Source: Terriglobia bacterium (GTDB lineage: Bacteria; Acidobacteriota; Terriglobia; Terriglobales; Acidobacteriaceae). From it: a DNA stretch of 64,000 nt. Within the stretch, counting starts at the first letter, position 1. Each line of letters starts with the position of its first letter. Shown in pieces: positions 1 through 64,000 of this stretch. Below the pieces are notes generated by a model. The model searched no databases, had not been told where the DNA came from, and saw nothing but the letters and a program-made list of their open reading frames with translations. The position numbers were made by a program, and so were the translations under genes. The stretch is taken from assembly GCA_020073495.1 (NCBI GenBank), contig JAIQFD010000004.1:609001-673000 (forward strand). Reading direction: 5' to 3'.

Positions 1-837
1 CCGCAACGAGGGAAACAATTACTGTCGGAGAAGAAATGCCTGGAGTGTCATTCGGTCGCGGGCCGCGGCGGGCATGTTGGTCCGGACCTAAGAAATTGGG
101 CGAGCTATCGCAATCCCGTGAGTTGGATCCAGGCGATGTGGAACCACGCACCCGCCATGCAGGGGGCGCTGGCGGCCCGGGGCTACGCCTGGCCGCGGTT
201 CGAAGGCAACGATGTCGCCGACCTGATCGCGTACATCCGCACCCTGGCACCGAACTCCAGGAAGAAGATCTATGTCCGTGCAGCGGACGCCGAGGCCGGG
301 GCGAGGATCTTCCAACAGAAGGGATGCCTGAATTGCCACGCTGTGGGCGGCAAAGGCGGCGGCCGCGCCCCCGACCTGGGCACCCGCACGTTCCCTCGCA
401 CGTTGGGCCAGTTTGCCGGGTTGATGTGGAACCATGCGCCGCGGATGCGCGCCAGCATGCAGGCGCAGCAAGTCTCCCGTCCCGAGTTTTCGAACAAGGA
501 AATGGCGGACCTGATCTCCTACCTGTTCGTACAGCGTTATTTCGAAGTGTCAGGGAATGCGGCGCGGGGACGCCGCGTGTACTTGGAAAAGGGCTGCGGT
601 GCGTGCCACACGCTGGGGTCGGGAACCGGCAAGGGGCCCGACTTGACGCGCAGCGGAACCGGCGCTGCGCCCATCTCCATCGCCACAGCTCTGTGGAACC
701 ACGGCCCCATGATGCTGGAGACCATGCACCAGGAGCAAGTGGCCTGGCCGCGCTTTCAACCGGGCGAAATCGTCGATCTTCTTGAATTTCTGAACCGCGC
801 ACGCAGCGCGCCATTGCAGGCAGGAGTGAGACGGTGA
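1..837 (+). CDS. Multihaem cytochrome c, 5' end outside the window
   Basis: The reading frame is open from base 1, so the start lies upstream. Three tandem class I cytochrome c modules are visible, each with a CxxCH haem site (CLECH at about 37-51, then CLNCH and CGACH), a following PDL, and a WNHxPxM segment whose Met is a likely sixth haem ligand. The protein is probably periplasmic or membrane-anchored and carries electrons for the oxidoreductase encoded next. It overlaps that gene by four bases (GTGA), which indicates translational coupling. In Qrc-type complexes the multihaem cytochrome is also the first gene. Whether more haem modules lie upstream cannot be seen. Confidence 0.9.
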   Translation, partial: PQRGKQLLSEKKCLECHSVAGRGGHVGPDLRNWASYRNPVSWIQAMWNHAPAMQGALAARGYAWPRFEGNDVADLIAYIRTLAPNSRKKIYVRAADAEAGARIFQQKGCLNCHAVGGKGGGRAPDLGTRTFPRTLGQFAGLMWNHAPRMRASMQAQQVSRPEFSNKEMADLISYLFVQRYFEVSGNAARGRRVYLEKGCGACHTLGSGTGKGPDLTRSGTGAAPISIATALWNHGPMMLETMHQEQVAWPRFQPGEIVDLLEFLNRARSAPLQAGVRR

Positions 838-3245
838 CCCAGGACTTCGACCGCCGCAACTTCCTCAAGGTGGCCACGGCCGGCGCCGTGGGCGTCGCCA
901 CATCCGGGCTGACGCTGCGCGCGCTCAGCCAGGTCAATTCCGTGCTCGCCAGTGAAGAGGTCCCGGTGCCGTCCGGGCCAGAAAGCCTTGTTCCGAGCAT
1001 CTGCTCCCTGTGCCCGGCGGGCTGCGGGCTGCGGGTGCGCAAGGTGGGTGAACGCGCCGTACACGTGCAAGGCAATCCTCTCCATCCGGTCAACCACGGA
1101 GGTATCTGCCCGAAAGGGGCTGCTGCTCTGCAGGAGCTGTATCACCCGGACCGTTTGCGCAAGCCGCTGCGCAACACCGGAACCCGGCAGAGGCCGCAGT
1201 GGAATGAGATTTCCTGGGAGAGCGCGATCGAGGAGCTCGCTGCCCGCTTGAGAACGCTGCGGGATGCCGGACATGCGCCATCGGTCGTCTTCGTTGACCG
1301 GGGGCAAAGGAACCTCTCGGCCCAATTGATCCGCACGTTTCTCCGGGCCTATGGTTCGCCGCATTACGTGCCGCAACCGTCCGGCCTGGATGCGCTGCAG
1401 GCGGCGGTCTACCTGCAGCAGGGAATCACCGATCCTGTCGCCTACGACTTCGAGAACACGCGGTACCTGCTGAGCTTTGGAGTCAACCTCCTCGAAGGAT
1501 GGGGGTCGCCCGCTACGATGATGCGGGCGTTCGGGATGTGGCGCGACTCCGCCTCCGGCCGGCGGACGAAGTTCGTGCAGGTCGAATCCCGGCTTTCGGT
1601 GACCGCCGCGCGTGCTGATGAATGGGTCCCGCTGCGGCCGGGGACCGAAGCGACGTTGGCTCTCGGCATCGCTTACGTCCTCATCACCGAGGGCCTGTAC
1701 GACGCTACCTTCGTGCGCGACCGTTGCTTCGGGTTTGACGATTGGCGGGACGCCGATGGCCGGCAGCATATGGGCTTCCGCTCCCTGGTGCTGCGGGATT
1801 ACCGGTTGAACGACGCTGCGGCTTTCACCGCGGTTCCGCCCGAGACCATCCTGCGTATCGCCCGCGAATTAGGACACAATCGTCCGGCCATCGTGCTCGG
1901 CGACCACCAGACCAGCACCCTACCCGGCAATCCGTATGCCGCCATGGCCGCACACAGCCTGAACGCGCTGCTGGGCAGCCTGGAGGTGCCCGGCGGCGTC
2001 CTTGCCCAGCAACCGACGCCGGCGGCAGAGGGCGAGCAAGCGGCGTCGGAGCCGGTCACGCCGGCGAGCGCTTCAGCAACGCGCGCTCTCTCGGATAACA
2101 CCCTCTACCGGCTGCCGGACGCGATCCTCTCGCGCAAGCCGCAGCCGGTGGAGTTGCTCATCCTGAACCAGGTCGATCCCGTGTTCGAACAACCCGACGG
2201 CGACTCCTTCCGCCGGGCGTTTGAGGCAGTGCCATTCATCGTCAGCTTAACCGCATTCGTGAATGAAAGCTCCGCGCTCGCGGACATGGTGCTTCCGGTG
2301 CCGGTCGGGTTGGAGCGATGGCAGGAGAGCGGGACTCCCCCGACCGTCCCCTATGCCATGCACTCGATCTCGGCGCCGGTCGTGAAGTCGCGCTTCGATG
2401 CGCGCGACTGCGGCGACATTATGCTGGCGGTGGCGCGCAAACTCGGTGGGCCGGTTGCAGCCAAGCTCCCTCTCGACAGTTTCGAGCAATATCTTCGCGC
2501 CCACTCCGATCGCCTGTTTGCCCGGCAAACCGGCGCAGTGTTCGCTTCCAGCCTGGAAGAGAGATGGGACCGTCTGTTGGAACGCTCTGGCTGGTGGGCG
2601 CCGAACTACGCCACGGCCGATGAACTGTGGTCGCAAATCCAGGAACGGGGCGGTTGGTGGGAGCCAGCCTACTACTTCGGCGAGTGGGACCGGGTGTTGC
2701 AGACGCCATCGGGACGGTTTGAGTTCTATTCGCAGCTTCTGAAGCGACGGGCGGACGAGGACCCCGGATTCGTCCGCGCGAACGGGCTCGAAGCGGGGGA
2801 CGATCGGCTGTGCCTGCCCCACCAGCCGCGCCTCGCCGAACTTGCGCACGAGTTTCCGCTGCAGCTCGTCCCGCATGAGGTCTTGCCGCTAGCCGGTGGC
2901 AGCGGCGCTCACTTGCCGTACCTGCAACAGATCGCTGGGCTGCATCTCTTCGAGCACTGGGAGAGTTGGGTCGAGATCCATCCGGAAACCGCTCGCCAGC
3001 ACGGAATCGCGGACGGGGACATGGTGTGGGTCGAGTCCAAGCGGGGCCGGGTACAGGCGCGCGCGAGGCTGTATGCCGGTGTCCGCCCCAACGTCATCCA
3101 TATGCCTCTGGGCTATGGCAGACGGGAGGGCGGCGATTGGGCGTGCCGCGGCGCCAATCCGTTTTCCATCGTAGAGACAGAGTACGAGCCCGTCGCCGGT
3201 CTGCCGCAGACCGACAGAACACAGGTCAAGCTGTACCGGAGCTGA
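834..3245 (+). CDS. Molybdopterin-family oxidoreductase large subunit, Qrc/Psr-like
   Basis: An 803-residue protein with a twin-arginine signal (DRRNFLK at residues 6-12), so it is exported folded to the periplasm. A [4Fe-4S] site is formed by C57, C60, C64 and C92, followed by the usual molybdopterin-oxidoreductase fold and a C-terminal dinucleotide-binding domain. In catalytic relatives a Cys, SeCys or Ser molybdenum ligand follows a GSPN-type motif; here that region reads GSPHYVPQPSGLDA, with Leu185 where Cys is expected. This recalls QrcB and ActB, which carry the fold but act without molybdenum. The GTG start overlaps the cytochrome stop. Psr/Ttr-type reductase activity is the alternative. 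The family call is firm; the substrate is unknown. Confidence 0.88.
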   Translation: MTQDFDRRNFLKVATAGAVGVATSGLTLRALSQVNSVLASEEVPVPSGPESLVPSICSLCPAGCGLRVRKVGERAVHVQGNPLHPVNHGGICPKGAAALQELYHPDRLRKPLRNTGTRQRPQWNEISWESAIEELAARLRTLRDAGHAPSVVFVDRGQRNLSAQLIRTFLRAYGSPHYVPQPSGLDALQAAVYLQQGITDPVAYDFENTRYLLSFGVNLLEGWGSPATMMRAFGMWRDSASGRRTKFVQVESRLSVTAARADEWVPLRPGTEATLALGIAYVLITEGLYDATFVRDRCFGFDDWRDADGRQHMGFRSLVLRDYRLNDAAAFTAVPPETILRIARELGHNRPAIVLGDHQTSTLPGNPYAAMAAHSLNALLGSLEVPGGVLAQQPTPAAEGEQAASEPVTPASASATRALSDNTLYRLPDAILSRKPQPVELLILNQVDPVFEQPDGDSFRRAFEAVPFIVSLTAFVNESSALADMVLPVPVGLERWQESGTPPTVPYAMHSISAPVVKSRFDARDCGDIMLAVARKLGGPVAAKLPLDSFEQYLRAHSDRLFARQTGAVFASSLEERWDRLLERSGWWAPNYATADELWSQIQERGGWWEPAYYFGEWDRVLQTPSGRFEFYSQLLKRRADEDPGFVRANGLEAGDDRLCLPHQPRLAELAHEFPLQLVPHEVLPLAGGSGAHLPYLQQIAGLHLFEHWESWVEIHPETARQHGIADGDMVWVESKRGRVQARARLYAGVRPNVIHMPLGYGRREGGDWACRGANPFSIVETEYEPVAGLPQTDRTQVKLYRS

Positions 3246-3251
3246 TTGCGT

Positions 3252-3968
3252 ATGCCGCGTTGGGGAATGGTCATCGATCTGGCCAAGTGCACCGCATGCC
3301 AGGCCTGTACCGTCGCCTGTCAGAGCGAGAACAACGTTACCTGTGTGCCGCCTGCCGAGGCGGCACGCGGACGGATCCTTTCCTGGATCAGTGTGCTGCC
3401 CGAGGTCGAAGGCGAGTACCCACGCATCGGCATGCGCCTGATGCCGGTTCCGTGTGTCCACTGCGACAGTCCGCCGTGTATCCGCGTCTGCCCAGTCGGC
3501 GCCACGAACATCAACCCGGAAGGCACCGTGCGACAGATCTTCGCCCGCTGCATCGGCTGCCGGTACTGCACCAATGCCTGCCCGTATACGCGGCGCATGT
3601 TCAATTGGTACAAGCCCGAGTTCCCGGGCGAACTGGGCGAAGCGCTGAATCCCGATGTGTCCGTGCGGCCCAAAGGAGTGGTGGAGAAGTGCACGCTGTG
3701 CCACCACCGCCTTCAAAAAGCGCGCGAGGAAGCCAAGGCCGCTCACCGGCCGTTGGCCGAAGGCGACTACGTGCCCGCCTGCGTGGAGGTCTGTCCCTCC
3801 GGCGCGATGTATTTCGGCGACTTAGAGGATGGCAACAGCAGCGTCGCCCAGTTGGCCCACAGCCCGCGCGCATTTCGTCTGCTCGAAGAGTTGGGGACCA
3901 AACCCAAGGTCATCTATCTCGCGGAAGGGGAGTGGAGTGGCGGAAACGGCAATGCAAGCAAAACATGA
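3252..3968 (+). CDS. Four-cluster 4Fe-4S ferredoxin subunit (PsrB/QrcC-like)
   Basis: Sixteen cysteines fall in four groups: KCTACQACTVAC, CVHCDSPPCIRVC, CIGCRYCTNAC, and CTLC paired with CVEVC near the C-terminus. This is the layout of the electron-wire subunits of complex iron-sulfur molybdoenzymes, which link the catalytic subunit to the NrfD membrane subunit. A TTG at 3246 is also possible, but ATG 3252 sits ten bases after GGAG at 3238-3241 and is preferred. The gene lacks its own signal peptide, so it is probably exported with the Tat-bearing large subunit. It overlaps the next gene. Confidence 0.93.
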   Translation: MPRWGMVIDLAKCTACQACTVACQSENNVTCVPPAEAARGRILSWISVLPEVEGEYPRIGMRLMPVPCVHCDSPPCIRVCPVGATNINPEGTVRQIFARCIGCRYCTNACPYTRRMFNWYKPEFPGELGEALNPDVSVRPKGVVEKCTLCHHRLQKAREEAKAAHRPLAEGDYVPACVEVCPSGAMYFGDLEDGNSSVAQLAHSPRAFRLLEELGTKPKVIYLAEGEWSGGNGNASKT

Positions 3969-5298
3969 GTTGCTCGATCGCGTCCTGTTGCAGCCCATTG
4001 TCGCGACGCGCAGTTCGTTTTACCGCCTGGCAGTGGTGCTGCTCGGCTTCACGACGGTGGCGTTCTTCGCCTGGCTGCGGCAGTTAAGCCGGGGACTGGG
4101 AGTCACCGGCCTGAACGTGCCCGTGTACTGGGGCTTCTACATCACCAATTTTGTCTTCTTCATCGGCATCAGCCATGCGGGGACGCTGATCTCGGCGATC
4201 CTGCGGCTCTGCCACGCGGAGTGGCGGCGCTCCATCACCCGCGCTGCCGAGGTGATCACGGTCCTGGTCCTGTTTTTTGGGGTCGGCAGCGTGATCATGG
4301 ATCTGGGGCGGCCCGACCGGATGCTGAACGTCTTGCGCCATCCCAACTTCCGCTCTCCGCTGTTATGGGACGTATGCAGCATCAGCGTGTACCTGACCGC
4401 CAGCTCGATCTACCTCTTCTTGCCGCTCATCCCCGACCTCGCCATCCTGCGCGACCATGGCGGCAAGTACATCGGGTTCTACCGCCTGCTGGCGCTGGGC
4501 TGGCGGGGCACCGAGCGCCAGAAGCGCATCCTGAATCGTGCCATCGCGGTGATGGCCGTTCTCGTCATACCCATCGCCGTATCGGTGCACACGGTCGTGT
4601 CCTGGGTGTTCGCGATGACCGTGCAGCCCATGTGGCACTCGGCCATTTTCGGACCGTATTTCGTCGTGGGCGCGATCTTTTCCGGCATCGCCTCGCTGAT
4701 GATCGCCATGGCGTTGATCCGCCGGATCTACTTCCTCCAGGACTATCTCAAGCCGGTGCATTTCAACAATCTCGGCCTGCTGCTGCTGGTGATGGCACTG
4801 CTTTGGTTCTACTTCACCTTTGCCGAGTACATAACGACCTTCTACGGAAATGACCCCGTCCATCTGGTCGTCTTCTATTCCAAACTGACCGGCCGCTACG
4901 CGCTGCCGTTCTGGGTGATGTTCGTGACCTGCTTTGTCATACCGGTCGGCATCTTGGCACGACGGCAGACCAGGACGGTCACCGGCACAGTGATCGCGTC
5001 CGTTTCCGTGAACATCGGCATGTGGCTGGAACGGTTCACGATCGTGGTGCCGACTTTGTCGCAACCGCGCCTGCCATGGGGGAAAAGCAGCTACTCACCC
5101 ACCTGGGTGGAGGTCGCGATCACGCTGGGTTTCGGCGCGACTTTCATATTCCTCTACATGGTGTTCACCAAGTTCTTTCCCATTGTCTCCATCTGGGAGG
5201 TACAGGAGGGGCGTGAGTGCGCACTGTCGGAGACCGCCGAGCGGATCCAGTCGTACCTGCCGGGCGAGGTCGTGGTCGCGCAAGAGGTGGGCGACTGA
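3937..5298 (+). CDS. NrfD/PsrC-family integral membrane subunit
   Basis: A polytopic protein with about nine or ten hydrophobic helices, typical of NrfD/PsrC/QrcD subunits that bind menaquinone and pass electrons to or from the Fe-S subunit. It completes a cytochrome c, oxidoreductase, ferredoxin, NrfD operon. GTG 3937 follows AAGGGGAG at 3925-3932; ATG 3952 is the alternative start and shortens the product by five residues. Both overlap the end of the ferredoxin gene, so translation is coupled. The C-terminal tail of roughly 30 residues is polar and probably cytoplasmic. No ActD or ActF homologue follows, which argues against a full alternative complex III. Confidence 0.9.
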   Translation: MAETAMQAKHELLDRVLLQPIVATRSSFYRLAVVLLGFTTVAFFAWLRQLSRGLGVTGLNVPVYWGFYITNFVFFIGISHAGTLISAILRLCHAEWRRSITRAAEVITVLVLFFGVGSVIMDLGRPDRMLNVLRHPNFRSPLLWDVCSISVYLTASSIYLFLPLIPDLAILRDHGGKYIGFYRLLALGWRGTERQKRILNRAIAVMAVLVIPIAVSVHTVVSWVFAMTVQPMWHSAIFGPYFVVGAIFSGIASLMIAMALIRRIYFLQDYLKPVHFNNLGLLLLVMALLWFYFTFAEYITTFYGNDPVHLVVFYSKLTGRYALPFWVMFVTCFVIPVGILARRQTRTVTGTVIASVSVNIGMWLERFTIVVPTLSQPRLPWGKSSYSPTWVEVAITLGFGATFIFLYMVFTKFFPIVSIWEVQEGRECALSETAERIQSYLPGEVVVAQEVGD

Positions 5299-5406
5299 TG
5301 CCGCATCGCGAGGGTACCCAGCGATGCGAAGGCAGCAGGGAATTAAAGAAGCAAACAAGTAAGGGAACCCTGCAGTTCATAAATCAGGAGGTCTTAAGAC
5401 CATACG

Positions 5407-5673
5407 GTGACGGCGGTCATCAGCCCGTCGAACCCGGGGTTCCACACGGCGGCCTGCCTCTCCTGCCATGACGGCAACCAGACGCAGGTCGTGGGCATGA
5501 CCGGCGCCGGCGTGGAGTCGGTGGACGGTGTGCACACGGCGCCGTCTCGCTTCTTCGTCCGCAGCTGGTACGATTCGGCCAAGCCGGCGGGCAACTCGGC
5601 GGCGCAGTTCTGCCGTTCTTGCCACTACAGCAAGTCCAACGAGTACGTTGGGCAAACCGTTCCAACCACCTAA
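5407..5673 (+). pseudogene. Remnant of a multihaem cytochrome c
   Basis: An 88-codon frame from GTG 5407 contains two haem motifs, CLSCH and CRSCH, and ends at TAA 5671-5673. It has no signal peptide, and the same frame is closed by stops at about 5344, 5380 and 5395. An ATG at 5298 that overlaps the NrfD stop begins a different frame, which runs over the same DNA to 5471 without haem motifs. An AGGAGG at 5386-5391 survives but is 15 bases from the GTG. The simplest reading is a cytochrome gene that lost its 5' part by deletion or frameshift. A short expressed dihaem peptide is less likely because it could not reach the periplasm. Confidence 0.55.
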
Positions 5674-6078
5674 ACGGCTCTGGTCCAGGGGGAGGATCGG
5701 GATCTTCCCCCCAGGCGTTCTCGTCTGCAGGTGCGTCCAGGTTGGCCGGCCCGCTTGCCTCGCTCCACGCGGCAGATGGTAGTAGGAGACCCCCGTGGAC
5801 CAAGTGAACTCTCCCTGCCGCTTCATGCAGCCACCGAAATCGAACGTGGTGTCGGCTTGCCCAAGGCCAGGGGTCTTGAAGTCGGAGACTTCGCCCAGGA
5901 ATTCCAGGCGCCCCGTTGCCTGGCGCCCGCCCGGGGCCGAGCCCGCGCAATCGCTGGAGCATCGTGGAACGACAGGGTGGGCCGGGCCGGCGGACATGGC
6001 CCCGGCAGAACGAGGCAAAAGCAGCGCCAGCAGCGGGTCTCAGCCCGCCCGCGCGGGACGTCTTCCCATCGCGGGAAG
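5674..6078 (+). other. Spacer without a recognisable intact gene
   Basis: About 400 bases between the cytochrome remnant and the CRP-type site. Several frames are open on both strands, as expected at this GC content, but none carries a recognisable domain or a convincing ribosome-binding site. A minus-strand frame covering 5377-6018 has a stretch at about 5760-5930 that reads like part of a protein, but I could not assign it. The region is most likely decayed coding DNA. Confidence 0.5.
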
Positions 6079-6094
6079 TGTGACGCGCATCACA
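6079..6094 (+). promoter_or_regulatory. CRP-type operator, perfect TGTGA-N6-TCACA
   Basis: TGTGA at 6079-6083 and TCACA at 6090-6094, separated by six bases, match the CRP consensus exactly. The centre (6086.5) is about 62-64 bases upstream of the start point predicted from the -10 box at 6138-6143. That is the classic class I activator position. A Crp/Fnr-family activator is therefore expected to control the porin-cytochrome and copper-protein genes. Confidence 0.7.
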
Positions 6095-6137
6095 GAATAA
6101 CGTGCGTGGCATCACTACGCCGTGTGCATACCGGGAG

Positions 6138-6143
6138 TAGAAT
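6138..6143 (+). promoter_or_regulatory. -10 box (TAGAAT) of the porin-cytochrome unit
   Basis: TAGAAT matches five of six positions of the -10 consensus. No good -35 element lies 16-18 bases upstream, which is normal for an activator-dependent promoter. A small CCGAAG/CTTCGG hairpin follows at about 6145-6158 in the leader. Confidence 0.45.
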
Positions 6144-6235
6144 CCCGAAGAGCTTCGGGGGAAGGTTGGTCGCCTCATTCCCGCAGCGGTCGGCCAACAG
6201 CGGGCTAATAGCTTGAGAGATTCGAGGAGGCGCGC

Positions 6236-7867
6236 ATGCGCGTGACAGTTAGGAAGCAGTCACTGATGACCCTGGGAATCTTCGTTCTCATCATCTCCGC
6301 AGCATTCTTGTTGCCGGAGAAAGGGCAGGCGATCCCCGCCTTCGCCCGCCAGTACCAGACCTCCTGCACCACCTGCCACACCGACTTCCCGAAGCTGAAC
6401 GACTTCGGCAAGGCGTTCAAGGATGCAGGATTCAAATTCCCCAGCGACGATGAGACTTTCATCAAGGTCCCGCAGACCATGCTGGGCGCCGAATCGCAGA
6501 AACAATTGTGGCCCAAGGTGGTTTGGCCGGGGAGCATCCCCGGGCTGCCGCCCATCGGGTTGCGTATGAACACTTTTTTCCAAGTATTGGGCAAGAGACG
6601 CGGGGCCTTCGATGTATTGACGACCCCTCCGGGTGCGGTACCAGGATCCTACGTGCCACGCACCGATTTCCAGACCGGGCTATTCAGCATCTTCACTGGT
6701 GGGAATTTCGGCAGCGATATCGCATTCTGGGTGGATGAAGATTTCAGCGTGCTGGGCGACAACACAGCCGGTGGCCTGGGCGACGGCTATCTGAAGTTCG
6801 TCAACATCGGGCGCTTCCTGCACCTGCCCAAGGACGCGCTCAGCCTGCGGGTGGGCCAGTTCGAGCTCGATCTGCCGTTCTCGCCGGCGCGCAGCTACAA
6901 CGTCAGCGGCTGGGACATCTACGACCAGGCCAACTTCGGCTCGGTGCACGCGCTGTTTCCGCAGCAGTTCGTGAACAACTCGTTCGCCTTCGCTGGCGCA
7001 GGACAGGGCATCGAGATCAGCGGCGGCCACCAGTACGGGGGCTACCACTACTCGCTCGCGATCATCAACCAGAACACGGGCGGGACCCCCGATGCGGGCA
7101 CCTTCGTTCCTTCCGCCACCGGCGTGGGCTTCATGTCCGACTCCAATTTCAAGGACATATACGCGCGCCTCTCCTACCGCTTCAATCTGGAGCGCGACAG
7201 CGAGAGCCGCAAAGCGGTGCAGGCGGCGGGCGCAACCGGTCCGCGCGACCACACCTATCTCACCCTGGGCACTTACTACTTCTACGGCCGCTCGGTGCAA
7301 AGGATCTCGGGTGTCGACGCCGGGGGGATCAACCCCGTTGTGCTGACGGCGCGCGAGCCGTTCTATCGCGTGGGCGGCGACTTCAATTTCAACTACCGCA
7401 ACTTCAACATCTACGGGCTCTACATGTTCGGGCACGACATGAACCTGTTCCCGGTGGATGCGCTTGGCAATCCGGTGCTACCGCCGATGGTCTTGGTGCC
7501 TCCACCGAACGGCACTGCGGTGCAGTTCGCGCGCGGGCTTCCGGCGACTTTCAGCGGTGGGTTCATCCAGGCAGATTATCTGGTCTATCCCTGGATGATG
7601 CTGATCATGCGGTACGACGGCGTGAATTCGAACGCGGACCGCTTGAATGGAGAGTCACTGTCACCGGCCGCGTTCCCCAACCCATTTGCCGCCACCCGGA
7701 ACCGTGTTACCCCGGGTGTGCAGTTCCTGATCCATTCCAACATCAAGGCTTCGTTCGAATACCAGATCCGTCCGCAGCAGACGGTGACCTACGATCCGGT
7801 CACGCAGTTGCCGACGAATCCATTCCGGACGAATGCCGCAACCGTCGCCCTCGAGTGGGTGTACTGA
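6236..7867 (+). CDS. Outer-membrane porin-cytochrome c fusion, Cyc2-like architecture
   Basis: A 543-residue exported protein. A signal peptide covers residues 1 to about 32 and is followed at once by one haem c site (C44, C47, H48). About 480 residues then show many short amphipathic segments rich in Tyr, Phe and Gly, ending in VALEWVY with a terminal aromatic residue, as in BAM-inserted beta-barrels. One N-terminal haem plus a barrel in roughly 540 residues is the layout of Cyc2, which moves electrons across the outer membrane, for example from Fe(II). A GAGGAGG ribosome-binding site precedes ATG 6236. The Cyc2 assignment rests on architecture and needs a profile search; a non-conducting porin with a small haem domain is the alternative. 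Confidence 0.7.
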   Translation: MRVTVRKQSLMTLGIFVLIISAAFLLPEKGQAIPAFARQYQTSCTTCHTDFPKLNDFGKAFKDAGFKFPSDDETFIKVPQTMLGAESQKQLWPKVVWPGSIPGLPPIGLRMNTFFQVLGKRRGAFDVLTTPPGAVPGSYVPRTDFQTGLFSIFTGGNFGSDIAFWVDEDFSVLGDNTAGGLGDGYLKFVNIGRFLHLPKDALSLRVGQFELDLPFSPARSYNVSGWDIYDQANFGSVHALFPQQFVNNSFAFAGAGQGIEISGGHQYGGYHYSLAIINQNTGGTPDAGTFVPSATGVGFMSDSNFKDIYARLSYRFNLERDSESRKAVQAAGATGPRDHTYLTLGTYYFYGRSVQRISGVDAGGINPVVLTAREPFYRVGGDFNFNYRNFNIYGLYMFGHDMNLFPVDALGNPVLPPMVLVPPPNGTAVQFARGLPATFSGGFIQADYLVYPWMMLIMRYDGVNSNADRLNGESLSPAAFPNPFAATRNRVTPGVQFLIHSNIKASFEYQIRPQQTVTYDPVTQLPTNPFRTNAATVALEWVY

Positions 7868-7908
7868 CAATGTGGGGAGCTTCGACTCACCCTATCTCTG
7901 GAGGCTTA

Positions 7909-8493
7909 ATGATGAATCGCACTTGGACATTGGTAGTGATAGCAGTATTAGCGGCCAGCACGCTGGTTTCGGCGGGCTCGATCAACGGCAAGGTCAGCGG
8001 GGTCACCGGCCCCTCGGTCGTGTACGTGGATACCATCGCCGGCAAGACGTTCCCAGCGCCGGAGAAGCATTTCCTGATGGACCAGAAGGGACTGCTCTTC
8101 CAGCCGCACATTCTGGTCGTACCGCTGGGCGCGACCGTGGATTTCCTGAACAGCGACAACGTGGCGCACAACGTCTTCTGGCCGTCGGTGGGCGGGGACA
8201 AGAAGGCGGGCCACAACCTGGGCACCTGGCCAAAGGGCGAGAAAAAGTCGTGGAAGTTCGACCATCCGGGGGCCGCGTCGCTATTCTGCAACGTTCACCC
8301 CGAGATGTCGGGTGCGGTCGTGGTATCCCCCACGCCGTACTACGCGGAGACCGACAAGTCCGGCAACTACAAGATCGAGAACGTTCCCGATGGCCAGTAC
8401 AACGTCGTGGCCTGGCATGAAGGGGCAAAACAGCAAACCAAACCAGTCACGGTGAAGGGCGACACCAAGGCCGACTTCACTCTGTCGAAGTAA
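7909..8493 (+). CDS. Periplasmic type-1 copper (cupredoxin-like) protein
   Basis: A signal peptide of about 22 residues ends at VSAG. The cupredoxin core has a complete type-1 site: H87 (VAHNV), then C127, H130 and M133 in the loop FCNVHPEM. A C-terminal carboxypeptidase-regulatory-like beta domain starts near residue 145. Such proteins shuttle single electrons in the periplasm. The start is ATG 7909, with GGAGG at 7900-7904; ATG 7912 is an equal alternative. The gene follows the porin-cytochrome after a short gap and is closed by a hairpin, so the two form a bicistronic unit. The pairing resembles Cyc2 with rusticyanin. Confidence 0.82.
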   Translation: MMNRTWTLVVIAVLAASTLVSAGSINGKVSGVTGPSVVYVDTIAGKTFPAPEKHFLMDQKGLLFQPHILVVPLGATVDFLNSDNVAHNVFWPSVGGDKKAGHNLGTWPKGEKKSWKFDHPGAASLFCNVHPEMSGAVVVSPTPYYAETDKSGNYKIENVPDGQYNVVAWHEGAKQQTKPVTVKGDTKADFTLSK

Positions 8494-8500
8494 CCACGTA

Positions 8501-8531
8501 GGGAGCGGCCTTTCCTCCTGAGGCCGCTCCC
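8501..8531 (+). terminator. Hairpin closing the porin-cytochrome/cupredoxin unit
   Basis: GGGAGCGGCCT (8501-8511) pairs perfectly with AGGCCGCTCCC (8521-8531) across a nine-base loop. A T-rich tract is weak afterwards, so termination may be partial. Confidence 0.65.
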
Positions 8532-8556
8532 GATCATTTGGACCGGTGGGGACCAG

Positions 8557-10503
8557 ATGCTGAAGAGATTCGTCAACAAGCGGGTCGATCCCGATTGGCT
8601 GAACACAAATTTCCCCTGCATGATGGCGTGCCCGGCGCACACCAACGCGGGGCGCTACGTGGCGCTCATCGCCGAAGGCCGATTCGAGGAGGCCTACCGC
8701 ATTGCGCGCGCTCCCAATCCCCTGGCCAGCATCTGCGGGCGAGTGTGTGCGCATCCCTGCGAGACGGCGTGCCGCCGGGGCGAGATCGACAAGCCGATCG
8801 CCATCCGCGCACTCAAGAGGTTTCTCACCGAGCGGTACGGACCGGAGGCGAAGGGCGGCGGCCTGCCCCGTCCGCAACCGTCGGAGAAGCTTCCTTACAA
8901 GGTCGCGATCGTCGGCGCAGGGCCAGTTGGACTCTCGGCCGCGCACGACCTGGCGCTGATGGGTTACTCGGTCACGCTGTTCGAGGCCGCGCCGGTGGCG
9001 GGCGGCATGCTCTACCTCGGCATCCCCGAGTACCGGCTGCCGCGCGACGTGGTGGAGGCGCAAGTGCGCGAGATCCTGGAAACCGGCGACATCACCCTTA
9101 AGCTGAACCACTCCGCCGGCCGCGACTTCACCGTCGCCGAGCTGCGGCGCGACTTCAACGCGGTGCTCATCGCAGTGGGCGCGCACAAGAGCCGCGACCT
9201 CTCCATTCCCGGTGTGGACCTCGACGGCGTACACAAAGGAATCGATTTCCTGCTCAACGTGAACCTCGGCTACAAGTTCACCATCGGCAAGAAGGTAGTG
9301 GTGATCGGCGGCGGCAACGTCGCCATGGACGTGGCCCGGTCGGCGGCGCGCGAGGTGCTCAAGCAGCACGAGCCGGAGATCGAGCCGGATGCGGAGAATG
9401 TCGCCGCGGTGGCAATGAAAGAGATGGTGGACGTCTCGCTCTCGGCGCTGCGCATGGGCGCGCGCGAGGTGAACATCGTCTGCCTGGAGCGGCGCTTCGA
9501 GATGCCCGCCGCGCTGGAGGAGATCGAGGAGGCCGAGACCGAAGGCATCATCATGCATCCCGGCTTCGGGCCCAAGCGCATTGTCGGAGAAAACGGCAGA
9601 GTCACCGCGCTGGAGACGCTCGACACCAAGTGGGTCTTTGACGAGAACAAGCGCTTCAACCCCGCTTTTTACGAGGGCAGCGAGAAGCTGATCGAGTGCG
9701 ACACCGTCATCATGGCCATCGGGCAGGCGCCGAAGCTCGATTTCATCCGTCCTGACGACGGCGTGCAGATCTCTCCGCGTGGCCTGATCACGGTGAACCG
9801 CGAGAACCTGATGACCACGGCGCCGGGTATCTTCGCCGGCGGCGACTGCGTGTTCGGGCCACGGCTGATCATCGACAGCGTGGGCGACGGCAAGCGCGCC
9901 GCGGTGGGCATCGACGAATACCTGCGCGGCCGCAAGCACGCCGATCCGAGCATCGAGGTCGAAGTGCTCCCGCGCCATGGCATGTTCCTGAACTACATGG
10001 ATTTCGAACGGCCGCCGATCCCCATGCTACCGCTGGAACGGCGCACCGGCATGACCGAGGTGGAGATCGGATATAGCGAAAACGAGGCGATGGCGGAAGC
10101 GCGCCGCTGCCTGCGCTGTTATATCAACACCGTATTCGAAGGCAACGAGGCCGATGGCAGCGAATGCGTGCTGTGCGGAGGCTGTGTGGACGTCTGCCCC
10201 GAGCAGTGTCTGACGCTGGTGTCGCTGGACCGCATGGACCTGTCCGCGATGGCGGAGGCCGCGCGCGCCAACCCGGACCAGTTCGGTGTCGAGTTGACCG
10301 ACGTCGCGCCCGGCGAACTGGGCGCCGTCAGCGGCTCCGCCATGATCAAGGACGAGACCCGCTGCATCCGCTGCGGACTTTGCGCCATGCGCTGCCCGGT
10401 GAACACCATCACCATGGAAGCATTCCACCTGATCTCCGCCGAACCCACCGGGCTCATCCCCTTGCAGTCGATGGACCTGGTGCAGATCGCCCCGGCGAAA
10501 TGA
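8557..10503 (+). CDS. NAD(P)H/FAD-dependent Fe-S oxidoreductase (GltD/NfnL-like)
   Basis: A 648-residue cytoplasmic flavoprotein. Residues 1-110 form a GltD-type Fe-S domain (C21, C25, then CGRVCAHPCETAC). Two Rossmann motifs follow: GAGPVG for FAD and GGGNVA for NAD(P). The C-terminal 120 residues carry two [4Fe-4S] motifs, CVLCGGCVDVC and CIRCGLCAMRC. The protein should exchange electrons between NAD(P)H and an Fe-S acceptor. It leads the Rieske/cytochrome b operon with a six-base gap, suggesting electrons enter or leave that complex through it. No glutamate synthase large subunit is nearby, so a role in glutamate synthesis is unlikely. Confidence 0.88.
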   Translation: MLKRFVNKRVDPDWLNTNFPCMMACPAHTNAGRYVALIAEGRFEEAYRIARAPNPLASICGRVCAHPCETACRRGEIDKPIAIRALKRFLTERYGPEAKGGGLPRPQPSEKLPYKVAIVGAGPVGLSAAHDLALMGYSVTLFEAAPVAGGMLYLGIPEYRLPRDVVEAQVREILETGDITLKLNHSAGRDFTVAELRRDFNAVLIAVGAHKSRDLSIPGVDLDGVHKGIDFLLNVNLGYKFTIGKKVVVIGGGNVAMDVARSAAREVLKQHEPEIEPDAENVAAVAMKEMVDVSLSALRMGAREVNIVCLERRFEMPAALEEIEEAETEGIIMHPGFGPKRIVGENGRVTALETLDTKWVFDENKRFNPAFYEGSEKLIECDTVIMAIGQAPKLDFIRPDDGVQISPRGLITVNRENLMTTAPGIFAGGDCVFGPRLIIDSVGDGKRAAVGIDEYLRGRKHADPSIEVEVLPRHGMFLNYMDFERPPIPMLPLERRTGMTEVEIGYSENEAMAEARRCLRCYINTVFEGNEADGSECVLCGGCVDVCPEQCLTLVSLDRMDLSAMAEAARANPDQFGVELTDVAPGELGAVSGSAMIKDETRCIRCGLCAMRCPVNTITMEAFHLISAEPTGLIPLQSMDLVQIAPAK

Positions 10504-10509
10504 GGCCGT

Positions 10510-10998
10510 ATGTCTGACGAAGAGAACAAACACCGGCAGGAACTCGATGACGCGACCCGGCGCAACTTCCTGGTGAAGTTGGGGCTGGGATCGGTGGCGG
10601 TGGCCGGGCTGGGCACGACCGTCTTCGCCTACCAGTACCTGTCGCCCAACGTACTGTACGAGCCGTCGCCGACCGTGAATGCGGGCAAGCCGGACCAGTA
10701 TCCGCTGGACTCCGTGACGCTCGATCCGCAGACCGGCATCTTCGTGGTGCACGCGGCGGAGGGTTTCTACGCGCTGAGTGCGACCTGCACGCACCTGGGC
10801 TGCCTGACGGCGTACAAGCCGGAGCTGGGCATCATCGCCTGCCCCTGCCACGGCAGCAAGTTCCACAAGGACGGCACCAAGATCGAGGGCCCGGCGCCCA
10901 AGCCGCTGCCCTGGCTGCGCATGTGGCTCAGTGAAGACGGCGAGCTGATGGTGGACCGCTCCACGCAGATCGCCTCGCGCCAGATGGTGAGGGTCTAG
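10510..10998 (+). CDS. Rieske [2Fe-2S] protein of a bc complex
   Basis: A 162-residue protein with a Tat-like anchor ([10 protein letters not shown] at residues 16-25, then a hydrophobic stretch). The Rieske cluster ligands are C93 and H95 (CTHLGC) and C111 and H114 (CPCH), with C98 and C113 placed for the usual disulfide. It takes electrons from quinol at the Qo site and passes them to a cytochrome c. It lies directly upstream of cytochrome b6 with one base between stop and start. Confidence 0.95.
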
Positions 10999-10999
10999 T

Positions 11000-11758
11000 A
11001 TGCGGATCTTCCCCGAAACCTACGTCCGGCAAGTGGCCGAGAGCCGGGTGTGGAAGTCGGTGTTCCGCAGCGGCACCGGCTTCAGCAACCTGAAGCGCGC
11101 GCGCTTCGTGCAGCAGAACGTTTTCCTGCACCTGTTCTCGGTGAAAGCGCGGCAGCGCGTCCTGGACTTCAGCGTGACCTGGTACCTGGGGGCGCTGAGC
11201 TTCGCCACCTTCGGCATCCTAGTCATCACCGGCATCCTCCTCATGCTGTACTACCACCCGTCGGTGCCGCAGGCGTACGCGGACATGAAGGACCTGGAGT
11301 TCGTGGTGTCGTCGGGGGTGTTCCTGCGCAACCTGCACCGCTGGTCGGCGCACGCCATGGTGTTTCTGGTGTTCGCGCACATGTTCAAGGTGTTCTACCG
11401 GGGGGCGTACAAGCCTCCGCGCGAGTTCAACTGGGTGATCGGCGTGGTGCTGCTGCTGCTGACGCTGTTCCTTAGCTACACCGGCTACCTGCTGCCCTGG
11501 GACCAGCTGGCGTTCTGGGCGATCACGGTGGGCAGCAACATCGCCTCGGCGGTGCCGGTGCTGGGCGGCAAGATCCGCTTCCTGATGCTGGGCGGCAACC
11601 AGGTGAACGCCAACGCGCTGCTGCGCTTCTACGTGCTGCACTGCATGATCCTGCCGTTGGTCGCGATCTTCTTCATCGCGGTCCACTTCTGGCGGATCCG
11701 CAAGGACGGCGGCCTGTACACGGGCGTTCCCACGACCGAGGGAGAAGAGAAGCGATGA
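11000..11758 (+). CDS. Cytochrome b6-type subunit
   Basis: A four-helix cytochrome b N-terminal domain with two haem b ligand pairs: H113/H127 (LHRWSAH...FAHMF) and H214/H229. The 15-residue step of the second pair is the b6 type rather than the mitochondrial type (14). Together with the next gene it makes the quinol-oxidising core of a split bc complex. The ATG at 11000 starts one base after the Rieske stop, and the stop overlaps the start of subunit IV (ATGA). Confidence 0.95.
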
Positions 11759-12453
11759 GCGACGGAAAAGATTTCATCGCGGAAGCCAATTCCAACGCGC
11801 GGCAGGCGCCCGTGCGGGTGGCGTTCGTTACGCGGCGGACGTCACCCGCGGTGAAAACCCGCGACGAAGACCTGGTGATGACCTATCCCGAAGTCTTCTT
11901 CCGTGCGGCGGTGGCCGTGATGAGCGTGGCCATCGCGCTGGTGTGGATCTCGCTGCTGTTCAACGCGCCGCTGGAGGGCCTGGCGGACCCGATGCACACC
12001 CCCAATCCGGCCAAGGCGCCGTGGTACTTCCTGGGGTTGCAGGAGCTGCTGCACTACTTCCCGCCGGTCTTCGCGGGCGTGCTCATCCCGGGAATGGTGG
12101 TGATGGCGCTCATCGTCGTTCCGTACTTCAACATCAACATCCAGGCCGAAGGGCTGTGGCTGCGCGACCGGAAGCGGCGGCTGCGGATCTTCGGTGCGGT
12201 GGTGGCGGTATTGGTCGTATTCCTCGCCGTCTTCGAGGTGTGGGTGGCGCTGGCGCCGACGGTGGTGATCGCCGCCTTGATGCTGTGGGCGGCTTACTCT
12301 GCGGCGCACCCGGAGACGAAGCGGCGCATCCCGGCCAAGCCGCTCTCGTTCTGGATCATGACCTGGTTCCTGGCGGAGGCGGCCGTGCTCACCGCGGTGG
12401 GCACGTTCTTCCGCGGGCCCGGGTGGTCGTGGGTCTGGCCCTGGAGGCAATAG
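11755..12453 (+). CDS. Cytochrome b subunit IV-like protein
   Basis: A 232-residue C-terminal cytochrome b domain with a polar N-terminus of about 45 residues, then hydrophobic helices. The Qo-site PEWY motif is replaced by APWY at residues 88-91, inside [14 protein letters not shown], a form associated with menaquinol-oxidising complexes. Two extra C-terminal helices (about 145-225) extend beyond plain subunit IV. The gene overlaps cytochrome b6 by four bases and its TAG abuts the GTG of the octahaem cytochrome, so the complex is translated as one unit. Confidence 0.92.
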
Positions 12454-14493
12454 GTGGCACTGGGAGACAGAATCAAGTCGGTCTGGCGCGCGCTGTTCGG
12501 CGACAGCATGCGCGCCTTCGGCAGCATGGCATTCATCCTGCTGGTTTCGCTGGCCATCGCTCCGGCGAAGGATTATTTCAGCGAGTGGCGCCACTACCAG
12601 AAGCAGTACCTGGACACCATCCGGCACCGCTCGGACGCAGTCACGCTGGAGCGCCACTTCGAGCGCGGCCTGCACCAGACCTGGATCCCCGAGATGGGCG
12701 TGGTGGACCGCTGCACCACCTGTCATAGCGGACTCAAAGAAGCCAGCCTGAAGGACGTCGCCACGCAGCCGTTCCGGCCGCATCCGCCGATCCCCCATAC
12801 GCTGACGCAGTTCGGGTGCGTCACTTGCCACCGCGGGCAGGGCGCCGCGACCACGGTCGAGGAAGCGCACCACAGCACGCTGGCGTGGGAGCAGCCGATC
12901 CTGCTGGCGAAGTATCAGGAGTCAGGCTGCGGGCAATGCCATCTGAAGGCGCTCGCGGGCACGCCCACGCTGAACCAGGGCCGCACCCTGCTGGCGCGCG
13001 AAGGATGTGTACGCTGCCATTCCGTCAAGCTCGGTGACGGCACCGCGCTGACCGCGACCGACGACCCCCCCGATCTCAGACACATCGCGGACAAGTCCAC
13101 GCGGGAGTGGATCTTCGCCTGGATCAAGAATCCGCAAGGGTACTCGGCAGTGGCCACGATGCCGAACTTCCAGTTCAGCGACAACGACGCGCGCGACGTC
13201 TCGGCATTCCTGATGGCGCAGAGCACGCCGCTGGCGCAAGTTTCTGCTGCGCCGCCGGCCGCGACGGACGCCGGCACAGCGGGGGCCAGCCTGTATGGCG
13301 AGTCGTTCTGCGCCAGTTGCCACTCCATGCAAAACGCGGCCGGGAACCTGGTCGGCGGAGACGTGGGGCCGGAGCTCACAAAGGTAGGAAACAAGGTGAG
13401 GCCGCAGTGGCTCGCTGCATGGCTGCGGGACCCGAATCACTACGATCCCGACACCAAAATGCCGCGCTACCGCTTCGACGAGAAGCAGGTCGCGCTGCTC
13501 ACCGGCTTTCTGCAAAGCAAGACGGATAGCGACCTGCTGGCGAACGTCCACCTGAGCGATGCGACGCCGGAGCAGATCCAACACGGCAAGCAGTTGGTCA
13601 CCGAGTACGGATGCGCGGCGTGCCACGCGATCAACGGCATCAAGAATGCGGAAAACTTCGCGCCCGACCTGACGCGCGTGGGCAGCCGATCGCTCTCGCA
13701 GCTGGCGTTCGCGGAGGGCGTGGCGCACACGCTGCCTGACTACATCACGGCCAAGGTGCGCAACCCGCGGGCGTTCGGGCCGGGGCTGAAGATGCCGCAA
13801 TTCTCGCTTACGGCGCAGCAGGTGGATGCCCTGACCACCGCGCTGCTGGCGCAGACCGAGCGCTCGCAGACGCAGCCGCCGTCGCTGCGCATCGCCTCCG
13901 TGCATGAGTCGAATTACCAGCCGGCAGGGAAAGCGGCGAAGCTGATCGAAGACCTGCGCTGCTTCAGTTGCCACGCCATCAATGGCCGCGGCGGGGACAT
14001 GGCGCCCGACCTGAGCTGGGAAGGCAGTTCGGTGCAGCGCAAGTGGCTCGAAGATTTCCTCAAGAACCCGAACACGCTGCGGCCAGCCCTCATCCGGCGC
14101 ATGCCGAAGTTCAACCTGACGCAAGGGGAGATCGCCACGCTGACCGACTTCATCATGACCGTCTACCAGAGCCCGGCCATCGACCGCGATGCAACCATGA
14201 ACTTCACGCCGGCCGAGGTCGAGCAGGGGCGGCAGATTTTCTATTCGAAGTACAACTGCCAGTCGTGCCACATCGCCGACTACCAGAAAGACAAGGGCTA
14301 CATCGGTCCGGCGCTGACGCAGGTGGGGACGCGGCTGACCGCGCCCTGGATCTTTGCCTGGATGAAGAACCCGCAGGCGCTGCGTCCGGGCGCCATCGAG
14401 CCCAACCAGCACATTAGCGACGGAGATGCCCGGGCCTTGACCGCTTTCCTCATGAGCTTGAAATCCAGCGGAAAGCAGGTGGCGAAGAAATGA
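12454..14493 (+). CDS. Membrane-anchored octahaem cytochrome c
   Basis: A 679-residue protein with one N-terminal hydrophobic helix (about residues 21-38) and eight CxxCH motifs: CTTCH, CVTCH, CGQCH, CVRCH, CASCH, CAACH, CFSCH and CQSCH. The later ones fall in repeated class I modules with WxxxWxKNP-type and PNF/PxF segments. It occupies the place of cytochrome c1/f in this bc operon and is expected to accept electrons from the Rieske protein. The start is GTG, directly after the subunit IV stop, and the end overlaps the next gene (ATGA). Confidence 0.93.
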   Translation: MALGDRIKSVWRALFGDSMRAFGSMAFILLVSLAIAPAKDYFSEWRHYQKQYLDTIRHRSDAVTLERHFERGLHQTWIPEMGVVDRCTTCHSGLKEASLKDVATQPFRPHPPIPHTLTQFGCVTCHRGQGAATTVEEAHHSTLAWEQPILLAKYQESGCGQCHLKALAGTPTLNQGRTLLAREGCVRCHSVKLGDGTALTATDDPPDLRHIADKSTREWIFAWIKNPQGYSAVATMPNFQFSDNDARDVSAFLMAQSTPLAQVSAAPPAATDAGTAGASLYGESFCASCHSMQNAAGNLVGGDVGPELTKVGNKVRPQWLAAWLRDPNHYDPDTKMPRYRFDEKQVALLTGFLQSKTDSDLLANVHLSDATPEQIQHGKQLVTEYGCAACHAINGIKNAENFAPDLTRVGSRSLSQLAFAEGVAHTLPDYITAKVRNPRAFGPGLKMPQFSLTAQQVDALTTALLAQTERSQTQPPSLRIASVHESNYQPAGKAAKLIEDLRCFSCHAINGRGGDMAPDLSWEGSSVQRKWLEDFLKNPNTLRPALIRRMPKFNLTQGEIATLTDFIMTVYQSPAIDRDATMNFTPAEVEQGRQIFYSKYNCQSCHIADYQKDKGYIGPALTQVGTRLTAPWIFAWMKNPQALRPGAIEPNQHISDGDARALTAFLMSLKSSGKQVAKK

Positions 14494-15212
14494 GACAGAC
14501 AGCCATCTTGATGATGCTCACGCTCGGACTGGCGGGCTGCTCGCAGCAGCCGGCAAAGAACGCCGGTCCGCAAGCGAAAGCCTTCGGCACGGCCATCGTG
14601 GTCTCGAGCGGCGACAAGCAGGTCGCGGCCAGCGGCATGGCGCTCGACCAGGCCGTGGTCGTGCAAGTGAACGACGCGCAGGGAAGCGCCGTTGCGGGTG
14701 CAGCGGTCACATTGGCCGGCCCGTCGGGCGCGAGCTTTCAGCCAGCGTCGGGACTCACCGACGCCAGCGGGCAGTTCACTGCGGCGATCTCTCTGGGAAG
14801 TTCCGGGCGCTACCAATTGACTGCCAGCACACCGGACAAGAGCGGCAAAGCGGTGTCAGTCAACATAACGGCAGTTTCGCTGGGCTACGAGCAGACGCTG
14901 GGGCGGCAGCTCAGCACGCAGTACTGCACCCGCTGCCACGATCCCGAGTCCACGCCCGAGCGGGTGTCGAATTTCGACAACCTCGACCCCAAGCCGCACG
15001 CCTTCACCGAGGGCGAGACGCTCAACAAGCTCGCGGACACCGACCTGACGGCGATCATCGGTCACGGCGGCCCGGCGCTGAGCAAGTCGCCCAGCATGCC
15101 GCCATACGGATACACGCTTTCCAGCGCCGAGATCCGCGCGCTGGTGGCGTACATACGCGCGGTCCAGGACCCTCCCTATCGCACACCCGGGGTGGTGTAT
15201 GCGCAGAAGTAG
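14490..15212 (+). CDS. Lipoprotein monohaem cytochrome c with Ig-like domain
   Basis: A lipobox LAGC places the lipidated Cys at residue 17, so the mature protein is membrane-tethered. Residues of about 30-125 form a bacterial Ig-like or carboxypeptidase-regulatory beta domain (VAGAAVTLAGPSGASF). A C-terminal cytochrome domain follows, with haem site C146, C149, H150 and a likely Met ligand in SPSMPPYG. It is the last redox protein of the operon and could hand electrons on to a soluble or outer-membrane acceptor. The start overlaps the octahaem gene stop. Confidence 0.85.
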   Translation: MRQTAILMMLTLGLAGCSQQPAKNAGPQAKAFGTAIVVSSGDKQVAASGMALDQAVVVQVNDAQGSAVAGAAVTLAGPSGASFQPASGLTDASGQFTAAISLGSSGRYQLTASTPDKSGKAVSVNITAVSLGYEQTLGRQLSTQYCTRCHDPESTPERVSNFDNLDPKPHAFTEGETLNKLADTDLTAIIGHGGPALSKSPSMPPYGYTLSSAEIRALVAYIRAVQDPPYRTPGVVYAQK

Positions 15213-16458
15213 TGCCATGGCCGGCCTGGCAGTCGTCCTGCTTGCGGCGATCGCAGCCGGCCAGGTGACCTCCCCCATGGACATCAACGAGCCGGGCCCG
15301 CAAGTCCTCCAGTCGAAGTACATGGCGCAGCTGCAGAAGCTCGCCACCAGCGTGCGCCTGCAAAAGTACCCGTACGCCTTCTATTTCAGCCGCAAGCTGG
15401 ACATCGACGAAGCGCAGCAGAAGACGCTGGCGCAATCCGGGATCCGCTTCGAGAGGTTCGACGACAAGATGGTGCTGGCGGTGACGGGCAATTACTACGC
15501 CTCGTATTCCGCGGAACTGGTGGACCGTTCGCACCGCGTCCGGCAGACCTTCAACGACGTGATCCTGCCCATCCTGCGCGCGGCGGTCGGCGCGTTCGGG
15601 AGCGACGAGCCGTTCCGCACCTACGGCTTCGAGATCTCGCATCACGTGCGCACGAAGGTGCTGGGGGTGAGCACGGAAGCGGCGGAAAACGTAGTCATCC
15701 TGCTGCCGCGGGAGGTGGCGCACAAGCTGGTTGCGGCCACCACGCCGGAGCAGCAGCAAGCCGCGGTGCTCGATGCCGAGGTGTACCTGGGCAGCAAGCC
15801 GATGGTGCTGTGGCTGACCGGCGACGAGCCGCAGGTGGCGCCCAAAGGCATGGAGCGCAGCGCCCGCAAGCAAAAATCGGCGGGCACCGGGGCGACGACG
15901 CAGTCACCCGTTGGCTTCGACCTGACCACGTCCGACACGCCGCTGGTCTCGCAACGGCTGGTCAGCGCGCCGGCAGCGCCGGTGCGGCTCGTCACGCCGG
16001 ACACCCTGCGCAGCCTCTACCTCGCGAACCAGGACACCATCGCGCGCATGGTGCGCGAACTGGACCCCCAGGCGCACTTCGTTCCCTACGTCCTGCCCAG
16101 CTTCATCGCCTTCCGCCAAGGCGCGTACCTCCAGGTGCCCATGACGACCGAGCTTCCCGCTGGCACGGAGGGATCGCAGTACCGCCTGGCGGCCATGGCC
16201 TTCGACCAGCACATCGCCCACCTGGTGCGTCCGGCGCTGACCTACTTCGCCGACAGTTCTACGTTCGACGGCATCGACTTCAGCACCACGGTAAAGGTCC
16301 CGGGCAGCAAAACGGTGCAGTCGGTGGAGTACATCCTCGGCTTCCAGGCCATGCAGTGCTTCGCGAAGTATGACTGCACGGGACAGCAGATGCTGAACGC
16401 CGGCGCGGTGCTCATCAATGGCGAGCGCGCGGCCGTCGACCTGCAAAAAGCGCAGTAG
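15199..16458 (+). CDS. Exported protein of unknown function ending the bc operon
   Basis: A 419-residue protein with an N-terminal signal peptide (GLAVVLLAAIAAG) and no CxxCH, metal-binding or catalytic motif that I recognise. The mature part has two alpha/beta regions separated by a Lys/Ser/Thr-rich linker near residues 220-240. ATG 15199 overlaps the lipoprotein gene; ATG 15217 would leave a shorter leader and is also plausible. Its tight linkage suggests a structural or assembly role in the cytochrome complex, but this is inference from position only. Confidence 0.7.
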   Translation: MRRSSAMAGLAVVLLAAIAAGQVTSPMDINEPGPQVLQSKYMAQLQKLATSVRLQKYPYAFYFSRKLDIDEAQQKTLAQSGIRFERFDDKMVLAVTGNYYASYSAELVDRSHRVRQTFNDVILPILRAAVGAFGSDEPFRTYGFEISHHVRTKVLGVSTEAAENVVILLPREVAHKLVAATTPEQQQAAVLDAEVYLGSKPMVLWLTGDEPQVAPKGMERSARKQKSAGTGATTQSPVGFDLTTSDTPLVSQRLVSAPAAPVRLVTPDTLRSLYLANQDTIARMVRELDPQAHFVPYVLPSFIAFRQGAYLQVPMTTELPAGTEGSQYRLAAMAFDQHIAHLVRPALTYFADSSTFDGIDFSTTVKVPGSKTVQSVEYILGFQAMQCFAKYDCTGQQMLNAGAVLINGERAAVDLQKAQ

Positions 16459-16459
16459 G

Positions 16460-16479
16460 GCGGGATCCCGCGTTTTTTC
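16460..16479 (+). terminator. Short palindrome plus T6, possible terminator of the bc operon
   Basis: GCGGGATCCCGC at 16460-16471 is self-complementary and is followed by GTTTTTTC. The stem can only be four or five base pairs around a tiny loop, so termination strength is doubtful. Its place right after the last gene of the operon supports the call. Confidence 0.45.
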
Positions 16480-16500
16480 TTCGGGACATCCGGAATTCAT

Positions 16501-16529
16501 TTGGCGAATCCGCGCCAGACGTGTATGAT
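16501..16529 (+). promoter_or_regulatory. Sigma-70-type promoter of the cold-shock gene
   Basis: TTGGCG (16501-16506) and TATGAT (16524-16529) are separated by exactly 17 bases. Transcription would start near 16536 and leave a leader of about 110 bases before the cold-shock ATG, in line with the long leaders of cold-shock mRNAs. Confidence 0.6.
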
Positions 16530-16646
16530 AGGGGTGCGTTTGAAGTGAAGCGGTTGTGAGCAAGTTTCTCTCGCGAGTTTCCTGCCCTGCAGTACCTTCC
16601 GATTCAGTGTCAACGTAAATCAAAAAGAGAAAAGAGTTACAAACAA

Positions 16647-16847
16647 ATGGAACAAGGAACAGTGAAGTGGTTTAACGACGCCAAGGGCTTCGGCTTTATC
16701 AGCCGCGAGACCGGCGAAGACGTGTTCGTGCATTTCTCGGCCATCCAGGCAAGCGGTTTCCGCAGCCTGCGTGAAGGCCAGGCGGTGCAGTTCACCGTGA
16801 CCAAGGGACCGAAAGGGCTCCAGGCAGAGAACGTCCAGCCGCTGTAA
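16647..16847 (+). CDS. Cold-shock domain protein (CspA family)
   Basis: A 66-residue single cold-shock domain with the RNA-binding motifs KGFGFI and DVFVHF and the family N-terminus GTVKWFN. It binds single-stranded RNA and DNA as an RNA chaperone in the cytoplasm. It is a monocistronic unit with its own promoter (16501-16529), a long leader and a hairpin terminator directly downstream. Confidence 0.96.
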
Positions 16848-16869
16848 ATAGCAGCGCGGAAAGTTCAAG

Positions 16870-16893
16870 AAGGCGGCTTAGCAGCCGCCTTTT
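16870..16893 (+). terminator. Rho-independent terminator of the cold-shock gene
   Basis: AAGGCGGCT and AGCCGCCTT form a nine-pair stem around TAGC, followed by TTT and a T-containing tail. It starts 23 bases after the stop codon. Confidence 0.8.
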
Positions 16894-16932
16894 GCATTTG
16901 GGGGCACGACCTAGTAACAGTCTGTCGAGCGA

Positions 16933-16954
16933 TTTGCGGGGGAACCTCCGCAAA
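16933..16954 (+). promoter_or_regulatory. 22-bp inverted repeat, likely operator of the receiver genes
   Basis: TTTGCGGGGG (16933-16942) and CCTCCGCAAA (16945-16954) are inverted repeats with one mismatch and a two-base centre. A TATACT -10 box follows five bases later at 16960-16965, so a bound dimer would cover the -35 region. That suggests a repressor site controlling the genes from 17111 onward. The regulator is not known. Confidence 0.5.
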
Positions 16955-17110
16955 CAGCGTATACTCAAGACACCACTTGACCCCGAAGACACATCGCTAT
17001 CCCACCTTGCGCCTTCGCGATTGAGAAGATCCGTCCCGCAGAAGAAGCCCATTCCTCCTGCGCGGCGCCACACAGGTCCAGGCCGTCACCATTCGGGAAA
17101 CGAGGATCTC

Positions 17111-17686
17111 ATGATGAAGATGCAAGAAGCACTCGCCGAGCCCCTGCCAGTGGCAGACCCCGTTCACGTCGACAACAACCGCGTGCTGCTCGTAGACACC
17201 GACCCGGGGAAGCGCAAGCTGCGCCTGGCGAGCCTGACGCGGATGGGGATCAATGTGTGTTGCGCGACGGACGCCGCCCAGGCGCGGCTGCTGCTGCGAG
17301 AGTCGCCCTACGACCTGGTGCTGATCAATCTGCCTCGCGATCGTCAGGCAGCGCTGAAGCTTCACGCGGACATGAAAGAAGAAAGGCCGGAGCAGTCCAT
17401 CCGCTTCTTCGTGGGCAAGCCATCGTACCTGGCCTCGAAGCCGCTCCCGGAACATGAGTCGGGGAACGACGGGGCGGCCGATCCTGCGAAAAAACTCCAC
17501 GCGCTGATCGAGAGGACCTGCGACGGACTTCCCGGGCGGGGACGATTGCTGGAAGCCGCCTGGCGGATGACATTCCTGCGCCGCGGGCGCGGCGTGCCCC
17601 CGCCGATTCCCACCAACGGCGGATCCGCGCAGCATTCCTTTGGCGAGGCAGTGCGCCAGGCGGAAAAAGACAGCCCGCGTGAGTAA
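17111..17686 (+). CDS. Degenerate receiver-domain protein
   Basis: ATG 17111 begins a 191-residue product; longer upstream starts add a low-quality extension and are not favoured. Residues of about 23-110 resemble a response-regulator receiver (NNRVLLVDTD, then YDLVLINLPRD). The acidic pair survives as D29 and D31, but the phospho-acceptor Asp is Asn73. The Lys in GKP is kept. The C-terminal 80 residues are basic and unassigned. It probably acts as a phosphorylation-independent pseudo-receiver, translated together with the next gene, whose start overlaps its stop. Confidence 0.6.
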   Translation: MMKMQEALAEPLPVADPVHVDNNRVLLVDTDPGKRKLRLASLTRMGINVCCATDAAQARLLLRESPYDLVLINLPRDRQAALKLHADMKEERPEQSIRFFVGKPSYLASKPLPEHESGNDGAADPAKKLHALIERTCDGLPGRGRLLEAAWRMTFLRRGRGVPPPIPTNGGSAQHSFGEAVRQAEKDSPRE

Positions 17687-18047
17687 GCAGCTCGCGCCCA
17701 CCATCCTGCTGGTGGACGACAATGAGAACACGCGAACGCTTCGTGCCCTCATGCTGGCCACGCAGGGCTACGCCGTCGATACGATCAGCACTCTGGCGGG
17801 CCTGCAATACCCGTGGGAAAACGCCAGGTATCGCCTGGTGCTGCTCAGCATGGGTTCGGGGATGAGAGGTGAGATGGGGTCCTGGAAACGCATTCAGCGG
17901 GACCATCCCACCCAGGAATTCATGTTCCTATTGAACTCCTCCGAGCGGCTGTGCCCGCTATTCCTTGATGACGACCAGATCCGGGACGAGGAATTATCGG
18001 ACTCGTTCTTGCAGCGGGTCGAGTCGGCGCTGGCGTCCTCTAGGTAG
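17679..18047 (+). CDS. Second degenerate receiver-domain protein
   Basis: A 122-residue protein from GTG 17679, which overlaps the previous stop by eight bases. It begins like a receiver (TILLVDDNENTRTLR, acidic pair D13/D14) and has the GYAVDT second-strand pattern. The expected phospho-acceptor Asp is Ser57 (YRLVLLSMG) and the conserved Lys is missing. It is a single domain without an output module. It ends eight bases inside the convergent radical SAM gene. Confidence 0.6.
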   Translation: MSKQLAPTILLVDDNENTRTLRALMLATQGYAVDTISTLAGLQYPWENARYRLVLLSMGSGMRGEMGSWKRIQRDHPTQEFMFLLNSSERLCPLFLDDDQIRDEELSDSFLQRVESALASSR

Positions 18048-19689
18048 AGGCCCAGTTGCGGCGCTCGATGATGGTGGGCGGTTCGTAAGTCACTCCCGCC
18101 GCCAGTCTCTTCTCCTCGCGCTTGTGGGCCCAGAGCAGGATGGGGCCGATCACGGCCGCCAGGAAGCGCGTGCGCAGCACTCCAAACTCCTTCGACAGGT
18201 CGCGGCGCAGGGAATGGATCTGCTCGCTGACGGAGCGATTGCTCTTCTTCAAGCGCTTCTCCATCGCCCATAGCAGCCACGCGTAGGTCGCCTTCAGGTC
18301 CCTGACCTCCCACTCGAATCGCCGGCGGACGCGCGCGTCGGGATGGTCCTTGTAGCGCTTCCAGCCCTCGAGCATGGTCTTGCATACGCGAAAGAGGCTG
18401 GGACCGTTGCGCTCGAAGTCGCGCAGGAACGCCCAGTCGAGGAAGCGCTTGGAATCATCGCGCGAGATGGAGGCGTGCCGGAAGTTGAATTTGAATTGGC
18501 CGTGGATATCGGCCGGGTCCATGTCCTCGAGCAGCCGGCCTTCTTCCTTCATCTGCTGGTGGAGAGGCGTACCCGGGATGGGCGTGTAGAGCATGAACTG
18601 GTGGAAGTCGGTGTCGTGGGAGACGGCGTACTCGATCTCGTCGCGGATGTTCTCCGGCGTGTGGTGCTCCATGCCGACGATGGTCGAGCCGAGAACTTTT
18701 ATGCCGTGCGCGTGCAGTTCACGGGCCAGCGCCATGGTGTCAGTGCCGTTCAGCTTGGAGTAGCCGGAGCGCGGCGATTCCAGCCCCAGCCAGATCCAGG
18801 AGACCCCCAACTCGACCAGTTCCTGCATGGAGTACTTGCGGATGGCGTTGGCGGAGGAGAAGACATAGAAGACCCACGCTTTGCCGTGCTCCTTCATCCG
18901 GCGCAGCAACTCGAGCGCGCGTGTCCGGTTGAGCAGGAAGTTCTCGTCCATGACGAAGAACGACTGCACGTGGAGCGCCGATTCGATCTCGCACAACACG
19001 TGAAAGAGCTCGTCGCCGGTCTCGTAGAAATCCACGGACTTGCCCTTGCCGCCGAAGAATGCCGACGTGGTGCAGAAATTGCAGCCCATGGGGCAGCCGA
19101 CCGAGGGGATGAAAGTGGCGGCGGTCCGCCCCGGCCGCGGGCGATCGGGCAGGCCCATCACGCGCACCCCGAAGGCGGAGACGATGTGCGGATGGCGGAT
19201 GGGGGCACGCGGGTCCTCGCCGAGGTATTCGCGCATCCAGGCGATGCCTTCGCCTTTCACGATGTGGTCGGCGTCGATCATGCGCTCCAGGCCGGGGATG
19301 GCGGCCACGTGGCCGCCGACCAGGATGGTGGTGCCCGGCGAGAGTTCGCGCACCATGCGGCACATCTCCCGCACCTTCCACACGTTCATGATGATGGAGC
19401 TGATGCCGACAACGTCGTACTGCTCGCGCTTCAGCTCCTCGGCGAACCGCTCGCGCGTGGGGAAATCCAGAACCGTGCAGGGGGCGGAGATGTTCTCCTG
19501 GATCATCATGATCCCCCAGGAGCGGTGGAACATGCGCAGGGAGAAGGCGCCTTGGGCGCGCGTCACCTGGTTCTGGAAGAGCTCCATCGGGTTGATGGTG
19601 CGGCTGCCGAATTCGTCGTCGCGGGCATAAGGCCCGAACACGCCGGAAAGAAGAATGCGGGCTTTCGTGCCCTTGGGATGAGGTTCCAT
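18040..19689 (-). CDS. B12-binding-domain radical SAM protein
   Basis: A 549-residue protein. Residues of about 10-160 form a cobalamin-binding-like Rossmann domain (YDVVGISS, then TTILVGGHVAAIPG) without a DxHxxG base-off histidine motif. The radical SAM cluster is C199-x3-C203-x2-C206. Near the C-terminus a hydrophobic helix (FLAAVIGPILLWAHK, about residues 512-527) follows a very basic stretch, suggesting membrane contact. The family includes methylases and lipid-modifying enzymes such as hopanoid methylase HpnP. The substrate here is unknown; a lipid is plausible. Upstream on its strand lie a 28-bp inverted repeat and a direct repeat. Confidence 0.85.
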   Translation of the reverse strand: MEPHPKGTKARILLSGVFGPYARDDEFGSRTINPMELFQNQVTRAQGAFSLRMFHRSWGIMMIQENISAPCTVLDFPTRERFAEELKREQYDVVGISSIIMNVWKVREMCRMVRELSPGTTILVGGHVAAIPGLERMIDADHIVKGEGIAWMREYLGEDPRAPIRHPHIVSAFGVRVMGLPDRPRPGRTAATFIPSVGCPMGCNFCTTSAFFGGKGKSVDFYETGDELFHVLCEIESALHVQSFFVMDENFLLNRTRALELLRRMKEHGKAWVFYVFSSANAIRKYSMQELVELGVSWIWLGLESPRSGYSKLNGTDTMALARELHAHGIKVLGSTIVGMEHHTPENIRDEIEYAVSHDTDFHQFMLYTPIPGTPLHQQMKEEGRLLEDMDPADIHGQFKFNFRHASISRDDSKRFLDWAFLRDFERNGPSLFRVCKTMLEGWKRYKDHPDARVRRRFEWEVRDLKATYAWLLWAMEKRLKKSNRSVSEQIHSLRRDLSKEFGVLRTRFLAAVIGPILLWAHKREEKRLAAGVTYEPPTIIERRNWAST

Positions 19690-19748
19690 AGTCTCTCGGA
19701 GGTGCTGCGAGGAGAGGAGCAGCGCACCGTGCCTGCAATGCTAAGTGG

Positions 19749-19801
19749 CACTCGACACACCTGGCTGTGACGAGTGACCAGGATTACAAAAAGATTACAA
19801 A
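19749..19801 (-). promoter_or_regulatory. Inverted repeat and 11-bp-spaced direct repeat upstream of the radical SAM gene
   Basis: CACTCGACACA (19749-19759) and TGTGACGAGTG (19766-19776) are inverted repeats with one mismatch and a six-base loop. Next to them, GATTACAAA occurs twice (19782-19790 and 19793-19801), one helical turn apart. The block is 60-112 bases upstream of the start at 19689. Direct repeats with this phasing are typical of OmpR/PhoB-family sites. The inverted repeat could instead be a transcript hairpin after the permease operon. Confidence 0.45.
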
Positions 19802-19843
19802 TGCGGAACATGGTGGATAGGACGTTTCGGACTTAGCGCGGAG

Positions 19844-21106
19844 TCACTCGTACCGCAGGCACACGATGGGGTCGAGGTTGGCGGCGCGGTTCGCCGGATA
19901 GGAGCCGAAGAAGAGCCCGACTCCCACCGACATCGCCACTCCGGCGACCACCCAGAACAGGGAGACGGTGGCGGGCACGGAAGCGAAGGCGTTACGCACG
20001 ACGGTGGCGACCAGGATCCCGAGTACGATCCCCAGCGCCCCGCCGGTGCCGGTCAGCAGCACGGATTCCAGCAGGAATTGCACGCGGATGTCGGACTTGC
20101 GCGCGCCGATGGCGCGGCGCACGCCGATCTCCCGGGTGCGCTCGGTCACCGAGATCAGCATGATGTTCATCACGCCAATGCCGCCGACCAGCAGCCCCAC
20201 CGAGCTGATGATGCCGGTCAGGATCACCAGCGCGCCCGTGAGCTGGTTCCAGAGCTGGGTGAGGAAGTCGGAGGAAATCACCTCGAAGTCATTCTCCTGG
20301 CCGTGATGCAGGCGGCGCAGGCGGCGCATGGCTTCTGTCACCTCGTCCGCGGCATGCTGCGGGTCGCCGCCCTTGCGGACGGTGAATGCGATGAGCAACT
20401 CTTTCGACTCGGGATAGTTCTTGCGGAAATTGGAGAGCGGGATCACCGCGAACATGTCCACGCCCGGGCCTCCGAACAGGCCGGGGTCCTTTTCAAAGAC
20501 CCCGATGACGTCGTACTGGCGGCCGTTGAGGTGAACGGTTTTGCCCACGGGGTCGGTGTGGGGGAAGAGAGAATCTGCCATGCCGGCCCCCAGGACCACG
20601 ACATCGCGCGAGTGCTCTTCGTCAAAGCGGGAGAGGAACCGGCCCTCGTTGACGGCGAACAGTGGGATGGCGTCCACGTATTCGGGCTCGGCGCCGCGCA
20701 AGATGACACGCTCCACGCGGTTATTGCCCACGTGCAGTTCGTTCACCACGGGCTGCCCGAAGAAGAACGCGCGCGTGGTGAAGGGAGTCGCGATCTCGAT
20801 CGACGGGCACGACTCGCGCAGGTACGGCGCGTATTCGTATTCGAGATACTTGCGGGAACGCAAACGCTCTGGTAGCCGGTTGAAGGGCTGGCCGAAGGGG
20901 AAACGCGAGATGAAGTACGTGCGAGAGCCGAACGATTCGACTCGCTGCTGGATGTAGAGATTCAGTCCCTGGATGATGGCGGCCACCGAGATCACCGAGG
21001 TCACGCCGATGACGATGCCCAGCACGGTCAGGCCGGAGCGCACCTTGTGCCCGCGCAGCGTGGCCAGTGCGTTCAGCAGGTTCTCCTTGAGTTCCGCGCG
21101 CGTCAT
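19844..21106 (-). CDS. MacB-type ABC transporter permease
   Basis: A 420-residue permease with the MacB/FtsX layout: one N-terminal helix (TVLGIVIGVTSVISVAA), a periplasmic domain of about 230 residues, and three C-terminal helices containing GIGVMNIMLISVTERTREIG. These proteins couple cytoplasmic ATP hydrolysis to movements of the periplasmic domain, for example in efflux or lipoprotein handling. The gene lies two bases downstream of a paralogue on the same strand. No ATPase or membrane-fusion gene is in this part of the window. Confidence 0.92.
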   Translation of the reverse strand: MTRAELKENLLNALATLRGHKVRSGLTVLGIVIGVTSVISVAAIIQGLNLYIQQRVESFGSRTYFISRFPFGQPFNRLPERLRSRKYLEYEYAPYLRESCPSIEIATPFTTRAFFFGQPVVNELHVGNNRVERVILRGAEPEYVDAIPLFAVNEGRFLSRFDEEHSRDVVVLGAGMADSLFPHTDPVGKTVHLNGRQYDVIGVFEKDPGLFGGPGVDMFAVIPLSNFRKNYPESKELLIAFTVRKGGDPQHAADEVTEAMRRLRRLHHGQENDFEVISSDFLTQLWNQLTGALVILTGIISSVGLLVGGIGVMNIMLISVTERTREIGVRRAIGARKSDIRVQFLLESVLLTGTGGALGIVLGILVATVVRNAFASVPATVSLFWVVAGVAMSVGVGLFFGSYPANRAANLDPIVCLRYE

Positions 21107-21108
21107 CG

Positions 21109-22335
21109 CTATTCAGCCCTCAAGGCTTCGACGGGGTCGAGCCGTGCGGCGCGGGTCGCCGGGTAGATGCCGAAAAACAGCCCGATCGCCGAGCTGAGGA
21201 ACAGCCCCAGCAGCGCCACCCAAGTCTGCACCGAGGCCGGGAAGGAGGTGAAATTGCGCAGCGCGACGGCGCACACGAAGCCGCCCACGATGCCGGCCGC
21301 GCCGCCGATCATGCATTGCAGCACGCTCTCCAGCAGGAACTGCCGGCGGATGTCGCGCTGGGTAGCGCCCATGGCGCGGCGCACGCCGATCTCCTTGGTG
21401 CGCTCGGTCACGCTCACCAGCATGACGTTCATGATTACGATGCCGCCGACCACCGCCGAGATCGAGCTCACCATCACGAACACGGCGAAAAAGGCGCCGC
21501 TGATGGACTTCCACAGAGAGATGTAGCTCTCCTTGGTGCCGATGAAGAAGTCTTCCGGCTGCTCGGGCTGGAGGTGGCGGCGTCCGCGCAGCACCAGCCG
21601 CGCCTCGTCCATGGCCTGGTCGAACGCCGCCCCGGAGCCGGCGGTCTTCACGTTGATGGTGAGGCTGGAACGCGTTCCCAGCTGCCGCAGATAGGTGCGC
21701 AGCGGCACGATGAGGAAGTTGTCCTGTTCCTGGCCCAGCACCGAGCCGATCCGCTCCATGGTCCCGATGACGCGGAATTCCTCGTTGCCCACGCGCAGCG
21801 TCTGCCCGATCGGGTTCATCCCGGGGAAGAACTCGTCCACCAGCGACTGGCCGATGATGCACACGCTGGTCATTTGCCGGTCCTCCGAGTCGCTGAAATA
21901 GCGCCCCAGCTCCAGCGTGCGCGTGTCGATGGAGGCCATATTGGCGGTGTGGCCGATCATGTTGATGTCCTGCAGTTCTTTGCCCCTGTAGCGAACATGG
22001 AGCGAGGTGCTGGCGGAGGCGCCGACCAGGAGACAGGTATGGCAGCGCTCGCTGACGGCGCGCAGGTCGTCCACCTCCATGCGCTTGTAGCGCAGCGCCT
22101 TGATCACCTGCTCGAAGTCGGTGACCACGAAGGGGGTGCGCGCCATCTGGAAGACGTCGGTGCCGAGGTTGGCAATCTTGCTCTCGACGTACACGTTGGC
22201 GCCCTGGACGATGGTCATGACCGTGATCAGCGTGGCCACGCCCATCATCAGGCCGAGGATGGTCAGTGAGGCGCGCAGTTTGTGCGCCCGCAACGCTTCC
22301 ACGCTCTGCCCCAGGATGTCCTCAAGCCGGGACAC
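21109..22335 (-). CDS. MacB-type ABC transporter permease, paralogue
   Basis: A 408-residue permease of the same layout as the downstream gene: an N-terminal helix (ASLTILGLMMGVATLITV), a MacB periplasmic core domain, and C-terminal helices with GGIVIMNVMLVSVTERTKEIG. The two genes probably encode a heterodimeric permease. The upstream spacer (22336-22593) is shared with the divergent S41 homologue, and the ATPase must be encoded elsewhere. Confidence 0.92.
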   Translation of the reverse strand: MSRLEDILGQSVEALRAHKLRASLTILGLMMGVATLITVMTIVQGANVYVESKIANLGTDVFQMARTPFVVTDFEQVIKALRYKRMEVDDLRAVSERCHTCLLVGASASTSLHVRYRGKELQDINMIGHTANMASIDTRTLELGRYFSDSEDRQMTSVCIIGQSLVDEFFPGMNPIGQTLRVGNEEFRVIGTMERIGSVLGQEQDNFLIVPLRTYLRQLGTRSSLTINVKTAGSGAAFDQAMDEARLVLRGRRHLQPEQPEDFFIGTKESYISLWKSISGAFFAVFVMVSSISAVVGGIVIMNVMLVSVTERTKEIGVRRAMGATQRDIRRQFLLESVLQCMIGGAAGIVGGFVCAVALRNFTSFPASVQTWVALLGLFLSSAIGLFFGIYPATRAARLDPVEALRAE

Positions 22336-22548
22336 GGGCGGACCTCGCGCTCGGCTTGGACTTTTTCAGGGCCATGTCCCCAAAGGGATACTTCCCTCAT
22401 CTTAGCCGGGCCGGTTCAACCGTGCACGAGAGCGTGGTCTGAGGGCCGAACCGCCCCACGGCGCCGAAGTCCCCCGAAAAAATGAATGCAACGCATCGGC
22501 CCCCCGGGGCGTCTATAAGAACACGTCCGGAGCGACCGGGCAGCGGGT

Positions 22549-22554
22549 TATAAT
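22549..22554 (+). promoter_or_regulatory. TATAAT -10 box before the S41 homologue
   Basis: A consensus TATAAT lies 40 bases before ATG 22594, followed by C as in two other promoters of this window (44553 and 47232). No recognisable -35 element accompanies it. Confidence 0.4.
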
Positions 22555-22593
22555 CGTGGTACCAGGGGACCACCCTCGAAAGATCATTTCCCG

Positions 22594-23817
22594 ATGTCAA
22601 GAAGCCTGAAGATCACAATCCTAAGCGTTTCGGTAGCCGTCGTGTTGTTCGCCATCTGGGGAGGGCTGGGTGCGAAGGCCTCGACCAACGATGGCGCATA
22701 CCGCCAGCTCGGCGTATACAGCGAAGTGCTTTCCCGCGTCCGCACCGAGTACGTCGAGGACCCCGACATCCCCAAGGTCACCGACGGCGCCCTGCACGGG
22801 CTGCTGGAGTCGCTGGACGCCAACTCCAGCTACCTGAACCCCGCCCAGTACAAGGATTACAAAGAGCACAGAGCGGACGGGAAGGGGACCATCGGCGCGG
22901 CCGTCTCCAAGCGCTACGGCTACGCGGCGGTGATCTCGACCATCCCCGGCGGGCCGGCCGACAAGGCGGGGGTCGAGAAAGCCGACATCATCGAGGCCAT
23001 CGAGGGCCGCAGCACGCGCGAGATGTCCCTGGCGGAGATCCATACGCTGCTCACCGGCCAGCCGGGCTCCAACGTGAACCTTTCCATCGTGCGCACGCGC
23101 AAAGTGGAGCCGCAGAAGATCACCATCACGCGCAGTATCGTGACCGTCCCGCCCGCCACCGACAAGATGCTCGAGGACGGTATCGGTTACATCAAAGTGA
23201 ACGCCCTGAACAAGGGCAAGGCGCAGGAGATCGCCTCCAGGATCAAAGAACTGGAGAAGGGTGGCGCGAAGAGGCTCATCCTCGACCTGCGCAACGTGGC
23301 CATGGGCGAGGAGGACGAGGGCATCGCCACCGCCAACCTGTTCCTGAACCACGGGGTCATCACCTACATCCAGGGGCAGAAGTATCCGCGGAAGACCTTC
23401 GACGCGGATCCGGCCAAGGCCATCACCAACCTGCCGACCTTGCCGCTGGCGGTGCTGGTGAACCGCGGGACCGCCGGCCCGGCGGAGATCGTGGCTGCCG
23501 CGGTTCTGGAGAACGCTCGCGGCGACGTGGTCGGCGACAAGACCTTTGGCGTCGGCTCGGTGCAGAACCTGATCAACCTGCCCGACGGCTCGGCGCTTAT
23601 CCTATCGATCGCCAAGTACTACAGCCCCAACGGCAAGGCCATCCAGGACACCGCGGTGACACCCAACGTCCTGGTCGCCGACCAGGACGACGACGCTGTC
23701 CTGCCCGACGACACGGAGACGGAGCCGAATCCGTCCGAAGAACGCAAGACGAACAAGGAAGACGAACAGCTCCACCGTGCCATCGAACTGCTGAAGACCA
23801 AGCAGGTGAAAGCCTAA
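22594..23817 (+). CDS. Catalytically dead S41 (C-terminal processing) peptidase homologue
   Basis: A 407-residue exported or membrane-anchored protein: N-terminal helix, a linker, a PDZ domain (about residues 95-185) and an S41 fold (GIGYIKV, then LILDLRN). In active CtpA/CtpB/Prc enzymes the Ser (GSASASE) and Lys (TFGKG) lie 25 residues apart. Here those positions are Gly295 (GTAGPAE) and Val320 (TFGVG), exactly 25 apart. The NPGG loop after DLRN is also replaced (VAMGEE). The protein is therefore probably a pseudoprotease with a scaffolding or adaptor role. The C-terminal tail is acidic. Confidence 0.85.
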   Translation: MSRSLKITILSVSVAVVLFAIWGGLGAKASTNDGAYRQLGVYSEVLSRVRTEYVEDPDIPKVTDGALHGLLESLDANSSYLNPAQYKDYKEHRADGKGTIGAAVSKRYGYAAVISTIPGGPADKAGVEKADIIEAIEGRSTREMSLAEIHTLLTGQPGSNVNLSIVRTRKVEPQKITITRSIVTVPPATDKMLEDGIGYIKVNALNKGKAQEIASRIKELEKGGAKRLILDLRNVAMGEEDEGIATANLFLNHGVITYIQGQKYPRKTFDADPAKAITNLPTLPLAVLVNRGTAGPAEIVAAAVLENARGDVVGDKTFGVGSVQNLINLPDGSALILSIAKYYSPNGKAIQDTAVTPNVLVADQDDDAVLPDDTETEPNPSEERKTNKEDEQLHRAIELLKTKQVKA

Positions 23818-23820
23818 AGA

Positions 23821-23848
23821 AGTACTCAGTACTCGGTACTCAGTACCA
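23821..23848 (+). repeat. Heptamer array, forms of AGTACTC
   Basis: Four consecutive 7-bp units: AGTACTC, AGTACTC, GGTACTC and AGTACCA. It begins three bases after the S41 stop and is the inverted partner of the array at 23940-23967. Confidence 0.75.
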
Positions 23849-23852
23849 AGTG

Positions 23853-23874
23853 AGGCCGCGGGTGACTGCGGCCT
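23853..23874 (+). terminator. Hairpin after the S41 homologue
   Basis: AGGCCGC (23853-23859) pairs with GCGGCCT (23868-23874) around an eight-base loop and is followed by TCTCTATTG. It lies between the two heptamer arrays. Confidence 0.5.
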
Positions 23875-23939
23875 TCTCTATTGTGTGGGCCGCTGTGACT
23901 GAACGGGATGGGCTGCACGCACCTCCCGAATACGCCTCT

Positions 23940-23967
23940 GAGTACTGGGTACCGAGTACTGAGTACT
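23940..23967 (+). repeat. Heptamer array, forms of GAGTACT
   Basis: Four 7-bp units: GAGTACT, GGGTACC, GAGTACT and GAGTACT. They are complementary to the array at 23821-23848, so the two could fold into a long stem enclosing about 90 bases. Confidence 0.75.
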
Positions 23968-24003
23968 GGTGTATTCTGAATCCAGCTCTCCGCGAAGCAG
24001 GCC

Positions 24004-26229
24004 ATGGCGCTTTATTCGGATCTTCCCCCAGTCAGTGTCGGCGGACGGAAGTACGTCGGCCGGGTGGTCTTTGCGCTCATGATGCTGGCCGCGGCTGTCC
24101 TGGGCGCGGCGGCGGGCCTGCTCATCGTCTACACCACCGACCTGCCCCAGGTCACCGAACTGGAGCGTTACCGCCCCAGCTCCGTGACCGAACTGTACGA
24201 CGACCAGGGCCGCGTGATCGGCTCGTTCGCGCTCCAGCGGCGCGTCATCGCTTCCTACGAGGATTTTCCCAAGGTCCTGCGCGACGCGGTCATCTCCACC
24301 GAAGACAAGGATTTCGAGAAGCACTGGGGCATCAATTTCGGGCGCGTCCTGGGAGCGGCCTACAAGGACATCGTGGCCGGCAGCAAGGCGCAAGGTGCGT
24401 CGACGCTGACCATGCAGCTTTCCCGCAACCTGTTCCTCACCGCCGACCGCACCTACGGACGCAAGCTCCAGGAGATCATGCTCTCCATCCAGATCGAGCG
24501 GCGCTTCACCAAGCCGCAGATCTTCACTCTGTACTCCAACCAGATCTTCCTCGGGCACGGCGTGTACGGTTTCGAGGCCGGCGCCCAGTACTACTTCAAC
24601 AAGCACGCCAAGGACCTCAAGCTGGAGGAAGCGGCGATGCTGGCGGCCCTGCCCAAGGCGCCGAGCTACTACTCCCCCATCAACAATCCCGACCGTTGCT
24701 TCCGCCGGCGGAACCTGGTGATCGACAACATGGTCGAGGACGGCAAGATCACCAAGCAGGAGGGCGAGCGTGCCAAGAGGGCCCCGCTCAAGCTCAACGT
24801 GCAGACGGGTACCAACTGGCTGGCGCCCTACTTCGTCGAGGAAGTCCGCCGGTATCTGGAGAAGAAGTACGGCAGCGACGAGGTGCACAGCGGCGGCCTG
24901 CGCGTGTACACGTCACTCAACATGGATCTGCAGAAGGCCGCCAACCAGGCCGTGCTCGACGGCGTAGCCGCCTACGAACGCCGCCACGGATGGAAAAGCC
25001 GCCTGAAGAACGTGGTAGCGCTGGGCATCGCACTCGACGCTTACGACAATCCAGACTGGGAACAGCCCATCGAGACCAATGGCTATGTGCACGCGCTCGT
25101 CACCGCCGTTAGCGATAAGGCGGCGACGGTGAAGTTGGGACGCTACACCGGCGCCATCACCGCCGCGGAGATGAAGTGGACCGCCCACAAGAGGCCGATC
25201 GAGATCCTATCCGTGGGCGACATCGCGTACCTGAAAGTAGTGGCGCTCACGGCGGACGGCGCCGCCAAGGTCCAGTTGGAGCAGGATTCCGGCGCGCAAG
25301 GGGCGCTGCTGGCCATCGACAACTCCACCGGCGACATCAAGGCGATGGTCGGCGGGCGCGATTTCGATGAGTCCAAGTTCAACCGCGCCACCCAGGCGCT
25401 GCGCCAAGTGGGCTCGTCGTTCAAGCCCTATCTATACACGGCGGTGATGGACAACGGCGGCTCGCCCGACGATGTCGTCCTCGACGCCCCCATCACCTTC
25501 TCCACCGCCTCTGGCCCGTACACGCCGCACAACTACGACGGCAAGTTCGAAGGCAACATCACCCTACGGCGCGCCATCGCGTTCTCGCGCAACATTCCCG
25601 CGCTGAAGCTGGAGCAAAAGATCGGGATCGACAAGGTCATCGAGTACACACGGCGCTTCGGCATCACCTCACCGCTGCCGCCGGTGCTGCCGCTGGCGCT
25701 GGGCGCCGCCGACATCACCTTGTACGAGCAGACCGCCGCCTTCAGCACCTTTCCCAACGACGGCGTCCGCGTCACCCCGCGCTACCTCCGCAAGGTCACC
25801 GATTACGACGGGCGCGTGCTGGAGGAGGACTATCCTGAGGTAAAGGACGTCATCAGCGCCCAGACCGCGCGCGTGATGGTGTCGCTGCTGGAGGGGGTGG
25901 TGCAGCACGGCACCGGGTACGCGGCCACAGCGCTGAAGCATCCCCTGGGTGGCAAGACGGGCACCACCAACGATTTCACCGACGCTTGGTTCATCGGCTT
26001 CTCGCCTTCGATCACCTGCGGCGTATGGGTGGGCTTCGACGAGAAGAAAACGCTGGGCAACAGGGAGACGGGCGCGATGGCCGCGCTGCCCATCTGGATG
26101 CAGTTCATGAAGGTCGCCCTGGTCGGCCACGACAAGGAAGACTTCGCCCGGCCGCCGGAGATCCCGCGCAACATCTCCGTCAAGCTCGACACGCCGGATG
26201 TTTCTCCCGGAGACGGCGAAGCGCACTGA
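24004..26229 (+). CDS. Penicillin-binding protein 1A family, bifunctional
   Basis: A 741-residue peptidoglycan synthase: a short cytoplasmic tail, one helix (about residues 20-43), a GT51 transglycosylase domain (STEDKDFEKHWG, then GASTLTMQLSRN), a linker or OB-like insert (about 330-430) and a transpeptidase domain. The transpeptidase motifs are SxxK in GSSFKP, SxN in FSRN and KTG in GGKTGTTND. It polymerises and cross-links glycan strands on the outer face of the inner membrane. ATG 24004 follows a spacer with heptamer repeats. Confidence 0.96.
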   Translation: MALYSDLPPVSVGGRKYVGRVVFALMMLAAAVLGAAAGLLIVYTTDLPQVTELERYRPSSVTELYDDQGRVIGSFALQRRVIASYEDFPKVLRDAVISTEDKDFEKHWGINFGRVLGAAYKDIVAGSKAQGASTLTMQLSRNLFLTADRTYGRKLQEIMLSIQIERRFTKPQIFTLYSNQIFLGHGVYGFEAGAQYYFNKHAKDLKLEEAAMLAALPKAPSYYSPINNPDRCFRRRNLVIDNMVEDGKITKQEGERAKRAPLKLNVQTGTNWLAPYFVEEVRRYLEKKYGSDEVHSGGLRVYTSLNMDLQKAANQAVLDGVAAYERRHGWKSRLKNVVALGIALDAYDNPDWEQPIETNGYVHALVTAVSDKAATVKLGRYTGAITAAEMKWTAHKRPIEILSVGDIAYLKVVALTADGAAKVQLEQDSGAQGALLAIDNSTGDIKAMVGGRDFDESKFNRATQALRQVGSSFKPYLYTAVMDNGGSPDDVVLDAPITFSTASGPYTPHNYDGKFEGNITLRRAIAFSRNIPALKLEQKIGIDKVIEYTRRFGITSPLPPVLPLALGAADITLYEQTAAFSTFPNDGVRVTPRYLRKVTDYDGRVLEEDYPEVKDVISAQTARVMVSLLEGVVQHGTGYAATALKHPLGGKTGTTNDFTDAWFIGFSPSITCGVWVGFDEKKTLGNRETGAMAALPIWMQFMKVALVGHDKEDFARPPEIPRNISVKLDTPDVSPGDGEAH

Positions 26230-26274
26230 GTGCGCACCTCACCCTTCACCAGCCGGCCATGCCAACATGTCTGA

Positions 26275-27615
26275 CTAGCGTGCGCCGGCAGTCGCCGGTT
26301 CCACCTTGGCGGCAGCCTTCGAACGAGCTGCCTCGACCGCGGCGAATGCCTGGTCGAGCATCCGGTGGGCTTCGTCCACGTCGCCCTTGGTGATGTTCAG
26401 CGGCGGCGACATGCGGATGACGTTGCCGTAGAGCCCGCCTTTGCCCACCAGCAGGCCCGCTTTGCGGCACTCCTCGAGCACCGCGTTCGTGCCCGCCGGC
26501 GAAGGCTGCTTGGTGTCGCGGTCTTCGACCAGTTCCAGCGCCTGCATCAGCCCCATGCCGCGCACCTCGCCGATGAGCTTGTGTTTCTCCTGGAGTTCTT
26601 CCAGTTTCTGGCGGAAGTAGCCGCCGACGATGGCCGCATTGGTGCGCAGGTCGTCCTCTTCCATGACCTCGATCACCGCCTTCGCGGTGGCGCACGTGAC
26701 CGGGTTTCCGCCGAAGGTGGAGATGGTCAGGCCCTGGAAGGAGTCGGCGATCTCCGGCCGCGCCATGGTCAGGCCGACCGGGTGCCCGTTGGCCAGGCCC
26801 TTGGCCGAGGTGAGGATATCGGGCTCGACCTCCCAGTGCTCGATGCCCCACCACTTGTGGCCGGTGCGGCCCCAGGCGGTCTGCACCTCGTCGGCGATGA
26901 AGTCGCCGCCGTACTGCTTCACGATGTTGAAGACGATCTTGAAATACTCCTTCGGCGGAGTGATGAACCCGGCCACACCCTGGATGGGCTCGGCCAGGAA
27001 GCCCGCGATGCGTCCCGTGGTGGAGGTCTGGATGACGTTCTCCACGTCCTTGGCGCAGGCCACGCCGCAGTCGGGATACTTCAGCCCCATGGGGCAGCGG
27101 TAGCAGTACGGGTTCATGGCGTGCACGATGCCGACCTCGAGCGTCGCCTTGCGCCAGGTGTTCATGCCGGTCATGGCGCGCGCCACCGAGGAGCGGCCGC
27201 TGTAGCCGTGGCGCAGCACCACCAGCTCGTAGTTGCCGGTGTGCATGCGCGCGATCTGGACGGCGGTCTCGTTGGCTTCGGTGCCGCTGTTGGTGAAGTA
27301 CGACTTCTTGATGCCGCGGGGAGCGATGGAGGCCAGCTTTTCCGCCAGCGCCACCATCGGCTCGGTGACGAAGCTGGTGGAGACGTGCTGCAGCTTGTCC
27401 ACCTGCGCCTTCAGCTTGGAAGTGACCCGTGGGTTGCAGTGGCCGACGCTCACGGTCACGATGCCGCCGAAAAAGTCCAGGTACTCCCGGCCGTCGATGT
27501 CCCACACGTGCTGCATGTTCCCGCGGTCGAGCACCAGCGGCTCGGAATAAAAGGTCGAGACCGAGGGAAAGATGAATTCCTTCTGCTTGCGGATGAGTTC
27601 TTCGCGCTTCGACAT
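26275..27615 (-). CDS. Class III aminotransferase (AGXT2/GABA-aminotransferase type)
   Basis: A 446-residue PLP-dependent enzyme. D242 in FIADEVQ and K272 in TSAKGLANG are the pyridine-binding Asp and Schiff-base Lys, and FLAEPIQG and GTEAN match the fold. A cysteine-rich insert (C171, C174, C183, C187) has the spacing of a possible metal site. Closest described activities are alanine-glyoxylate and omega-amino acid transamination; the precise substrate cannot be read from sequence. It is convergent with PBP1A and divergent from the PASTA gene. Confidence 0.88.
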   Translation of the reverse strand: MSKREELIRKQKEFIFPSVSTFYSEPLVLDRGNMQHVWDIDGREYLDFFGGIVTVSVGHCNPRVTSKLKAQVDKLQHVSTSFVTEPMVALAEKLASIAPRGIKKSYFTNSGTEANETAVQIARMHTGNYELVVLRHGYSGRSSVARAMTGMNTWRKATLEVGIVHAMNPYCYRCPMGLKYPDCGVACAKDVENVIQTSTTGRIAGFLAEPIQGVAGFITPPKEYFKIVFNIVKQYGGDFIADEVQTAWGRTGHKWWGIEHWEVEPDILTSAKGLANGHPVGLTMARPEIADSFQGLTISTFGGNPVTCATAKAVIEVMEEDDLRTNAAIVGGYFRQKLEELQEKHKLIGEVRGMGLMQALELVEDRDTKQPSPAGTNAVLEECRKAGLLVGKGGLYGNVIRMSPPLNITKGDVDEAHRMLDQAFAAVEAARSKAAAKVEPATAGAR

Positions 27616-27705
27616 GTGAGTGCGTCCTTTCGGCGGCAGGCCGCCGTTGCTGGCAAAGCCTATATGTTAAACCCTGGGTGCGGGCACTGTGGTTAAATCA
27701 GAGCG

Positions 27706-28413
27706 ATGCGACGCTTCTTCCGCTACGTGCTGATGGCGCTGGTGCTGCTGACGGTGATGCTGGTGTCGGCCATGACTGCCATGCGCCTGGCCATCCATGG
27801 GCGTGAGGTTGCGGTTCCCAAGCTGGTTGGTTTGAGCGTGGAGCAGGCGGAGCGCATCACCTCCGCGAACGGTCTGCTTTTGGAGGCCGAGAGCCGCTTC
27901 TACAGCAACACCGTACCGGAGGGGCACATCGTTTCGCAGTTGCCGGCGACGGGCATCCACGTGCGCCGCGGCTGGAAGATGCGCGTCGCGGTCAGCCTGG
28001 GGCCGCAGCGCGCCGTGATCCCCGACCTGGTCGGGCAAAGCCCACGCGCCGCCGAGATCAACGTTCGCCGGCGCGGCCTGGACGTGGGCGAGGTCGCGAT
28101 GGCGCACATCCCCCAGGCCCTGGCGGACGTGGTTGTCGCCCAGTCGCCTCCGCCCAACGCCGCCACCGTCACGTCGCCGAAAATCAACCTGCTGGTCGGC
28201 GTGCCCGAGCAAGCCCAAGCCTACGTGATGCCCAACCTTGTCGGCCGGCGTCTGGCCGAGGCGGCGCAGGCCATCCAGCAGGCAGGGCTGAAGCTGGGTA
28301 CAGTGACTGGCGCCGCGAACGGCGGTGTGCCCACCACCATCCTGAAACAATCGCCTCCGCCCGGACAGCGGGTCACGCCAGGGATGGCGGTCAGCCTCGA
28401 AGTGGCGAAGTAG
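27706..28413 (+). CDS. PASTA-domain membrane-anchored protein
   Basis: A 235-residue protein with an N-terminal helix (about residues 8-26) and three PASTA repeats (VPKLVGLS, IPDLVGQS and MPNLVGRR, each ending near SPPPG or QLPATG). PASTA repeats bind peptidoglycan fragments or beta-lactams. There is no kinase or transpeptidase domain, so this is an isolated sensor or scaffold in the periplasm. It is tail-to-tail with fmt. Confidence 0.88.
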   Translation: MRRFFRYVLMALVLLTVMLVSAMTAMRLAIHGREVAVPKLVGLSVEQAERITSANGLLLEAESRFYSNTVPEGHIVSQLPATGIHVRRGWKMRVAVSLGPQRAVIPDLVGQSPRAAEINVRRRGLDVGEVAMAHIPQALADVVVAQSPPPNAATVTSPKINLLVGVPEQAQAYVMPNLVGRRLAEAAQAIQQAGLKLGTVTGAANGGVPTTILKQSPPPGQRVTPGMAVSLEVAK

Positions 28414-28417
28414 GGGC

Positions 28418-29350
28418 TTAACCGCCGAGCCGCTCGCCTGGGTTCAGGTGGTATCCGTGAATGAAGTCTTGCGCCGACATGCGCTTCTTGCCCTCGAGTT
28501 GAAGCTCGACGATCTCGAGCACCGTACCCGCCCCGCAGCCCACCAGCAGCCGAGCCCGTTCGACATGCAGCTCGCCCGGCGGCACGGGCTTTTCCTGGGC
28601 AGCATGCGCCGTGTGCACCACCAGGTTCTTGCCCCGGAAGCTGTTGTAGGCGCCCGGCCAGGGCTGGAAGCCACGCAGCCGGTTCACGATCTCGGCCGCC
28701 GGACGCTGGAAATCGATGACCCCGTCCTCTTTCTTCAGGATCGGCGCCAAGGTCGCGCTCGAATCGTCTTGCGGCCGGGGCTGGATGCGTCCGGCCTCGA
28801 GGCCGCGCAGCGTCTCCACCACCAACCGGGCGCCGGCGCCGGCCAGCCGGGGCGCCAGCGTGAGGGCAGTGTCCCCAGGCGCGATGGGCATTTCCTCCTG
28901 GAGCAGGATGTCCCCTGTGTCCAGGCCCTCGTTGATGCGCATGGTGGTATTGCCGGTCACCGTCTCACCGGAAGCGATGGCCCACTGGATGGGCGCGGCT
29001 CCGCGATACTTGGGCAGCAGAGAGGCGTGCAGGTTGATGTTGCCCAGCGGCGGCAGCTCGATCATCCACGTGGGAATGATCCGGCCGTAGCCGACCACTA
29101 TGATCGCGCGCGGCGCAAGCTGCGCCAATTGAGCCCGGAATTCCTCGTTGTTCTTGATCTTGTCGGGTTGGATCACCGGCAGGCCGAGAGACTGGGCCAT
29201 CCGCTTGACGGCCGGGGCGGCGATTTCCTGCCCGCGCCCGCTCGGCCGGTCGGGTTGGGTAACGACCAAGCGGACGCGGAATCCTTCCCGGACCAGCGCT
29301 TCGAGCGTTGGCACCGCGAACTGCGGTGTGCCGCAAAACACCAGGTCCAT
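28418..29350 (-). CDS. fmt: Methionyl-tRNA formyltransferase
   Basis: A 310-residue enzyme that formylates initiator Met-tRNA from 10-formyl-THF. The formyltransferase motif INLHASLLPKYRGAAP carries the catalytic Asn and His, and the upstream FCGTPQFAVP start is typical. The C-terminal domain binds the tRNA. It is downstream of def in the same orientation, the usual def-fmt pair. Confidence 0.97.
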   Translation of the reverse strand: MDLVFCGTPQFAVPTLEALVREGFRVRLVVTQPDRPSGRGQEIAAPAVKRMAQSLGLPVIQPDKIKNNEEFRAQLAQLAPRAIIVVGYGRIIPTWMIELPPLGNINLHASLLPKYRGAAPIQWAIASGETVTGNTTMRINEGLDTGDILLQEEMPIAPGDTALTLAPRLAGAGARLVVETLRGLEAGRIQPRPQDDSSATLAPILKKEDGVIDFQRPAAEIVNRLRGFQPWPGAYNSFRGKNLVVHTAHAAQEKPVPPGELHVERARLLVGCGAGTVLEIVELQLEGKKRMSAQDFIHGYHLNPGERLGG

Positions 29351-29383
29351 CGCCTGCCCGCCGTTTCTACCGGAGTCGAAGGA

Positions 29384-29893
29384 TCACCACTCTCCTGCGC
29401 GGACCAGCTTGCGGATCTTGCGCTTCATCAGGTCACGTTTCAAGGCGCTGATGTGCGAGATGTAGAGCCGTCCGTTCAAATGGTCGGTCTCATGTTGAAA
29501 GGCCCGTGCCAGCAAGTCCTCGCCCGACCTCTCGAACCAATTGCCTTCCGCGTCCTGCGCTCGAACCGTGGCTCGCCGGGCCCGCGTGACCTGCTCGCGG
29601 AACTCGGGAATGCTGAGGCAGCCTTCCTGGCCACGCTGCTTGCCCTCCAGGTGGACGATCTCCGGGTTGACCAGTACGAGTTTAGCGCTTGGATCCTCCT
29701 TGAATGTGACGTCGATCACCACCAGGCGCTTCGAGACCCCGATCTGGGGAGCCGCCAGGCCGACGCCGTGCGCCGCGTACATGGATTCGAACATGTCGTC
29801 CACCAGCTTGCGCAACTGGTCATCAAAGACGGTGATCGGTTCAGACGGCTTTTCCAGCACCGGATCGCCGAGTTTCACGATGGGGTAGATCAT
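29384..29893 (-). CDS. def: Peptide deformylase
   Basis: The start at 29893 (MIYPIVKLGDP) gives 169 residues, the normal family length; the open frame runs far upstream but without coding character. All three metal motifs are present: GVGLAAPQIG, EGCLSIP and HETDH. The enzyme removes the formyl group from nascent proteins using a Cys/His/His-bound metal. It precedes fmt, whose product makes the formylated initiator tRNA. Confidence 0.97.
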   Translation of the reverse strand: MIYPIVKLGDPVLEKPSEPITVFDDQLRKLVDDMFESMYAAHGVGLAAPQIGVSKRLVVIDVTFKEDPSAKLVLVNPEIVHLEGKQRGQEGCLSIPEFREQVTRARRATVRAQDAEGNWFERSGEDLLARAFQHETDHLNGRLYISHISALKRDLMKRKIRKLVRAGEW

Positions 29894-30064
29894 CCTGTTC
29901 GATGCTCTGGCTTCCTGCCCAGGTGGTCCCGCGGAGCGCCGGCCGTTTTGCCGGCTTCCGCACCCGGGAATCCAACCCTCCAAACTAAAGCATGCGCCGG
30001 AACCATGGCAATGGCGTCGTGAGCCGCTGAGGTGTTCCGGCCCGGGCGCCCGGATGCTACGCTC

Positions 30065-30583
30065 ATGGGGATGAGCGAGGTGTTCTATGCACGCTACGGG
30101 TCGCCCATCGGGCCGCTGATCGTGGGCGCGACCTCGCGCGGGCTGGCCGCGCTCGAGTTCGAGCGCGGGCGCCTGCAGCCGCGCCGCCGCCCGGGGGATA
30201 CCTGGGTGCGATCCAGGAACGAGGTTGAAGCGGCGATCGGCGAGCTGGACGAGTATTTCGCCGGGCGCCGCCGCCGCTTCACCGTGCCCCTGGACCTGCA
30301 CGGAACCGATTTCCAGCTGCGCTGCTGGCGCGCGCTGCGGGAGATCCCCTACGGCGAAACCATCACCTACGCCGAACTGGCGCGCCGGGTGGGGAGCCCG
30401 CGCGGCTTCCGGGCTGTGGGCATGGCGAACCACGACAATCCCGTGGCCATCGTCGTGCCCTGTCATCGCGTGCTGGCCTCGGACGGCTCCCTCGGAGGCT
30501 ACGGCGGCGGCCTCGACGTCAAGCGCGCCCTGCTCCAGTTGGAAGGCGCCCTGCCTCGCACCCTCGATCTCCTTCCTCCCTGA
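30065..30583 (+). CDS. ogt: Methylated-DNA-protein-cysteine methyltransferase
   Basis: A protein of about 170 residues with the alkyl-acceptor site PCHRV and the DNA-binding helix-turn-helix region (YGETITYAELARRVG, then RAVGMANHDNP). It repairs O6-alkylguanine by a suicide transfer to the active Cys. ATG 30065 or 30071 are equally possible starts; the open frame also allows a GTG at 30032. The Ogt/Ada C-terminal type is clear, but Ogt versus AdaB naming is not. Confidence 0.94.
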   Translation: MGMSEVFYARYGSPIGPLIVGATSRGLAALEFERGRLQPRRRPGDTWVRSRNEVEAAIGELDEYFAGRRRRFTVPLDLHGTDFQLRCWRALREIPYGETITYAELARRVGSPRGFRAVGMANHDNPVAIVVPCHRVLASDGSLGGYGGGLDVKRALLQLEGALPRTLDLLPP

Positions 30584-30658
30584 AGAGAAAGGGCGGCCGA
30601 AGCCACCCGCTGCCGGCCACCGGTTGATGCCGAATGGCCGTGAAAGTACACTGGCGTC

Positions 30659-31576
30659 ATGCACGCGCATGCGCATGCCAACCAGGGGACGTCGCGCATC
30701 TTGCGTGTCGCGCTGCTGCTCACCTTCGCGTACATCGTGCTGCTGGTCGTCACCGGCATCCGCGCGCATTCCCTGGCGCTGCTGTCCGAGGCCGGACACA
30801 ATCTCTCCGACTTTCTCGCGCTGCTCCTCTCCTGGGTGGCGCTGTTCTTTCAGGGCCGCCCGCCCAGTTCGACCAAGACCTACGGCTATCAGCGGACGGG
30901 GGTGCTGGCGGCGTTCATCAACGCGCTGTCGCTGGTGGTGATCGCGTTCCTTATCTTCTACGAGGCCGGGCGGCGGCTTTACCAGCCTGCGCCGGTGCAC
31001 GCCAACGTCATGATGGTGGTCGCCGCCGTCGGCATCGCGCTCAACGGCGTGATCGCCGCGCTGCTGTTTCGCAGCCGCGGTGACGTGAACATCCGCAGCT
31101 CCTTCATCCATATGCTCGGCGACACGCTATCCACCGCCGCCGTCCTGGTCGGCGGCTGGGCCATCCTGTTGACCGGTCAGAGCTGGATCGACCCGGCGCT
31201 TTCCTTCGGCATCGGTGCGCTGATCGTGTGGTCGTCGTTCGGCATCATCAGCGAGACCCTCAACATCCTGCTGGAAGGCACGCCGCGCGGGATGGAAATG
31301 GACCACATCGCCCAGGAGATCCGCGCCATCCCCGGCGTGCTCGACGTGCACGACTTGCACGCCTGGAGCCTGGGCTCGGAGAGCCACGCCCTCTCCTGCC
31401 ACATCCAGATCGCCGACATCCCTCCCTCGGAGAGCGAGAGCATCCTCCGCCAGGTGAACGAGCGCCTGGCGCAAGCTTTCCACATCTTCCATACCACCAT
31501 CCAGTTCGAGCACGCCGTGTGCGATGTGGCGCACGGCTGCGTCGTGCCTGTCATTGGAGAAGAGCACACCCACTGA
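30659..31576 (+). CDS. Cation diffusion facilitator (Zn/Co/Cd exporter)
   Basis: A 305-residue CDF antiporter with six helices and a cytoplasmic C-terminal domain. Metal-site residues are seen in helix 2 (SEAGHNLSD) and helix 5 (HMLGDTLS), the H/D pattern of zinc transporters. Histidines occur at both termini (MHAHAHA and EEHTH). It exports divalent metal in exchange for protons. The gene stands alone between ogt and a small lipoprotein. Confidence 0.94.
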   Translation: MHAHAHANQGTSRILRVALLLTFAYIVLLVVTGIRAHSLALLSEAGHNLSDFLALLLSWVALFFQGRPPSSTKTYGYQRTGVLAAFINALSLVVIAFLIFYEAGRRLYQPAPVHANVMMVVAAVGIALNGVIAALLFRSRGDVNIRSSFIHMLGDTLSTAAVLVGGWAILLTGQSWIDPALSFGIGALIVWSSFGIISETLNILLEGTPRGMEMDHIAQEIRAIPGVLDVHDLHAWSLGSESHALSCHIQIADIPPSESESILRQVNERLAQAFHIFHTTIQFEHAVCDVAHGCVVPVIGEEHTH

Positions 31577-31637
31577 TCACAGCGCCGGGCTATGTCCCGC
31601 ATGGACGGCTGAGGCCACCCGACTAAAATGGAATCCC

Positions 31638-32066
31638 ATGAAACGTCTGCTCGCTGCGTTCGCGATCTCCGCGGTCCTCCTGAATGGTTGTAACCAGGAA
31701 CGACGCGCCGAAAAGAAGCCTTCTGCGAGCGGCGTGATCCTTTCCACCACGGTGGCGCCTGGTTCCGCCTTCCAGATGTCGGTCTCCTTCGATCCGGCCC
31801 AGCCCCGGATGTCGACGAAAACAAAGTTCCGCATCACGCTGCTGGACCCCGCGGGCGCGCCGGTTTCCGGTGCGCAGGTGCAAGCCTCCCTGGTCATGCC
31901 GCTCATGGATATGGGCAAGAACGGTTTCCCGCTGCCGCAGGCCGGGATCGGCGAGTACGAGGGGACGGGGCAGTTCACCATGTCCGGCGAATGGGAGGCA
32001 GTGTTCATCGCGACCGCCGCAGGCAAGACCGGGAAGACGACTTTTAACGTCCGCGTCGAGGACTAG
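31638..32066 (+). CDS. Lipoprotein with FixH/YtkA-like domain
   Basis: A 142-residue protein with lipobox LNGC (lipidated Cys at residue 18) and one beta-sandwich domain resembling FixH/YtkA (RITLLDPAGAPVSGAQV, then MPLMDMGKN and GTGQFTMSGEWEAVF). Such domains occur in copper-delivery and oxidase-assembly proteins. ATG 31638 is chosen because it starts the signal peptide; the open frame extends upstream into the CDF gene. It may work with the adjacent metal exporter. Confidence 0.75.
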   Translation: MKRLLAAFAISAVLLNGCNQERRAEKKPSASGVILSTTVAPGSAFQMSVSFDPAQPRMSTKTKFRITLLDPAGAPVSGAQVQASLVMPLMDMGKNGFPLPQAGIGEYEGTGQFTMSGEWEAVFIATAAGKTGKTTFNVRVED

Positions 32067-32143
32067 TCACCACAGGACATGTCCAGCAGTAGTACGCCGG
32101 TAATGTTCATTTGGCCGTCCGGGTGTCGTACTCTGAGAAGAGC

Positions 32144-33085
32144 ATGGCGTTGAGCACCCTGGTCGTGAGCTGCGATCCGCAGCTCCTTCAGAAGATCATC
32201 CCCGTCTTCGAACTGGCCGGGATTGACACCGAAGTGTGCACGCGGGCCGAAGACGCCCAGCGCAAGATCGCAAGCACGCGCTATGACGCCACTGTCATCG
32301 ACTGCGCCAGCCTTCCCGGGGCGCGTGGCGTGCTCGACGGGGTACGCCGCAGCTCCAACCGTTCCGCCGTGACCTTCGCCATCGTCAGCGAGATCACCAG
32401 CCCACGCGACGCCGCCATGCTCGGCGCCAGCTTCGTGCTGGAAAAAAGCTTCACCCAGGACTGGTTGCTGCATAATCTGCGCGCCGCGCAGGGGCTCATG
32501 GCTTCGGAGAACCGGCGCTACTACCGCCATCCTGCGGACTTCATCGCTTGGGTGCAGCGCCCCGGCGACCGCAGCGGCGAGATCCCGGTCTCGGCAGAGA
32601 ACGTGAGCCAGGGAGGCCTGGGCATCCAGACCACAGCGTCGCTCACCGAGCACAGCCTGGTCGAGTTGCGCTTCACCTTGCCAGGAGACTCGTCGGTCGA
32701 TGCCCAGGCGGAAGTCCTCTGGGCGCGTGACGGCCGCGCCGGCTTGCAGTTCACCCGCATGTCCAGCAAGTCGCGCGCCCGGCTGGTGGCCTGGCTCATG
32801 GAACAGTACGATCGCACTCAGCCCCCGCTCCCCTCTCTCCCGCCATCCATGGGTTCCGCGCCGCGGACGGAGTCGTTCGGGCCTCAGGGACGCAGGCTCA
32901 TGTGCCACGCCTTCGCCCAGAACCTTCCCATCGCCTGGAAGTGCAGTGGCTGCGGCTGGCGCCACTCCATCAAGCTGGAAGAGACGCGCTGGCGCTACGC
33001 CAATGAGCCGCCCGAGCCGGTGGTGTCGGCCTTCGAGACCCACGAGTGCGTCCAACACCCCGCCGGGTCCGTCTTCCGCAGCTAG
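32144..33085 (+). CDS. Receiver-PilZ protein with C-terminal zinc ribbon
   Basis: A 313-residue protein. Residues 1-118 form a receiver-like domain (VVSCDPQ, phospho-acceptor candidate in ATVIDCAS, Lys in VLEKSF). A PilZ domain follows, with the c-di-GMP motifs RRYYRH and NVSQGG. After a Pro-rich linker, CSGC and a late HEC suggest a zinc ribbon in the last 60 residues. It probably links phosphorylation or protein contact with c-di-GMP binding. ATG 32144 is preferred over TTG 32111. Confidence 0.82.
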   Translation: MALSTLVVSCDPQLLQKIIPVFELAGIDTEVCTRAEDAQRKIASTRYDATVIDCASLPGARGVLDGVRRSSNRSAVTFAIVSEITSPRDAAMLGASFVLEKSFTQDWLLHNLRAAQGLMASENRRYYRHPADFIAWVQRPGDRSGEIPVSAENVSQGGLGIQTTASLTEHSLVELRFTLPGDSSVDAQAEVLWARDGRAGLQFTRMSSKSRARLVAWLMEQYDRTQPPLPSLPPSMGSAPRTESFGPQGRRLMCHAFAQNLPIAWKCSGCGWRHSIKLEETRWRYANEPPEPVVSAFETHECVQHPAGSVFRS

Positions 33086-33104
33086 GCAGCGAGTTCGTTT
33101 CCCG

Positions 33105-34169
33105 CTACCGTCTGCCTATGGGAATGGTTTTCGATTCCTGTTGCGTCGCCGATGCCGCCTGCGCCTTTTCCGCCGGGCTCACGATCCCCAGCTTCTTGCG
33201 AACGTCAGCTTCGACCTTCGCCAGCACGTCCTTGTTTTCCTTGAGGAATTGCTTGGCGTTCTCGCGGCCCTGCCCGATGCGCTCGCCCTTGTAGCTGAAC
33301 CAGGCGCCCGACTTCTCGACGATGTCGTTGTTCGCCGCCAGGTCGAGCACGTCGCCTTCCCGCGAGATGCCCTCGCCGTACATGATGTCGAATTCGGCCT
33401 CGCGGAACGGCGCCGCCACCTTGTTCTTCACCACTTTCACTCGCGTGCGCGAGCCCAGCACCACGTCGCCTTCCTTGATGGCCGCGATGCGCCGGATGTC
33501 GATGCGCACCGAGGAATAGAATTTCAGCGCCCGCCCGCCCGTCGTGGTTTCCGGATTGCCGAACATCACGCCGATCTTCTCCCGGATCTGGTTGATGAAG
33601 ATCAGGCAGGTGCGCGATTTCGACACCGTGCCGGTCAGCTTGCGCAGCGCCTGCGACATCAGCCGCGCCTGCAATCCGACATGGCTGTCGCCCATCTCGC
33701 CGTCCAACTCCGCCTTGGGTACCAGCGCCGCCACCGAGTCCACTACCAGCACGTCGATCGCGCCCGAGCGCACCAGCGCTTCCGTGATCTCCAGCGCCTG
33801 CTCCCCGTAGTCCGGCTGCGAGATCAGCAGGTTGTCGGTGTCAACGCCCAGCTTATTGGCGTACTGCGGGTCGAGTGCGTGCTCGGCATCCACGAACGCG
33901 GCCATGCCCCCTGTCTTCTGCGCCTCCGCGATCACCTGGAGTGCGATGGTGGTCTTGCCGCTTGCCTCCGGTCCAAAGATCTCCACCACCCGCCCGCGCG
34001 GAAAGCCGCCCACGCCCAGCGCCGCATCGAACGAGATCGCCCCCGTCGGGATCACCGCGATGGGCACGATCGCTTCCTTCGTCCCCAGGCGCATGATCGA
34101 GCCCTTGCCGAACTGCTTTTCGATCTGCGCTAGCGCCAGATCGATCGCTTTTGCCTTATCGTCTGCCAT
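33105..34169 (-). CDS. recA: Recombinase RecA
   Basis: A 354-residue RecA with Walker A GPEASGKT, Walker [10 protein letters not shown], the L2 region [16 protein letters not shown] and the MAW-type N-terminal helix [14 protein letters not shown]. It forms the ATP-dependent filament for homologous recombination and SOS induction. It is monocistronic. The upstream region (34170-34300) contains an octamer array rather than a clear LexA box. Confidence 0.99.
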
Positions 34170-34226
34170 GATTGCCTCTCCTGCTGAAGTGACGCGCGCC
34201 AGTCACCGCTTCGGGGGCGTGCTGAC

Positions 34227-34266
34227 TCGATGATCTGATCACCCGATCACTCGATTATGATCGACG
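34227..34266 (+). repeat. Octamer array upstream of recA
   Basis: Five 8-bp units share a GAT core: TCGATGAT, CTGATCAC, CCGATCAC, TCGATTAT and GATCGACG. Within it, TCGAT-N4-ATCGA at 34251-34264 is an inverted repeat and could be an operator. It lies 58-97 bases upstream of the recA start. Confidence 0.55.
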
Positions 34267-34375
34267 GGCTAGAGTACACGCTTCATCGCCCCGCGTCAGT
34301 GTCGTCCCCCGACAAAAATGCAGTATACATGGAAATCTGGAGAAGGCGAACAAAAAGCGAATCTCTGTTGACTTG

Positions 34376-34487
34376 TGTGGGACAGCCGCCTCGGCTGTCT
34401 GCGACCCAGTACAAGGGCCTGTGGGACACCAGCCTCGGCTGTCTTTGACACAGCACCAAGATGTGTGGGACAGCTGCCTCGGCTGTC
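34376..34487 (+). repeat. Three palindromic 24-bp repeats spaced at exactly 44 bp
   Basis: Copies at 34376-34399, 34420-34443 and 34464-34487 each start TGTGGGACA and end CCTCGGCTGTC. GACAGCC and GGCTGTC can pair as a hairpin. The 20-base spacers differ. The last copy ends three bases before the stop codon of the SRPBCC gene, so on the minus strand it would act as the transcript's 3' hairpin. A fourth copy is at 41517-41540. Confidence 0.8.
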
Positions 34488-34489
34488 AT

Positions 34490-35548
34490 TTACCGCCCCG
34501 GCCTCTCGGCGCAATACTTCTCCAGGTTCCCCAGGGCCATGGCCCACGCCTTCTGGAAATAAGCGAACGACTCGTCCCACTTCCCGCCCTTGCCGAAGCC
34601 ATATTCCGCGAGATGCACCGTCGTGCCACCCCCGGCAGCATCCAGCTTCAACTCAACCCAGGTAGCCAGCGGTTTCGCATTACGCTCGGCCGCCGGCAAG
34701 GCAGGAGGTCCCCCACTATGAGGCTTGCCGTCATCCAGCGTGAACGAGATCCACTCGAACGCCAGTTCGCGATTGGGCTGGAACTTCAACACACGCGCAC
34801 CGCCCGTGCCGAATGATCTCGCCTCCGGGTCGGTGTCGGGCGCGAACAGGATCTCGTACCGTCCGCCCGGCCAGGGGTCGATGCGTGCTCCCTCGCTGAA
34901 AAAGTGTTTCACACCGTCTGCGCTCGTCCACAGTCTGAATGTGGCCGCCGGATCGCACGCCACCGTCTTCTCCAGTACGATCGAGCGGTCCGTCTTCTCC
35001 TTGCCCTTCATCAAGTCTGTGCCGGGTGTCTGGGGAGCGAAATGCTTCACCAGTTGTTGCAGTTCCCACTCGTTTCCCCGCTTAAAGAAGTCGTAGGACG
35101 CGTCCCATACCGGCCCGTCGCCCCATCCGACCATGGTCACGGTCACGCGCGTCTCCTGTGGTGACATCGGCTCGAATCGATACACCACCCAGGTTGCCTG
35201 TGCCAGTTGGGCGGACAACGGCGCGCCTTCCGGAGCGGTAAACCGGGTCGTCAGCATGCGCTCCGGCTCATAGCTGAGGATGTGGTGCACGATCGTCCCG
35301 GCATCGCCGATCCTGGCTTGCGGGTTGTAATTCGTCTTTAGCGTCCCGCCGACGCGCAGTTCGATCTCCGCCACCGGCACCATCCACGACTGCACCCCTT
35401 CCTTGGTCGTGAACGCCTTCCAGACTTCCCCGACCGGCGCGCGCACTACCGCCTCGGTCCGGAGGATGCGCTCCTCGGAAAAACCCCTGCCGGACAGCAA
35501 AACCGATGCGGCGAGAACGAACAGGACTCTCCGGAATTGGCTGGACAT
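34490..35548 (-). CDS. Exported tandem SRPBCC (AHSA1-like) protein
   Basis: A 352-residue protein with a signal peptide (about residues 1-24) and two START-like SRPBCC domains. The first begins RTEAVVRAPVGEVWKAFT, the second VLEKTVACDPAATFRLWT. Each ends in a long amphipathic helix. SRPBCC folds bind hydrophobic ligands or act as co-chaperones; secreted tandem forms have no settled function. It is last in a same-strand cluster with a four-helix membrane protein and a TetR regulator. Confidence 0.75.
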   Translation of the reverse strand: MSSQFRRVLFVLAASVLLSGRGFSEERILRTEAVVRAPVGEVWKAFTTKEGVQSWMVPVAEIELRVGGTLKTNYNPQARIGDAGTIVHHILSYEPERMLTTRFTAPEGAPLSAQLAQATWVVYRFEPMSPQETRVTVTMVGWGDGPVWDASYDFFKRGNEWELQQLVKHFAPQTPGTDLMKGKEKTDRSIVLEKTVACDPAATFRLWTSADGVKHFFSEGARIDPWPGGRYEILFAPDTDPEARSFGTGGARVLKFQPNRELAFEWISFTLDDGKPHSGGPPALPAAERNAKPLATWVELKLDAAGGGTTVHLAEYGFGKGGKWDESFAYFQKAWAMALGNLEKYCAERPGR

Positions 35549-35566
35549 ACTCCTCCTCCCACTCTC

Positions 35567-35977
35567 TCACTTGCGATAGATCAGCGCGGTAGCCATCCCT
35601 GCCGCGGCCATCCACACGAACTCGTAACCCATCTGCTTCACCACCAGGTCGCCCTGCCACGGCTGCACCGCGTAGTTGATGAGGTAGTGGTTCACGCTCT
35701 CCACCAGCCACATCACCATCCCGTAGAACAGTCCAGCACGTAACGGAGAGCTGTATGCGGGTACCCATACCGCCCAGACCAGCACGAACGCGAAGGCGAA
35801 TACCGCGAAGGCCGCCAGCAGGAACACCGCATGCTGGTTCGCGTCGGTCTCTGTGCGAAGCAGGTTCGGATACTGCGAATAATCGGCGTGCAGCAGCATG
35901 CCGTGGATGACGAAGCTTGTGATCGCCGTCAGCACGAATACCGCCACGAACGCCAGTACGAACCGTTTCCAATTCAT
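35567..35977 (-). CDS. Small four-helix membrane protein
   Basis: A 136-residue protein with four predicted helices, starting MNWKRFVLAFVAVFVLTA. ATG 35977 is chosen because CAGGAG lies eight bases upstream on its strand; a nine-residue longer form from 36004 is possible. I do not recognise the family; the pattern resembles uncharacterised DUF1761/DUF-type membrane proteins. It sits between the TetR regulator and the SRPBCC gene and is probably co-transcribed with them. Confidence 0.75.
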   Translation of the reverse strand: MNWKRFVLAFVAVFVLTAITSFVIHGMLLHADYSQYPNLLRTETDANQHAVFLLAAFAVFAFAFVLVWAVWVPAYSSPLRAGLFYGMVMWLVESVNHYLINYAVQPWQGDLVVKQMGYEFVWMAAAGMATALIYRK

Positions 35978-36016
35978 CGTTTTCTCCTGAAGTGACGTTG
36001 ACATCGGGGCCTGAAT

Positions 36017-36643
36017 TCAACGGCGCCGCGGCCTGTCCAGCTCTGCCTGCGCCACCAGCCGCGCCAGATAGTCGCGCAGCACCTCCACGGCGGCATCGAA
36101 CGGCTCCAGGCTGCGATGCGCCCGCGCCTGCATCACCGCGCCCTCCATGACGGTCAGGACGAAGCGCGCCAGGGCCGCGCGGTCCACCTCCGGCGGGAGG
36201 TGCTCCGCGGCCTCATCCAGGCATTTCTTCACCCAGCCCACCCAGCCGTTGAAGTTGGCGGCGATCTTCTGGCGCGCGCTGGGCAGGGCGTCGCCCACCT
36301 CCAGCGCCAGGTTGCCGATCGGGCAACCGTGCTTGAAATCGCTCGCCACCAGCCCCTGCCGGTACCCTTCCAGGATGGCGAAGATGCGCACCATGGGGTC
36401 GTCCACCGCCTTGAATGCCGGCTCCACCACCCGCGGCCACAGCAGCTCGGTATAACGGTCCAGGACGGCCAGCAGCAGCTCCTCCTTGGTCTTGAAGAAG
36501 TAGTAGAGGCTTCCGGGATTGGCCTTGGCCCGTTTAACTACCTCGCCTAGGCTGGTGGCCTCGTAGCCCTTCTCCCAGAAGAGCTCGCGCGCCGCCTCCA
36601 CCAAGCGCTCCCGTGTAGCCGTCTTTGCCGCAACGCCTGCCAT
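36017..36643 (-). CDS. TetR/AcrR-family transcriptional regulator
   Basis: A 208-residue regulator. Residues 11-57 form the TetR helix-turn-helix (RERLVEAARELFWEKGYEAT, then SLYYFFKTKEELL). The C-terminal ligand-binding domain resembles the YcdC/TetR_C type (HGCPIGNLALE). An inverted repeat at 36653-36666, ten bases from the start, is the likely self-operator. Its targets are probably the two downstream genes on the same strand. Confidence 0.93.
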   Translation of the reverse strand: MAGVAAKTATRERLVEAARELFWEKGYEATSLGEVVKRAKANPGSLYYFFKTKEELLLAVLDRYTELLWPRVVEPAFKAVDDPMVRIFAILEGYRQGLVASDFKHGCPIGNLALEVGDALPSARQKIAANFNGWVGWVKKCLDEAAEHLPPEVDRAALARFVLTVMEGAVMQARAHRSLEPFDAAVEVLRDYLARLVAQAELDRPRRR

Positions 36644-36652
36644 ATCAAGTGT

Positions 36653-36666
36653 TAGTTGGTTAACTA
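36653..36666 (-). promoter_or_regulatory. Candidate TetR operator
   Basis: TAGTT and AACTA are inverted around GGTT, immediately upstream of the TetR start codon. The size and place fit autoregulation by the adjacent TetR-family protein. Confidence 0.5.
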
Positions 36667-36779
36667 CCTAAGATATTTTCCACGCGACAATTGGTCTCGT
36701 CAAGTCATTTTTTCCAGGATTCTTTCAGTCGGCCTTGGTCCTGTGCGAGCAGGGTTCTTGGTACTGAGTGTTAAGGCAG

Positions 36780-36805
36780 AAAGGCTGGCGTTGCCGCCAG
36801 CCTTT
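36780..36805 (-). terminator. Terminator of the exported-protein gene at 36826
   Basis: AAAGGCTGGCG and CGCCAGCCTTT form a perfect 11-pair stem with loop TTGC. It lies about 20 bases past the stop codon of the minus-strand gene. Read on that strand the stem ends in TTT. Confidence 0.75.
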
Positions 36806-36825
36806 GGAGGGACTCTAAGTGCGGG

Positions 36826-37644
36826 TCAGTTTCCGCCCTGGAGGGTCGCTCCCAGCATGCGGGCCGTCTGCACCGACGGCGCGTAATCCCGGGTATAGAT
36901 GTCCACCACCGCCCGTCCCACGATGCGCGTCTTGGCCACTGAGTGCATGTGCACCGGGAGGGTGAACTCGTTGAAGTCGGCGTAGTCCTGGACGAAGTCG
37001 ATGTTCTTGATGAAGAACGACGGGTTCTTCACCAGCGTGCCCTCGGCGCGGCGCAGGCTACCGCTGGCCACGTCCACGTAGATCTTCCCCTTGAAGAGCC
37101 CGGGGCGCTTCTGCCGCGGCTTGACGGCGTAGACGTGCACCGGGCGGCCGTCGATCTCCTGCACGCCCTTGTAGCTGAACTTGTAATTCGCCGCGGTGAT
37201 GGCGGTCTGCGCGCCTTCCTGCTTCTCCACGTGCGTGACCTCCGACTGCAGCATGCGCAGGATGACGTTGCTCTTCACGAACTTGTCGCCGGTGAAGCGG
37301 ATGGCGGTGAACTGCAGCGTCCTGGGAGCGACGTAGTGGCGCGTCAGCTCGTACTCTCCGTGCTGGGAGGTGTCGGGAAGCTGGGCCTGGACGGTGGTGC
37401 TGGCGGTGTACCCAGCCAGCAGCTCCGCCTGCCGGGCAGAGCGTTGCTCATAGGTCTCCAGCGCCAGATCCGGCGCCATGCGGGGCGCGGCCGAAACCGG
37501 CGACAACGACAGGTCGGGCGCGTGCCGGCTCAGCGCGATGTCCGGAGCGTCCGGGTTCGGCCCGGAAGCCAGGAACGACTGTCCCCACAGCGGGGCCGCC
37601 GCCACAACAACCAAGATTGCGAAGATGGCATTGCGAAATCGCAT
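36826..37644 (-). CDS. Exported protein of unknown function
   Basis: A 272-residue protein from ATG 37644, which starts a signal peptide ending at PLWGQ. The longer open frame upstream adds an unlikely leader. The mature part is beta-rich, with KGVQEIDGRPVHVYAVKPR and GKIYVDVASGSLRRAEG, a pattern seen in outer-membrane lipoprotein-sorting-like (LolA/YdhP-type) folds. I cannot name the family. It is divergent from the S9 peptidase. Confidence 0.65.
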   Translation of the reverse strand: MRFRNAIFAILVVVAAAPLWGQSFLASGPNPDAPDIALSRHAPDLSLSPVSAAPRMAPDLALETYEQRSARQAELLAGYTASTTVQAQLPDTSQHGEYELTRHYVAPRTLQFTAIRFTGDKFVKSNVILRMLQSEVTHVEKQEGAQTAITAANYKFSYKGVQEIDGRPVHVYAVKPRQKRPGLFKGKIYVDVASGSLRRAEGTLVKNPSFFIKNIDFVQDYADFNEFTLPVHMHSVAKTRIVGRAVVDIYTRDYAPSVQTARMLGATLQGGN

Positions 37645-37825
37645 ATCGAACAATTCTAAGAGTTTACCCTGTTCTGCCCCGGGCGTGAAGTTACCCCGGT
37701 AACATCGGACACCGGGAAGTGCCAAAAGATTCAACACCTTGGATATGCGCCAGCGCCCTGCCGCCGGTTCCGTTCACCTCCGTCCTGCTGGACAACCGGC
37801 GATTTTCTGAACGGCCCCAGCGGGG

Positions 37826-37854
37826 TTTACGTACCCCCGTCTGCTGCTTAGAAT
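37826..37854 (+). promoter_or_regulatory. Promoter of the S9 peptidase gene
   Basis: TTTACG (37826-37831) and TAGAAT (37849-37854) with a 17-base spacer, 24 bases before ATG 37878 and just ahead of a strong AGGAGGAG ribosome-binding site. Confidence 0.55.
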
Positions 37855-37877
37855 TGCAGCGCTCTGCAGGAGGAGTT

Positions 37878-39824
37878 ATGCAACGTAGGTATTTGCCAGT
37901 GCTGATCGTTCTCGTACTTTTCCTTGCCCCGGTGATTTGGGCCGGGAGTGAGTCGTCCACCGCTCTGATCCCGCGGCAAATCCTGTTCGGCAACCCCGAG
38001 CGGACCAGCCCGCGCATCTCGCCCGATGGCACCCGCCTGGCGTATCTCGCTCCCGACGACAAAGGCGTGCTCAACGTCTGGGTGCGCACCATCGGCAAGA
38101 CCGACGACCAGGTGGTCACCGCCGACAAGAAACGCGGCATCCGCTTTTTTCTCTGGCAGTTCGACTCCCAGCACGTCCTCTACATCCAGGACCGTGACGG
38201 CGATGAGAACTTCCACCTCTACCAGACCAACCTCAAGACCAAGGAAACGCGCGACCTGACTCCCTTCGAGGGTATCCAGGCGCGGCCGGGAGAATACTTC
38301 CCCCAGCTTCCCGACACCATGCTGGTCTACATGAACGTGCGCGATAAGCGCTTCCACGACGTCTATCGCGTGGATCTTAAGACCGGCAAGGCCGAGCTCG
38401 ATACAGAGAATCCGGGCGACGTCGCCGGCTGGACCGCCGACAACAGCCTCCAGGTCCGGGCCGCCGACGTCACCACGCCGGACGGCGGCAACATCATCCG
38501 GGTGCGCGATTCGGCGAAATCGCCCTGGCGTGAGCTGATCAAGTGGGGCCCCGACGAGAGCCTCGGAGGCAGCATCGCTTTTTCTCCTGACAACAAGAGT
38601 CTCTGGGTCGGCACCAGCGTGGGCGGCAATGCCAAGCGCCTGGTCGAGATCGACCTGGCCACGGGCAAACAAAAAATCGTCGCCGAGGACCCGCAGTACG
38701 ACGCCGAGGACGTGCTCATCAATCCCAAGACCCACGCGCTGGAAGCGGTCGAGTTCGTCCGCGCCCGCACCGACTGGCAGGTCGTGGATCCCGCCATCAA
38801 GGCGGATTTTGCCGCCCTCCACAAGGTCCGGAATGCCGACATCCGCGTGGTCAGCCGCGATCTCGCCGACCGGCACTGGATCGTGGCCTACTCCGCCGAT
38901 GATGCGCCGATCTACTTCTACGTTTACGACCGCAACACCAAGCAGGCCACGGTGATCTTCAGCGACCGGCCAAAGCTCGAGGGCTACAAGCTGTCCCCCA
39001 TGAAGCCGATCTCCTTCAAGGCCCGCGACGGCATGGAGATCTACGGCTACCTCACGCTGCCCGCCGGCGCCGAGCCCAAGAATCTGCCCATGGTCGAGTT
39101 CGTCCATGGCGGGCCGTGGGGACGAGACGTCTGGGGTTTCAACCGCTACGCGCAATGGCTCTCCAACCGCGGCTATGCCGTCCTCCAGGTGAACTTCCGC
39201 GCCTCCACCGGATACGGCAAGCAATACCTCAACGCCGGCGACCGCGAGTGGGGCGGCAAGATGCACACCGATCTGCTCGACGGCAAGCAGTGGGTCCTTC
39301 AGCAGGGCTACGTCGATCCCAAGAAAGTCTGCATCATGGGCGGCAGCTACGGCGGATACGCGACTCTCGCCGCAGTGACCTTCACCCCCGACGAGTTCTC
39401 CTGCGGCGTGGACATCGTCGGGCCCTCGAACCTGAACACGCTGCTGAAGACCATCCCACCCTACTGGACCACCGTCAAAGCCATCTTCGACAAGCGCATG
39501 GGCACGGGAGAAGAGTTCCTCAACTCGCGTTCGCCGCTGTTCAAGGCCGACCAGATCAAGGCCACGCTGCTGATCGGTCAGGGGAAGAACGATCCTCGGG
39601 TCAACAAGGCGGAGAGCGACCAGATCGTCGCCGCCATGAAGAAGAACAACAAGCCGGTCGAGTACATCGTCTTCCCGGACGAGGGACACGGTTTTGCCCG
39701 CCCGGAGAACAACATGGCCTTCAACGCCGCCACCGAAGGCTTCCTGGCCAAGACCTTGGGCGGGCGGGTCGAACCTCCCTCCGAGGCGGAGGCCAAGCTG
39801 CTCACCGAGGTCACGCAGAAGTAG
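37878..39824 (+). CDS. S9-family (prolyl oligopeptidase-type) serine peptidase
   Basis: A 648-residue exported peptidase: signal peptide (about residues 1-23), a beta-propeller of TolB/PD40-like repeats (SPRISPDGTRLAYLAP) and a C-terminal alpha/beta hydrolase domain. The catalytic triad is visible: Ser in GGSYGG, Asp in GKNDPRV and His in EGHGF. It cleaves short peptides in the periplasm. ATG 37878 follows AGGAGGAG; upstream extensions lack a signal peptide. Confidence 0.93.
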   Translation: MQRRYLPVLIVLVLFLAPVIWAGSESSTALIPRQILFGNPERTSPRISPDGTRLAYLAPDDKGVLNVWVRTIGKTDDQVVTADKKRGIRFFLWQFDSQHVLYIQDRDGDENFHLYQTNLKTKETRDLTPFEGIQARPGEYFPQLPDTMLVYMNVRDKRFHDVYRVDLKTGKAELDTENPGDVAGWTADNSLQVRAADVTTPDGGNIIRVRDSAKSPWRELIKWGPDESLGGSIAFSPDNKSLWVGTSVGGNAKRLVEIDLATGKQKIVAEDPQYDAEDVLINPKTHALEAVEFVRARTDWQVVDPAIKADFAALHKVRNADIRVVSRDLADRHWIVAYSADDAPIYFYVYDRNTKQATVIFSDRPKLEGYKLSPMKPISFKARDGMEIYGYLTLPAGAEPKNLPMVEFVHGGPWGRDVWGFNRYAQWLSNRGYAVLQVNFRASTGYGKQYLNAGDREWGGKMHTDLLDGKQWVLQQGYVDPKKVCIMGGSYGGYATLAAVTFTPDEFSCGVDIVGPSNLNTLLKTIPPYWTTVKAIFDKRMGTGEEFLNSRSPLFKADQIKATLLIGQGKNDPRVNKAESDQIVAAMKKNNKPVEYIVFPDEGHGFARPENNMAFNAATEGFLAKTLGGRVEPPSEAEAKLLTEVTQK

Positions 39825-39914
39825 CACTCACGCACCCGGGCGGAGGGCGCGTCCAGCGTCCTCCGCTTTTTCCTGCGCGTTTTCCACGCGCCCTTGCGGT
39901 AATCTTCTCTCCGT

Positions 39915-41459
39915 ATGTCCAACGACGGTTCCCCGGGGCCGACCATCGAGGTCTTCGCCGTGTACGGCGTCGAGCCCGAAGTGCAGGCCTACGCCATGGC
40001 CAAGTACTCGCGCTCGGCGCTCTCCATGAAGGAATCGCTGAAGCAGATCAGCGAGCAGAAGGCCGAGCAGTTCCTCAATACCTTCTACTTCCAGTACGGA
40101 CACCGCTCGATCGCCGACCTGGCGCACATCGCGCTGGCCATCGAAAAACTTTCGATTCTGGCTGCCATCGCCGTGGTGGATGAGCAGCGCTGGGACGGCC
40201 AGGAGCGCTCCACTCGCTACCAGGACTTCAAGAAAAGCGGCTACCACACGCCCGGCTTCGCCGACGCCGCGGCCGAAAAACTCTACCGCGAGACCTCGGA
40301 CTTCCTCTTCTCCGAGTACGAATCCTTCTCCCAGGAGATGTTCCGCTACCTGGTCGAGCGCACGCCGCGCCCCGGCGAGATGAAGCAGGCCGACTACGAC
40401 CGCACGCTGAAGGCGCGGGCGTTCGATCTTTCGCGCTACCTGCTGCCGCTGGCCACCAATACCTCGCTCGGACAGATCGTGAACGCGCGCACCCTGGAGA
40501 CGCAGATCTCGCGCCTGCTCTCGCACACGCATCCCGAGGTGCGGCGCCTGGGCGAGCTGCTGAAGCAGGCGGCTCGCCAGCCCGCGTACAACGTGGGCGC
40601 CGAGGCTGCGCGGCAACTGGTCGAGGACATCCGCAAGGCCGACCCGGCGCTGGGCGAGCGCGCAGCGCAACTCCTGCTGAAAGACGTGAAGGCCGCGCCC
40701 ACGCTGGTCAAGTACGCCGAGCCCAACCCCTACGAGATCGAGACCCGGCGCGAGCTGCGCCAGGCCGCGGCCGAGCTGCTGCGCGACATCCCGCCCGCCG
40801 CGGCCAAGACCGTCGAGCTGTGCGACTACGATCCCTTCGAGGTGGAGCTGGCGGCCACGCTGCTCTATCCGCACTGCCACCACTCCTACCGCCAGATCTC
40901 GGCGCTGGTGGACTCGCTCGCGGAGCCACGCCGCCGCGAGATCATCGAGCTGGGCATGCGCCACCGCGGCAAGCACGACGAGCTGCCCCGCGAGTTCGCC
41001 GCCGGGCAGCGCTTCCGCTTCGACATCCTGATGGACATCGGCGGCTTCCGCGACATGCACCGCCACCGCCGCTGCGTGCAGATCATGCAGGGCTTCACCA
41101 CCCAGCACGGCTTCGACACGCCCGACGACATCGCCGCCGCGGGAATGGAGCCGCGCTACACCAGGACCATGCAGCGCGCCGCCGCCGTTTGCGCGAACCT
41201 GGCCGCCGCCCCCGGCGAAGACTCCGCCGAGATCGCGCAGTACGTCATCCCGCTCGGCTACCGCAAGCGCACCCTGTTCAAGATGGATTTCGCCGAGGTG
41301 GTGTACATCACCGAGCTGCGCACCGGCGTGGCCGGCCACTTCTCCTACCGCAACGTCGCCTGGCAGATGTACGAGGCCGTGGCCAAGCGCTTTCCCGCCC
41401 TGGCCAAGTACTTCCGCGTCACCGACGTCCGCGAGCCAGTGGATCTGCTCAAGCGGTAA
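39915..41459 (+). CDS. Double-length ThyX-like protein
   Basis: A 514-residue protein, twice the length of normal FAD-dependent thymidylate synthase, with two Thy1-like halves. The first half keeps YGHRSIADLAH, a SxRY-type end (QERSTRY, 96-102) and ARxxLPLATNT...NARTLE, but has no RHR. The second half has RHR at 383-385 and FKMDFAEVVYITELRTG, but not the following SxNExSxR part. ThyX needs both parts of that signature to bind dUMP and FAD. It may be a divergent paralogue rather than the organism's dTMP synthase. ATG 39915 is the first plausible start. Confidence 0.75.
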   Translation: MSNDGSPGPTIEVFAVYGVEPEVQAYAMAKYSRSALSMKESLKQISEQKAEQFLNTFYFQYGHRSIADLAHIALAIEKLSILAAIAVVDEQRWDGQERSTRYQDFKKSGYHTPGFADAAAEKLYRETSDFLFSEYESFSQEMFRYLVERTPRPGEMKQADYDRTLKARAFDLSRYLLPLATNTSLGQIVNARTLETQISRLLSHTHPEVRRLGELLKQAARQPAYNVGAEAARQLVEDIRKADPALGERAAQLLLKDVKAAPTLVKYAEPNPYEIETRRELRQAAAELLRDIPPAAAKTVELCDYDPFEVELAATLLYPHCHHSYRQISALVDSLAEPRRREIIELGMRHRGKHDELPREFAAGQRFRFDILMDIGGFRDMHRHRRCVQIMQGFTTQHGFDTPDDIAAAGMEPRYTRTMQRAAAVCANLAAAPGEDSAEIAQYVIPLGYRKRTLFKMDFAEVVYITELRTGVAGHFSYRNVAWQMYEAVAKRFPALAKYFRVTDVREPVDLLKR

Positions 41460-41468
41460 GAGCTTTAC

Positions 41469-41495
41469 CGCAGAGATCGCAGAGAACGCAGAGAA
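41469..41495 (+). repeat. 9-bp tandem array, forms of CGCAGAGAA
   Basis: Three consecutive 9-bp units (CGCAGAGAT, CGCAGAGAA, CGCAGAGAA), ten bases after the ThyX-like stop codon. Confidence 0.7.
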
Positions 41496-41516
41496 ACGAA
41501 TTGTCAAAGAGCGATG

Positions 41517-41540
41517 TGTGGGACAGCCGCCTCGGCTGTC
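41517..41540 (+). repeat. Palindromic 24-bp repeat, fourth copy
   Basis: Identical to the first of the three copies at 34376-34487 over its 24 bases. It lies six bases past the 3' end of the convergent small gene at 41547, so it again sits at a gene end. Confidence 0.75.
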
Positions 41541-41546
41541 CTGTTG

Positions 41547-41897
41547 TTATTGCTCCGGCTGCGGCTCGGGGCCGAGCTGGAGGTGTTTCAGGTTCCAGCT
41601 TGCGATCTGGAGGCCGTAGAGCAGCAAGGCTGCCTTCTTGTAGTTGAGGTTCCCGCGATACAGACCGTCCATGACGATCATGACGGCGACCTGAATCGCG
41701 TTGGCATCCTCGAGAACGGGAAGACGGATGGGGCGCTCGTCGGCGAGCGCCTTGTCGTGGAAGTAGCAGAGGTCCGTGCCGGAAACCGCGGGAGAGCCGC
41801 AGCGCTCGCCGTTGGACTTGAGGTGGGCGCAGCGGAGCGCCTGGCGGGCGTTGACGGTGCGGGCGTGGTTGCCGGCAATGGCAGGGACAGATTGCAT
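41547..41897 (-). CDS. Small protein with zinc-knuckle-like Cys/His motif
   Basis: A 116-residue protein from ATG 41897, which has GGAGG a few bases upstream. Residues of about 22-50 contain RCAHLKSNGERCGSPA, then LCYFH, a CxxxxxxxxC...CxxH arrangement that could bind zinc. The remaining helical part ends in PEPQPEQ. I recall similar small proteins scattered in Acidobacteria but know no function. An alternative start at 42002 adds an unconvincing leader encoded by direct repeats of GATATGTGA. Confidence 0.6.
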   Translation of the reverse strand: MQSVPAIAGNHARTVNARQALRCAHLKSNGERCGSPAVSGTDLCYFHDKALADERPIRLPVLEDANAIQVAVMIVMDGLYRGNLNYKKAALLLYGLQIASWNLKHLQLGPEPQPEQ

Positions 41898-42384
41898 GGG
41901 GGTACCCCCTCCCCCTCGATATGTCGTTCCAAAAGACTTACGAGGGGAGATATGTGAGATATGTGAGGAGGATGGGCGACGACATACTCCTACTTCCAGC
42001 ATAGCAAGTCGAGAGCATGCAGGGGGCAGGAGGCGGGCGGAGAAGCCATTGCGGATCAGCGGGTTACAGGAGCCGAAAATATTGTTCTTGACATAGCTTA
42101 AAGATATACAAATCCAGATTTTGCGCGGTGGTTTGTTTTCAAGCGGTTAGAGGGGCCTCACGCAGTGGACACAATTTCCCGTCTGTCATCCTGAGCGACG
42201 TGCGCCCCGGTTTTGGGCACACGAGCGAAGGATCTCGCCGGTGTGGGCATCCACGACGCCAGTCAATCGGTTTCTCCGGAAACCCAGACAGATTGACATC
42301 GCGGCTGCCCGAGACTCGCGAGATCGTTTGGGGAGACCTCGGGCTGAAGCCCGGGGCCAAACTCTTACGCCCGCTTCGCGGGCT
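41898..42384 (+). other. Spacer before the 124-bp repeat array
   Basis: No gene is recognisable. It contains two direct GATATGTGA repeats near 41950-41968, an AT-rich stretch near 42075-42120, and a separate dispersed-repeat type at about 42185-42236 that starts GTCATCCTGAGCG and ends GCGAAGGATCTC. A GGGCTGAAGCCC palindrome near 42341 begins the palindrome-rich zone. Confidence 0.6.
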
Positions 42385-43175
42385 GGACAGCCGAGGGCGG
42401 CTGTCCCACGCCGGGGCTAAAGCCCCGGTTCTTTTTTGCGCTCTGAACCCCGGCCTAAAGGCCGGGGCTTCCACCGGCCCTTCGTTTTTACGCCTGTTGA
42501 AGCGGGCTGGACAGCCGAGGGCGGCTGTCCCACACCGGGGCTAAAGCCCCGGTTCCTTGTTGCGCTCTAAACCCCGGCCTAAAGGCCGGGGCTTCCACCG
42601 GCCCTTCGTTCTTACGCCTGCTGAAGCGGGCTGTTCCTCGACTGAATGCCCCACCCCTTGTTCGCGGACTGAAGTCCGCGAATCCCGGGTCGCGGAGCGA
42701 GTCAGGGCTAAAGCCCTGACCTACCGAGCCCGGGCCCACCGCCCGAGGCTAAGTTCTTACGCGCGCTTCGCGGGCTAGACAGCCGAGGCGGCTGTCCCAC
42801 ACCGGGGCTAAAGCCCCGGTTTCTGTTTGCGCTCTGAACCGCGGCCTAAAGGCCGGGGCTTCCACCGGCCCTTCGCTCTTACGCCCGCTGAAGCGGGCTG
42901 TACAGCCGAGGGCGGCTGTCCCACACCGGGGCTAAAGCCCCGGTTCTTTTTTGCGCTCTGAACCCCGGCCTAAAGGCCGGGGCTTCCACCGGCCCTTCGT
43001 TTTTACGCCTGTTGAAGCGGGCTGGACAGCCGAGGGCGGCTGTCCCACACCGGGGCTAAAGCCCCGGTTCTTTCTTGCGCTCTGAACCCCGGCCTAAAGG
43101 CCGGGGCTTCCACCGGCCCTTCGTTCTTACGCCTGCTGAAGCGGGCTCGACAGCCGAGGGCGGCTGTCCCACACG
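42385..43175 (+). repeat. Tandem array of palindrome-rich 124-bp units
   Basis: Near-identical units start at 42385, 42509, 42777, 42900 and 43024, with a truncated one at 43148. The step is 123 or 124 bases except for a divergent block at about 42633-42776. Each unit has three strong hairpins in fixed order: GGACAGCC/GGCTGTCC, ACCGGGGC/GCCCCGGT and CCCCGGCC/GGCCGGGG, then a spacer ending AGCGGGCT. The divergent block carries two other palindromes, TTCGCGGACTGAAGTCCGCGAA-like and TCAGGGC/GCCCTGA. Frames through the array are repeats, not genes. Confidence 0.9.
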
Positions 43176-43349
43176 AGCAAGACGCGGCCGAGGGCGGCCG
43201 CGCTACAAGTTCGTTATACGAAGTTTTTCTCGGCGCACTCGGCGATCTCGGCGGTGAAATCCGTCAGCGCCTGAAATCCCAGCGGCATCCGATTTGCAAG
43301 GCGGCGCGAGGGCTTTGACCGTAAAATCCGAGTCTCACGGATCTCGCGT

Positions 43350-44543
43350 ATGACGCACACGGCGGAACCATTCTTGCTCGAGCTGTTCTTCATCTTCGTC
43401 TGGGCGAAGGTGGCGGGGGAGATTTTCGAGCGGCTGGGCCTGCCCGCGGTGGTGGGCGAGATCCTGGCGGGTGTCGTCCTCGGCCCCTACGCGACCAGGC
43501 TGCTGGACCCGAGCGCGACCACGCTCTCCATCGCCGAGATCGGGGCCATCTTCCTGCTGTTCACGGTGGGACTGGAGACCAGCCCCAAGGAGCTGGTCCG
43601 GGTGGGGCGCGTATCGCTGAGCGTGGCGGCCGCCGGCATCGTTGCGCCGTTCGTCCTGGGGTTCGCGTACATGCGCTTCCTGCGCGGCCACCCGGCGCAC
43701 GAGGCGACCTTCGTGGCCGCCGCCATGGTGGCCACCAGCGTGGGCATCACGGCGCGCGTGCTGGGCGACCTGCACGTGCTGCAAACACGGGTCGCGAAGA
43801 TCATCCTCGGGGCCGCCGTCTTCGACGACATCCTGGGCATGATCCTGCTGGCGGTGGTGGCCGGGGTGGCTTCCAGGGCGGGCGTCCAGTGGACGCAACT
43901 GGGGGTCGTGACCGCCGAGGCCGTGATCTTTGCCGTGTTCATGATCTTCCTCGCGCCCCGCCTCGTAGGGCACATCCGGCCGAGCGTGGAGCGCATGTCC
44001 ACGCGGAACGCGCCGCTGATCCTGTCCCTGGCCCTTTGTCTGGGACTGTCGGTGGCGGCAGAGCGCATCGGGATGGCGGCCATCGTGGGAGCGTTCTTCG
44101 CCGGGCTGGCCTTCGCGGAATATTCCCCGGAGTGGAACCTGCAGCCGCGGGTGAATGCGATCAACGAGCTGCTGGCGCCATTCTTCTTTTTCACCATGGG
44201 CTCGCGGCTGGACCTGCGGGTGTTCGACGGGAGCATCCTCGTGGCATCGGTGATCGTCACGGCACTGGCCATCGCGGCCAAGCTGGTCGGCTGCGGGTTG
44301 CCGGTCCTGAAAGAAGGCTGGCCCAGCGCGCTGAAGGTGGGTGTGGGCATGACGCCGCGCGGGGAAGTGGCCCTGATCGTGGCCCTGATCGGATTGCAGA
44401 TGAACATGATCTCGCAGCAGGTGTACGGCATCGTGATCTTCATGACGGCGGCGACCACGCTGCTGGCGCCGCCGCTGCTGCGCTACCTGTTCAAGCGCGA
44501 CCTGGCGAAAGTGCCGGCGCCGGAAGAGGTCGTCACCGAGTAG
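43350..44543 (+). CDS. Monovalent cation:proton antiporter (CPA2, KefB/NapA-like)
   Basis: A 397-residue membrane protein with 12-13 helices and no nucleotide-binding domain. The ion-binding DD pair is in AVFDDILGM (about residue 154), and the family start GEILAGVVLGP is present. It exchanges Na+ or K+ for protons. It directly follows the repeat array and is followed by fabG, whose promoter overlaps its end. Confidence 0.92.
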   Translation: MTHTAEPFLLELFFIFVWAKVAGEIFERLGLPAVVGEILAGVVLGPYATRLLDPSATTLSIAEIGAIFLLFTVGLETSPKELVRVGRVSLSVAAAGIVAPFVLGFAYMRFLRGHPAHEATFVAAAMVATSVGITARVLGDLHVLQTRVAKIILGAAVFDDILGMILLAVVAGVASRAGVQWTQLGVVTAEAVIFAVFMIFLAPRLVGHIRPSVERMSTRNAPLILSLALCLGLSVAAERIGMAAIVGAFFAGLAFAEYSPEWNLQPRVNAINELLAPFFFFTMGSRLDLRVFDGSILVASVIVTALAIAAKLVGCGLPVLKEGWPSALKVGVGMTPRGEVALIVALIGLQMNMISQQVYGIVIFMTAATTLLAPPLLRYLFKRDLAKVPAPEEVVTE

Positions 44544-44558
44544 CGCTGGCTCTATAAT
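44530..44558 (+). promoter_or_regulatory. Promoter of fabG
   Basis: TCGTCA (44530-44535) and consensus TATAAT (44553-44558) with a 17-base spacer. It overlaps the last codons of the antiporter gene. GAGGAG at 44571-44576 is the ribosome-binding site of the next gene. Confidence 0.6.
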
Positions 44559-44583
44559 CGCGGTTCCATCGAGGAGAGTGAAG

Positions 44584-45330
44584 ATGTCCGACCTGAAAGG
44601 GCGAGTGGCGCTGGTGACGGGCGCGTCGCAGGGGATCGGGCGAGCGTGTGCGCTCACGCTGGCGCAGGCGGGCGCGACGGTGGCGCTGGCCGCGCGCAAC
44701 GAGGCGAAGACCGCCGCCGTCATGAAAGAGATCGCCGGCGCGGGCGGCGCCGCGCGCGCCTTCAAGCTCGACGTGGCCAACGAAGACGAGGTGAAGTCCG
44801 TCGTCAAGGCAGTGGTCGAGCAGTACGGGAAGGTCGACATCCTGGTGAACAATGCGGGCATCACCCGCGACCAGCTCGCCATGCGCATGAAGCGCGCCGA
44901 CTGGGACGCCGTGCTCAACACCAACCTGACCGGGGCCTTCCTCTGCACCCAGGCAGTGATCGCGCCCATGCTGAAACAAAGGTGGGGCAGGATCATCAAT
45001 ATCAGCAGCGTGTTCGGGCGGATGGGGCAGGCGGGGCAGGCGAACTATGCCGCGTCGAAGGCGGGGCTGATCGGGCTGACCATGGCGATGGCGCGCGAGC
45101 TGGCGTCGCGCAACATCACGGTCAATGCGGTCGCGCCCGGATTCATCGAGACGGCCATGACCGAGGGCCTGACGCCCGAGTTCCGGGCGGAAGCGCTCAA
45201 GCTGATCCCGCTGGGACGCGTGGGGAGCGACATGGACGTGGCCCACGCGGTGCGCTTCCTGGCCTCGGAGGAAGCGGGATACATCACCGGTCACGTGCTG
45301 AACGTGAACGGCGGGATGCTGATGGGATGA
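44584..45330 (+). CDS. fabG: 3-oxoacyl-ACP reductase
   Basis: A 248-residue short-chain dehydrogenase: GASQGIG cofactor motif, NNAG, catalytic Ser in NISSVFG, and YAASK with Tyr and Lys. The C-terminal GHVLNVNGGMLM is typical of FabG. It reduces 3-ketoacyl-ACP with NADPH in fatty acid elongation. It stands apart from other fab genes, so a related SDR substrate is possible. Confidence 0.88.
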   Translation: MSDLKGRVALVTGASQGIGRACALTLAQAGATVALAARNEAKTAAVMKEIAGAGGAARAFKLDVANEDEVKSVVKAVVEQYGKVDILVNNAGITRDQLAMRMKRADWDAVLNTNLTGAFLCTQAVIAPMLKQRWGRIINISSVFGRMGQAGQANYAASKAGLIGLTMAMARELASRNITVNAVAPGFIETAMTEGLTPEFRAEALKLIPLGRVGSDMDVAHAVRFLASEEAGYITGHVLNVNGGMLMG

Positions 45331-45401
45331 AACCATCGCAGATCGCAAGAGTCAGATTGCAGAAGTAAGAAGCGAGGGCGAGGCTCCGGCGCTACGTTGG
45401 T

Positions 45402-45893
45402 ATGGCGGAAGCAGCAAAGCAGACTGCGATCTCCATCGTTGAGGCAAGCACGCCGGAGCAAGTCGAGCAGGCGCGGGCGCTGTTCCTGGAGTACGCCGAC
45501 TCGCTGGGGTTCAGCCTGTGCTTCCAATCGTTCGACCAGGAACTGGCGGAGCTGCCGGGGAAGTACGCGCGGCCGGAAGGACGATTGCTGCTTGCGTTTC
45601 AGGGCGGGCGGATCGCGGGATGCGTCGCGATGCGCAGACTCGAGGGCGACATCTGCGAGATGAAGCGGCTGTATGTGCGCCCGGACTTCCGCGGGACCGG
45701 GGCGGGCCGGACGCTTGCGCAGCGCATCATCGCGGAAGCGAAAGCCGCGGGATACCGGCGGATGCGGTTGGATACCATCACCGGCAAGATGGATCGGGCC
45801 ATCGCGTTATATCGCGCGCTGGGATTCCGCGAGATCCCGCCCTACGGGATACACCCGATTTCGGGAACATTATTCATGGAATTGACCCTGTAG
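45402..45893 (+). CDS. GNAT-family N-acetyltransferase
   Basis: A 163-residue GNAT with the acetyl-CoA motif VRPDFRGTGAGRTL and the beta-5 segment YRALGFREIPPY. The acceptor is unknown. It lies downstream of fabG with a 70-base gap. Confidence 0.92.
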   Translation: MAEAAKQTAISIVEASTPEQVEQARALFLEYADSLGFSLCFQSFDQELAELPGKYARPEGRLLLAFQGGRIAGCVAMRRLEGDICEMKRLYVRPDFRGTGAGRTLAQRIIAEAKAAGYRRMRLDTITGKMDRAIALYRALGFREIPPYGIHPISGTLFMELTL

Positions 45894-46022
45894 CAGCAGA
45901 TCTTCGGGCGCTGCGGCATCGCCCGAGGCCGGCCTCAGGAGAAAAAGATTCTTCTTGCAAGGCGCACCCACTCTGATTACTATGCGGGCACTCCCCAGGA
46001 CAATATTGCTGTTTTTTTCATT

Positions 46023-46379
46023 ATGAACATCGGCGAAACTATCCGGAATTTCCGCCTCAACAAAGGCATGTCGCAGGGCGACATCGAGAAGCGCACCGGG
46101 CTTCTGCGGTGTTACCTGTCCCGGGTAGAGAACGGGCACACCATCCCGTCGCTGGACACGCTGGCCAAGATCGCTTCCGCCATGGAATTGCCGCTGGCGC
46201 AATTCTTCACCGATGCCGCCCACGACAACGGGCAGCCCGGGAAGCCCGTCCCGCAGCTCTCGGACGACGAGGTGCGGTTCCTGTCGCAGATCCGGCGCTA
46301 CTCCGGCAGCTTGAACGACAGCGACCGCAAGCTGGTGCTGGCCATGGTCAAGAAGATGGCCGCCAGCGCCGCGCGGTAG
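46023..46379 (+). CDS. XRE-family transcriptional regulator
   Basis: A 118-residue protein with an N-terminal helix-turn-helix of the lambda-repressor type (RNFRLNKGMSQGDIEKRTG, then YLSRVENGHTIPSLDTLAKIA). The C-terminal 45 residues are helical and lack a known sensor domain. It stands alone, so its targets are not clear from context. Confidence 0.92.
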   Translation: MNIGETIRNFRLNKGMSQGDIEKRTGLLRCYLSRVENGHTIPSLDTLAKIASAMELPLAQFFTDAAHDNGQPGKPVPQLSDDEVRFLSQIRRYSGSLNDSDRKLVLAMVKKMAASAAR

Positions 46380-46490
46380 CTGCCAGCCAGTAGCTCCTGA
46401 CTCTGAGTTCCTCCACTGCCGGCCGAAGTACCTTTGGGAGGACAACCTTAGTGACCTCCCCGGCTTCGTCCGGGAAGGAAAAGCTTGTGC

Positions 46491-46546
46491 TATATTCCGG
46501 CCAAGGGGAGCCCGACCTTGTTTCCCGCGATGGGGGAACCCCGGGC
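46491..46546 (+). promoter_or_regulatory. -10 box and leader hairpin before the gene at 46562
   Basis: TATATT at 46491-46496 is followed by a two-part hairpin: AGCCCG with CGGGCT outside, GTTTCCC with GGGGGAAC inside (46509-46546). The gene starts 16 bases later with GTG, so the fold could limit ribosome access. Confidence 0.3.
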
Positions 46547-46561
46547 TGCACGAGGTGACCG

Positions 46562-47182
46562 GTGACGGTCGACGAAGAACTCAATCAGCTCGACGATGCC
46601 CTGCGCCGGCTGAAGATCGAATACGACATCTATTTCGGGGGCGGGTCGAAGAAGCCTCCCACCGACCTGGAATGGCGTGTGCAGTCGCTGCTCAAGAAGT
46701 ACTCCGACAGCCAGAAGATGAGTTTCCCCCAGCGCTTCCGCTACAACACCATCAGCCAGCGCCACGCCCTGTTCAGCGACCTGTGGCGGCAGAAGATGAA
46801 GATCAAGGAAGAGGGCTACCGGCGTCCGAGCGACGCGCTGCTGGGGGTGCAGGGAGTGCGCACCGCGGAGGAGCGCGCCGCCGAAGAAGCGCTGGCCGGG
46901 GAGCAGCCGGCCGCGGCCGCGGCCGAAGCCAAGCCTTTCACCGTGCACTGTTCGGACGCCGAGGCCGAGCACGACAAGGTGCAGTCGCTGTTCAACGCCA
47001 TGGTCGAAGCCCGCAAGGCGGCCGGCGATGCCGGCGCGACGAGCGCCAATTTCGACTCCTTCAAGGCCTTCGTCAAGAAAAAGACGGACCAGATCCGCAA
47101 GGACTACGGCTGCCATTCCGTGGAGTACTCGGTCGAGCTGGAAGCCGGGCAGGTCCGGCTGAAGGCCAAGGCGAAGACATAG
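46562..47182 (+). CDS. Conserved protein with MXAN_5187-like C-terminal domain
   Basis: A 206-residue protein from GTG 46562. The N-terminal 90 residues are helical and charged (ALRRLKIEYDIYFGGGSKKPP), then an Ala-rich linker, then a domain of about 70 residues ending FKAFVKKKTDQIRKDYGC, then a final beta strand. From memory this C-terminal part resembles the domain named after Myxococcus MXAN_5187; that needs a profile search. No function is known. Confidence 0.6.
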   Translation: MTVDEELNQLDDALRRLKIEYDIYFGGGSKKPPTDLEWRVQSLLKKYSDSQKMSFPQRFRYNTISQRHALFSDLWRQKMKIKEEGYRRPSDALLGVQGVRTAEERAAEEALAGEQPAAAAAEAKPFTVHCSDAEAEHDKVQSLFNAMVEARKAAGDAGATSANFDSFKAFVKKKTDQIRKDYGCHSVEYSVELEAGQVRLKAKAKT

Positions 47183-47183
47183 C

Positions 47184-47211
47184 TGTCAGCCATCAGCTAT
47201 CAGCCATCAGG
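47184..47211 (+). repeat. Heptamer array, forms of NATCAGC
   Basis: Four consecutive 7-bp units: TGTCAGC, CATCAGC, TATCAGC and CATCAGG. It begins two bases after the upstream stop codon. Confidence 0.7.
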
Positions 47212-47231
47212 AACTTCCCCGACCCATCGCC

Positions 47232-47237
47232 TATAAT
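47232..47237 (+). promoter_or_regulatory. TATAAT -10 box of purH
   Basis: Consensus TATAAT, 42 bases before the purH GTG, followed by C like the boxes at 22549 and 44553. The -35 region has no recognisable match. Confidence 0.4.
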
Positions 47238-47278
47238 CTCTGGTTCGTTTCAACTTCATTGTCGCAACCGAGGCGAGA

Positions 47279-48856
47279 GTGTCGAAGATCCAGCGGGCGA
47301 TCATCAGCGTGACCGACAAACGGGGCGTGGAGGAGTTTGCGCGGCGACTGGCGCGGCTGGGCGTGGAGCTGGTCTCCACCGGGGGCACGGCCAAGCTGCT
47401 GCGCGACCGTGGCATCAAGGTCCGGGACATCTCCGAGCTCACGGGGTTTCCCGAGATGCTGGATGGGCGGGTGAAGACCCTTCATCCCAAGGTGCACGGC
47501 GGCATCCTGCACATGCGCGACAAGGCGGAGCACCTGAGCTCGGTCGCCCAGCATGGCATCCAGCCCATCGACCTGGTGGTGGTCAACCTGTACGCCTTCG
47601 AGAAGACCGCGGCCAAAACCGGCGTGCAGTTCGACGAGATCATCGAGAACATCGACATCGGCGGGCCCTCGATGATCCGTTCGGCGGCCAAGAACTTCAA
47701 GGACGTTGCCGTGGTGACGTCGCCCGGGGATTACAGCGCGGTCGCCGACGAGATGGAACGCAGCGGCGGTGAGCTTTCGCTGGAGACCAAGTGGCGGCTG
47801 GCGCAGAAAGCGTTCGCCACCACGTCGGCGTACGATTCCGCGATCGCTTCCACGCTGGAAGGGATCAGCCTGAGCGGCGGCAGCTTCGAACTGCATGCTG
47901 CAGGATTCCCGCAGGACCTGCGGCTGGCCTACCGCAAGGCGATGGACCTGCGCTACGGCGAGAACCCGCACCAGAAGGCCGCCATGTACTCCGACGGCTC
48001 GGGCGCGGGCATCGCCAACGGGAAGCAGCTCCAGGGCAAGGAGCTTTCCTACAACAACATCGTCGATCTGCAGGCGGCGTGGGACCTGACTCAGGAGTTC
48101 GAAGAGCCTTTTTGCGGCATCATCAAGCACACCAACCCGTGCGGCAGCGCGGTGGGGAAGGACCTGATCGAGGCCTTCCAGCGGGCGTTCGAGTGCGATC
48201 CGGTGTCGGCGTTCGGGGGCGTGATCGCGCTGAACCGGGCGGTGGACGGGCCGACCGCGGAGGCCATCGCGGGTCTGCGGCACAACGGAGTGGCGCTGTT
48301 CATCGAGTGCATCATCGCCTCCTCGTTCGACGAGGCGGCGCGGGCGCGCTTCGCCAAGCGCAAGGACCTGCGCGTGGTCGAGATCGTGCCGGCGGCGATG
48401 AAGTGGGTGATCAAGGCGGTCTCGGGCGGCGTGCTGCTGCAGGATGCGGACGCGCACAAGCTGGGGCCGTCGAATCTGACCGTGGTGACCGAACGGCAGC
48501 CCACCGAGGCCGAGATGCGGGACCTGCTGTTCGCGTGGAAGGTGTGCAAGCACGTGAAGTCGAACGCCATCCTCTATGCGAAGGACGGGCGCGGCATCGG
48601 CGTGGGCGCGGGGCAGATGAGCCGGGTGGACTCGGCCAGGATCGGCGCCATGAAGGCGGTGCTGCCGCTCCAGGGCAGCGTGGCCGGCTCCGATGCTTTT
48701 TTTCCGTTCTCCGACGGGGTCGAGGTGGTGGCCAAGGCGGGTGCGACCGCCATCATCCAGCCGGGCGGCTCGGTGAGGGACCAGGAAGTCATTGATACGG
48801 CGAACCGGCTGGGGCTGGCCATGGTGTTCACCGGGGTGCGGCACTTCAGACACTAG
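47279..48856 (+). CDS. purH: Bifunctional AICAR formyltransferase/IMP cyclohydrolase
   Basis: A 525-residue enzyme for the last two steps of IMP synthesis. The N-terminal cyclohydrolase half has a methylglyoxal-synthase fold ([29 protein letters not shown]). The C-terminal half has the AICAR-transformylase motifs [18 protein letters not shown] and [12 protein letters not shown]. The start codon is GTG 47279. Confidence 0.97.
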
Positions 48857-49123
48857 ATCGCCGGGAGCGGAGTCCCGCAGCGGCAATAGCCCAGTCCTGC
48901 TGCGGCGCCTGAGCGCCGAGCTCAATGCCCGCACTCCCTCAGAAAATACGCAACAATACGGAAATGAGGTGTTCTATGTTGTGTGTACGGGCGCGGTCCT
49001 CTGTTTCCGTTCGTGTTTATCGCTGACGGCTGGAGGCTGACTGCCCAGGGGTAAAATAGAGAGCACCACGCACCTACCGTCCGGCATCCAATCGGGCGGG
49101 AAAGTGGCTAGGATCAGTTCTCA

Positions 49124-51235
49124 ATGAGAATCCGCATCGTCGTGCTGCTGCTGGCCGCGGCGGTTACCGCATGGGCACAGCAAAACGCTCCGTCCGAAAT
49201 CCCGCCCGACACCAAGGCGGAGGCGCCCGCGCAGCAGAGCGCGTCGCCGGGGACCGAGGCGCAGCCGAGTGAACCGGTTACACCGAACCGGGCGTCCGCG
49301 TACTACCACTACACCTTGGCGCACATGTACCAGGAGCTGGTGGCCGTCTATGGGCGCGCCGACTTCGCGACCAAAGCCATCCAGGAGTACCGGCTGGCGA
49401 TCGAGTACGATCCCAAGTCGGACTTCCTGAAATCGGGGCTCGCCGAGCTGTACGTAAGCGTGGGGCGCATCCGAGACGCGGTCGAAGAAGCGCAGGACAT
49501 CATCAAAGGCGATCCCAACAACCTGGATGCGCGGAAGCTGCTGGGCCGAATCTACCTGCGCTCGCTGGGCGACGTGCAAGCGGGGACGCAATCGCGGGAG
49601 ATGCTGGGCCTGGCCATCGAACAATTCGAGCAGATCGTTCGCATCGATCCCAGCAACGTCGAAAGCCACCTCCTGCTGGGGCGCCTGTACCGCCTGAACA
49701 ACGAACTGGTCAAAGCGGAGAACGAGTTCAAGACCGCGGTCGGGCTGCAGCCTACCTCAGAGGAAGCGGTGACGACCCTGGCCTACCTGTACAACGAGGA
49801 GGGCGACTCCAAGCGCGCCGCCGAGGTGCTGGCCGGGGTGCCCGAGGCCGGGCGCACGGCCAAGCTGTACTCGGCGCTGGGCTTCACCTACGAGCAGCAG
49901 AAGGTTTACAAGAAAGCGGTCGAGGCCTACAAGAAGGCGGTCGAGCTGGACAAGGACAACCTCGACGCCTTGCGCGGCCTGGCGCAAAACCTGCTGAATG
50001 ACGGCCAGAGCGACGCGGCCCTGGAGCAGTACAAGCAGATCGCCGAGGCCGACCCGCAGGACGCACAGGCGTTCCTGCGCATGGCCGAGATCCACCGTCG
50101 GCAGGGCAAATACGACAAAGCTCTCGACAACCTGAACAAGGCCGAAGCGCTGGTCCAGGATTCGCTGGAAGTCCCCTATAACCGGGCGCTGATCTACGAA
50201 GTGCAGGGCAGGTTCGAAGAAGCCGCCAAGATCCTGGAAGGACTGCTGCAAAAGGGCGAGAAGCGGGAGGGCGCCTACGCGGCTGGCGAAGCCAACAACC
50301 GCGCCGTCTTCCTGGAACGGCTGGGCAATGTCTACCGCGAGCAGGGGAAGACGCAGCAGGCGGTGGAGACCTTCCGCAAGGCGCTCGCGCTGGGCCCGGA
50401 CAACGCCAGCCGCAGCTACCAGCAGATCATCGACACGTATCGCGAGGCCAAGATGTGGCCGCAGGCCACCGAGGCCGCGCGCGAAGCGGTGGAGAAGGTG
50501 CCCGAGGACCGCGGCCTGAAGCTGGTCCTCGCCGGCCAGCTCGCGGATACGCCGGGCGAGGCCGATGCCGCCATCGCCCAGGTCAAGAGCCTGCTCAAGG
50601 GCGCGCCCGAGGACCGCGAGGTGTACATCGCGCTGGCGCAGATCGAGAGCCGCTTGAAGCTCTACAAGGACGCGGAAGAGGCCATCGCGCAGGCGGAGAA
50701 GCTCTCCCCCAAGCCGGAGGAGAGGAACTACGCCCTGTTCGTGGCGGGGTCGATATTCGAGCGGCAAAAGAAGTACGAGGCGGCGGAAGAAGCGTTCAAG
50801 AAGGTGCTCGCCGACGAACCGAACAACGCGGTCGCGCTCAACTACCTGGGCTACATGCTGGCGGACCGCGGGGTGCGCCTCGAGGAAGCCCTGAACTACA
50901 TCAAGAAAGCGGTGGAGCTCGATCCGCAGAATGGGGCGTACCTGGATTCGCTGGGCTGGGCGTACTTCAAACTGGGCAATTACGACCTGGCGGAAGAGAA
51001 CCTGGGCAAGGCGGTGGCGCGGGTCTCGAACGATGCGACCATCCACCAGCATCTCGGCGACCTCTACCAGAAGACGGGGCGATTGAAGCTGGCCGCCGCG
51101 CACTGGGAGCGGGCGCTGGACGAGTGGAACAAGACCGTCGCCGCCGAGGTTGACCAGTCCGACGTGAACCAGGTGGCGAAGAAGCTAGAGGCGGCCAAGG
51201 TCAGGCTGGCGCAGCAGGCGCCGGTCCGCAAGTAA
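49124..51235 (+). CDS. Exported tetratricopeptide-repeat protein
   Basis: A 703-residue protein with a signal peptide (about residues 1-18, ending AWAQ), a Pro/Ala/Glu-rich linker to about residue 55, then TPR units to near the C-terminus. Typical pairs are AYKKAVELDKDNLDALRGLA and ALNYLGYMLADRG. It should be a periplasmic or outer-membrane assembly scaffold. A TAAAAT box is found at 49052-49057 upstream. Confidence 0.9.
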   Translation: MRIRIVVLLLAAAVTAWAQQNAPSEIPPDTKAEAPAQQSASPGTEAQPSEPVTPNRASAYYHYTLAHMYQELVAVYGRADFATKAIQEYRLAIEYDPKSDFLKSGLAELYVSVGRIRDAVEEAQDIIKGDPNNLDARKLLGRIYLRSLGDVQAGTQSREMLGLAIEQFEQIVRIDPSNVESHLLLGRLYRLNNELVKAENEFKTAVGLQPTSEEAVTTLAYLYNEEGDSKRAAEVLAGVPEAGRTAKLYSALGFTYEQQKVYKKAVEAYKKAVELDKDNLDALRGLAQNLLNDGQSDAALEQYKQIAEADPQDAQAFLRMAEIHRRQGKYDKALDNLNKAEALVQDSLEVPYNRALIYEVQGRFEEAAKILEGLLQKGEKREGAYAAGEANNRAVFLERLGNVYREQGKTQQAVETFRKALALGPDNASRSYQQIIDTYREAKMWPQATEAAREAVEKVPEDRGLKLVLAGQLADTPGEADAAIAQVKSLLKGAPEDREVYIALAQIESRLKLYKDAEEAIAQAEKLSPKPEERNYALFVAGSIFERQKKYEAAEEAFKKVLADEPNNAVALNYLGYMLADRGVRLEEALNYIKKAVELDPQNGAYLDSLGWAYFKLGNYDLAEENLGKAVARVSNDATIHQHLGDLYQKTGRLKLAAAHWERALDEWNKTVAAEVDQSDVNQVAKKLEAAKVRLAQQAPVRK

Positions 51236-51295
51236 GCCCGCAGGACGCAGGTGTTGATCCTGCAACCTGCCTCCTGCCTCCTTTACAATCCCAGC

Positions 51296-52447
51296 ATGCT
51301 GGCCGAGTATGCCGTCCGCGTGGAGAACTCGCGCGGGCGACGGTATCCTGAGCCGCCGCATCCTTACCGCAACCCGTTCCAGCGGGACCGCGACCGCGTC
51401 ATCCACTCGCGCGCTTTCCGGCGGCTGGAGGACAAGACGCAGGTCTTCACCCGGCGCTACTCCGATCACTTCCGCAACCGGCTGACGCACACCATCGAGG
51501 TGTCGCAGATCGCGCGCACCATCGCCGCCCAACTGAAGCTGAACCAGGACGTGAGCGAGGCGCTGGCGCTGGTGCACGACATCGGGCATCCGCCCTTCGG
51601 ACATGCAGGGGAGAAGTCGCTGGACCAGGCCATGCGCGCGCACGGGGAATCCTTCGACCACAACCTGCACGCGCTGCGCATCGTAGAGGACTTCGAGCTG
51701 CGTTACGCCGAGTTCAGAGGCTTGAACCTGACCTTCGAGGTGCGCGAGGGCATCATCAAGCACTCGCACGCCTACCGCGCCGCGGACTACCCACAAGTCT
51801 CCGAGTACCTGCTGGAGCTGCGCCCGCCGCTGGAGGCGCAGCTCATCGACCTGGCCGACGAGATCGCGTACAACACCGCCGATCTCGACGACGGGTACGA
51901 AGCGCGCCTGCTCACGCTGGAGGAGATCTGCGGGCGGGTCGGCATCTTCGAGCGCTGCTACCGCGAGGTGGAGAAGCTCTATCCCACGGCGCTGGAGAAG
52001 CTGAAATTCAATGAGGCGCTGAAGCGCATGCTCAACCGAATGGCCACCGACCTCATCCACAATACGGAGTCGCGGGTCAACGAAGCCGGGGTGCGCAGCC
52101 TGGACGAAGTACGAGCCTGGCCGGAGCGCCTCACCGCGTTCAGCCGCGCAGTGGAGCAGGAGCGGGCGGAATCGAAAGCGTTCCTGTACGAAAGACTCTA
52201 CCTCAGTCCCGCGCTCCAGCCGGAAAAGGACGCCGCCGAGCGCGTGATCATGGAGCTGTTCGAGTTCTGGATCGCGCACCCGGAGGCACTGCCCGCCAGT
52301 TACCAGGAGAAAGCGCGGCAGGAGAGTCTGCCACGCGTGGTGTGCGATTACATCGCCGGCATGACTGACACCTTCATCCTGGACCAGTACGAAAGCCACT
52401 GCCATGGTGGCGCGTCGGAGGTCATCCGGCGGGGAAACGCGGGATAA
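51296..52447 (+). CDS. dgt: Deoxyguanosinetriphosphate triphosphohydrolase-like protein
   Basis: A 383-residue HD-domain dNTPase. The N-terminal signature HSRAFRRLEDKTQVF and the HD residues (RLTHTIEVSQ, HDIGHPPFGH, and the later Asp in DEIAYNTADLDD) are complete. It hydrolyses dNTPs to nucleoside and triphosphate. The start is ATG 51296; an upstream ATG at 51251 lacks homology-like sequence. The gene is convergent with the M20 peptidase. Confidence 0.93.
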   Translation: MLAEYAVRVENSRGRRYPEPPHPYRNPFQRDRDRVIHSRAFRRLEDKTQVFTRRYSDHFRNRLTHTIEVSQIARTIAAQLKLNQDVSEALALVHDIGHPPFGHAGEKSLDQAMRAHGESFDHNLHALRIVEDFELRYAEFRGLNLTFEVREGIIKHSHAYRAADYPQVSEYLLELRPPLEAQLIDLADEIAYNTADLDDGYEARLLTLEEICGRVGIFERCYREVEKLYPTALEKLKFNEALKRMLNRMATDLIHNTESRVNEAGVRSLDEVRAWPERLTAFSRAVEQERAESKAFLYERLYLSPALQPEKDAAERVIMELFEFWIAHPEALPASYQEKARQESLPRVVCDYIAGMTDTFILDQYESHCHGGASEVIRRGNAG

Positions 52448-52450
52448 TCG

Positions 52451-53881
52451 TCAACGCGCGGCGACTTCGGCGACCACGTCGTAGAGCACTCGCGGGGCGC
52501 GCCGCACCTGCTCCACGCGCACGCGCTCGTCGTTGCCATGCTCCGTATCGCTTTCCGCCTCGGTCGAAGAATAGGGCGTGAAGCCGTAGGCGACGATCCC
52601 CACCTCGCGATAGCGCTGGCACTCGTCGTAGCCGCTGGTCAGCCGAGGAGAGACCGGGGCGCCGTTGAAGTATCGCCCCGCGGCCTTCTCGATAGCGCGG
52701 AACAGCGCGGTGCCGGTGGGCGACGAGTTCGCCTGGCGGAAAGTCCCGATGGGTTCGACGGAGATGTTCGGGTCGTTGATGACTTTCTTGAGTTCGGCCT
52801 GGAAGCGCGCCGGGTCTTCGTCGGGGAGAAGGCGCACGTCGAGGTTGGCCCAGGCGGCGGGCGGGATCACGTTGGTCTGCTGCGATCCGCCCAGCATAGT
52901 GAGCGACACGGTATTGCGAAACATGTATGCCAGATCGGGATCGCTGTTGAGGTAGGCGCGAAACTTGGGGTCTTTCATCGCCCGGCGCGGATCACGGAAC
53001 CAGGCAGCGCGCTGGCCGGTCTCCAGCAAGGCCTGGCGCTGGAGGAACATCTCGACCGAGGGCAGCAGTTGGAGCGGGGTTTCCCACGCGATCACGCGGT
53101 TGAGCGCGCGCGTGAGCCGGTTCGGCGCCGAATCCGGCAGTGGACGCGAGCCGTGTCCCGGCGTCCCGTGGGCCACGAGGCGCACCCAGTACGGAGCTTT
53201 TTCCGCCACATCCAGCCCGACGTAGAGCACGCGGCCGTTCTCCTCGCGGTTCTCTCCGCCTTCGTTGATCAGGAACTCGGCGTTCTCCAGCAGGGCGGTA
53301 TGCTGCATCATCCAGTCGACACCGATACCATTGGCCTCCTCGTCGGCGGTGGCGAGGAAGATCACGTCGCGGTCCAGGGGCAGTTTCTCGCGCTTGAGCA
53401 TGACCATTACGACGAGCTGCGCCAAGCCCTCGTTCTTCATGTCCTGCGCGCCGCGGCCGTAGATGGCGCCGTGGTCCACGGCGCCGCTGAAGGGTGGATG
53501 GGTCCAGTGCGCGGGATCGCTGGTGACCACGTCGGTGTGATTCAGCAGAATGATCGGCCGCTTTCCGGGAGCGACCGTCGCCGGCAGCTTGGCCCACAGG
53601 TTCGCCCGGCCGGGGGCGATCTCGAACACGCGATTCTCGATGCCTTCGGCGTCAAGGATCTTCTTCATCCAGGCGGTGGCGCGCGCCTCGTTGCCCGGGG
53701 GATTGGTGGTGTCCACGCGCAGGTACTCCTGCATCCAGCGTTCGGCCAGATCGGAGTAGTGCTTCATTCGGTCGGGAGGAATACGGTCGGAGGCGAACTG
53801 CGGAGCAGCCTGCGCCAGGACGGTCGCGGAAAGAAAAAGGATTAGGAGGCAGGCGAGGGTCGGGTTCCTGGAAGATTGCAT
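52451..53881 (-). CDS. Exported M20/M25/M40 metallopeptidase
   Basis: A 476-residue protein with a signal peptide (ends near LAQA). M20 zinc-site residues are seen in LLNHTDVV, YGRGAQDMKN, TADEEANG and a late TEHGNDERV. A dimerisation domain interrupts the catalytic domain near GTPGHGSRP. It probably cleaves dipeptides or acylated amino acids in the periplasm. Confidence 0.92.
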   Translation of the reverse strand: MQSSRNPTLACLLILFLSATVLAQAAPQFASDRIPPDRMKHYSDLAERWMQEYLRVDTTNPPGNEARATAWMKKILDAEGIENRVFEIAPGRANLWAKLPATVAPGKRPIILLNHTDVVTSDPAHWTHPPFSGAVDHGAIYGRGAQDMKNEGLAQLVVMVMLKREKLPLDRDVIFLATADEEANGIGVDWMMQHTALLENAEFLINEGGENREENGRVLYVGLDVAEKAPYWVRLVAHGTPGHGSRPLPDSAPNRLTRALNRVIAWETPLQLLPSVEMFLQRQALLETGQRAAWFRDPRRAMKDPKFRAYLNSDPDLAYMFRNTVSLTMLGGSQQTNVIPPAAWANLDVRLLPDEDPARFQAELKKVINDPNISVEPIGTFRQANSSPTGTALFRAIEKAAGRYFNGAPVSPRLTSGYDECQRYREVGIVAYGFTPYSSTEAESDTEHGNDERVRVEQVRRAPRVLYDVVAEVAAR

Positions 53882-53906
53882 ATGTGTTCGCGCAGTCGAC
53901 TCTAGT

Positions 53907-55076
53907 TCAGAATTTTCTTACCTGTTCGCAGTAGCCGCGGAAGTTGCGCAGAACTTCTTCCATGGAATCGCCGCCGAATTTTTCGCGGGCGGCGCGGGCC
54001 AGGGTGAGCGCGACCATGGCCTCGCCGGCCACCCCGGCGGCCGGCACCACGCAAACATCACTGCGCTCGTAGGCGGCCTTGACCGGCTCGCGCGACTTGA
54101 AGTCCACGGATTCCAGCGGGCGGCGCAGCGTGGAGATGGGCTTCAGGTAGCCGCGGACGATGATGTCCTCGCCGTTGGAGACGCCGCCCTCGATCCCGCC
54201 GGCGCGGTTGGAGCGGCGCAGGAACTTGTGGCCGGACTTGTCATAGGCGATGACGTCCTGTACCGCGGACCCGGGCAGGGAAGCGTTGGCGATGCCGCTG
54301 CCGATCTCCACCGCCTTCACCGCCTGCAAGGACATGACGGCGGCCGCAAGTTGGGTGTCGAGGCGCTCGTCCCAGTTGATGTAGGAGCCCAGCCCCGGCG
54401 GTATGCTGTGCGCCACGACTTCAAAGACGCCGCCCACGGAGTCGCCGGTCCTGAGGGCGTTGTCCACCTCGGCTTGCATGCGCGGCTCAGCCTCCGGGTC
54501 GGCACAGTTGAGCAGGACCTCATCGCGGGCGCTCAGCTCGCACAGCTTCTCCCACGCGATCTCGGCGTCGCCGACCGTGGCGTTGCCCACCGAAAGCACG
54601 TGGCTGAGGACGTTCGCGCCCAGCGCATGCAGGAACAGCTTGGCGAGGGCGCCGACGGCGACGCGCGCCGCCGATTCCCGCGCCGACGCGCGCTCCAGCA
54701 CGTACCGCGCTTCGGGAAAATTGAACTTGAGCGCGCCCGCCAGGTCTGCGTGCCCCGGGCGCGGCGAGGTCACCGGCTTGTGCTTGGCCGGATCTCCGGC
54801 GCCGACGGGCAGGGATTCTTCCCAGTTCTTCCAGTCCTTGTTCTCCAGCAGGATGGCGACGGGAGAGCCGATGGTCTGGCCATGGCGCACGCCGGAAACG
54901 ATGTGCGCGGTGTCGCGCTCGATCTTCTGCCGGCCGCCGCGGCCGTAGCCCTGCTGGCGCCGCCACAGCTCGCGGTCGAGAAACGCCTGGTCGATCTTCA
55001 GCCCGGCGGGCAGCCCGGAGAGCCATGCCACCAGCGTCTCTCCATGCGACTCGCCCGCGGTCCAGAATCGGAGCAT
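53907..55076 (-). CDS. aroC: Chorismate synthase
   Basis: A 389-residue enzyme that converts EPSP to chorismate with reduced FMN. Motifs: GESHG at the N-terminus, GYGRGGRQKIE, RPGHADLAGALKF, RASARESAARV and RSNRAGGIEGGVSNG. The start at 55076 (MLRFWTAGESHG) is normal for the family; the open frame extends 12 codons further. Confidence 0.97.
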   Translation of the reverse strand: MLRFWTAGESHGETLVAWLSGLPAGLKIDQAFLDRELWRRQQGYGRGGRQKIERDTAHIVSGVRHGQTIGSPVAILLENKDWKNWEESLPVGAGDPAKHKPVTSPRPGHADLAGALKFNFPEARYVLERASARESAARVAVGALAKLFLHALGANVLSHVLSVGNATVGDAEIAWEKLCELSARDEVLLNCADPEAEPRMQAEVDNALRTGDSVGGVFEVVAHSIPPGLGSYINWDERLDTQLAAAVMSLQAVKAVEIGSGIANASLPGSAVQDVIAYDKSGHKFLRRSNRAGGIEGGVSNGEDIIVRGYLKPISTLRRPLESVDFKSREPVKAAYERSDVCVVPAAGVAGEAMVALTLARAAREKFGGDSMEEVLRNFRGYCEQVRKF

Positions 55077-55090
55077 GGCCACTGATTTAA

Positions 55091-55117
55091 CCACAGAGGG
55101 CGCTGAGGGCACAGGGG
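55091..55117 (+). repeat. 9-bp degenerate tandem array
   Basis: Three 9-bp units (CCACAGAGG, GCGCTGAGG, GCACAGGGG) in the gap between aroC and the HAD gene. The period matches the array at 41469-41495. Confidence 0.5.
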
Positions 55118-55142
55118 AGATCGCCGGATTGGGACGGAGGGT

Positions 55143-55841
55143 TCAGGCCTTGGGCACCGCCAGGTCCGCCAGCGTCTTCAGGTCCGGCACCTCGAGGTCG
55201 GGGACCGCAGTGCCCTTGCCGGAAGCCGACGGCCCTGGCCGGGTCGCGTGCCGATTCACCCAGACGTTGGCGATCCCCAATTGACGCGCCGGAGCAATGT
55301 CGTGGCGCCGGCTTTCGGCGCAGTGCAGGATAGCCTCCGAACCGAGTCCGATGCGCTCGATCGCCGTCCTGAAGTTGTTCAGCGACGGCTTGTAGCTGCG
55401 GCACTGCTGCGCCGTGATCACCTGGTCGAAGCGTACCTCGAGCCGCTGGGCGGTGTGGGCGAACAGGTCGTCGTCGATGTTGGAGAGGATGACCAGCTTA
55501 TAGCGCGTCTTCAGGCGCCGCAGCGCTTCCACCGTGTCGGGGAAGGGAGGCCATTCGCGGATGGACTCCGGAAGTGAAGCTGCTTCCTGGGCGCTGGGCG
55601 AGAAATCCAGCCGCCGCCCCAGCCGCCGCACGATCTTTTCCAGGATATGGCGGTAAGGCCTGTACTCGCCCGCCTCCTCTTCGCTTTCCAACTCCCCGTA
55701 GATCTCCAGCAGTTGCTCATCCGGCAGACTCTTGCCGTATTTCTGGAGGATGGGCTTGATCGCGCCCAGCAAACCGCTCTCCCAGTCCACCAGCGTGCCG
55801 TAGCAGTCGAAGGTCAGGACCTTGAACCGTGCGAAGTCCAT
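55143..55841 (-). CDS. HAD-superfamily hydrolase, haloacid dehalogenase type II-like
   Basis: A 232-residue protein with motif I FDCYGTLVDWESG, motif II LSNID, a conserved Lys in SYKPS and a motif III region ESRRHDI. DCYGTLVDWESG is typical of the 2-haloacid dehalogenase subgroup, but many such proteins are phosphatases. It is upstream of aroC on the same strand. Substrate unknown. Confidence 0.9.
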   Translation of the reverse strand: MDFARFKVLTFDCYGTLVDWESGLLGAIKPILQKYGKSLPDEQLLEIYGELESEEEAGEYRPYRHILEKIVRRLGRRLDFSPSAQEAASLPESIREWPPFPDTVEALRRLKTRYKLVILSNIDDDLFAHTAQRLEVRFDQVITAQQCRSYKPSLNNFRTAIERIGLGSEAILHCAESRRHDIAPARQLGIANVWVNRHATRPGPSASGKGTAVPDLEVPDLKTLADLAVPKA

Positions 55842-55871
55842 GGCTTGACTTTACCAGAACCACCCCGCTCG

Positions 55872-55899
55872 AAAAAAAGCGCGGCTGTGCGCCGCGCTT
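55872..55899 (-). terminator. Strong rho-independent terminator of the lipoprotein gene
   Basis: Read on the minus strand, AAGCGCGGC and GCCGCGCTT form a nine-pair stem with a five-base loop, followed by seven T. It lies 25 bases past the stop of the lipoprotein gene at 55924. Confidence 0.88.
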
Positions 55900-55923
55900 G
55901 CTTCTATACCGAAAAACCCGGAG

Positions 55924-56613
55924 CTACATCTTCACTTGGAGCGGCTGAGTCATCTTGAAACTCAAGCTGGTCTCGGCCCGCAGGGTGATGTTCTTGTTGC
56001 CGGTGAAGGCGGCTCCGGCGGTGCCGGCGCCTGCGCCCGCCACAGCGCCGATGGCCGCACCCTTGCCGCCACCCGCCAGCGCACCGATGAGCGCACCCGC
56101 GCCCGCGCCGCCGCCGATCATGACCGCCGTCCGCTTGCCCTTACCCTTGGCGGACTGGGCAACGCCCGTGGTCTGGACGTCATATTTTTTCCCGTTGATG
56201 GTCACGGAGTTGAGCGTGAGAGCGAGCTTGGCGCCGCCCTTGAAGCGACCCAACGGCGCCGCTTCGGTGACCGTGCCACCCGCTTCGGATCCCTTGGGGA
56301 TCACTACCTTGTCGCCGACTTGCACCGGCTCGACGACCGTGGCCGAAAAGGGGTCGCCGCTGTTGCTGATCTTGGACCCGACCGCCTGGTTGAGCCGCAC
56401 GGTCAGGACCGTACCTTCGGGAACGGTAACAGGCTTCGCTTCCAGACGTTCCAGCAGCCCGGGCTTCTTGGCTTCGCCCGTCGCTGGGGTGGCACCTGGT
56501 GCCGCACCTGTGGCTGAAGTCTCCGACGCCGGGGGCTTGCTGCCGCACGCCAGCAGCGCCAGCGACGCTGCCAGCAGGACCACTGACGCCGCTATCCGTA
56601 TACGCATAAACAC
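55924..56613 (-). CDS. Lipoprotein with glycine-zipper segment
   Basis: A 229-residue protein with lipobox LLAC and a lipidated Cys near residue 23. An Ala/Thr/Pro-rich linker leads to a beta domain ([20 protein letters not shown], then [13 protein letters not shown]). Residues of about 162-205 form a Gly/Ala-rich glycine zipper. Similar proteins sit in the outer membrane or periplasm of Acidobacteria; function unknown. It may start at the second Met (56607). Confidence 0.75.
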
Positions 56614-56680
56614 CTCCCTTATGAGAGCGACGCCGTTTTACCAGAACGCCGGGTGTGACGCAACGCACCAAGGCAGATCG

Positions 56681-56715
56681 GTCGTTGTCCTTTAGTCGTT
56701 GGCCTTTGGCCGTTG
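56681..56715 (+). repeat. Heptamer array, forms of GTCGTTG
   Basis: Five 7-bp units: GTCGTTG, TCCTTTA, GTCGTTG, GCCTTTG and GCCGTTG. It lies between the lipoprotein gene and the BlaI-type gene. Confidence 0.65.
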
Positions 56716-56754
56716 GTAGCAGCCGATCAGGGAGAATGAGCTACCGACAAAGAC

Positions 56755-57189
56755 CTAGAGCAGGGAATCGTCGATCCGGCTGGGAGCGAAGGTGCTCCCG
56801 GAAGCGGCGGCGCGCTGCTTCTTCGCCGGGCGGCGCGTCACCGTGCGCGGCGACGCATGCGAAGGCTCCTTCCCGCGGAAGCGCGCGACATAGCTGACGA
56901 GCGCCTCACAGTCGTTCTCGAACAGGTTGACCAGCAGGCGCGCGACCGCCTCCTGGCGCGCGCTCTCCACGTCCAGGACCGGCGAGTACGAATACGCGCG
57001 GCCGTTCTTCCGCCGGTCGACCACGCCCTTGGCGCTCATGCGGTCGAGGACCGTCATCACGGTGGTGTAGGCCAGCGGCCGGCCCAGCGCGGCGCGCACT
57101 TCGGCGACGCTGGCTCCAGGGTGCTTCCACAGCACGCGCAGGCAATCCAGTTCGAGTTGCGGCAGGCGGGTTTTGGCGGCAGCGATCAC
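56755..57189 (-). CDS. BlaI/MecI/CopY-family repressor
   Basis: A 144-residue protein with the BlaI winged helix (LDCLRVLWKHPGASVAEVRA, then TTVMTVLDRMSAKGVVDR). The C-terminal tail from about residue 105 is basic and extended. No BlaR-type sensor is adjacent, so the inducing route is unknown. Its start overlaps the end of the YhaM-like gene (ATGA), so the two are translated together. Confidence 0.93.
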   Translation of the reverse strand: MIAAAKTRLPQLELDCLRVLWKHPGASVAEVRAALGRPLAYTTVMTVLDRMSAKGVVDRRKNGRAYSYSPVLDVESARQEAVARLLVNLFENDCEALVSYVARFRGKEPSHASPRTVTRRPAKKQRAAASGSTFAPSRIDDSLL

Positions 57190-58202
57190 TTCTTTTCGGA
57201 CGCGGCGGCCGCGCCCGCTTTCTCTTCCTCGGCGCGCTTGGCGAGGAATTTCTTCACGTCGAGCAGGGGGCGTCCCAGCGACGCGTTATACGCCGTCCAT
57301 TCGCCGTCCAGCTCCGCCTCGCGCTCGTAGTGCGCGCGCATCGCCTCCATCTTCGAATCAAGGTCGTCCAGATAGTGCAGCATGAGCGCCTCGGGGAACA
57401 TGGGCAGCTTGGGCGAGCCGAACTCGTACTGGCCGTGGTGGCTGATGATCAAGTGCTCGATCAGCGTCGTCAACTCGGCAGGGAAGCCGGGGACCTGCGC
57501 GATCTTGTCGTGCAACATCTCCAGTTCGATGATCATATGCCCCAGCAGCTGCCCGCGCGTGGTGTAGGCGAAGGAGCGATTGAAGCTGAGCTCGTGGATC
57601 TTGCCGATGTCGTGCAGGAAGGCGCCGGTCAGCAGCAGGTCGCGGTCGATCTGCGGGTAGTTGCGGCACACCAGGTCGCAGGAGCGGAAGAGCGACACCA
57701 CGTGGTCAAGCAGGCCCCCGATGTAGGCATGGTGCAGGGTCTTGGCCGCGGGCGCAGTCTTGTAAGCCGCGGCGATCTCCGGGTCGGCCATGAAAGCCTC
57801 GAGCAGCGCCTTCAGCCGCGGGTCCTTGAAGGTCGCCACGAACTCGCTCACCGTCCGCCACAGCTCTTCTACGTCCCTGGTGGTCTTGGGCATGTAGTCG
57901 GAGAAATCGATCTCGGACTCCTCCATTCGCCGCACCTTGTGCAAGGTGAGCTGCCAGCGGTTGTTGTACTTGTTGATCAGGCCCTTGATCTTGAGGAAAT
58001 CATCCTGCTCGAAGGCGTTGAGAGCTTCGGCGACGTTGTCCCACATCTTGGCCTGGATCTGGCCGCTGCGGTCGGCCAGCAGCAGGTCCAGGTAGGGCTC
58101 GCCCGTCTTCTTGTTCTTGACCTGCTTGGAGGCGACGACGAAGGAGGAGGTGATGACCTTGTTCTCGTTGGCGGCGCAATCGCGGACGTAAAAGTCCTTC
58201 AT
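57186..58202 (-). CDS. YhaM-like 3'-5' exoribonuclease (OB fold plus HD domain)
   Basis: A 338-residue protein. Residues of about 15-95 form an OB-fold nucleic-acid-binding domain (YLDLLLADRSGQIQAKMWDN). An HD domain follows with HHAYIGGLLDH and FLHDIGK. This is the domain order of YhaM, a Mn-dependent 3'-5' exonuclease. A Lys/Glu/Ala-rich tail ends the protein. It is co-transcribed with the BlaI-type gene. Confidence 0.9.
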   Translation of the reverse strand: MKDFYVRDCAANENKVITSSFVVASKQVKNKKTGEPYLDLLLADRSGQIQAKMWDNVAEALNAFEQDDFLKIKGLINKYNNRWQLTLHKVRRMEESEIDFSDYMPKTTRDVEELWRTVSEFVATFKDPRLKALLEAFMADPEIAAAYKTAPAAKTLHHAYIGGLLDHVVSLFRSCDLVCRNYPQIDRDLLLTGAFLHDIGKIHELSFNRSFAYTTRGQLLGHMIIELEMLHDKIAQVPGFPAELTTLIEHLIISHHGQYEFGSPKLPMFPEALMLHYLDDLDSKMEAMRAHYEREAELDGEWTAYNASLGRPLLDVKKFLAKRAEEEKAGAAAASEKK

Positions 58203-58275
58203 AAGAGATCCCGATCCAGGGGCAGGCGCTATTCTGACACAAGTGCGGAGTGCCGAACACCGTGTTGCGAGTCAT

Positions 58276-58304
58276 GAGAAAGCGCGGCGTTGGCCGCGCT
58301 TCTC
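58276..58304 (-). terminator. Terminator hairpin of the peptidyl-prolyl isomerase gene
   Basis: GCGCGGC and GCCGCGC pair around GTTG, and the flanks GAGAA and TTCTC extend the stem with one bulged base. It is about 25 bases past the stop of the minus-strand gene at 58330. Confidence 0.65.
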
Positions 58305-58329
58305 ACACCCCGGGATTCGCGACCCACAG

Positions 58330-59403
58330 CTAGAAGATCAGGAATTTCTTCTTTTTCTTCTTCGCCTGCTGCGCCTGCTCCGCCGCCGACGCCGTGATGA
58401 CGGGCTTGGTCTGGTTCGGGCTGGCGCCCGAGTCCACGAATCCTTCCTTGATGTCGATGAAGGCTTCCTCGCGCAGCTTGGTCAGGTAGGCGCGCAGCGC
58501 CGGCTGGAGCCTCTTGTAATACATCGCGTCGCCGATCTTCTGCTCGGCTTCCTTATAGGAAGGCATGCCAGCGGCGGTGTGCTCCGTGACTTTCAGGATC
58601 ACGAAGCCCTGCTTGGTGCGGATGACGTCGGAGACCTCGTCGGCCTTGATGGCGAAGGTCATGTCTTCCAGTTCCTTGGCCAGCATGCCGCGCTTGAAGA
58701 GACCGAGGTCGCCACCCTGTGCCGAGGTCGGGCCCTGGGACGAGCGTTTCGCCACCTCGTCGAACTTGGCTCCTCCGCGGATCTGCTTCAACAGGTCGTC
58801 CGCCTTGGACTGGGCTGCGGCGATCTGTTCCGGGGAGGCGTCCTTCTCCACCGTGACCAGGATCTCGCTCAGCCGGATCTGCTCCGGCTGTTCCAGTTCT
58901 TTCTTGTGCTCTTCATAGAACTGTTTGCCCTCTTCGGGGGTGATGCGGATCTTGCGCCCGACTTCCTGCCCGATCACCTGCTGGGTGATGATGCTGTTGC
59001 GCAACTGCTGCTTGAAGTCCTCGAAGCTGATGCCCTGCGAGGTTGCCGCCTTCTCCATGTCTTCCATGCTGGCCAGGTTGTTCTGCTTGCGGATCTCGTC
59101 CAGGCGCTTGACCAGTTCGGTGTCGGCAGTGATGCCCAACTCCTTCCCCTTGTCCAGCAGCAGTTGCTGGTCGATCAGGTCGCGTAGCACGTCCTTCTCA
59201 CGCTGCTTGAACTGTGGTTCCGCCTCCGCACCGAACTCCTGCCTCACGTCGTTCATGAGCTGCTCGCGGCCCTTCTGGTAGTCGGTGCGGGTGATGACCT
59301 CGCCGTTCACGCGGGCGACGATCTCCTCGACGATGGTGTCCGCGAACAGCGCCGCGGGCAGGAGGAGACCCAGGGTGACAAGGAAAAGGGGGACTCTCTT
59401 CAT
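58330..59403 (-). CDS. SurA/PrsA-type peptidyl-prolyl isomerase
   Basis: A 357-residue exported chaperone: signal peptide (ends ALFAD), a SurA N-like helical domain (about residues 22-170, starting IVARVNGEVITRTDYQ) and a parvulin domain (about 175-270, RLSEILVTVEKDAS, then GGDLGLFKRGMLAKE). A C-terminal Lys-rich tail (KKKKKK) is unusual. It should assist folding of outer-membrane or exported proteins. Confidence 0.93.
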   Translation of the reverse strand: MKRVPLFLVTLGLLLPAALFADTIVEEIVARVNGEVITRTDYQKGREQLMNDVRQEFGAEAEPQFKQREKDVLRDLIDQQLLLDKGKELGITADTELVKRLDEIRKQNNLASMEDMEKAATSQGISFEDFKQQLRNSIITQQVIGQEVGRKIRITPEEGKQFYEEHKKELEQPEQIRLSEILVTVEKDASPEQIAAAQSKADDLLKQIRGGAKFDEVAKRSSQGPTSAQGGDLGLFKRGMLAKELEDMTFAIKADEVSDVIRTKQGFVILKVTEHTAAGMPSYKEAEQKIGDAMYYKRLQPALRAYLTKLREEAFIDIKEGFVDSGASPNQTKPVITASAAEQAQQAKKKKKKFLIF

Positions 59404-59587
59404 AATAGAAACTCAGGACTTACGGGACGACGTACTGCTTTCCAGTTCATGCGGGTGCGATGCCCGTTATTCTAACCTTCCGCCGGGGTCGAACACCAGC
59501 CGGCCAGGGGCGCGGGTCGCGCCCCAACATCCTGCTCCCAGCCGCCTTTATTTTGTGCTACTGTACTGCCGCCTCCCCCGGTCCCAG

Positions 59588-60370
59588 ATGAAAATACCTT
59601 TCTACAGCTCCGCGCCGAAACGCGAATTGCGGCACCCCGCTCCCGCGGTGGTTCCCACGCTGCCGAATTCGTCGCTCGCCGCGCTCTACCGAGCCGCGCG
59701 CATCGGGGGCGACTTCTATGATTTCGTCGTGACCCCGGCGGGGCGGCTGGTCTTCATGCTCGCCGACATCGCCGGGCGACGCGACGAGGCCCTGCACATC
59801 GCCGCCAGCGCCCAGGAGGTCTTCCGCAAGAAGGTGGAGGAGAACTTCTCCGGGGAATACTTCAACGAACACGACGCGATGACCGACCTGCTCATCGACG
59901 TGAACCGGGCCATCATGACGGCGGCCGACGGGGTGCGCAACTCGCCCGCCTTCATCGGCTGCTATGAGGAGCGCCTGGGGACGCTGGCCTATATCAATGC
60001 CGGGCACCCGCCTGCCCTGCTGCGTGATTCCACGGGCGTCACGCTGCTGCCCGCAAACGGCTTCCCGATGGGACTGTTCTCCCACGCGGCCCACGACACG
60101 CAGCTTTCGGTGCTCCAACCGGGGGCCGCGCTTCTGATCGTCTCCAAGGGGCTGGTGGAAAGCAAGCATAAGTCGAAGGAATTCGGCATGGAGCGCCTGT
60201 CCGAGGTGTTCGAAGCGACGATGTTCGCGGATGCGCACGACCTCTGCACGCGCATCCTGCAATCGGTCGAAGAGTTCACCCGTAACGGCCGCAAGCCGGG
60301 AGTGGCGGAGAACGACATCACCGCGCTCGCTCTCGTCCGCTCCGCGGCCGGCATGTCCGCTTCCGCCTGA
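59588..60370 (+). CDS. PP2C-family (RsbU/SpoIIE-type) phosphatase
   Basis: A 260-residue single-domain protein. Mn-binding residues occur in GGDFYDF, LADIAG and AENDITALAL. The family dephosphorylates anti-sigma-factor antagonists in partner-switching pathways. There is no sensor or receiver domain attached, so input must come from another protein. The start is ATG 59588; upstream frame has no domain. AsmA follows 17 bases later. Confidence 0.9.
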   Translation: MKIPFYSSAPKRELRHPAPAVVPTLPNSSLAALYRAARIGGDFYDFVVTPAGRLVFMLADIAGRRDEALHIAASAQEVFRKKVEENFSGEYFNEHDAMTDLLIDVNRAIMTAADGVRNSPAFIGCYEERLGTLAYINAGHPPALLRDSTGVTLLPANGFPMGLFSHAAHDTQLSVLQPGAALLIVSKGLVESKHKSKEFGMERLSEVFEATMFADAHDLCTRILQSVEEFTRNGRKPGVAENDITALALVRSAAGMSASA

Positions 60371-60387
60371 CGCGTTAGGAGGTTGCC

Positions 60388-61986
60388 ATGAAACGCAAAG
60401 GCCTTCTCATCGCCGGCATCATCGTCGTGGTTCTCGTGGTGATCGTTGTCCTGCTGCCGGTCCTGGTAGACGCCAATAAGTTCCGGCCGATGATCGAGTC
60501 CGAGCTGCAGAAGTCCCTCGACCGCCAGGTGCACATCGGCAACCTCAAGCTTTCGCTGCTGGCGGGCGGCGTCGTTGCCGAGGACATCTCGATCAGCGAC
60601 GACCCCGGCTTCAGCCGCGAGCCCTTCGTAAAAGCCAAGGGCCTCGACGTCGGCGTGGAGATGATGCCGCTGATCTTCTCCCGCGCGCTGCACGTGCGCT
60701 CGCTCACCGTGCGCGAGCCCGAGATCCAGCTATTGCGCACCGCATCCGGCAAGTGGAACTACTCCAGCATGGGAGCGAAGGGCGCTAAGAATGCCCCGTC
60801 CGCTCCGCAGGCCGATTTCTCCGTCGGAGAACTGAAGGTCGAGAAGGGCCGCATCGTGGTGGGAACCGTGCCCGCACGCGGCAAGACCCGCGTATACGAG
60901 GACGTGCAGCTCAAGATCAAGGACCTCTCCACCACCTTAGTCATGCCCATCACGCTCGCAGCCAAGACGCCGGGCGGAGGGTCCATGAAGGTCGAGGGCG
61001 AAGTAGGGCCGCTCAACCAGACCGACATGGCGGAAACGCCGCTCAAAGCCGACGTCAAGGTCGAGCACATCGACATGGCCAGCACCGGCTTCGTCGATCC
61101 CGCTTCAGGCATCGCCGGCGTGCTGGACTACACCGGCAAGGTGGATTCCGACGGCAAAACGGCGCACTCCCAGGGAAAGGCCACCATCGACAAGCTGCGC
61201 GTGGTGAAGAGCGGTGCGGCCGCGCGCCATCCCGTCTCGCTCGACTATGCGACGGAGTACGACCACAAGCGCCAGGCCGGTTCCCTGACCCGCGGCGACA
61301 TCCTCATCGGCAAGAGCGCCGCCAAGCTTTCCGGCACCTACGACACTCGCGGCGAAACTCCCGTCGTGCACATGAAGCTAAACGCCTCGCACCTGCCGGT
61401 GGACGACGTCGAGGGCCTGCTGCCCGCTTTCGGAGTGATGCTTCCGTCGGGCGCGTCGCTGCGCGGAGGCACCGCGGACGCGAACCTCGCCCTCGACGGT
61501 CCTCTCGACCGGCTGGTGACCAGCGGCCCCGTCAACGTCTCGAACACCACTCTGACCGGCTACAACCTTTCTTCGAAGATGTCGGCCATATCCGCCCTGG
61601 CCGGCCTCAAGGGTGGCTCCGACACCGTGATCCAGACGCTCAGCTCCAACCTGCGGGTCTCGCCGGAAGGCATCCGCACCGACAACCTGAACGTGGTGGT
61701 GCCCTCCATCGGCACGGTGACGGGCTCAGGCACCATCGGCGCCAACAACTCGCTGAATTACAAGATGAGCGCCAAGCTGGTCAGCGGCGGCATGCTCGGC
61801 GGCGTGACCCAGATCACCAGCTTCGGACAGTCGAAAGGCGCCGTGCCCTTCCTCATCCAGGGCACGACCTCGAATCCCATCTTCATCCCCGACGTCGCTG
61901 GAGCGGTGGGCAACACCGTCCTCGCGCCGGCCGAGGGTGTTGGCGGAATGTTGGGCGGGCTCTTTGGAAAGAAGAAACAGAAATAA
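60388..61986 (+). CDS. AsmA-family protein
   Basis: A 532-residue protein with an N-terminal membrane helix (about residues 5-25) and a large beta-rich periplasmic part. The AsmA N-terminal pattern DANKFRPMIESELQKSLDRQ is clear, and the C-terminal third (GTVTGSGTIGANNSLNYKM) matches the AsmA C-terminal repeat. AsmA-like proteins are linked to phospholipid transport and outer-membrane assembly. It may be co-transcribed with the phosphatase gene (GGAGG before ATG). Confidence 0.9.
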   Translation: MKRKGLLIAGIIVVVLVVIVVLLPVLVDANKFRPMIESELQKSLDRQVHIGNLKLSLLAGGVVAEDISISDDPGFSREPFVKAKGLDVGVEMMPLIFSRALHVRSLTVREPEIQLLRTASGKWNYSSMGAKGAKNAPSAPQADFSVGELKVEKGRIVVGTVPARGKTRVYEDVQLKIKDLSTTLVMPITLAAKTPGGGSMKVEGEVGPLNQTDMAETPLKADVKVEHIDMASTGFVDPASGIAGVLDYTGKVDSDGKTAHSQGKATIDKLRVVKSGAAARHPVSLDYATEYDHKRQAGSLTRGDILIGKSAAKLSGTYDTRGETPVVHMKLNASHLPVDDVEGLLPAFGVMLPSGASLRGGTADANLALDGPLDRLVTSGPVNVSNTTLTGYNLSSKMSAISALAGLKGGSDTVIQTLSSNLRVSPEGIRTDNLNVVVPSIGTVTGSGTIGANNSLNYKMSAKLVSGGMLGGVTQITSFGQSKGAVPFLIQGTTSNPIFIPDVAGAVGNTVLAPAEGVGGMLGGLFGKKKQK

Positions 61987-61992
61987 GCGGAG

Positions 61993-62349
61993 CTACTTTT
62001 TCGTGCTCGCGTAGTCGAGGATATTGAGCCGGTCGGGCAGACGCAGGTTCAGGAACTCGACGCCGAAGAGGATGTTCCCCTCGACGTGCCGCACCACCGC
62101 TTTCACCTTCACCCACTCTTCTTCGGGATTCAAGCGATAGCGGACATCGATCTCCGTTTCCGGGTCGTAGCGCATGTCGCCGGTGAAAGCCATGCCGCCT
62201 TCGCCGATCTCCACGCCCTGTCCCGGCCAACTGTCTTTTCCCAGGCCGTAGCGCACTTCGAACGGCATCTCCCAGCGGGGGAACGCGCGGCGATTCTGTC
62301 CACGACGTTCGGGCTGGCGAGACTCGGGCTTCTTTCGTCGGTCCGGCAC
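61993..62349 (-). CDS. PilZ-domain protein
   Basis: A 118-residue single PilZ domain. The first c-di-GMP motif is RRAFPR (RxxxR). The second is EIGEGG, a variant of D/NxSxxG in which the usual polar and Ser positions are replaced, so binding may be weak or lost. It is convergent with the AsmA gene. Confidence 0.85.
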   Translation of the reverse strand: MPDRRKKPESRQPERRGQNRRAFPRWEMPFEVRYGLGKDSWPGQGVEIGEGGMAFTGDMRYDPETEIDVRYRLNPEEEWVKVKAVVRHVEGNILFGVEFLNLRLPDRLNILDYASTKK

Positions 62350-62402
62350 GGGCGGCAGAATACCCCCACCCGCGCTCCGAGTAAATCCCGTTGCGCAGAT
62401 GG

Positions 62403-64000
62403 TTACTTTTTCGCCTTACCGGGAACCGCTGTAGGCGCGCCGGGTGGCGGCGGCGAGATCTGGTTCGCGGTCACGAACACCGGTTCGATGTCCGTAGGCA
62501 GGTCCGCCAGCTTGTCCAGCACCTTCTTCGTCTGCTGGCGGATGACGCCCATCTCCGTCAGCATCTTCTTCGCTCCTGCGTAGTCGCCGGTGGCCTCCAG
62601 CGTCAGCAGCTCATGATCGAGGTCCCGCACCGCGTCCTTGATCTTGTGGAAGTCCACTTCGTACCGCCCGTCGGGACGCGCGACGAACCCGCCTTTGTCG
62701 AAGATGTAGTTGAACTGCACCGCCATGCCTTTGCCGTGGGCGTCACTGCTGCCGAATCGCAGGCTGCGGAACGCCGAGGCAAGATATGTCGTGTAGAGTT
62801 GCCGCTCCTCGCCGCTGGTCTGCCCGCCCGCGGTGCGTTTGCCCTTCATCTGCTTGTCCATCAGGTGCTGGAGCATGAACAGCCCGGTGACGTCGGCCTT
62901 GGCTTCCTCGATGGCGCCGAACAGCTCCTTCAATTCCTGGCGGGCCGTCGTGGCCCGCCCGCCCACCTTGATCTGCTGCGGCCCGATGCCGTGCGTCATC
63001 TCGTGTGCCAGGATGTGGGTGAAGAAGCTCTCGAAGTTCACATCTTTCTGCGCCTCGGGCACGAGCAGCCGCTGGGCGATGGGCACCAGGATCTTGCCGA
63101 ATTTCGCCTCCTGGACGTTCTTCAGCATCACCCGCTTCGTGCCCTTCTCCGTGGTGACCTTTTCGTCGTTGGGCAGGTTGTAAGCGGCGGTCTGGATGCC
63201 GTGATTGCCGTCGCCGGCGCCGAACACCTCGTTCACCACGCGGATGGGCGCCAAAGCCCCGAGCCTGGGATTCTTGTACTTGTCCTCGATGGGCAGATTG
63301 TTCTCGATCTCCTGCATGCGCGCGGAGAACGACTGAACCTTCTCCGTCTCCACGTCGTCGCGCAGGTTGACGAACGCCTCGAACGACGCCTTATACCCGA
63401 ACAGCTCGTCGTTGTAGGTCTCATAGGGCCCGATGGTGAGGTCGATGGACGCGTCCAAGTCCATCCACGCCAGGTCGCTCTCGTAGTAGCCGTTCGACAG
63501 GAACGCCGCCGCGCGCGTGGTCAGGAACTTCTTGAGCGTGGCGTTGTCGGTCAGTTCTGCGGCCTCACGCAGCAACATCGCCGCGCGGTCCAGGTCCGAC
63601 CCGTAGGCGTCGTTGTACGGCCACAGTGTGGGCTTCTTCGTCTCCGGATCCCGCTGCACGACGGTGAAGAATCCGATCGCCTGCTTATTCTGATCGGCCG
63701 GGAGCGCTTTCACCCACGCCTCGAACTCTTCCTTGGTCATGTCCTCGGGATAGAAATTCGCCCCCGGCAGCTTTTTGGCCGGCACGCCGGGCACGAAGGC
63801 TTTGAACTCGTCGAGCTCCGACCACGGTCCCTTGTTGATCCAGAAGTAGTGCAGGCGCGCCCATCCCAGCGGAGACCTGTCGGCCTGCAGTTTCTTGTAG
63901 AGGTCGTGGTTGCCGGCCCAGTACTGCGTGAGGAAGATGTCATCGATCACCCGCGCGGCCTCCACCAGCCTGGCCAGCGCTTTGCGGTCGCCCGCCGAGA
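62403..64000 (-). CDS. M49-like (dipeptidyl peptidase III-type) metallopeptidase, 5' end outside the window
   Basis: At least 532 residues; the frame stays open to base 64000, so the true start is beyond the edge (GTG 63965 is internal). Zinc-site residues are HEMTH (HExxH) and a Glu in EEAKADVTG about 50 residues later, the arrangement of M49-like peptidases related to DPP III. The N-terminal half has ARVIDDIFLTQYWAGN and YNDAYGSDLDRAA. It probably cleaves short peptides. A signal peptide, if any, cannot be seen. Confidence 0.8.
   Translation of the reverse strand, partial: SAGDRKALARLVEAARVIDDIFLTQYWAGNHDLYKKLQADRSPLGWARLHYFWINKGPWSELDEFKAFVPGVPAKKLPGANFYPEDMTKEEFEAWVKALPADQNKQAIGFFTVVQRDPETKKPTLWPYNDAYGSDLDRAAMLLREAAELTDNATLKKFLTTRAAAFLSNGYYESDLAWMDLDASIDLTIGPYETYNDELFGYKASFEAFVNLRDDVETEKVQSFSARMQEIENNLPIEDKYKNPRLGALAPIRVVNEVFGAGDGNHGIQTAAYNLPNDEKVTTEKGTKRVMLKNVQEAKFGKILVPIAQRLLVPEAQKDVNFESFFTHILAHEMTHGIGPQQIKVGGRATTARQELKELFGAIEEAKADVTGLFMLQHLMDKQMKGKRTAGGQTSGEERQLYTTYLASAFRSLRFGSSDAHGKGMAVQFNYIFDKGGFVARPDGRYEVDFHKIKDAVRDLDHELLTLEATGDYAGAKKMLTEMGVIRQQTKKVLDKLADLPTDIEPVFVTANQISPPPPGAPTAVPGKAKK

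Follow-up and report, generated by a model that had tools for sequence, protein, structure and literature searches.

An ancient CtpA-type pseudoprotease of the Acidobacteriota, a probable non-cleaving adaptor for peptidoglycan enzymes

CTP proteases bind unfolded or C-terminal protein segments, with the PDZ domain acting as both gate and binder. In E. coli, Prc controls peptidoglycan enzymes including MltG, which is one of its substrates (PMC7481392). SddA is a possible Prc substrate (PMC12569750). In Pseudomonas aeruginosa an active CtpA (PaCtpA) is encoded in the envC-ctpA-PA5135 operon, of which PA5135 is the yibQ/sddA gene (PMC12569750). Either of two substitutions in PaCtpA, S302A or K327A, kills activity in vivo, and His84 comes within hydrogen-bonding distance in the active form of the enzyme; the affinity of PaCtpA(S302A) for its partner LbcA is nevertheless normal (PMC11021448), which makes binding without cutting a physically sound idea.

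The window analyzed here, a stretch of 64,000 nucleotides from a genome of 3.70 Mb, carries a gene for a protein of this kind, P0001 (Table 1), that has lost its active site. P0001 scores 132 bits against Pfam Peptidase_S41 (PF03572; cut-off 24) and three PDZ models exceed their cut-offs on the N-terminal side of the protease core, in keeping with the sequence-only reading, which held that fold and PDZ domain are retained. The best match by sequence among solved structures is PaCtpA (7rpq, 184 bits). Alignment to 7rpq bears out that Gly295 and Val320 occupy the positions of the catalytic Ser and Lys, in identity and in their spacing of 25 residues, and that the NPGG loop is gone, both as first proposed; a third active-site change, of His84 to Asn77, had not been recognized. 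(In the same alignment output, 7rqh has Ala in the Ser302 column, which is the published S302A mutant.) The loss of His, Ser, Lys and the NPGG loop is thus observed, and the absence of proteolytic activity is inferred from it. Either S302A or K327A alone abolishes PaCtpA activity, and the known mechanism is therefore not expected to survive the double loss in P0001.

Table 1. Features of the pseudoprotease gene and of the genes that follow it (positions in the window)
Feature	Coordinates	Strand	Basis or remark
Pseudo-CtpA (S41 fold), 407 aa, P0001	22594..23817	+	ORF from ATG to stop, Pfam, NCBIfam, structure alignment
N-terminal hydrophobic helix, residues 7-29, probable membrane anchor	22612..22680	+	Sequence; model helix 3-26
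Asn77 codon at PaCtpA His84 position	22822..22824	+	Alignment; His in 19/19 intact S41, 0/116 pseudoproteases
PDZ domain, residues 96-173	22879..23112	+	Pfam
Peptidase_S41 domain, residues 197-360	23182..23673	+	Pfam
VAMG replacing NPGG, residues 235-238	23296..23307	+	Alignment
Gly295 codon at catalytic Ser302 position of PaCtpA	23476..23478	+	Alignment; Gly in 101/116 relatives
Val320 codon at catalytic Lys327 position of PaCtpA	23551..23553	+	Alignment; 16 residue types in this column across the clade, Lys in 1/116
PBP1A-type bifunctional penicillin-binding protein	24004..26229	+	Immediately downstream of P0001
PASTA-domain protein	27706..28413	+	After PBP1A in part of the window's family

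P0001 is probably membrane-anchored, and a periplasmic location is inferred. Within the N-terminal helix, Ser13 (22630-22632) is kept in 96% of the pseudoprotease clade, where intact paralogues mostly have V, L or I, and Gly23 is 95% conserved in the clade; the conserved serine suggests that the helix makes specific contacts. The AlphaFold model of P0001, made from 14 sequences, is poor (pLDDT 57), and the geometry of the binding groove was not read from it for that reason. A Foldseek search with this model ranks CtpA structures first, but with low TM-scores of 0.3-0.45.

The catalytic loss extends well beyond this genome. Orthologues from the window's class, examined first, all lack the Lys and mostly lack the Ser, and phylum-wide sampling gave the same picture. 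His, Ser and Lys are all present in each of 19 intact S41 sequences used for comparison, whereas among 116 non-redundant relatives of P0001 the Ser is kept in 4, the Lys in 1, and both together, like the His84 equivalent, in none. Chance is excluded by these numbers, with Lys missing from 115 and Ser from 112 of the relatives. Structural residues (D75, D131, D231, R233, E298, G314 and P357) are near-invariant in the pseudoproteases, as they are in intact enzymes. In 43 genomes, mostly chosen because their best hits were weak or were intact proteases, a profile search revealed a second, shorter S41 protein without the Ser/Lys pair in most families; two rows added later (L187 and L192) have His in the His84 column and still lack Ser and Lys. 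Altogether such a pseudoprotease occurs in 65 of the 69 sampled Acidobacteriota family codes with data, and none was found in the samples of f15, f37, f39 and f69. In the most diverged rows (L220, L222, L240 and L252) the catalytic columns cannot be aligned with certainty, and many genomes in the sample look like fragmented metagenome assemblies. The counts cover Acidobacteriota only; a scan of genome contigs gave matches in Acidobacteriota alone, but its patterns were P0001-specific and it is silent on other phyla. Orthologues with intact Ser and Lys, which the sequence-only reading had named as grounds for abandoning its interpretation, were sought throughout the phylum, and the loss proved to be fixed, with f37 as the exception.

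In a careful tree of 77 rows with the catalytic columns masked, the pseudoproteases form one clade (support 100/100) against the intact Acidobacteriota paralogues (99/98), and the same division appears in a broader, quick tree of 94 rows (97 and 99); these phylogenies show a single-clade origin. The S41 proteins of f37 (L094:4943-6142 and L098:4939-6204), whose genes are EnvC- and YibQ-linked, keep Ser and Lys, with Phe in the His84 column and an NAGG motif instead of NPGG, and their f52 relative has Gly and Lys in the Ser and Lys columns. Although the quick tree nests f37, the AU test does not reject (p 0.505) a topology that places f37 and f52 outside the rest, so that it is undecided whether Ser and Lys were retained in f37 or regained; this family may have survived from before the loss or may have reversed it.

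Codon comparisons point firmly to strong purifying selection on the pseudoprotease in the window's class, with dN/dS of 0.02 to 0.105 for close pairs; the single intact-paralogue pair gave 0.13. Values are higher in f59 (0.32-0.57, roughly 0.3-0.57 among its pairs), f31 (0.18) and f46 (0.15), and f59 would appear to be under weaker constraint. Open frames were taken from stop to stop, however, and untranslated ends may inflate the estimates for these three families. A loss common to orthologues and purifying selection are what a conserved pseudoprotease should show, and both are present; a non-catalytic function is inferred.

The neighborhood of the gene ties it to cell-wall metabolism. Across the clade, an EnvC-like protein (coiled coil plus LytM/M23) is encoded directly upstream on the same strand in 31 families and a YibQ/SddA-type deacetylase directly downstream in 24, with both together in 18. 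The identities of these neighbors were checked with Pfam; EnvC is the best NCBIfam match of the upstream protein, yet below its cut-off. Of 46 EnvC-like proteins encoded next to the pseudoprotease, 31 do not have the first pair of LytM zinc ligands intact and in this resemble an amidase activator without enzymatic activity. In 16 families MltG is found no more than 3.5 kb from the pseudoprotease, mostly divergently transcribed and together with RuvX. None of these neighbors (EnvC, YibQ, MltG or PBP1A) accompanies the intact paralogues in any of 25 families. Because the corresponding P. aeruginosa operon has an active CtpA, the dead Acidobacteriota protein can be said to hold the CtpA slot. In two of the most diverged loci (L222:3775-4785 and L240:2222-3310), the open frame between EnvC and YibQ is barely or no longer detected as S41 by Pfam.

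The window genome departs from this layout: no YibQ was found in it, PBP1A lies downstream instead, its one M23 protein is far from P0001, and it has two Amidase_3 proteins. With YibQ missing and the sole M23 protein distant, a role with EnvC and YibQ cannot be the current one there. PBP1A is indeed next to P0001, as first noted; in the window's family, 22 of 27 genomes have it no more than 300 bp downstream of the pseudoprotease gene, and 25 of 27 have it within 1.2 kb on the same strand. As an ancestral partner it is not supported, since the adjacency is essentially confined to that family; the cell-wall connection inferred at first from PBP1A and from Ctp proteases elsewhere is thus stronger than supposed, and different, resting on EnvC, YibQ/SddA and MltG in other families. 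The intergenic stretch ahead of PBP1A (23820-23970) contains two AGTACT-type repeat blocks in inverse orientation, with a terminator-like stem at 23852-23875, and repeats and stem may leave P0001 and PBP1A uncoupled in this strain. On the other side of P0001 (19844-22335, minus strand) are two tandem MacB/FtsX-like permease genes, with no ATPase gene identified beside them. Elsewhere, window positions 42363-43174 hold 6.4 copies of a 124-bp tandem repeat rich in palindromic GC words.

The best explanation, which we consider probable though far from assured, is that P0001 is a CtpA-derived pseudoprotease of ancient origin, retained in the periplasm as an adaptor that serves peptidoglycan enzymes without cleaving them; that role is an inference, and there are no binding, localization or activity data. 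The active-site residues His, Ser and Lys, together with the NPGG loop, would have been lost early in the evolution of the Acidobacteriota and the protein then kept by selection. Its PDZ domain and tunnel are presumed still to capture unfolded or C-terminal segments of peptidoglycan enzymes or their activators, for which EnvC, YibQ/SddA and MltG, and in Acidobacteriaceae PBP1A, are the candidates. Clients that are held and not cut might be scaffolded, or protected through competition with the cell's own intact S41 protease, and a dead CtpA could also place clients with partners. The genes of the MltG and SddA families, known or suspected Prc clients, do neighbor the dead copy, and it is important to emphasize that such linkage speaks for a shared process and is not proof of contact. 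The suggestion of the sequence-only reading that a PDZ protein has been kept in non-proteolytic form is supported by the phylum-wide fixation of the loss and by purifying selection in the window's class; its scaffold or regulator role has only inference behind it, without binding data. A bolder version is possible but falls short of probable: that in almost all of the phylum the CtpA slot belongs to a specialized CtpA that does not cut, but binds EnvC, YibQ/SddA, MltG or PBP1A and, by holding them, controls the splitting of peptidoglycan, regulated proteolysis having turned into regulated binding.

The main rival to the adaptor is a regulatory subunit of the intact S41 paralogue (L002, for instance), with which P0001 would form mixed oligomers that tune or target activity. 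Intact paralogues are found in the same genomes as the pseudoprotease wherever they were sought, CtpA acts as dimers and hexamers (PMC8764530), and the C-terminal positions D390 and A396 are common to both groups. The intact paralogue is, however, a separate lineage of longer proteins, 33% identical to P0001 in its own genome, and its gene was not found beside the pseudoprotease or the neighbors of the latter, which leaves this arrangement unlikely though not negligible. That P0001 is instead a new enzyme, in which the old site uses other residues to catalyze proteolysis or some different reaction, is decidedly improbable. Some pseudoenzymes do regain activity with migrated residues (PMC10211241), and f37 has Ser and Lys; against this, the charged residues conserved in at least 95% of sequences (D75, D131, D231, R233 and E298) are conserved in intact enzymes too, and there is no conserved His, Cys or Lys in the pseudoprotease clade. 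An alternative catalytic set was looked for in the clade alignment and set aside, as no conserved candidate residues came to light. A relic without current function is less credible still: the drift of L222 and L240 and the raised dN/dS of f59 count in its favor, but the open reading frame is kept in 65 family codes and dN/dS is only 0.02-0.1 in the window's class. A sequencing or assembly error, or recent decay in one genome, has nothing in its favor and is refuted by orthologues, since the same loss recurs in class relatives and across the phylum.

Pseudoproteases, and non-proteolytic proteins of the S41 fold, are kinds already known, and an early survey of other families (PMC2605481) included a count of serine-protease homologues that lack catalytic residues. 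No paper describing this pseudo-CtpA clade was found, in a literature search that missed most subscription papers. P0001 scores 219.8 bits against NCBIfam TIGR00225 (C-terminal processing peptidases), barely above the cut-off of 218.6, and automatic annotation would therefore label as active a protease that is dead across the phylum. Should the adaptor reading be true, cutting is dispensable in the CtpA slot of a conserved cell-division operon, the binding role of a CTP protease is separable from proteolysis, and a major soil phylum has carried out a natural loss-of-catalysis experiment.

Among known systems, P. aeruginosa CtpA, which works with LbcA, is the top match of P0001 by sequence and by Foldseek and resembles it in fold, PDZ domain and size, and its operon provides the same slot that the pseudoprotease occupies in 18 Acidobacteriota families; PaCtpA has His84, Ser302 and Lys327 and degrades cell-wall hydrolases, whereas P0001 lacks all three. 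E. coli Prc/Tsp, which works with NlpI, likewise joins S41 and PDZ domains, but it is larger and active and only weakly similar (77 bits). The intact Acidobacteriota S41 paralogue (L002 in the genome of P0001 itself; TIGR00225, 303 bits) shares S41 and PDZ domains and the same genomes, and differs in its 500-600 residues, its intact His, Ser and Lys and its mostly intact NPGG. The interphotoreceptor retinoid-binding protein puts an S41-like fold to non-proteolytic use, as a vertebrate multi-domain ligand carrier with no cell-wall context. In Agrobacterium tumefaciens, ATU2773 is a YibQ homologue without zinc ligands in an envC operon (PMC12440217); it belongs to a different enzyme family from P0001, and offers the parallel of a partner in the same type of operon that has lost catalysis and may keep a regulatory role.
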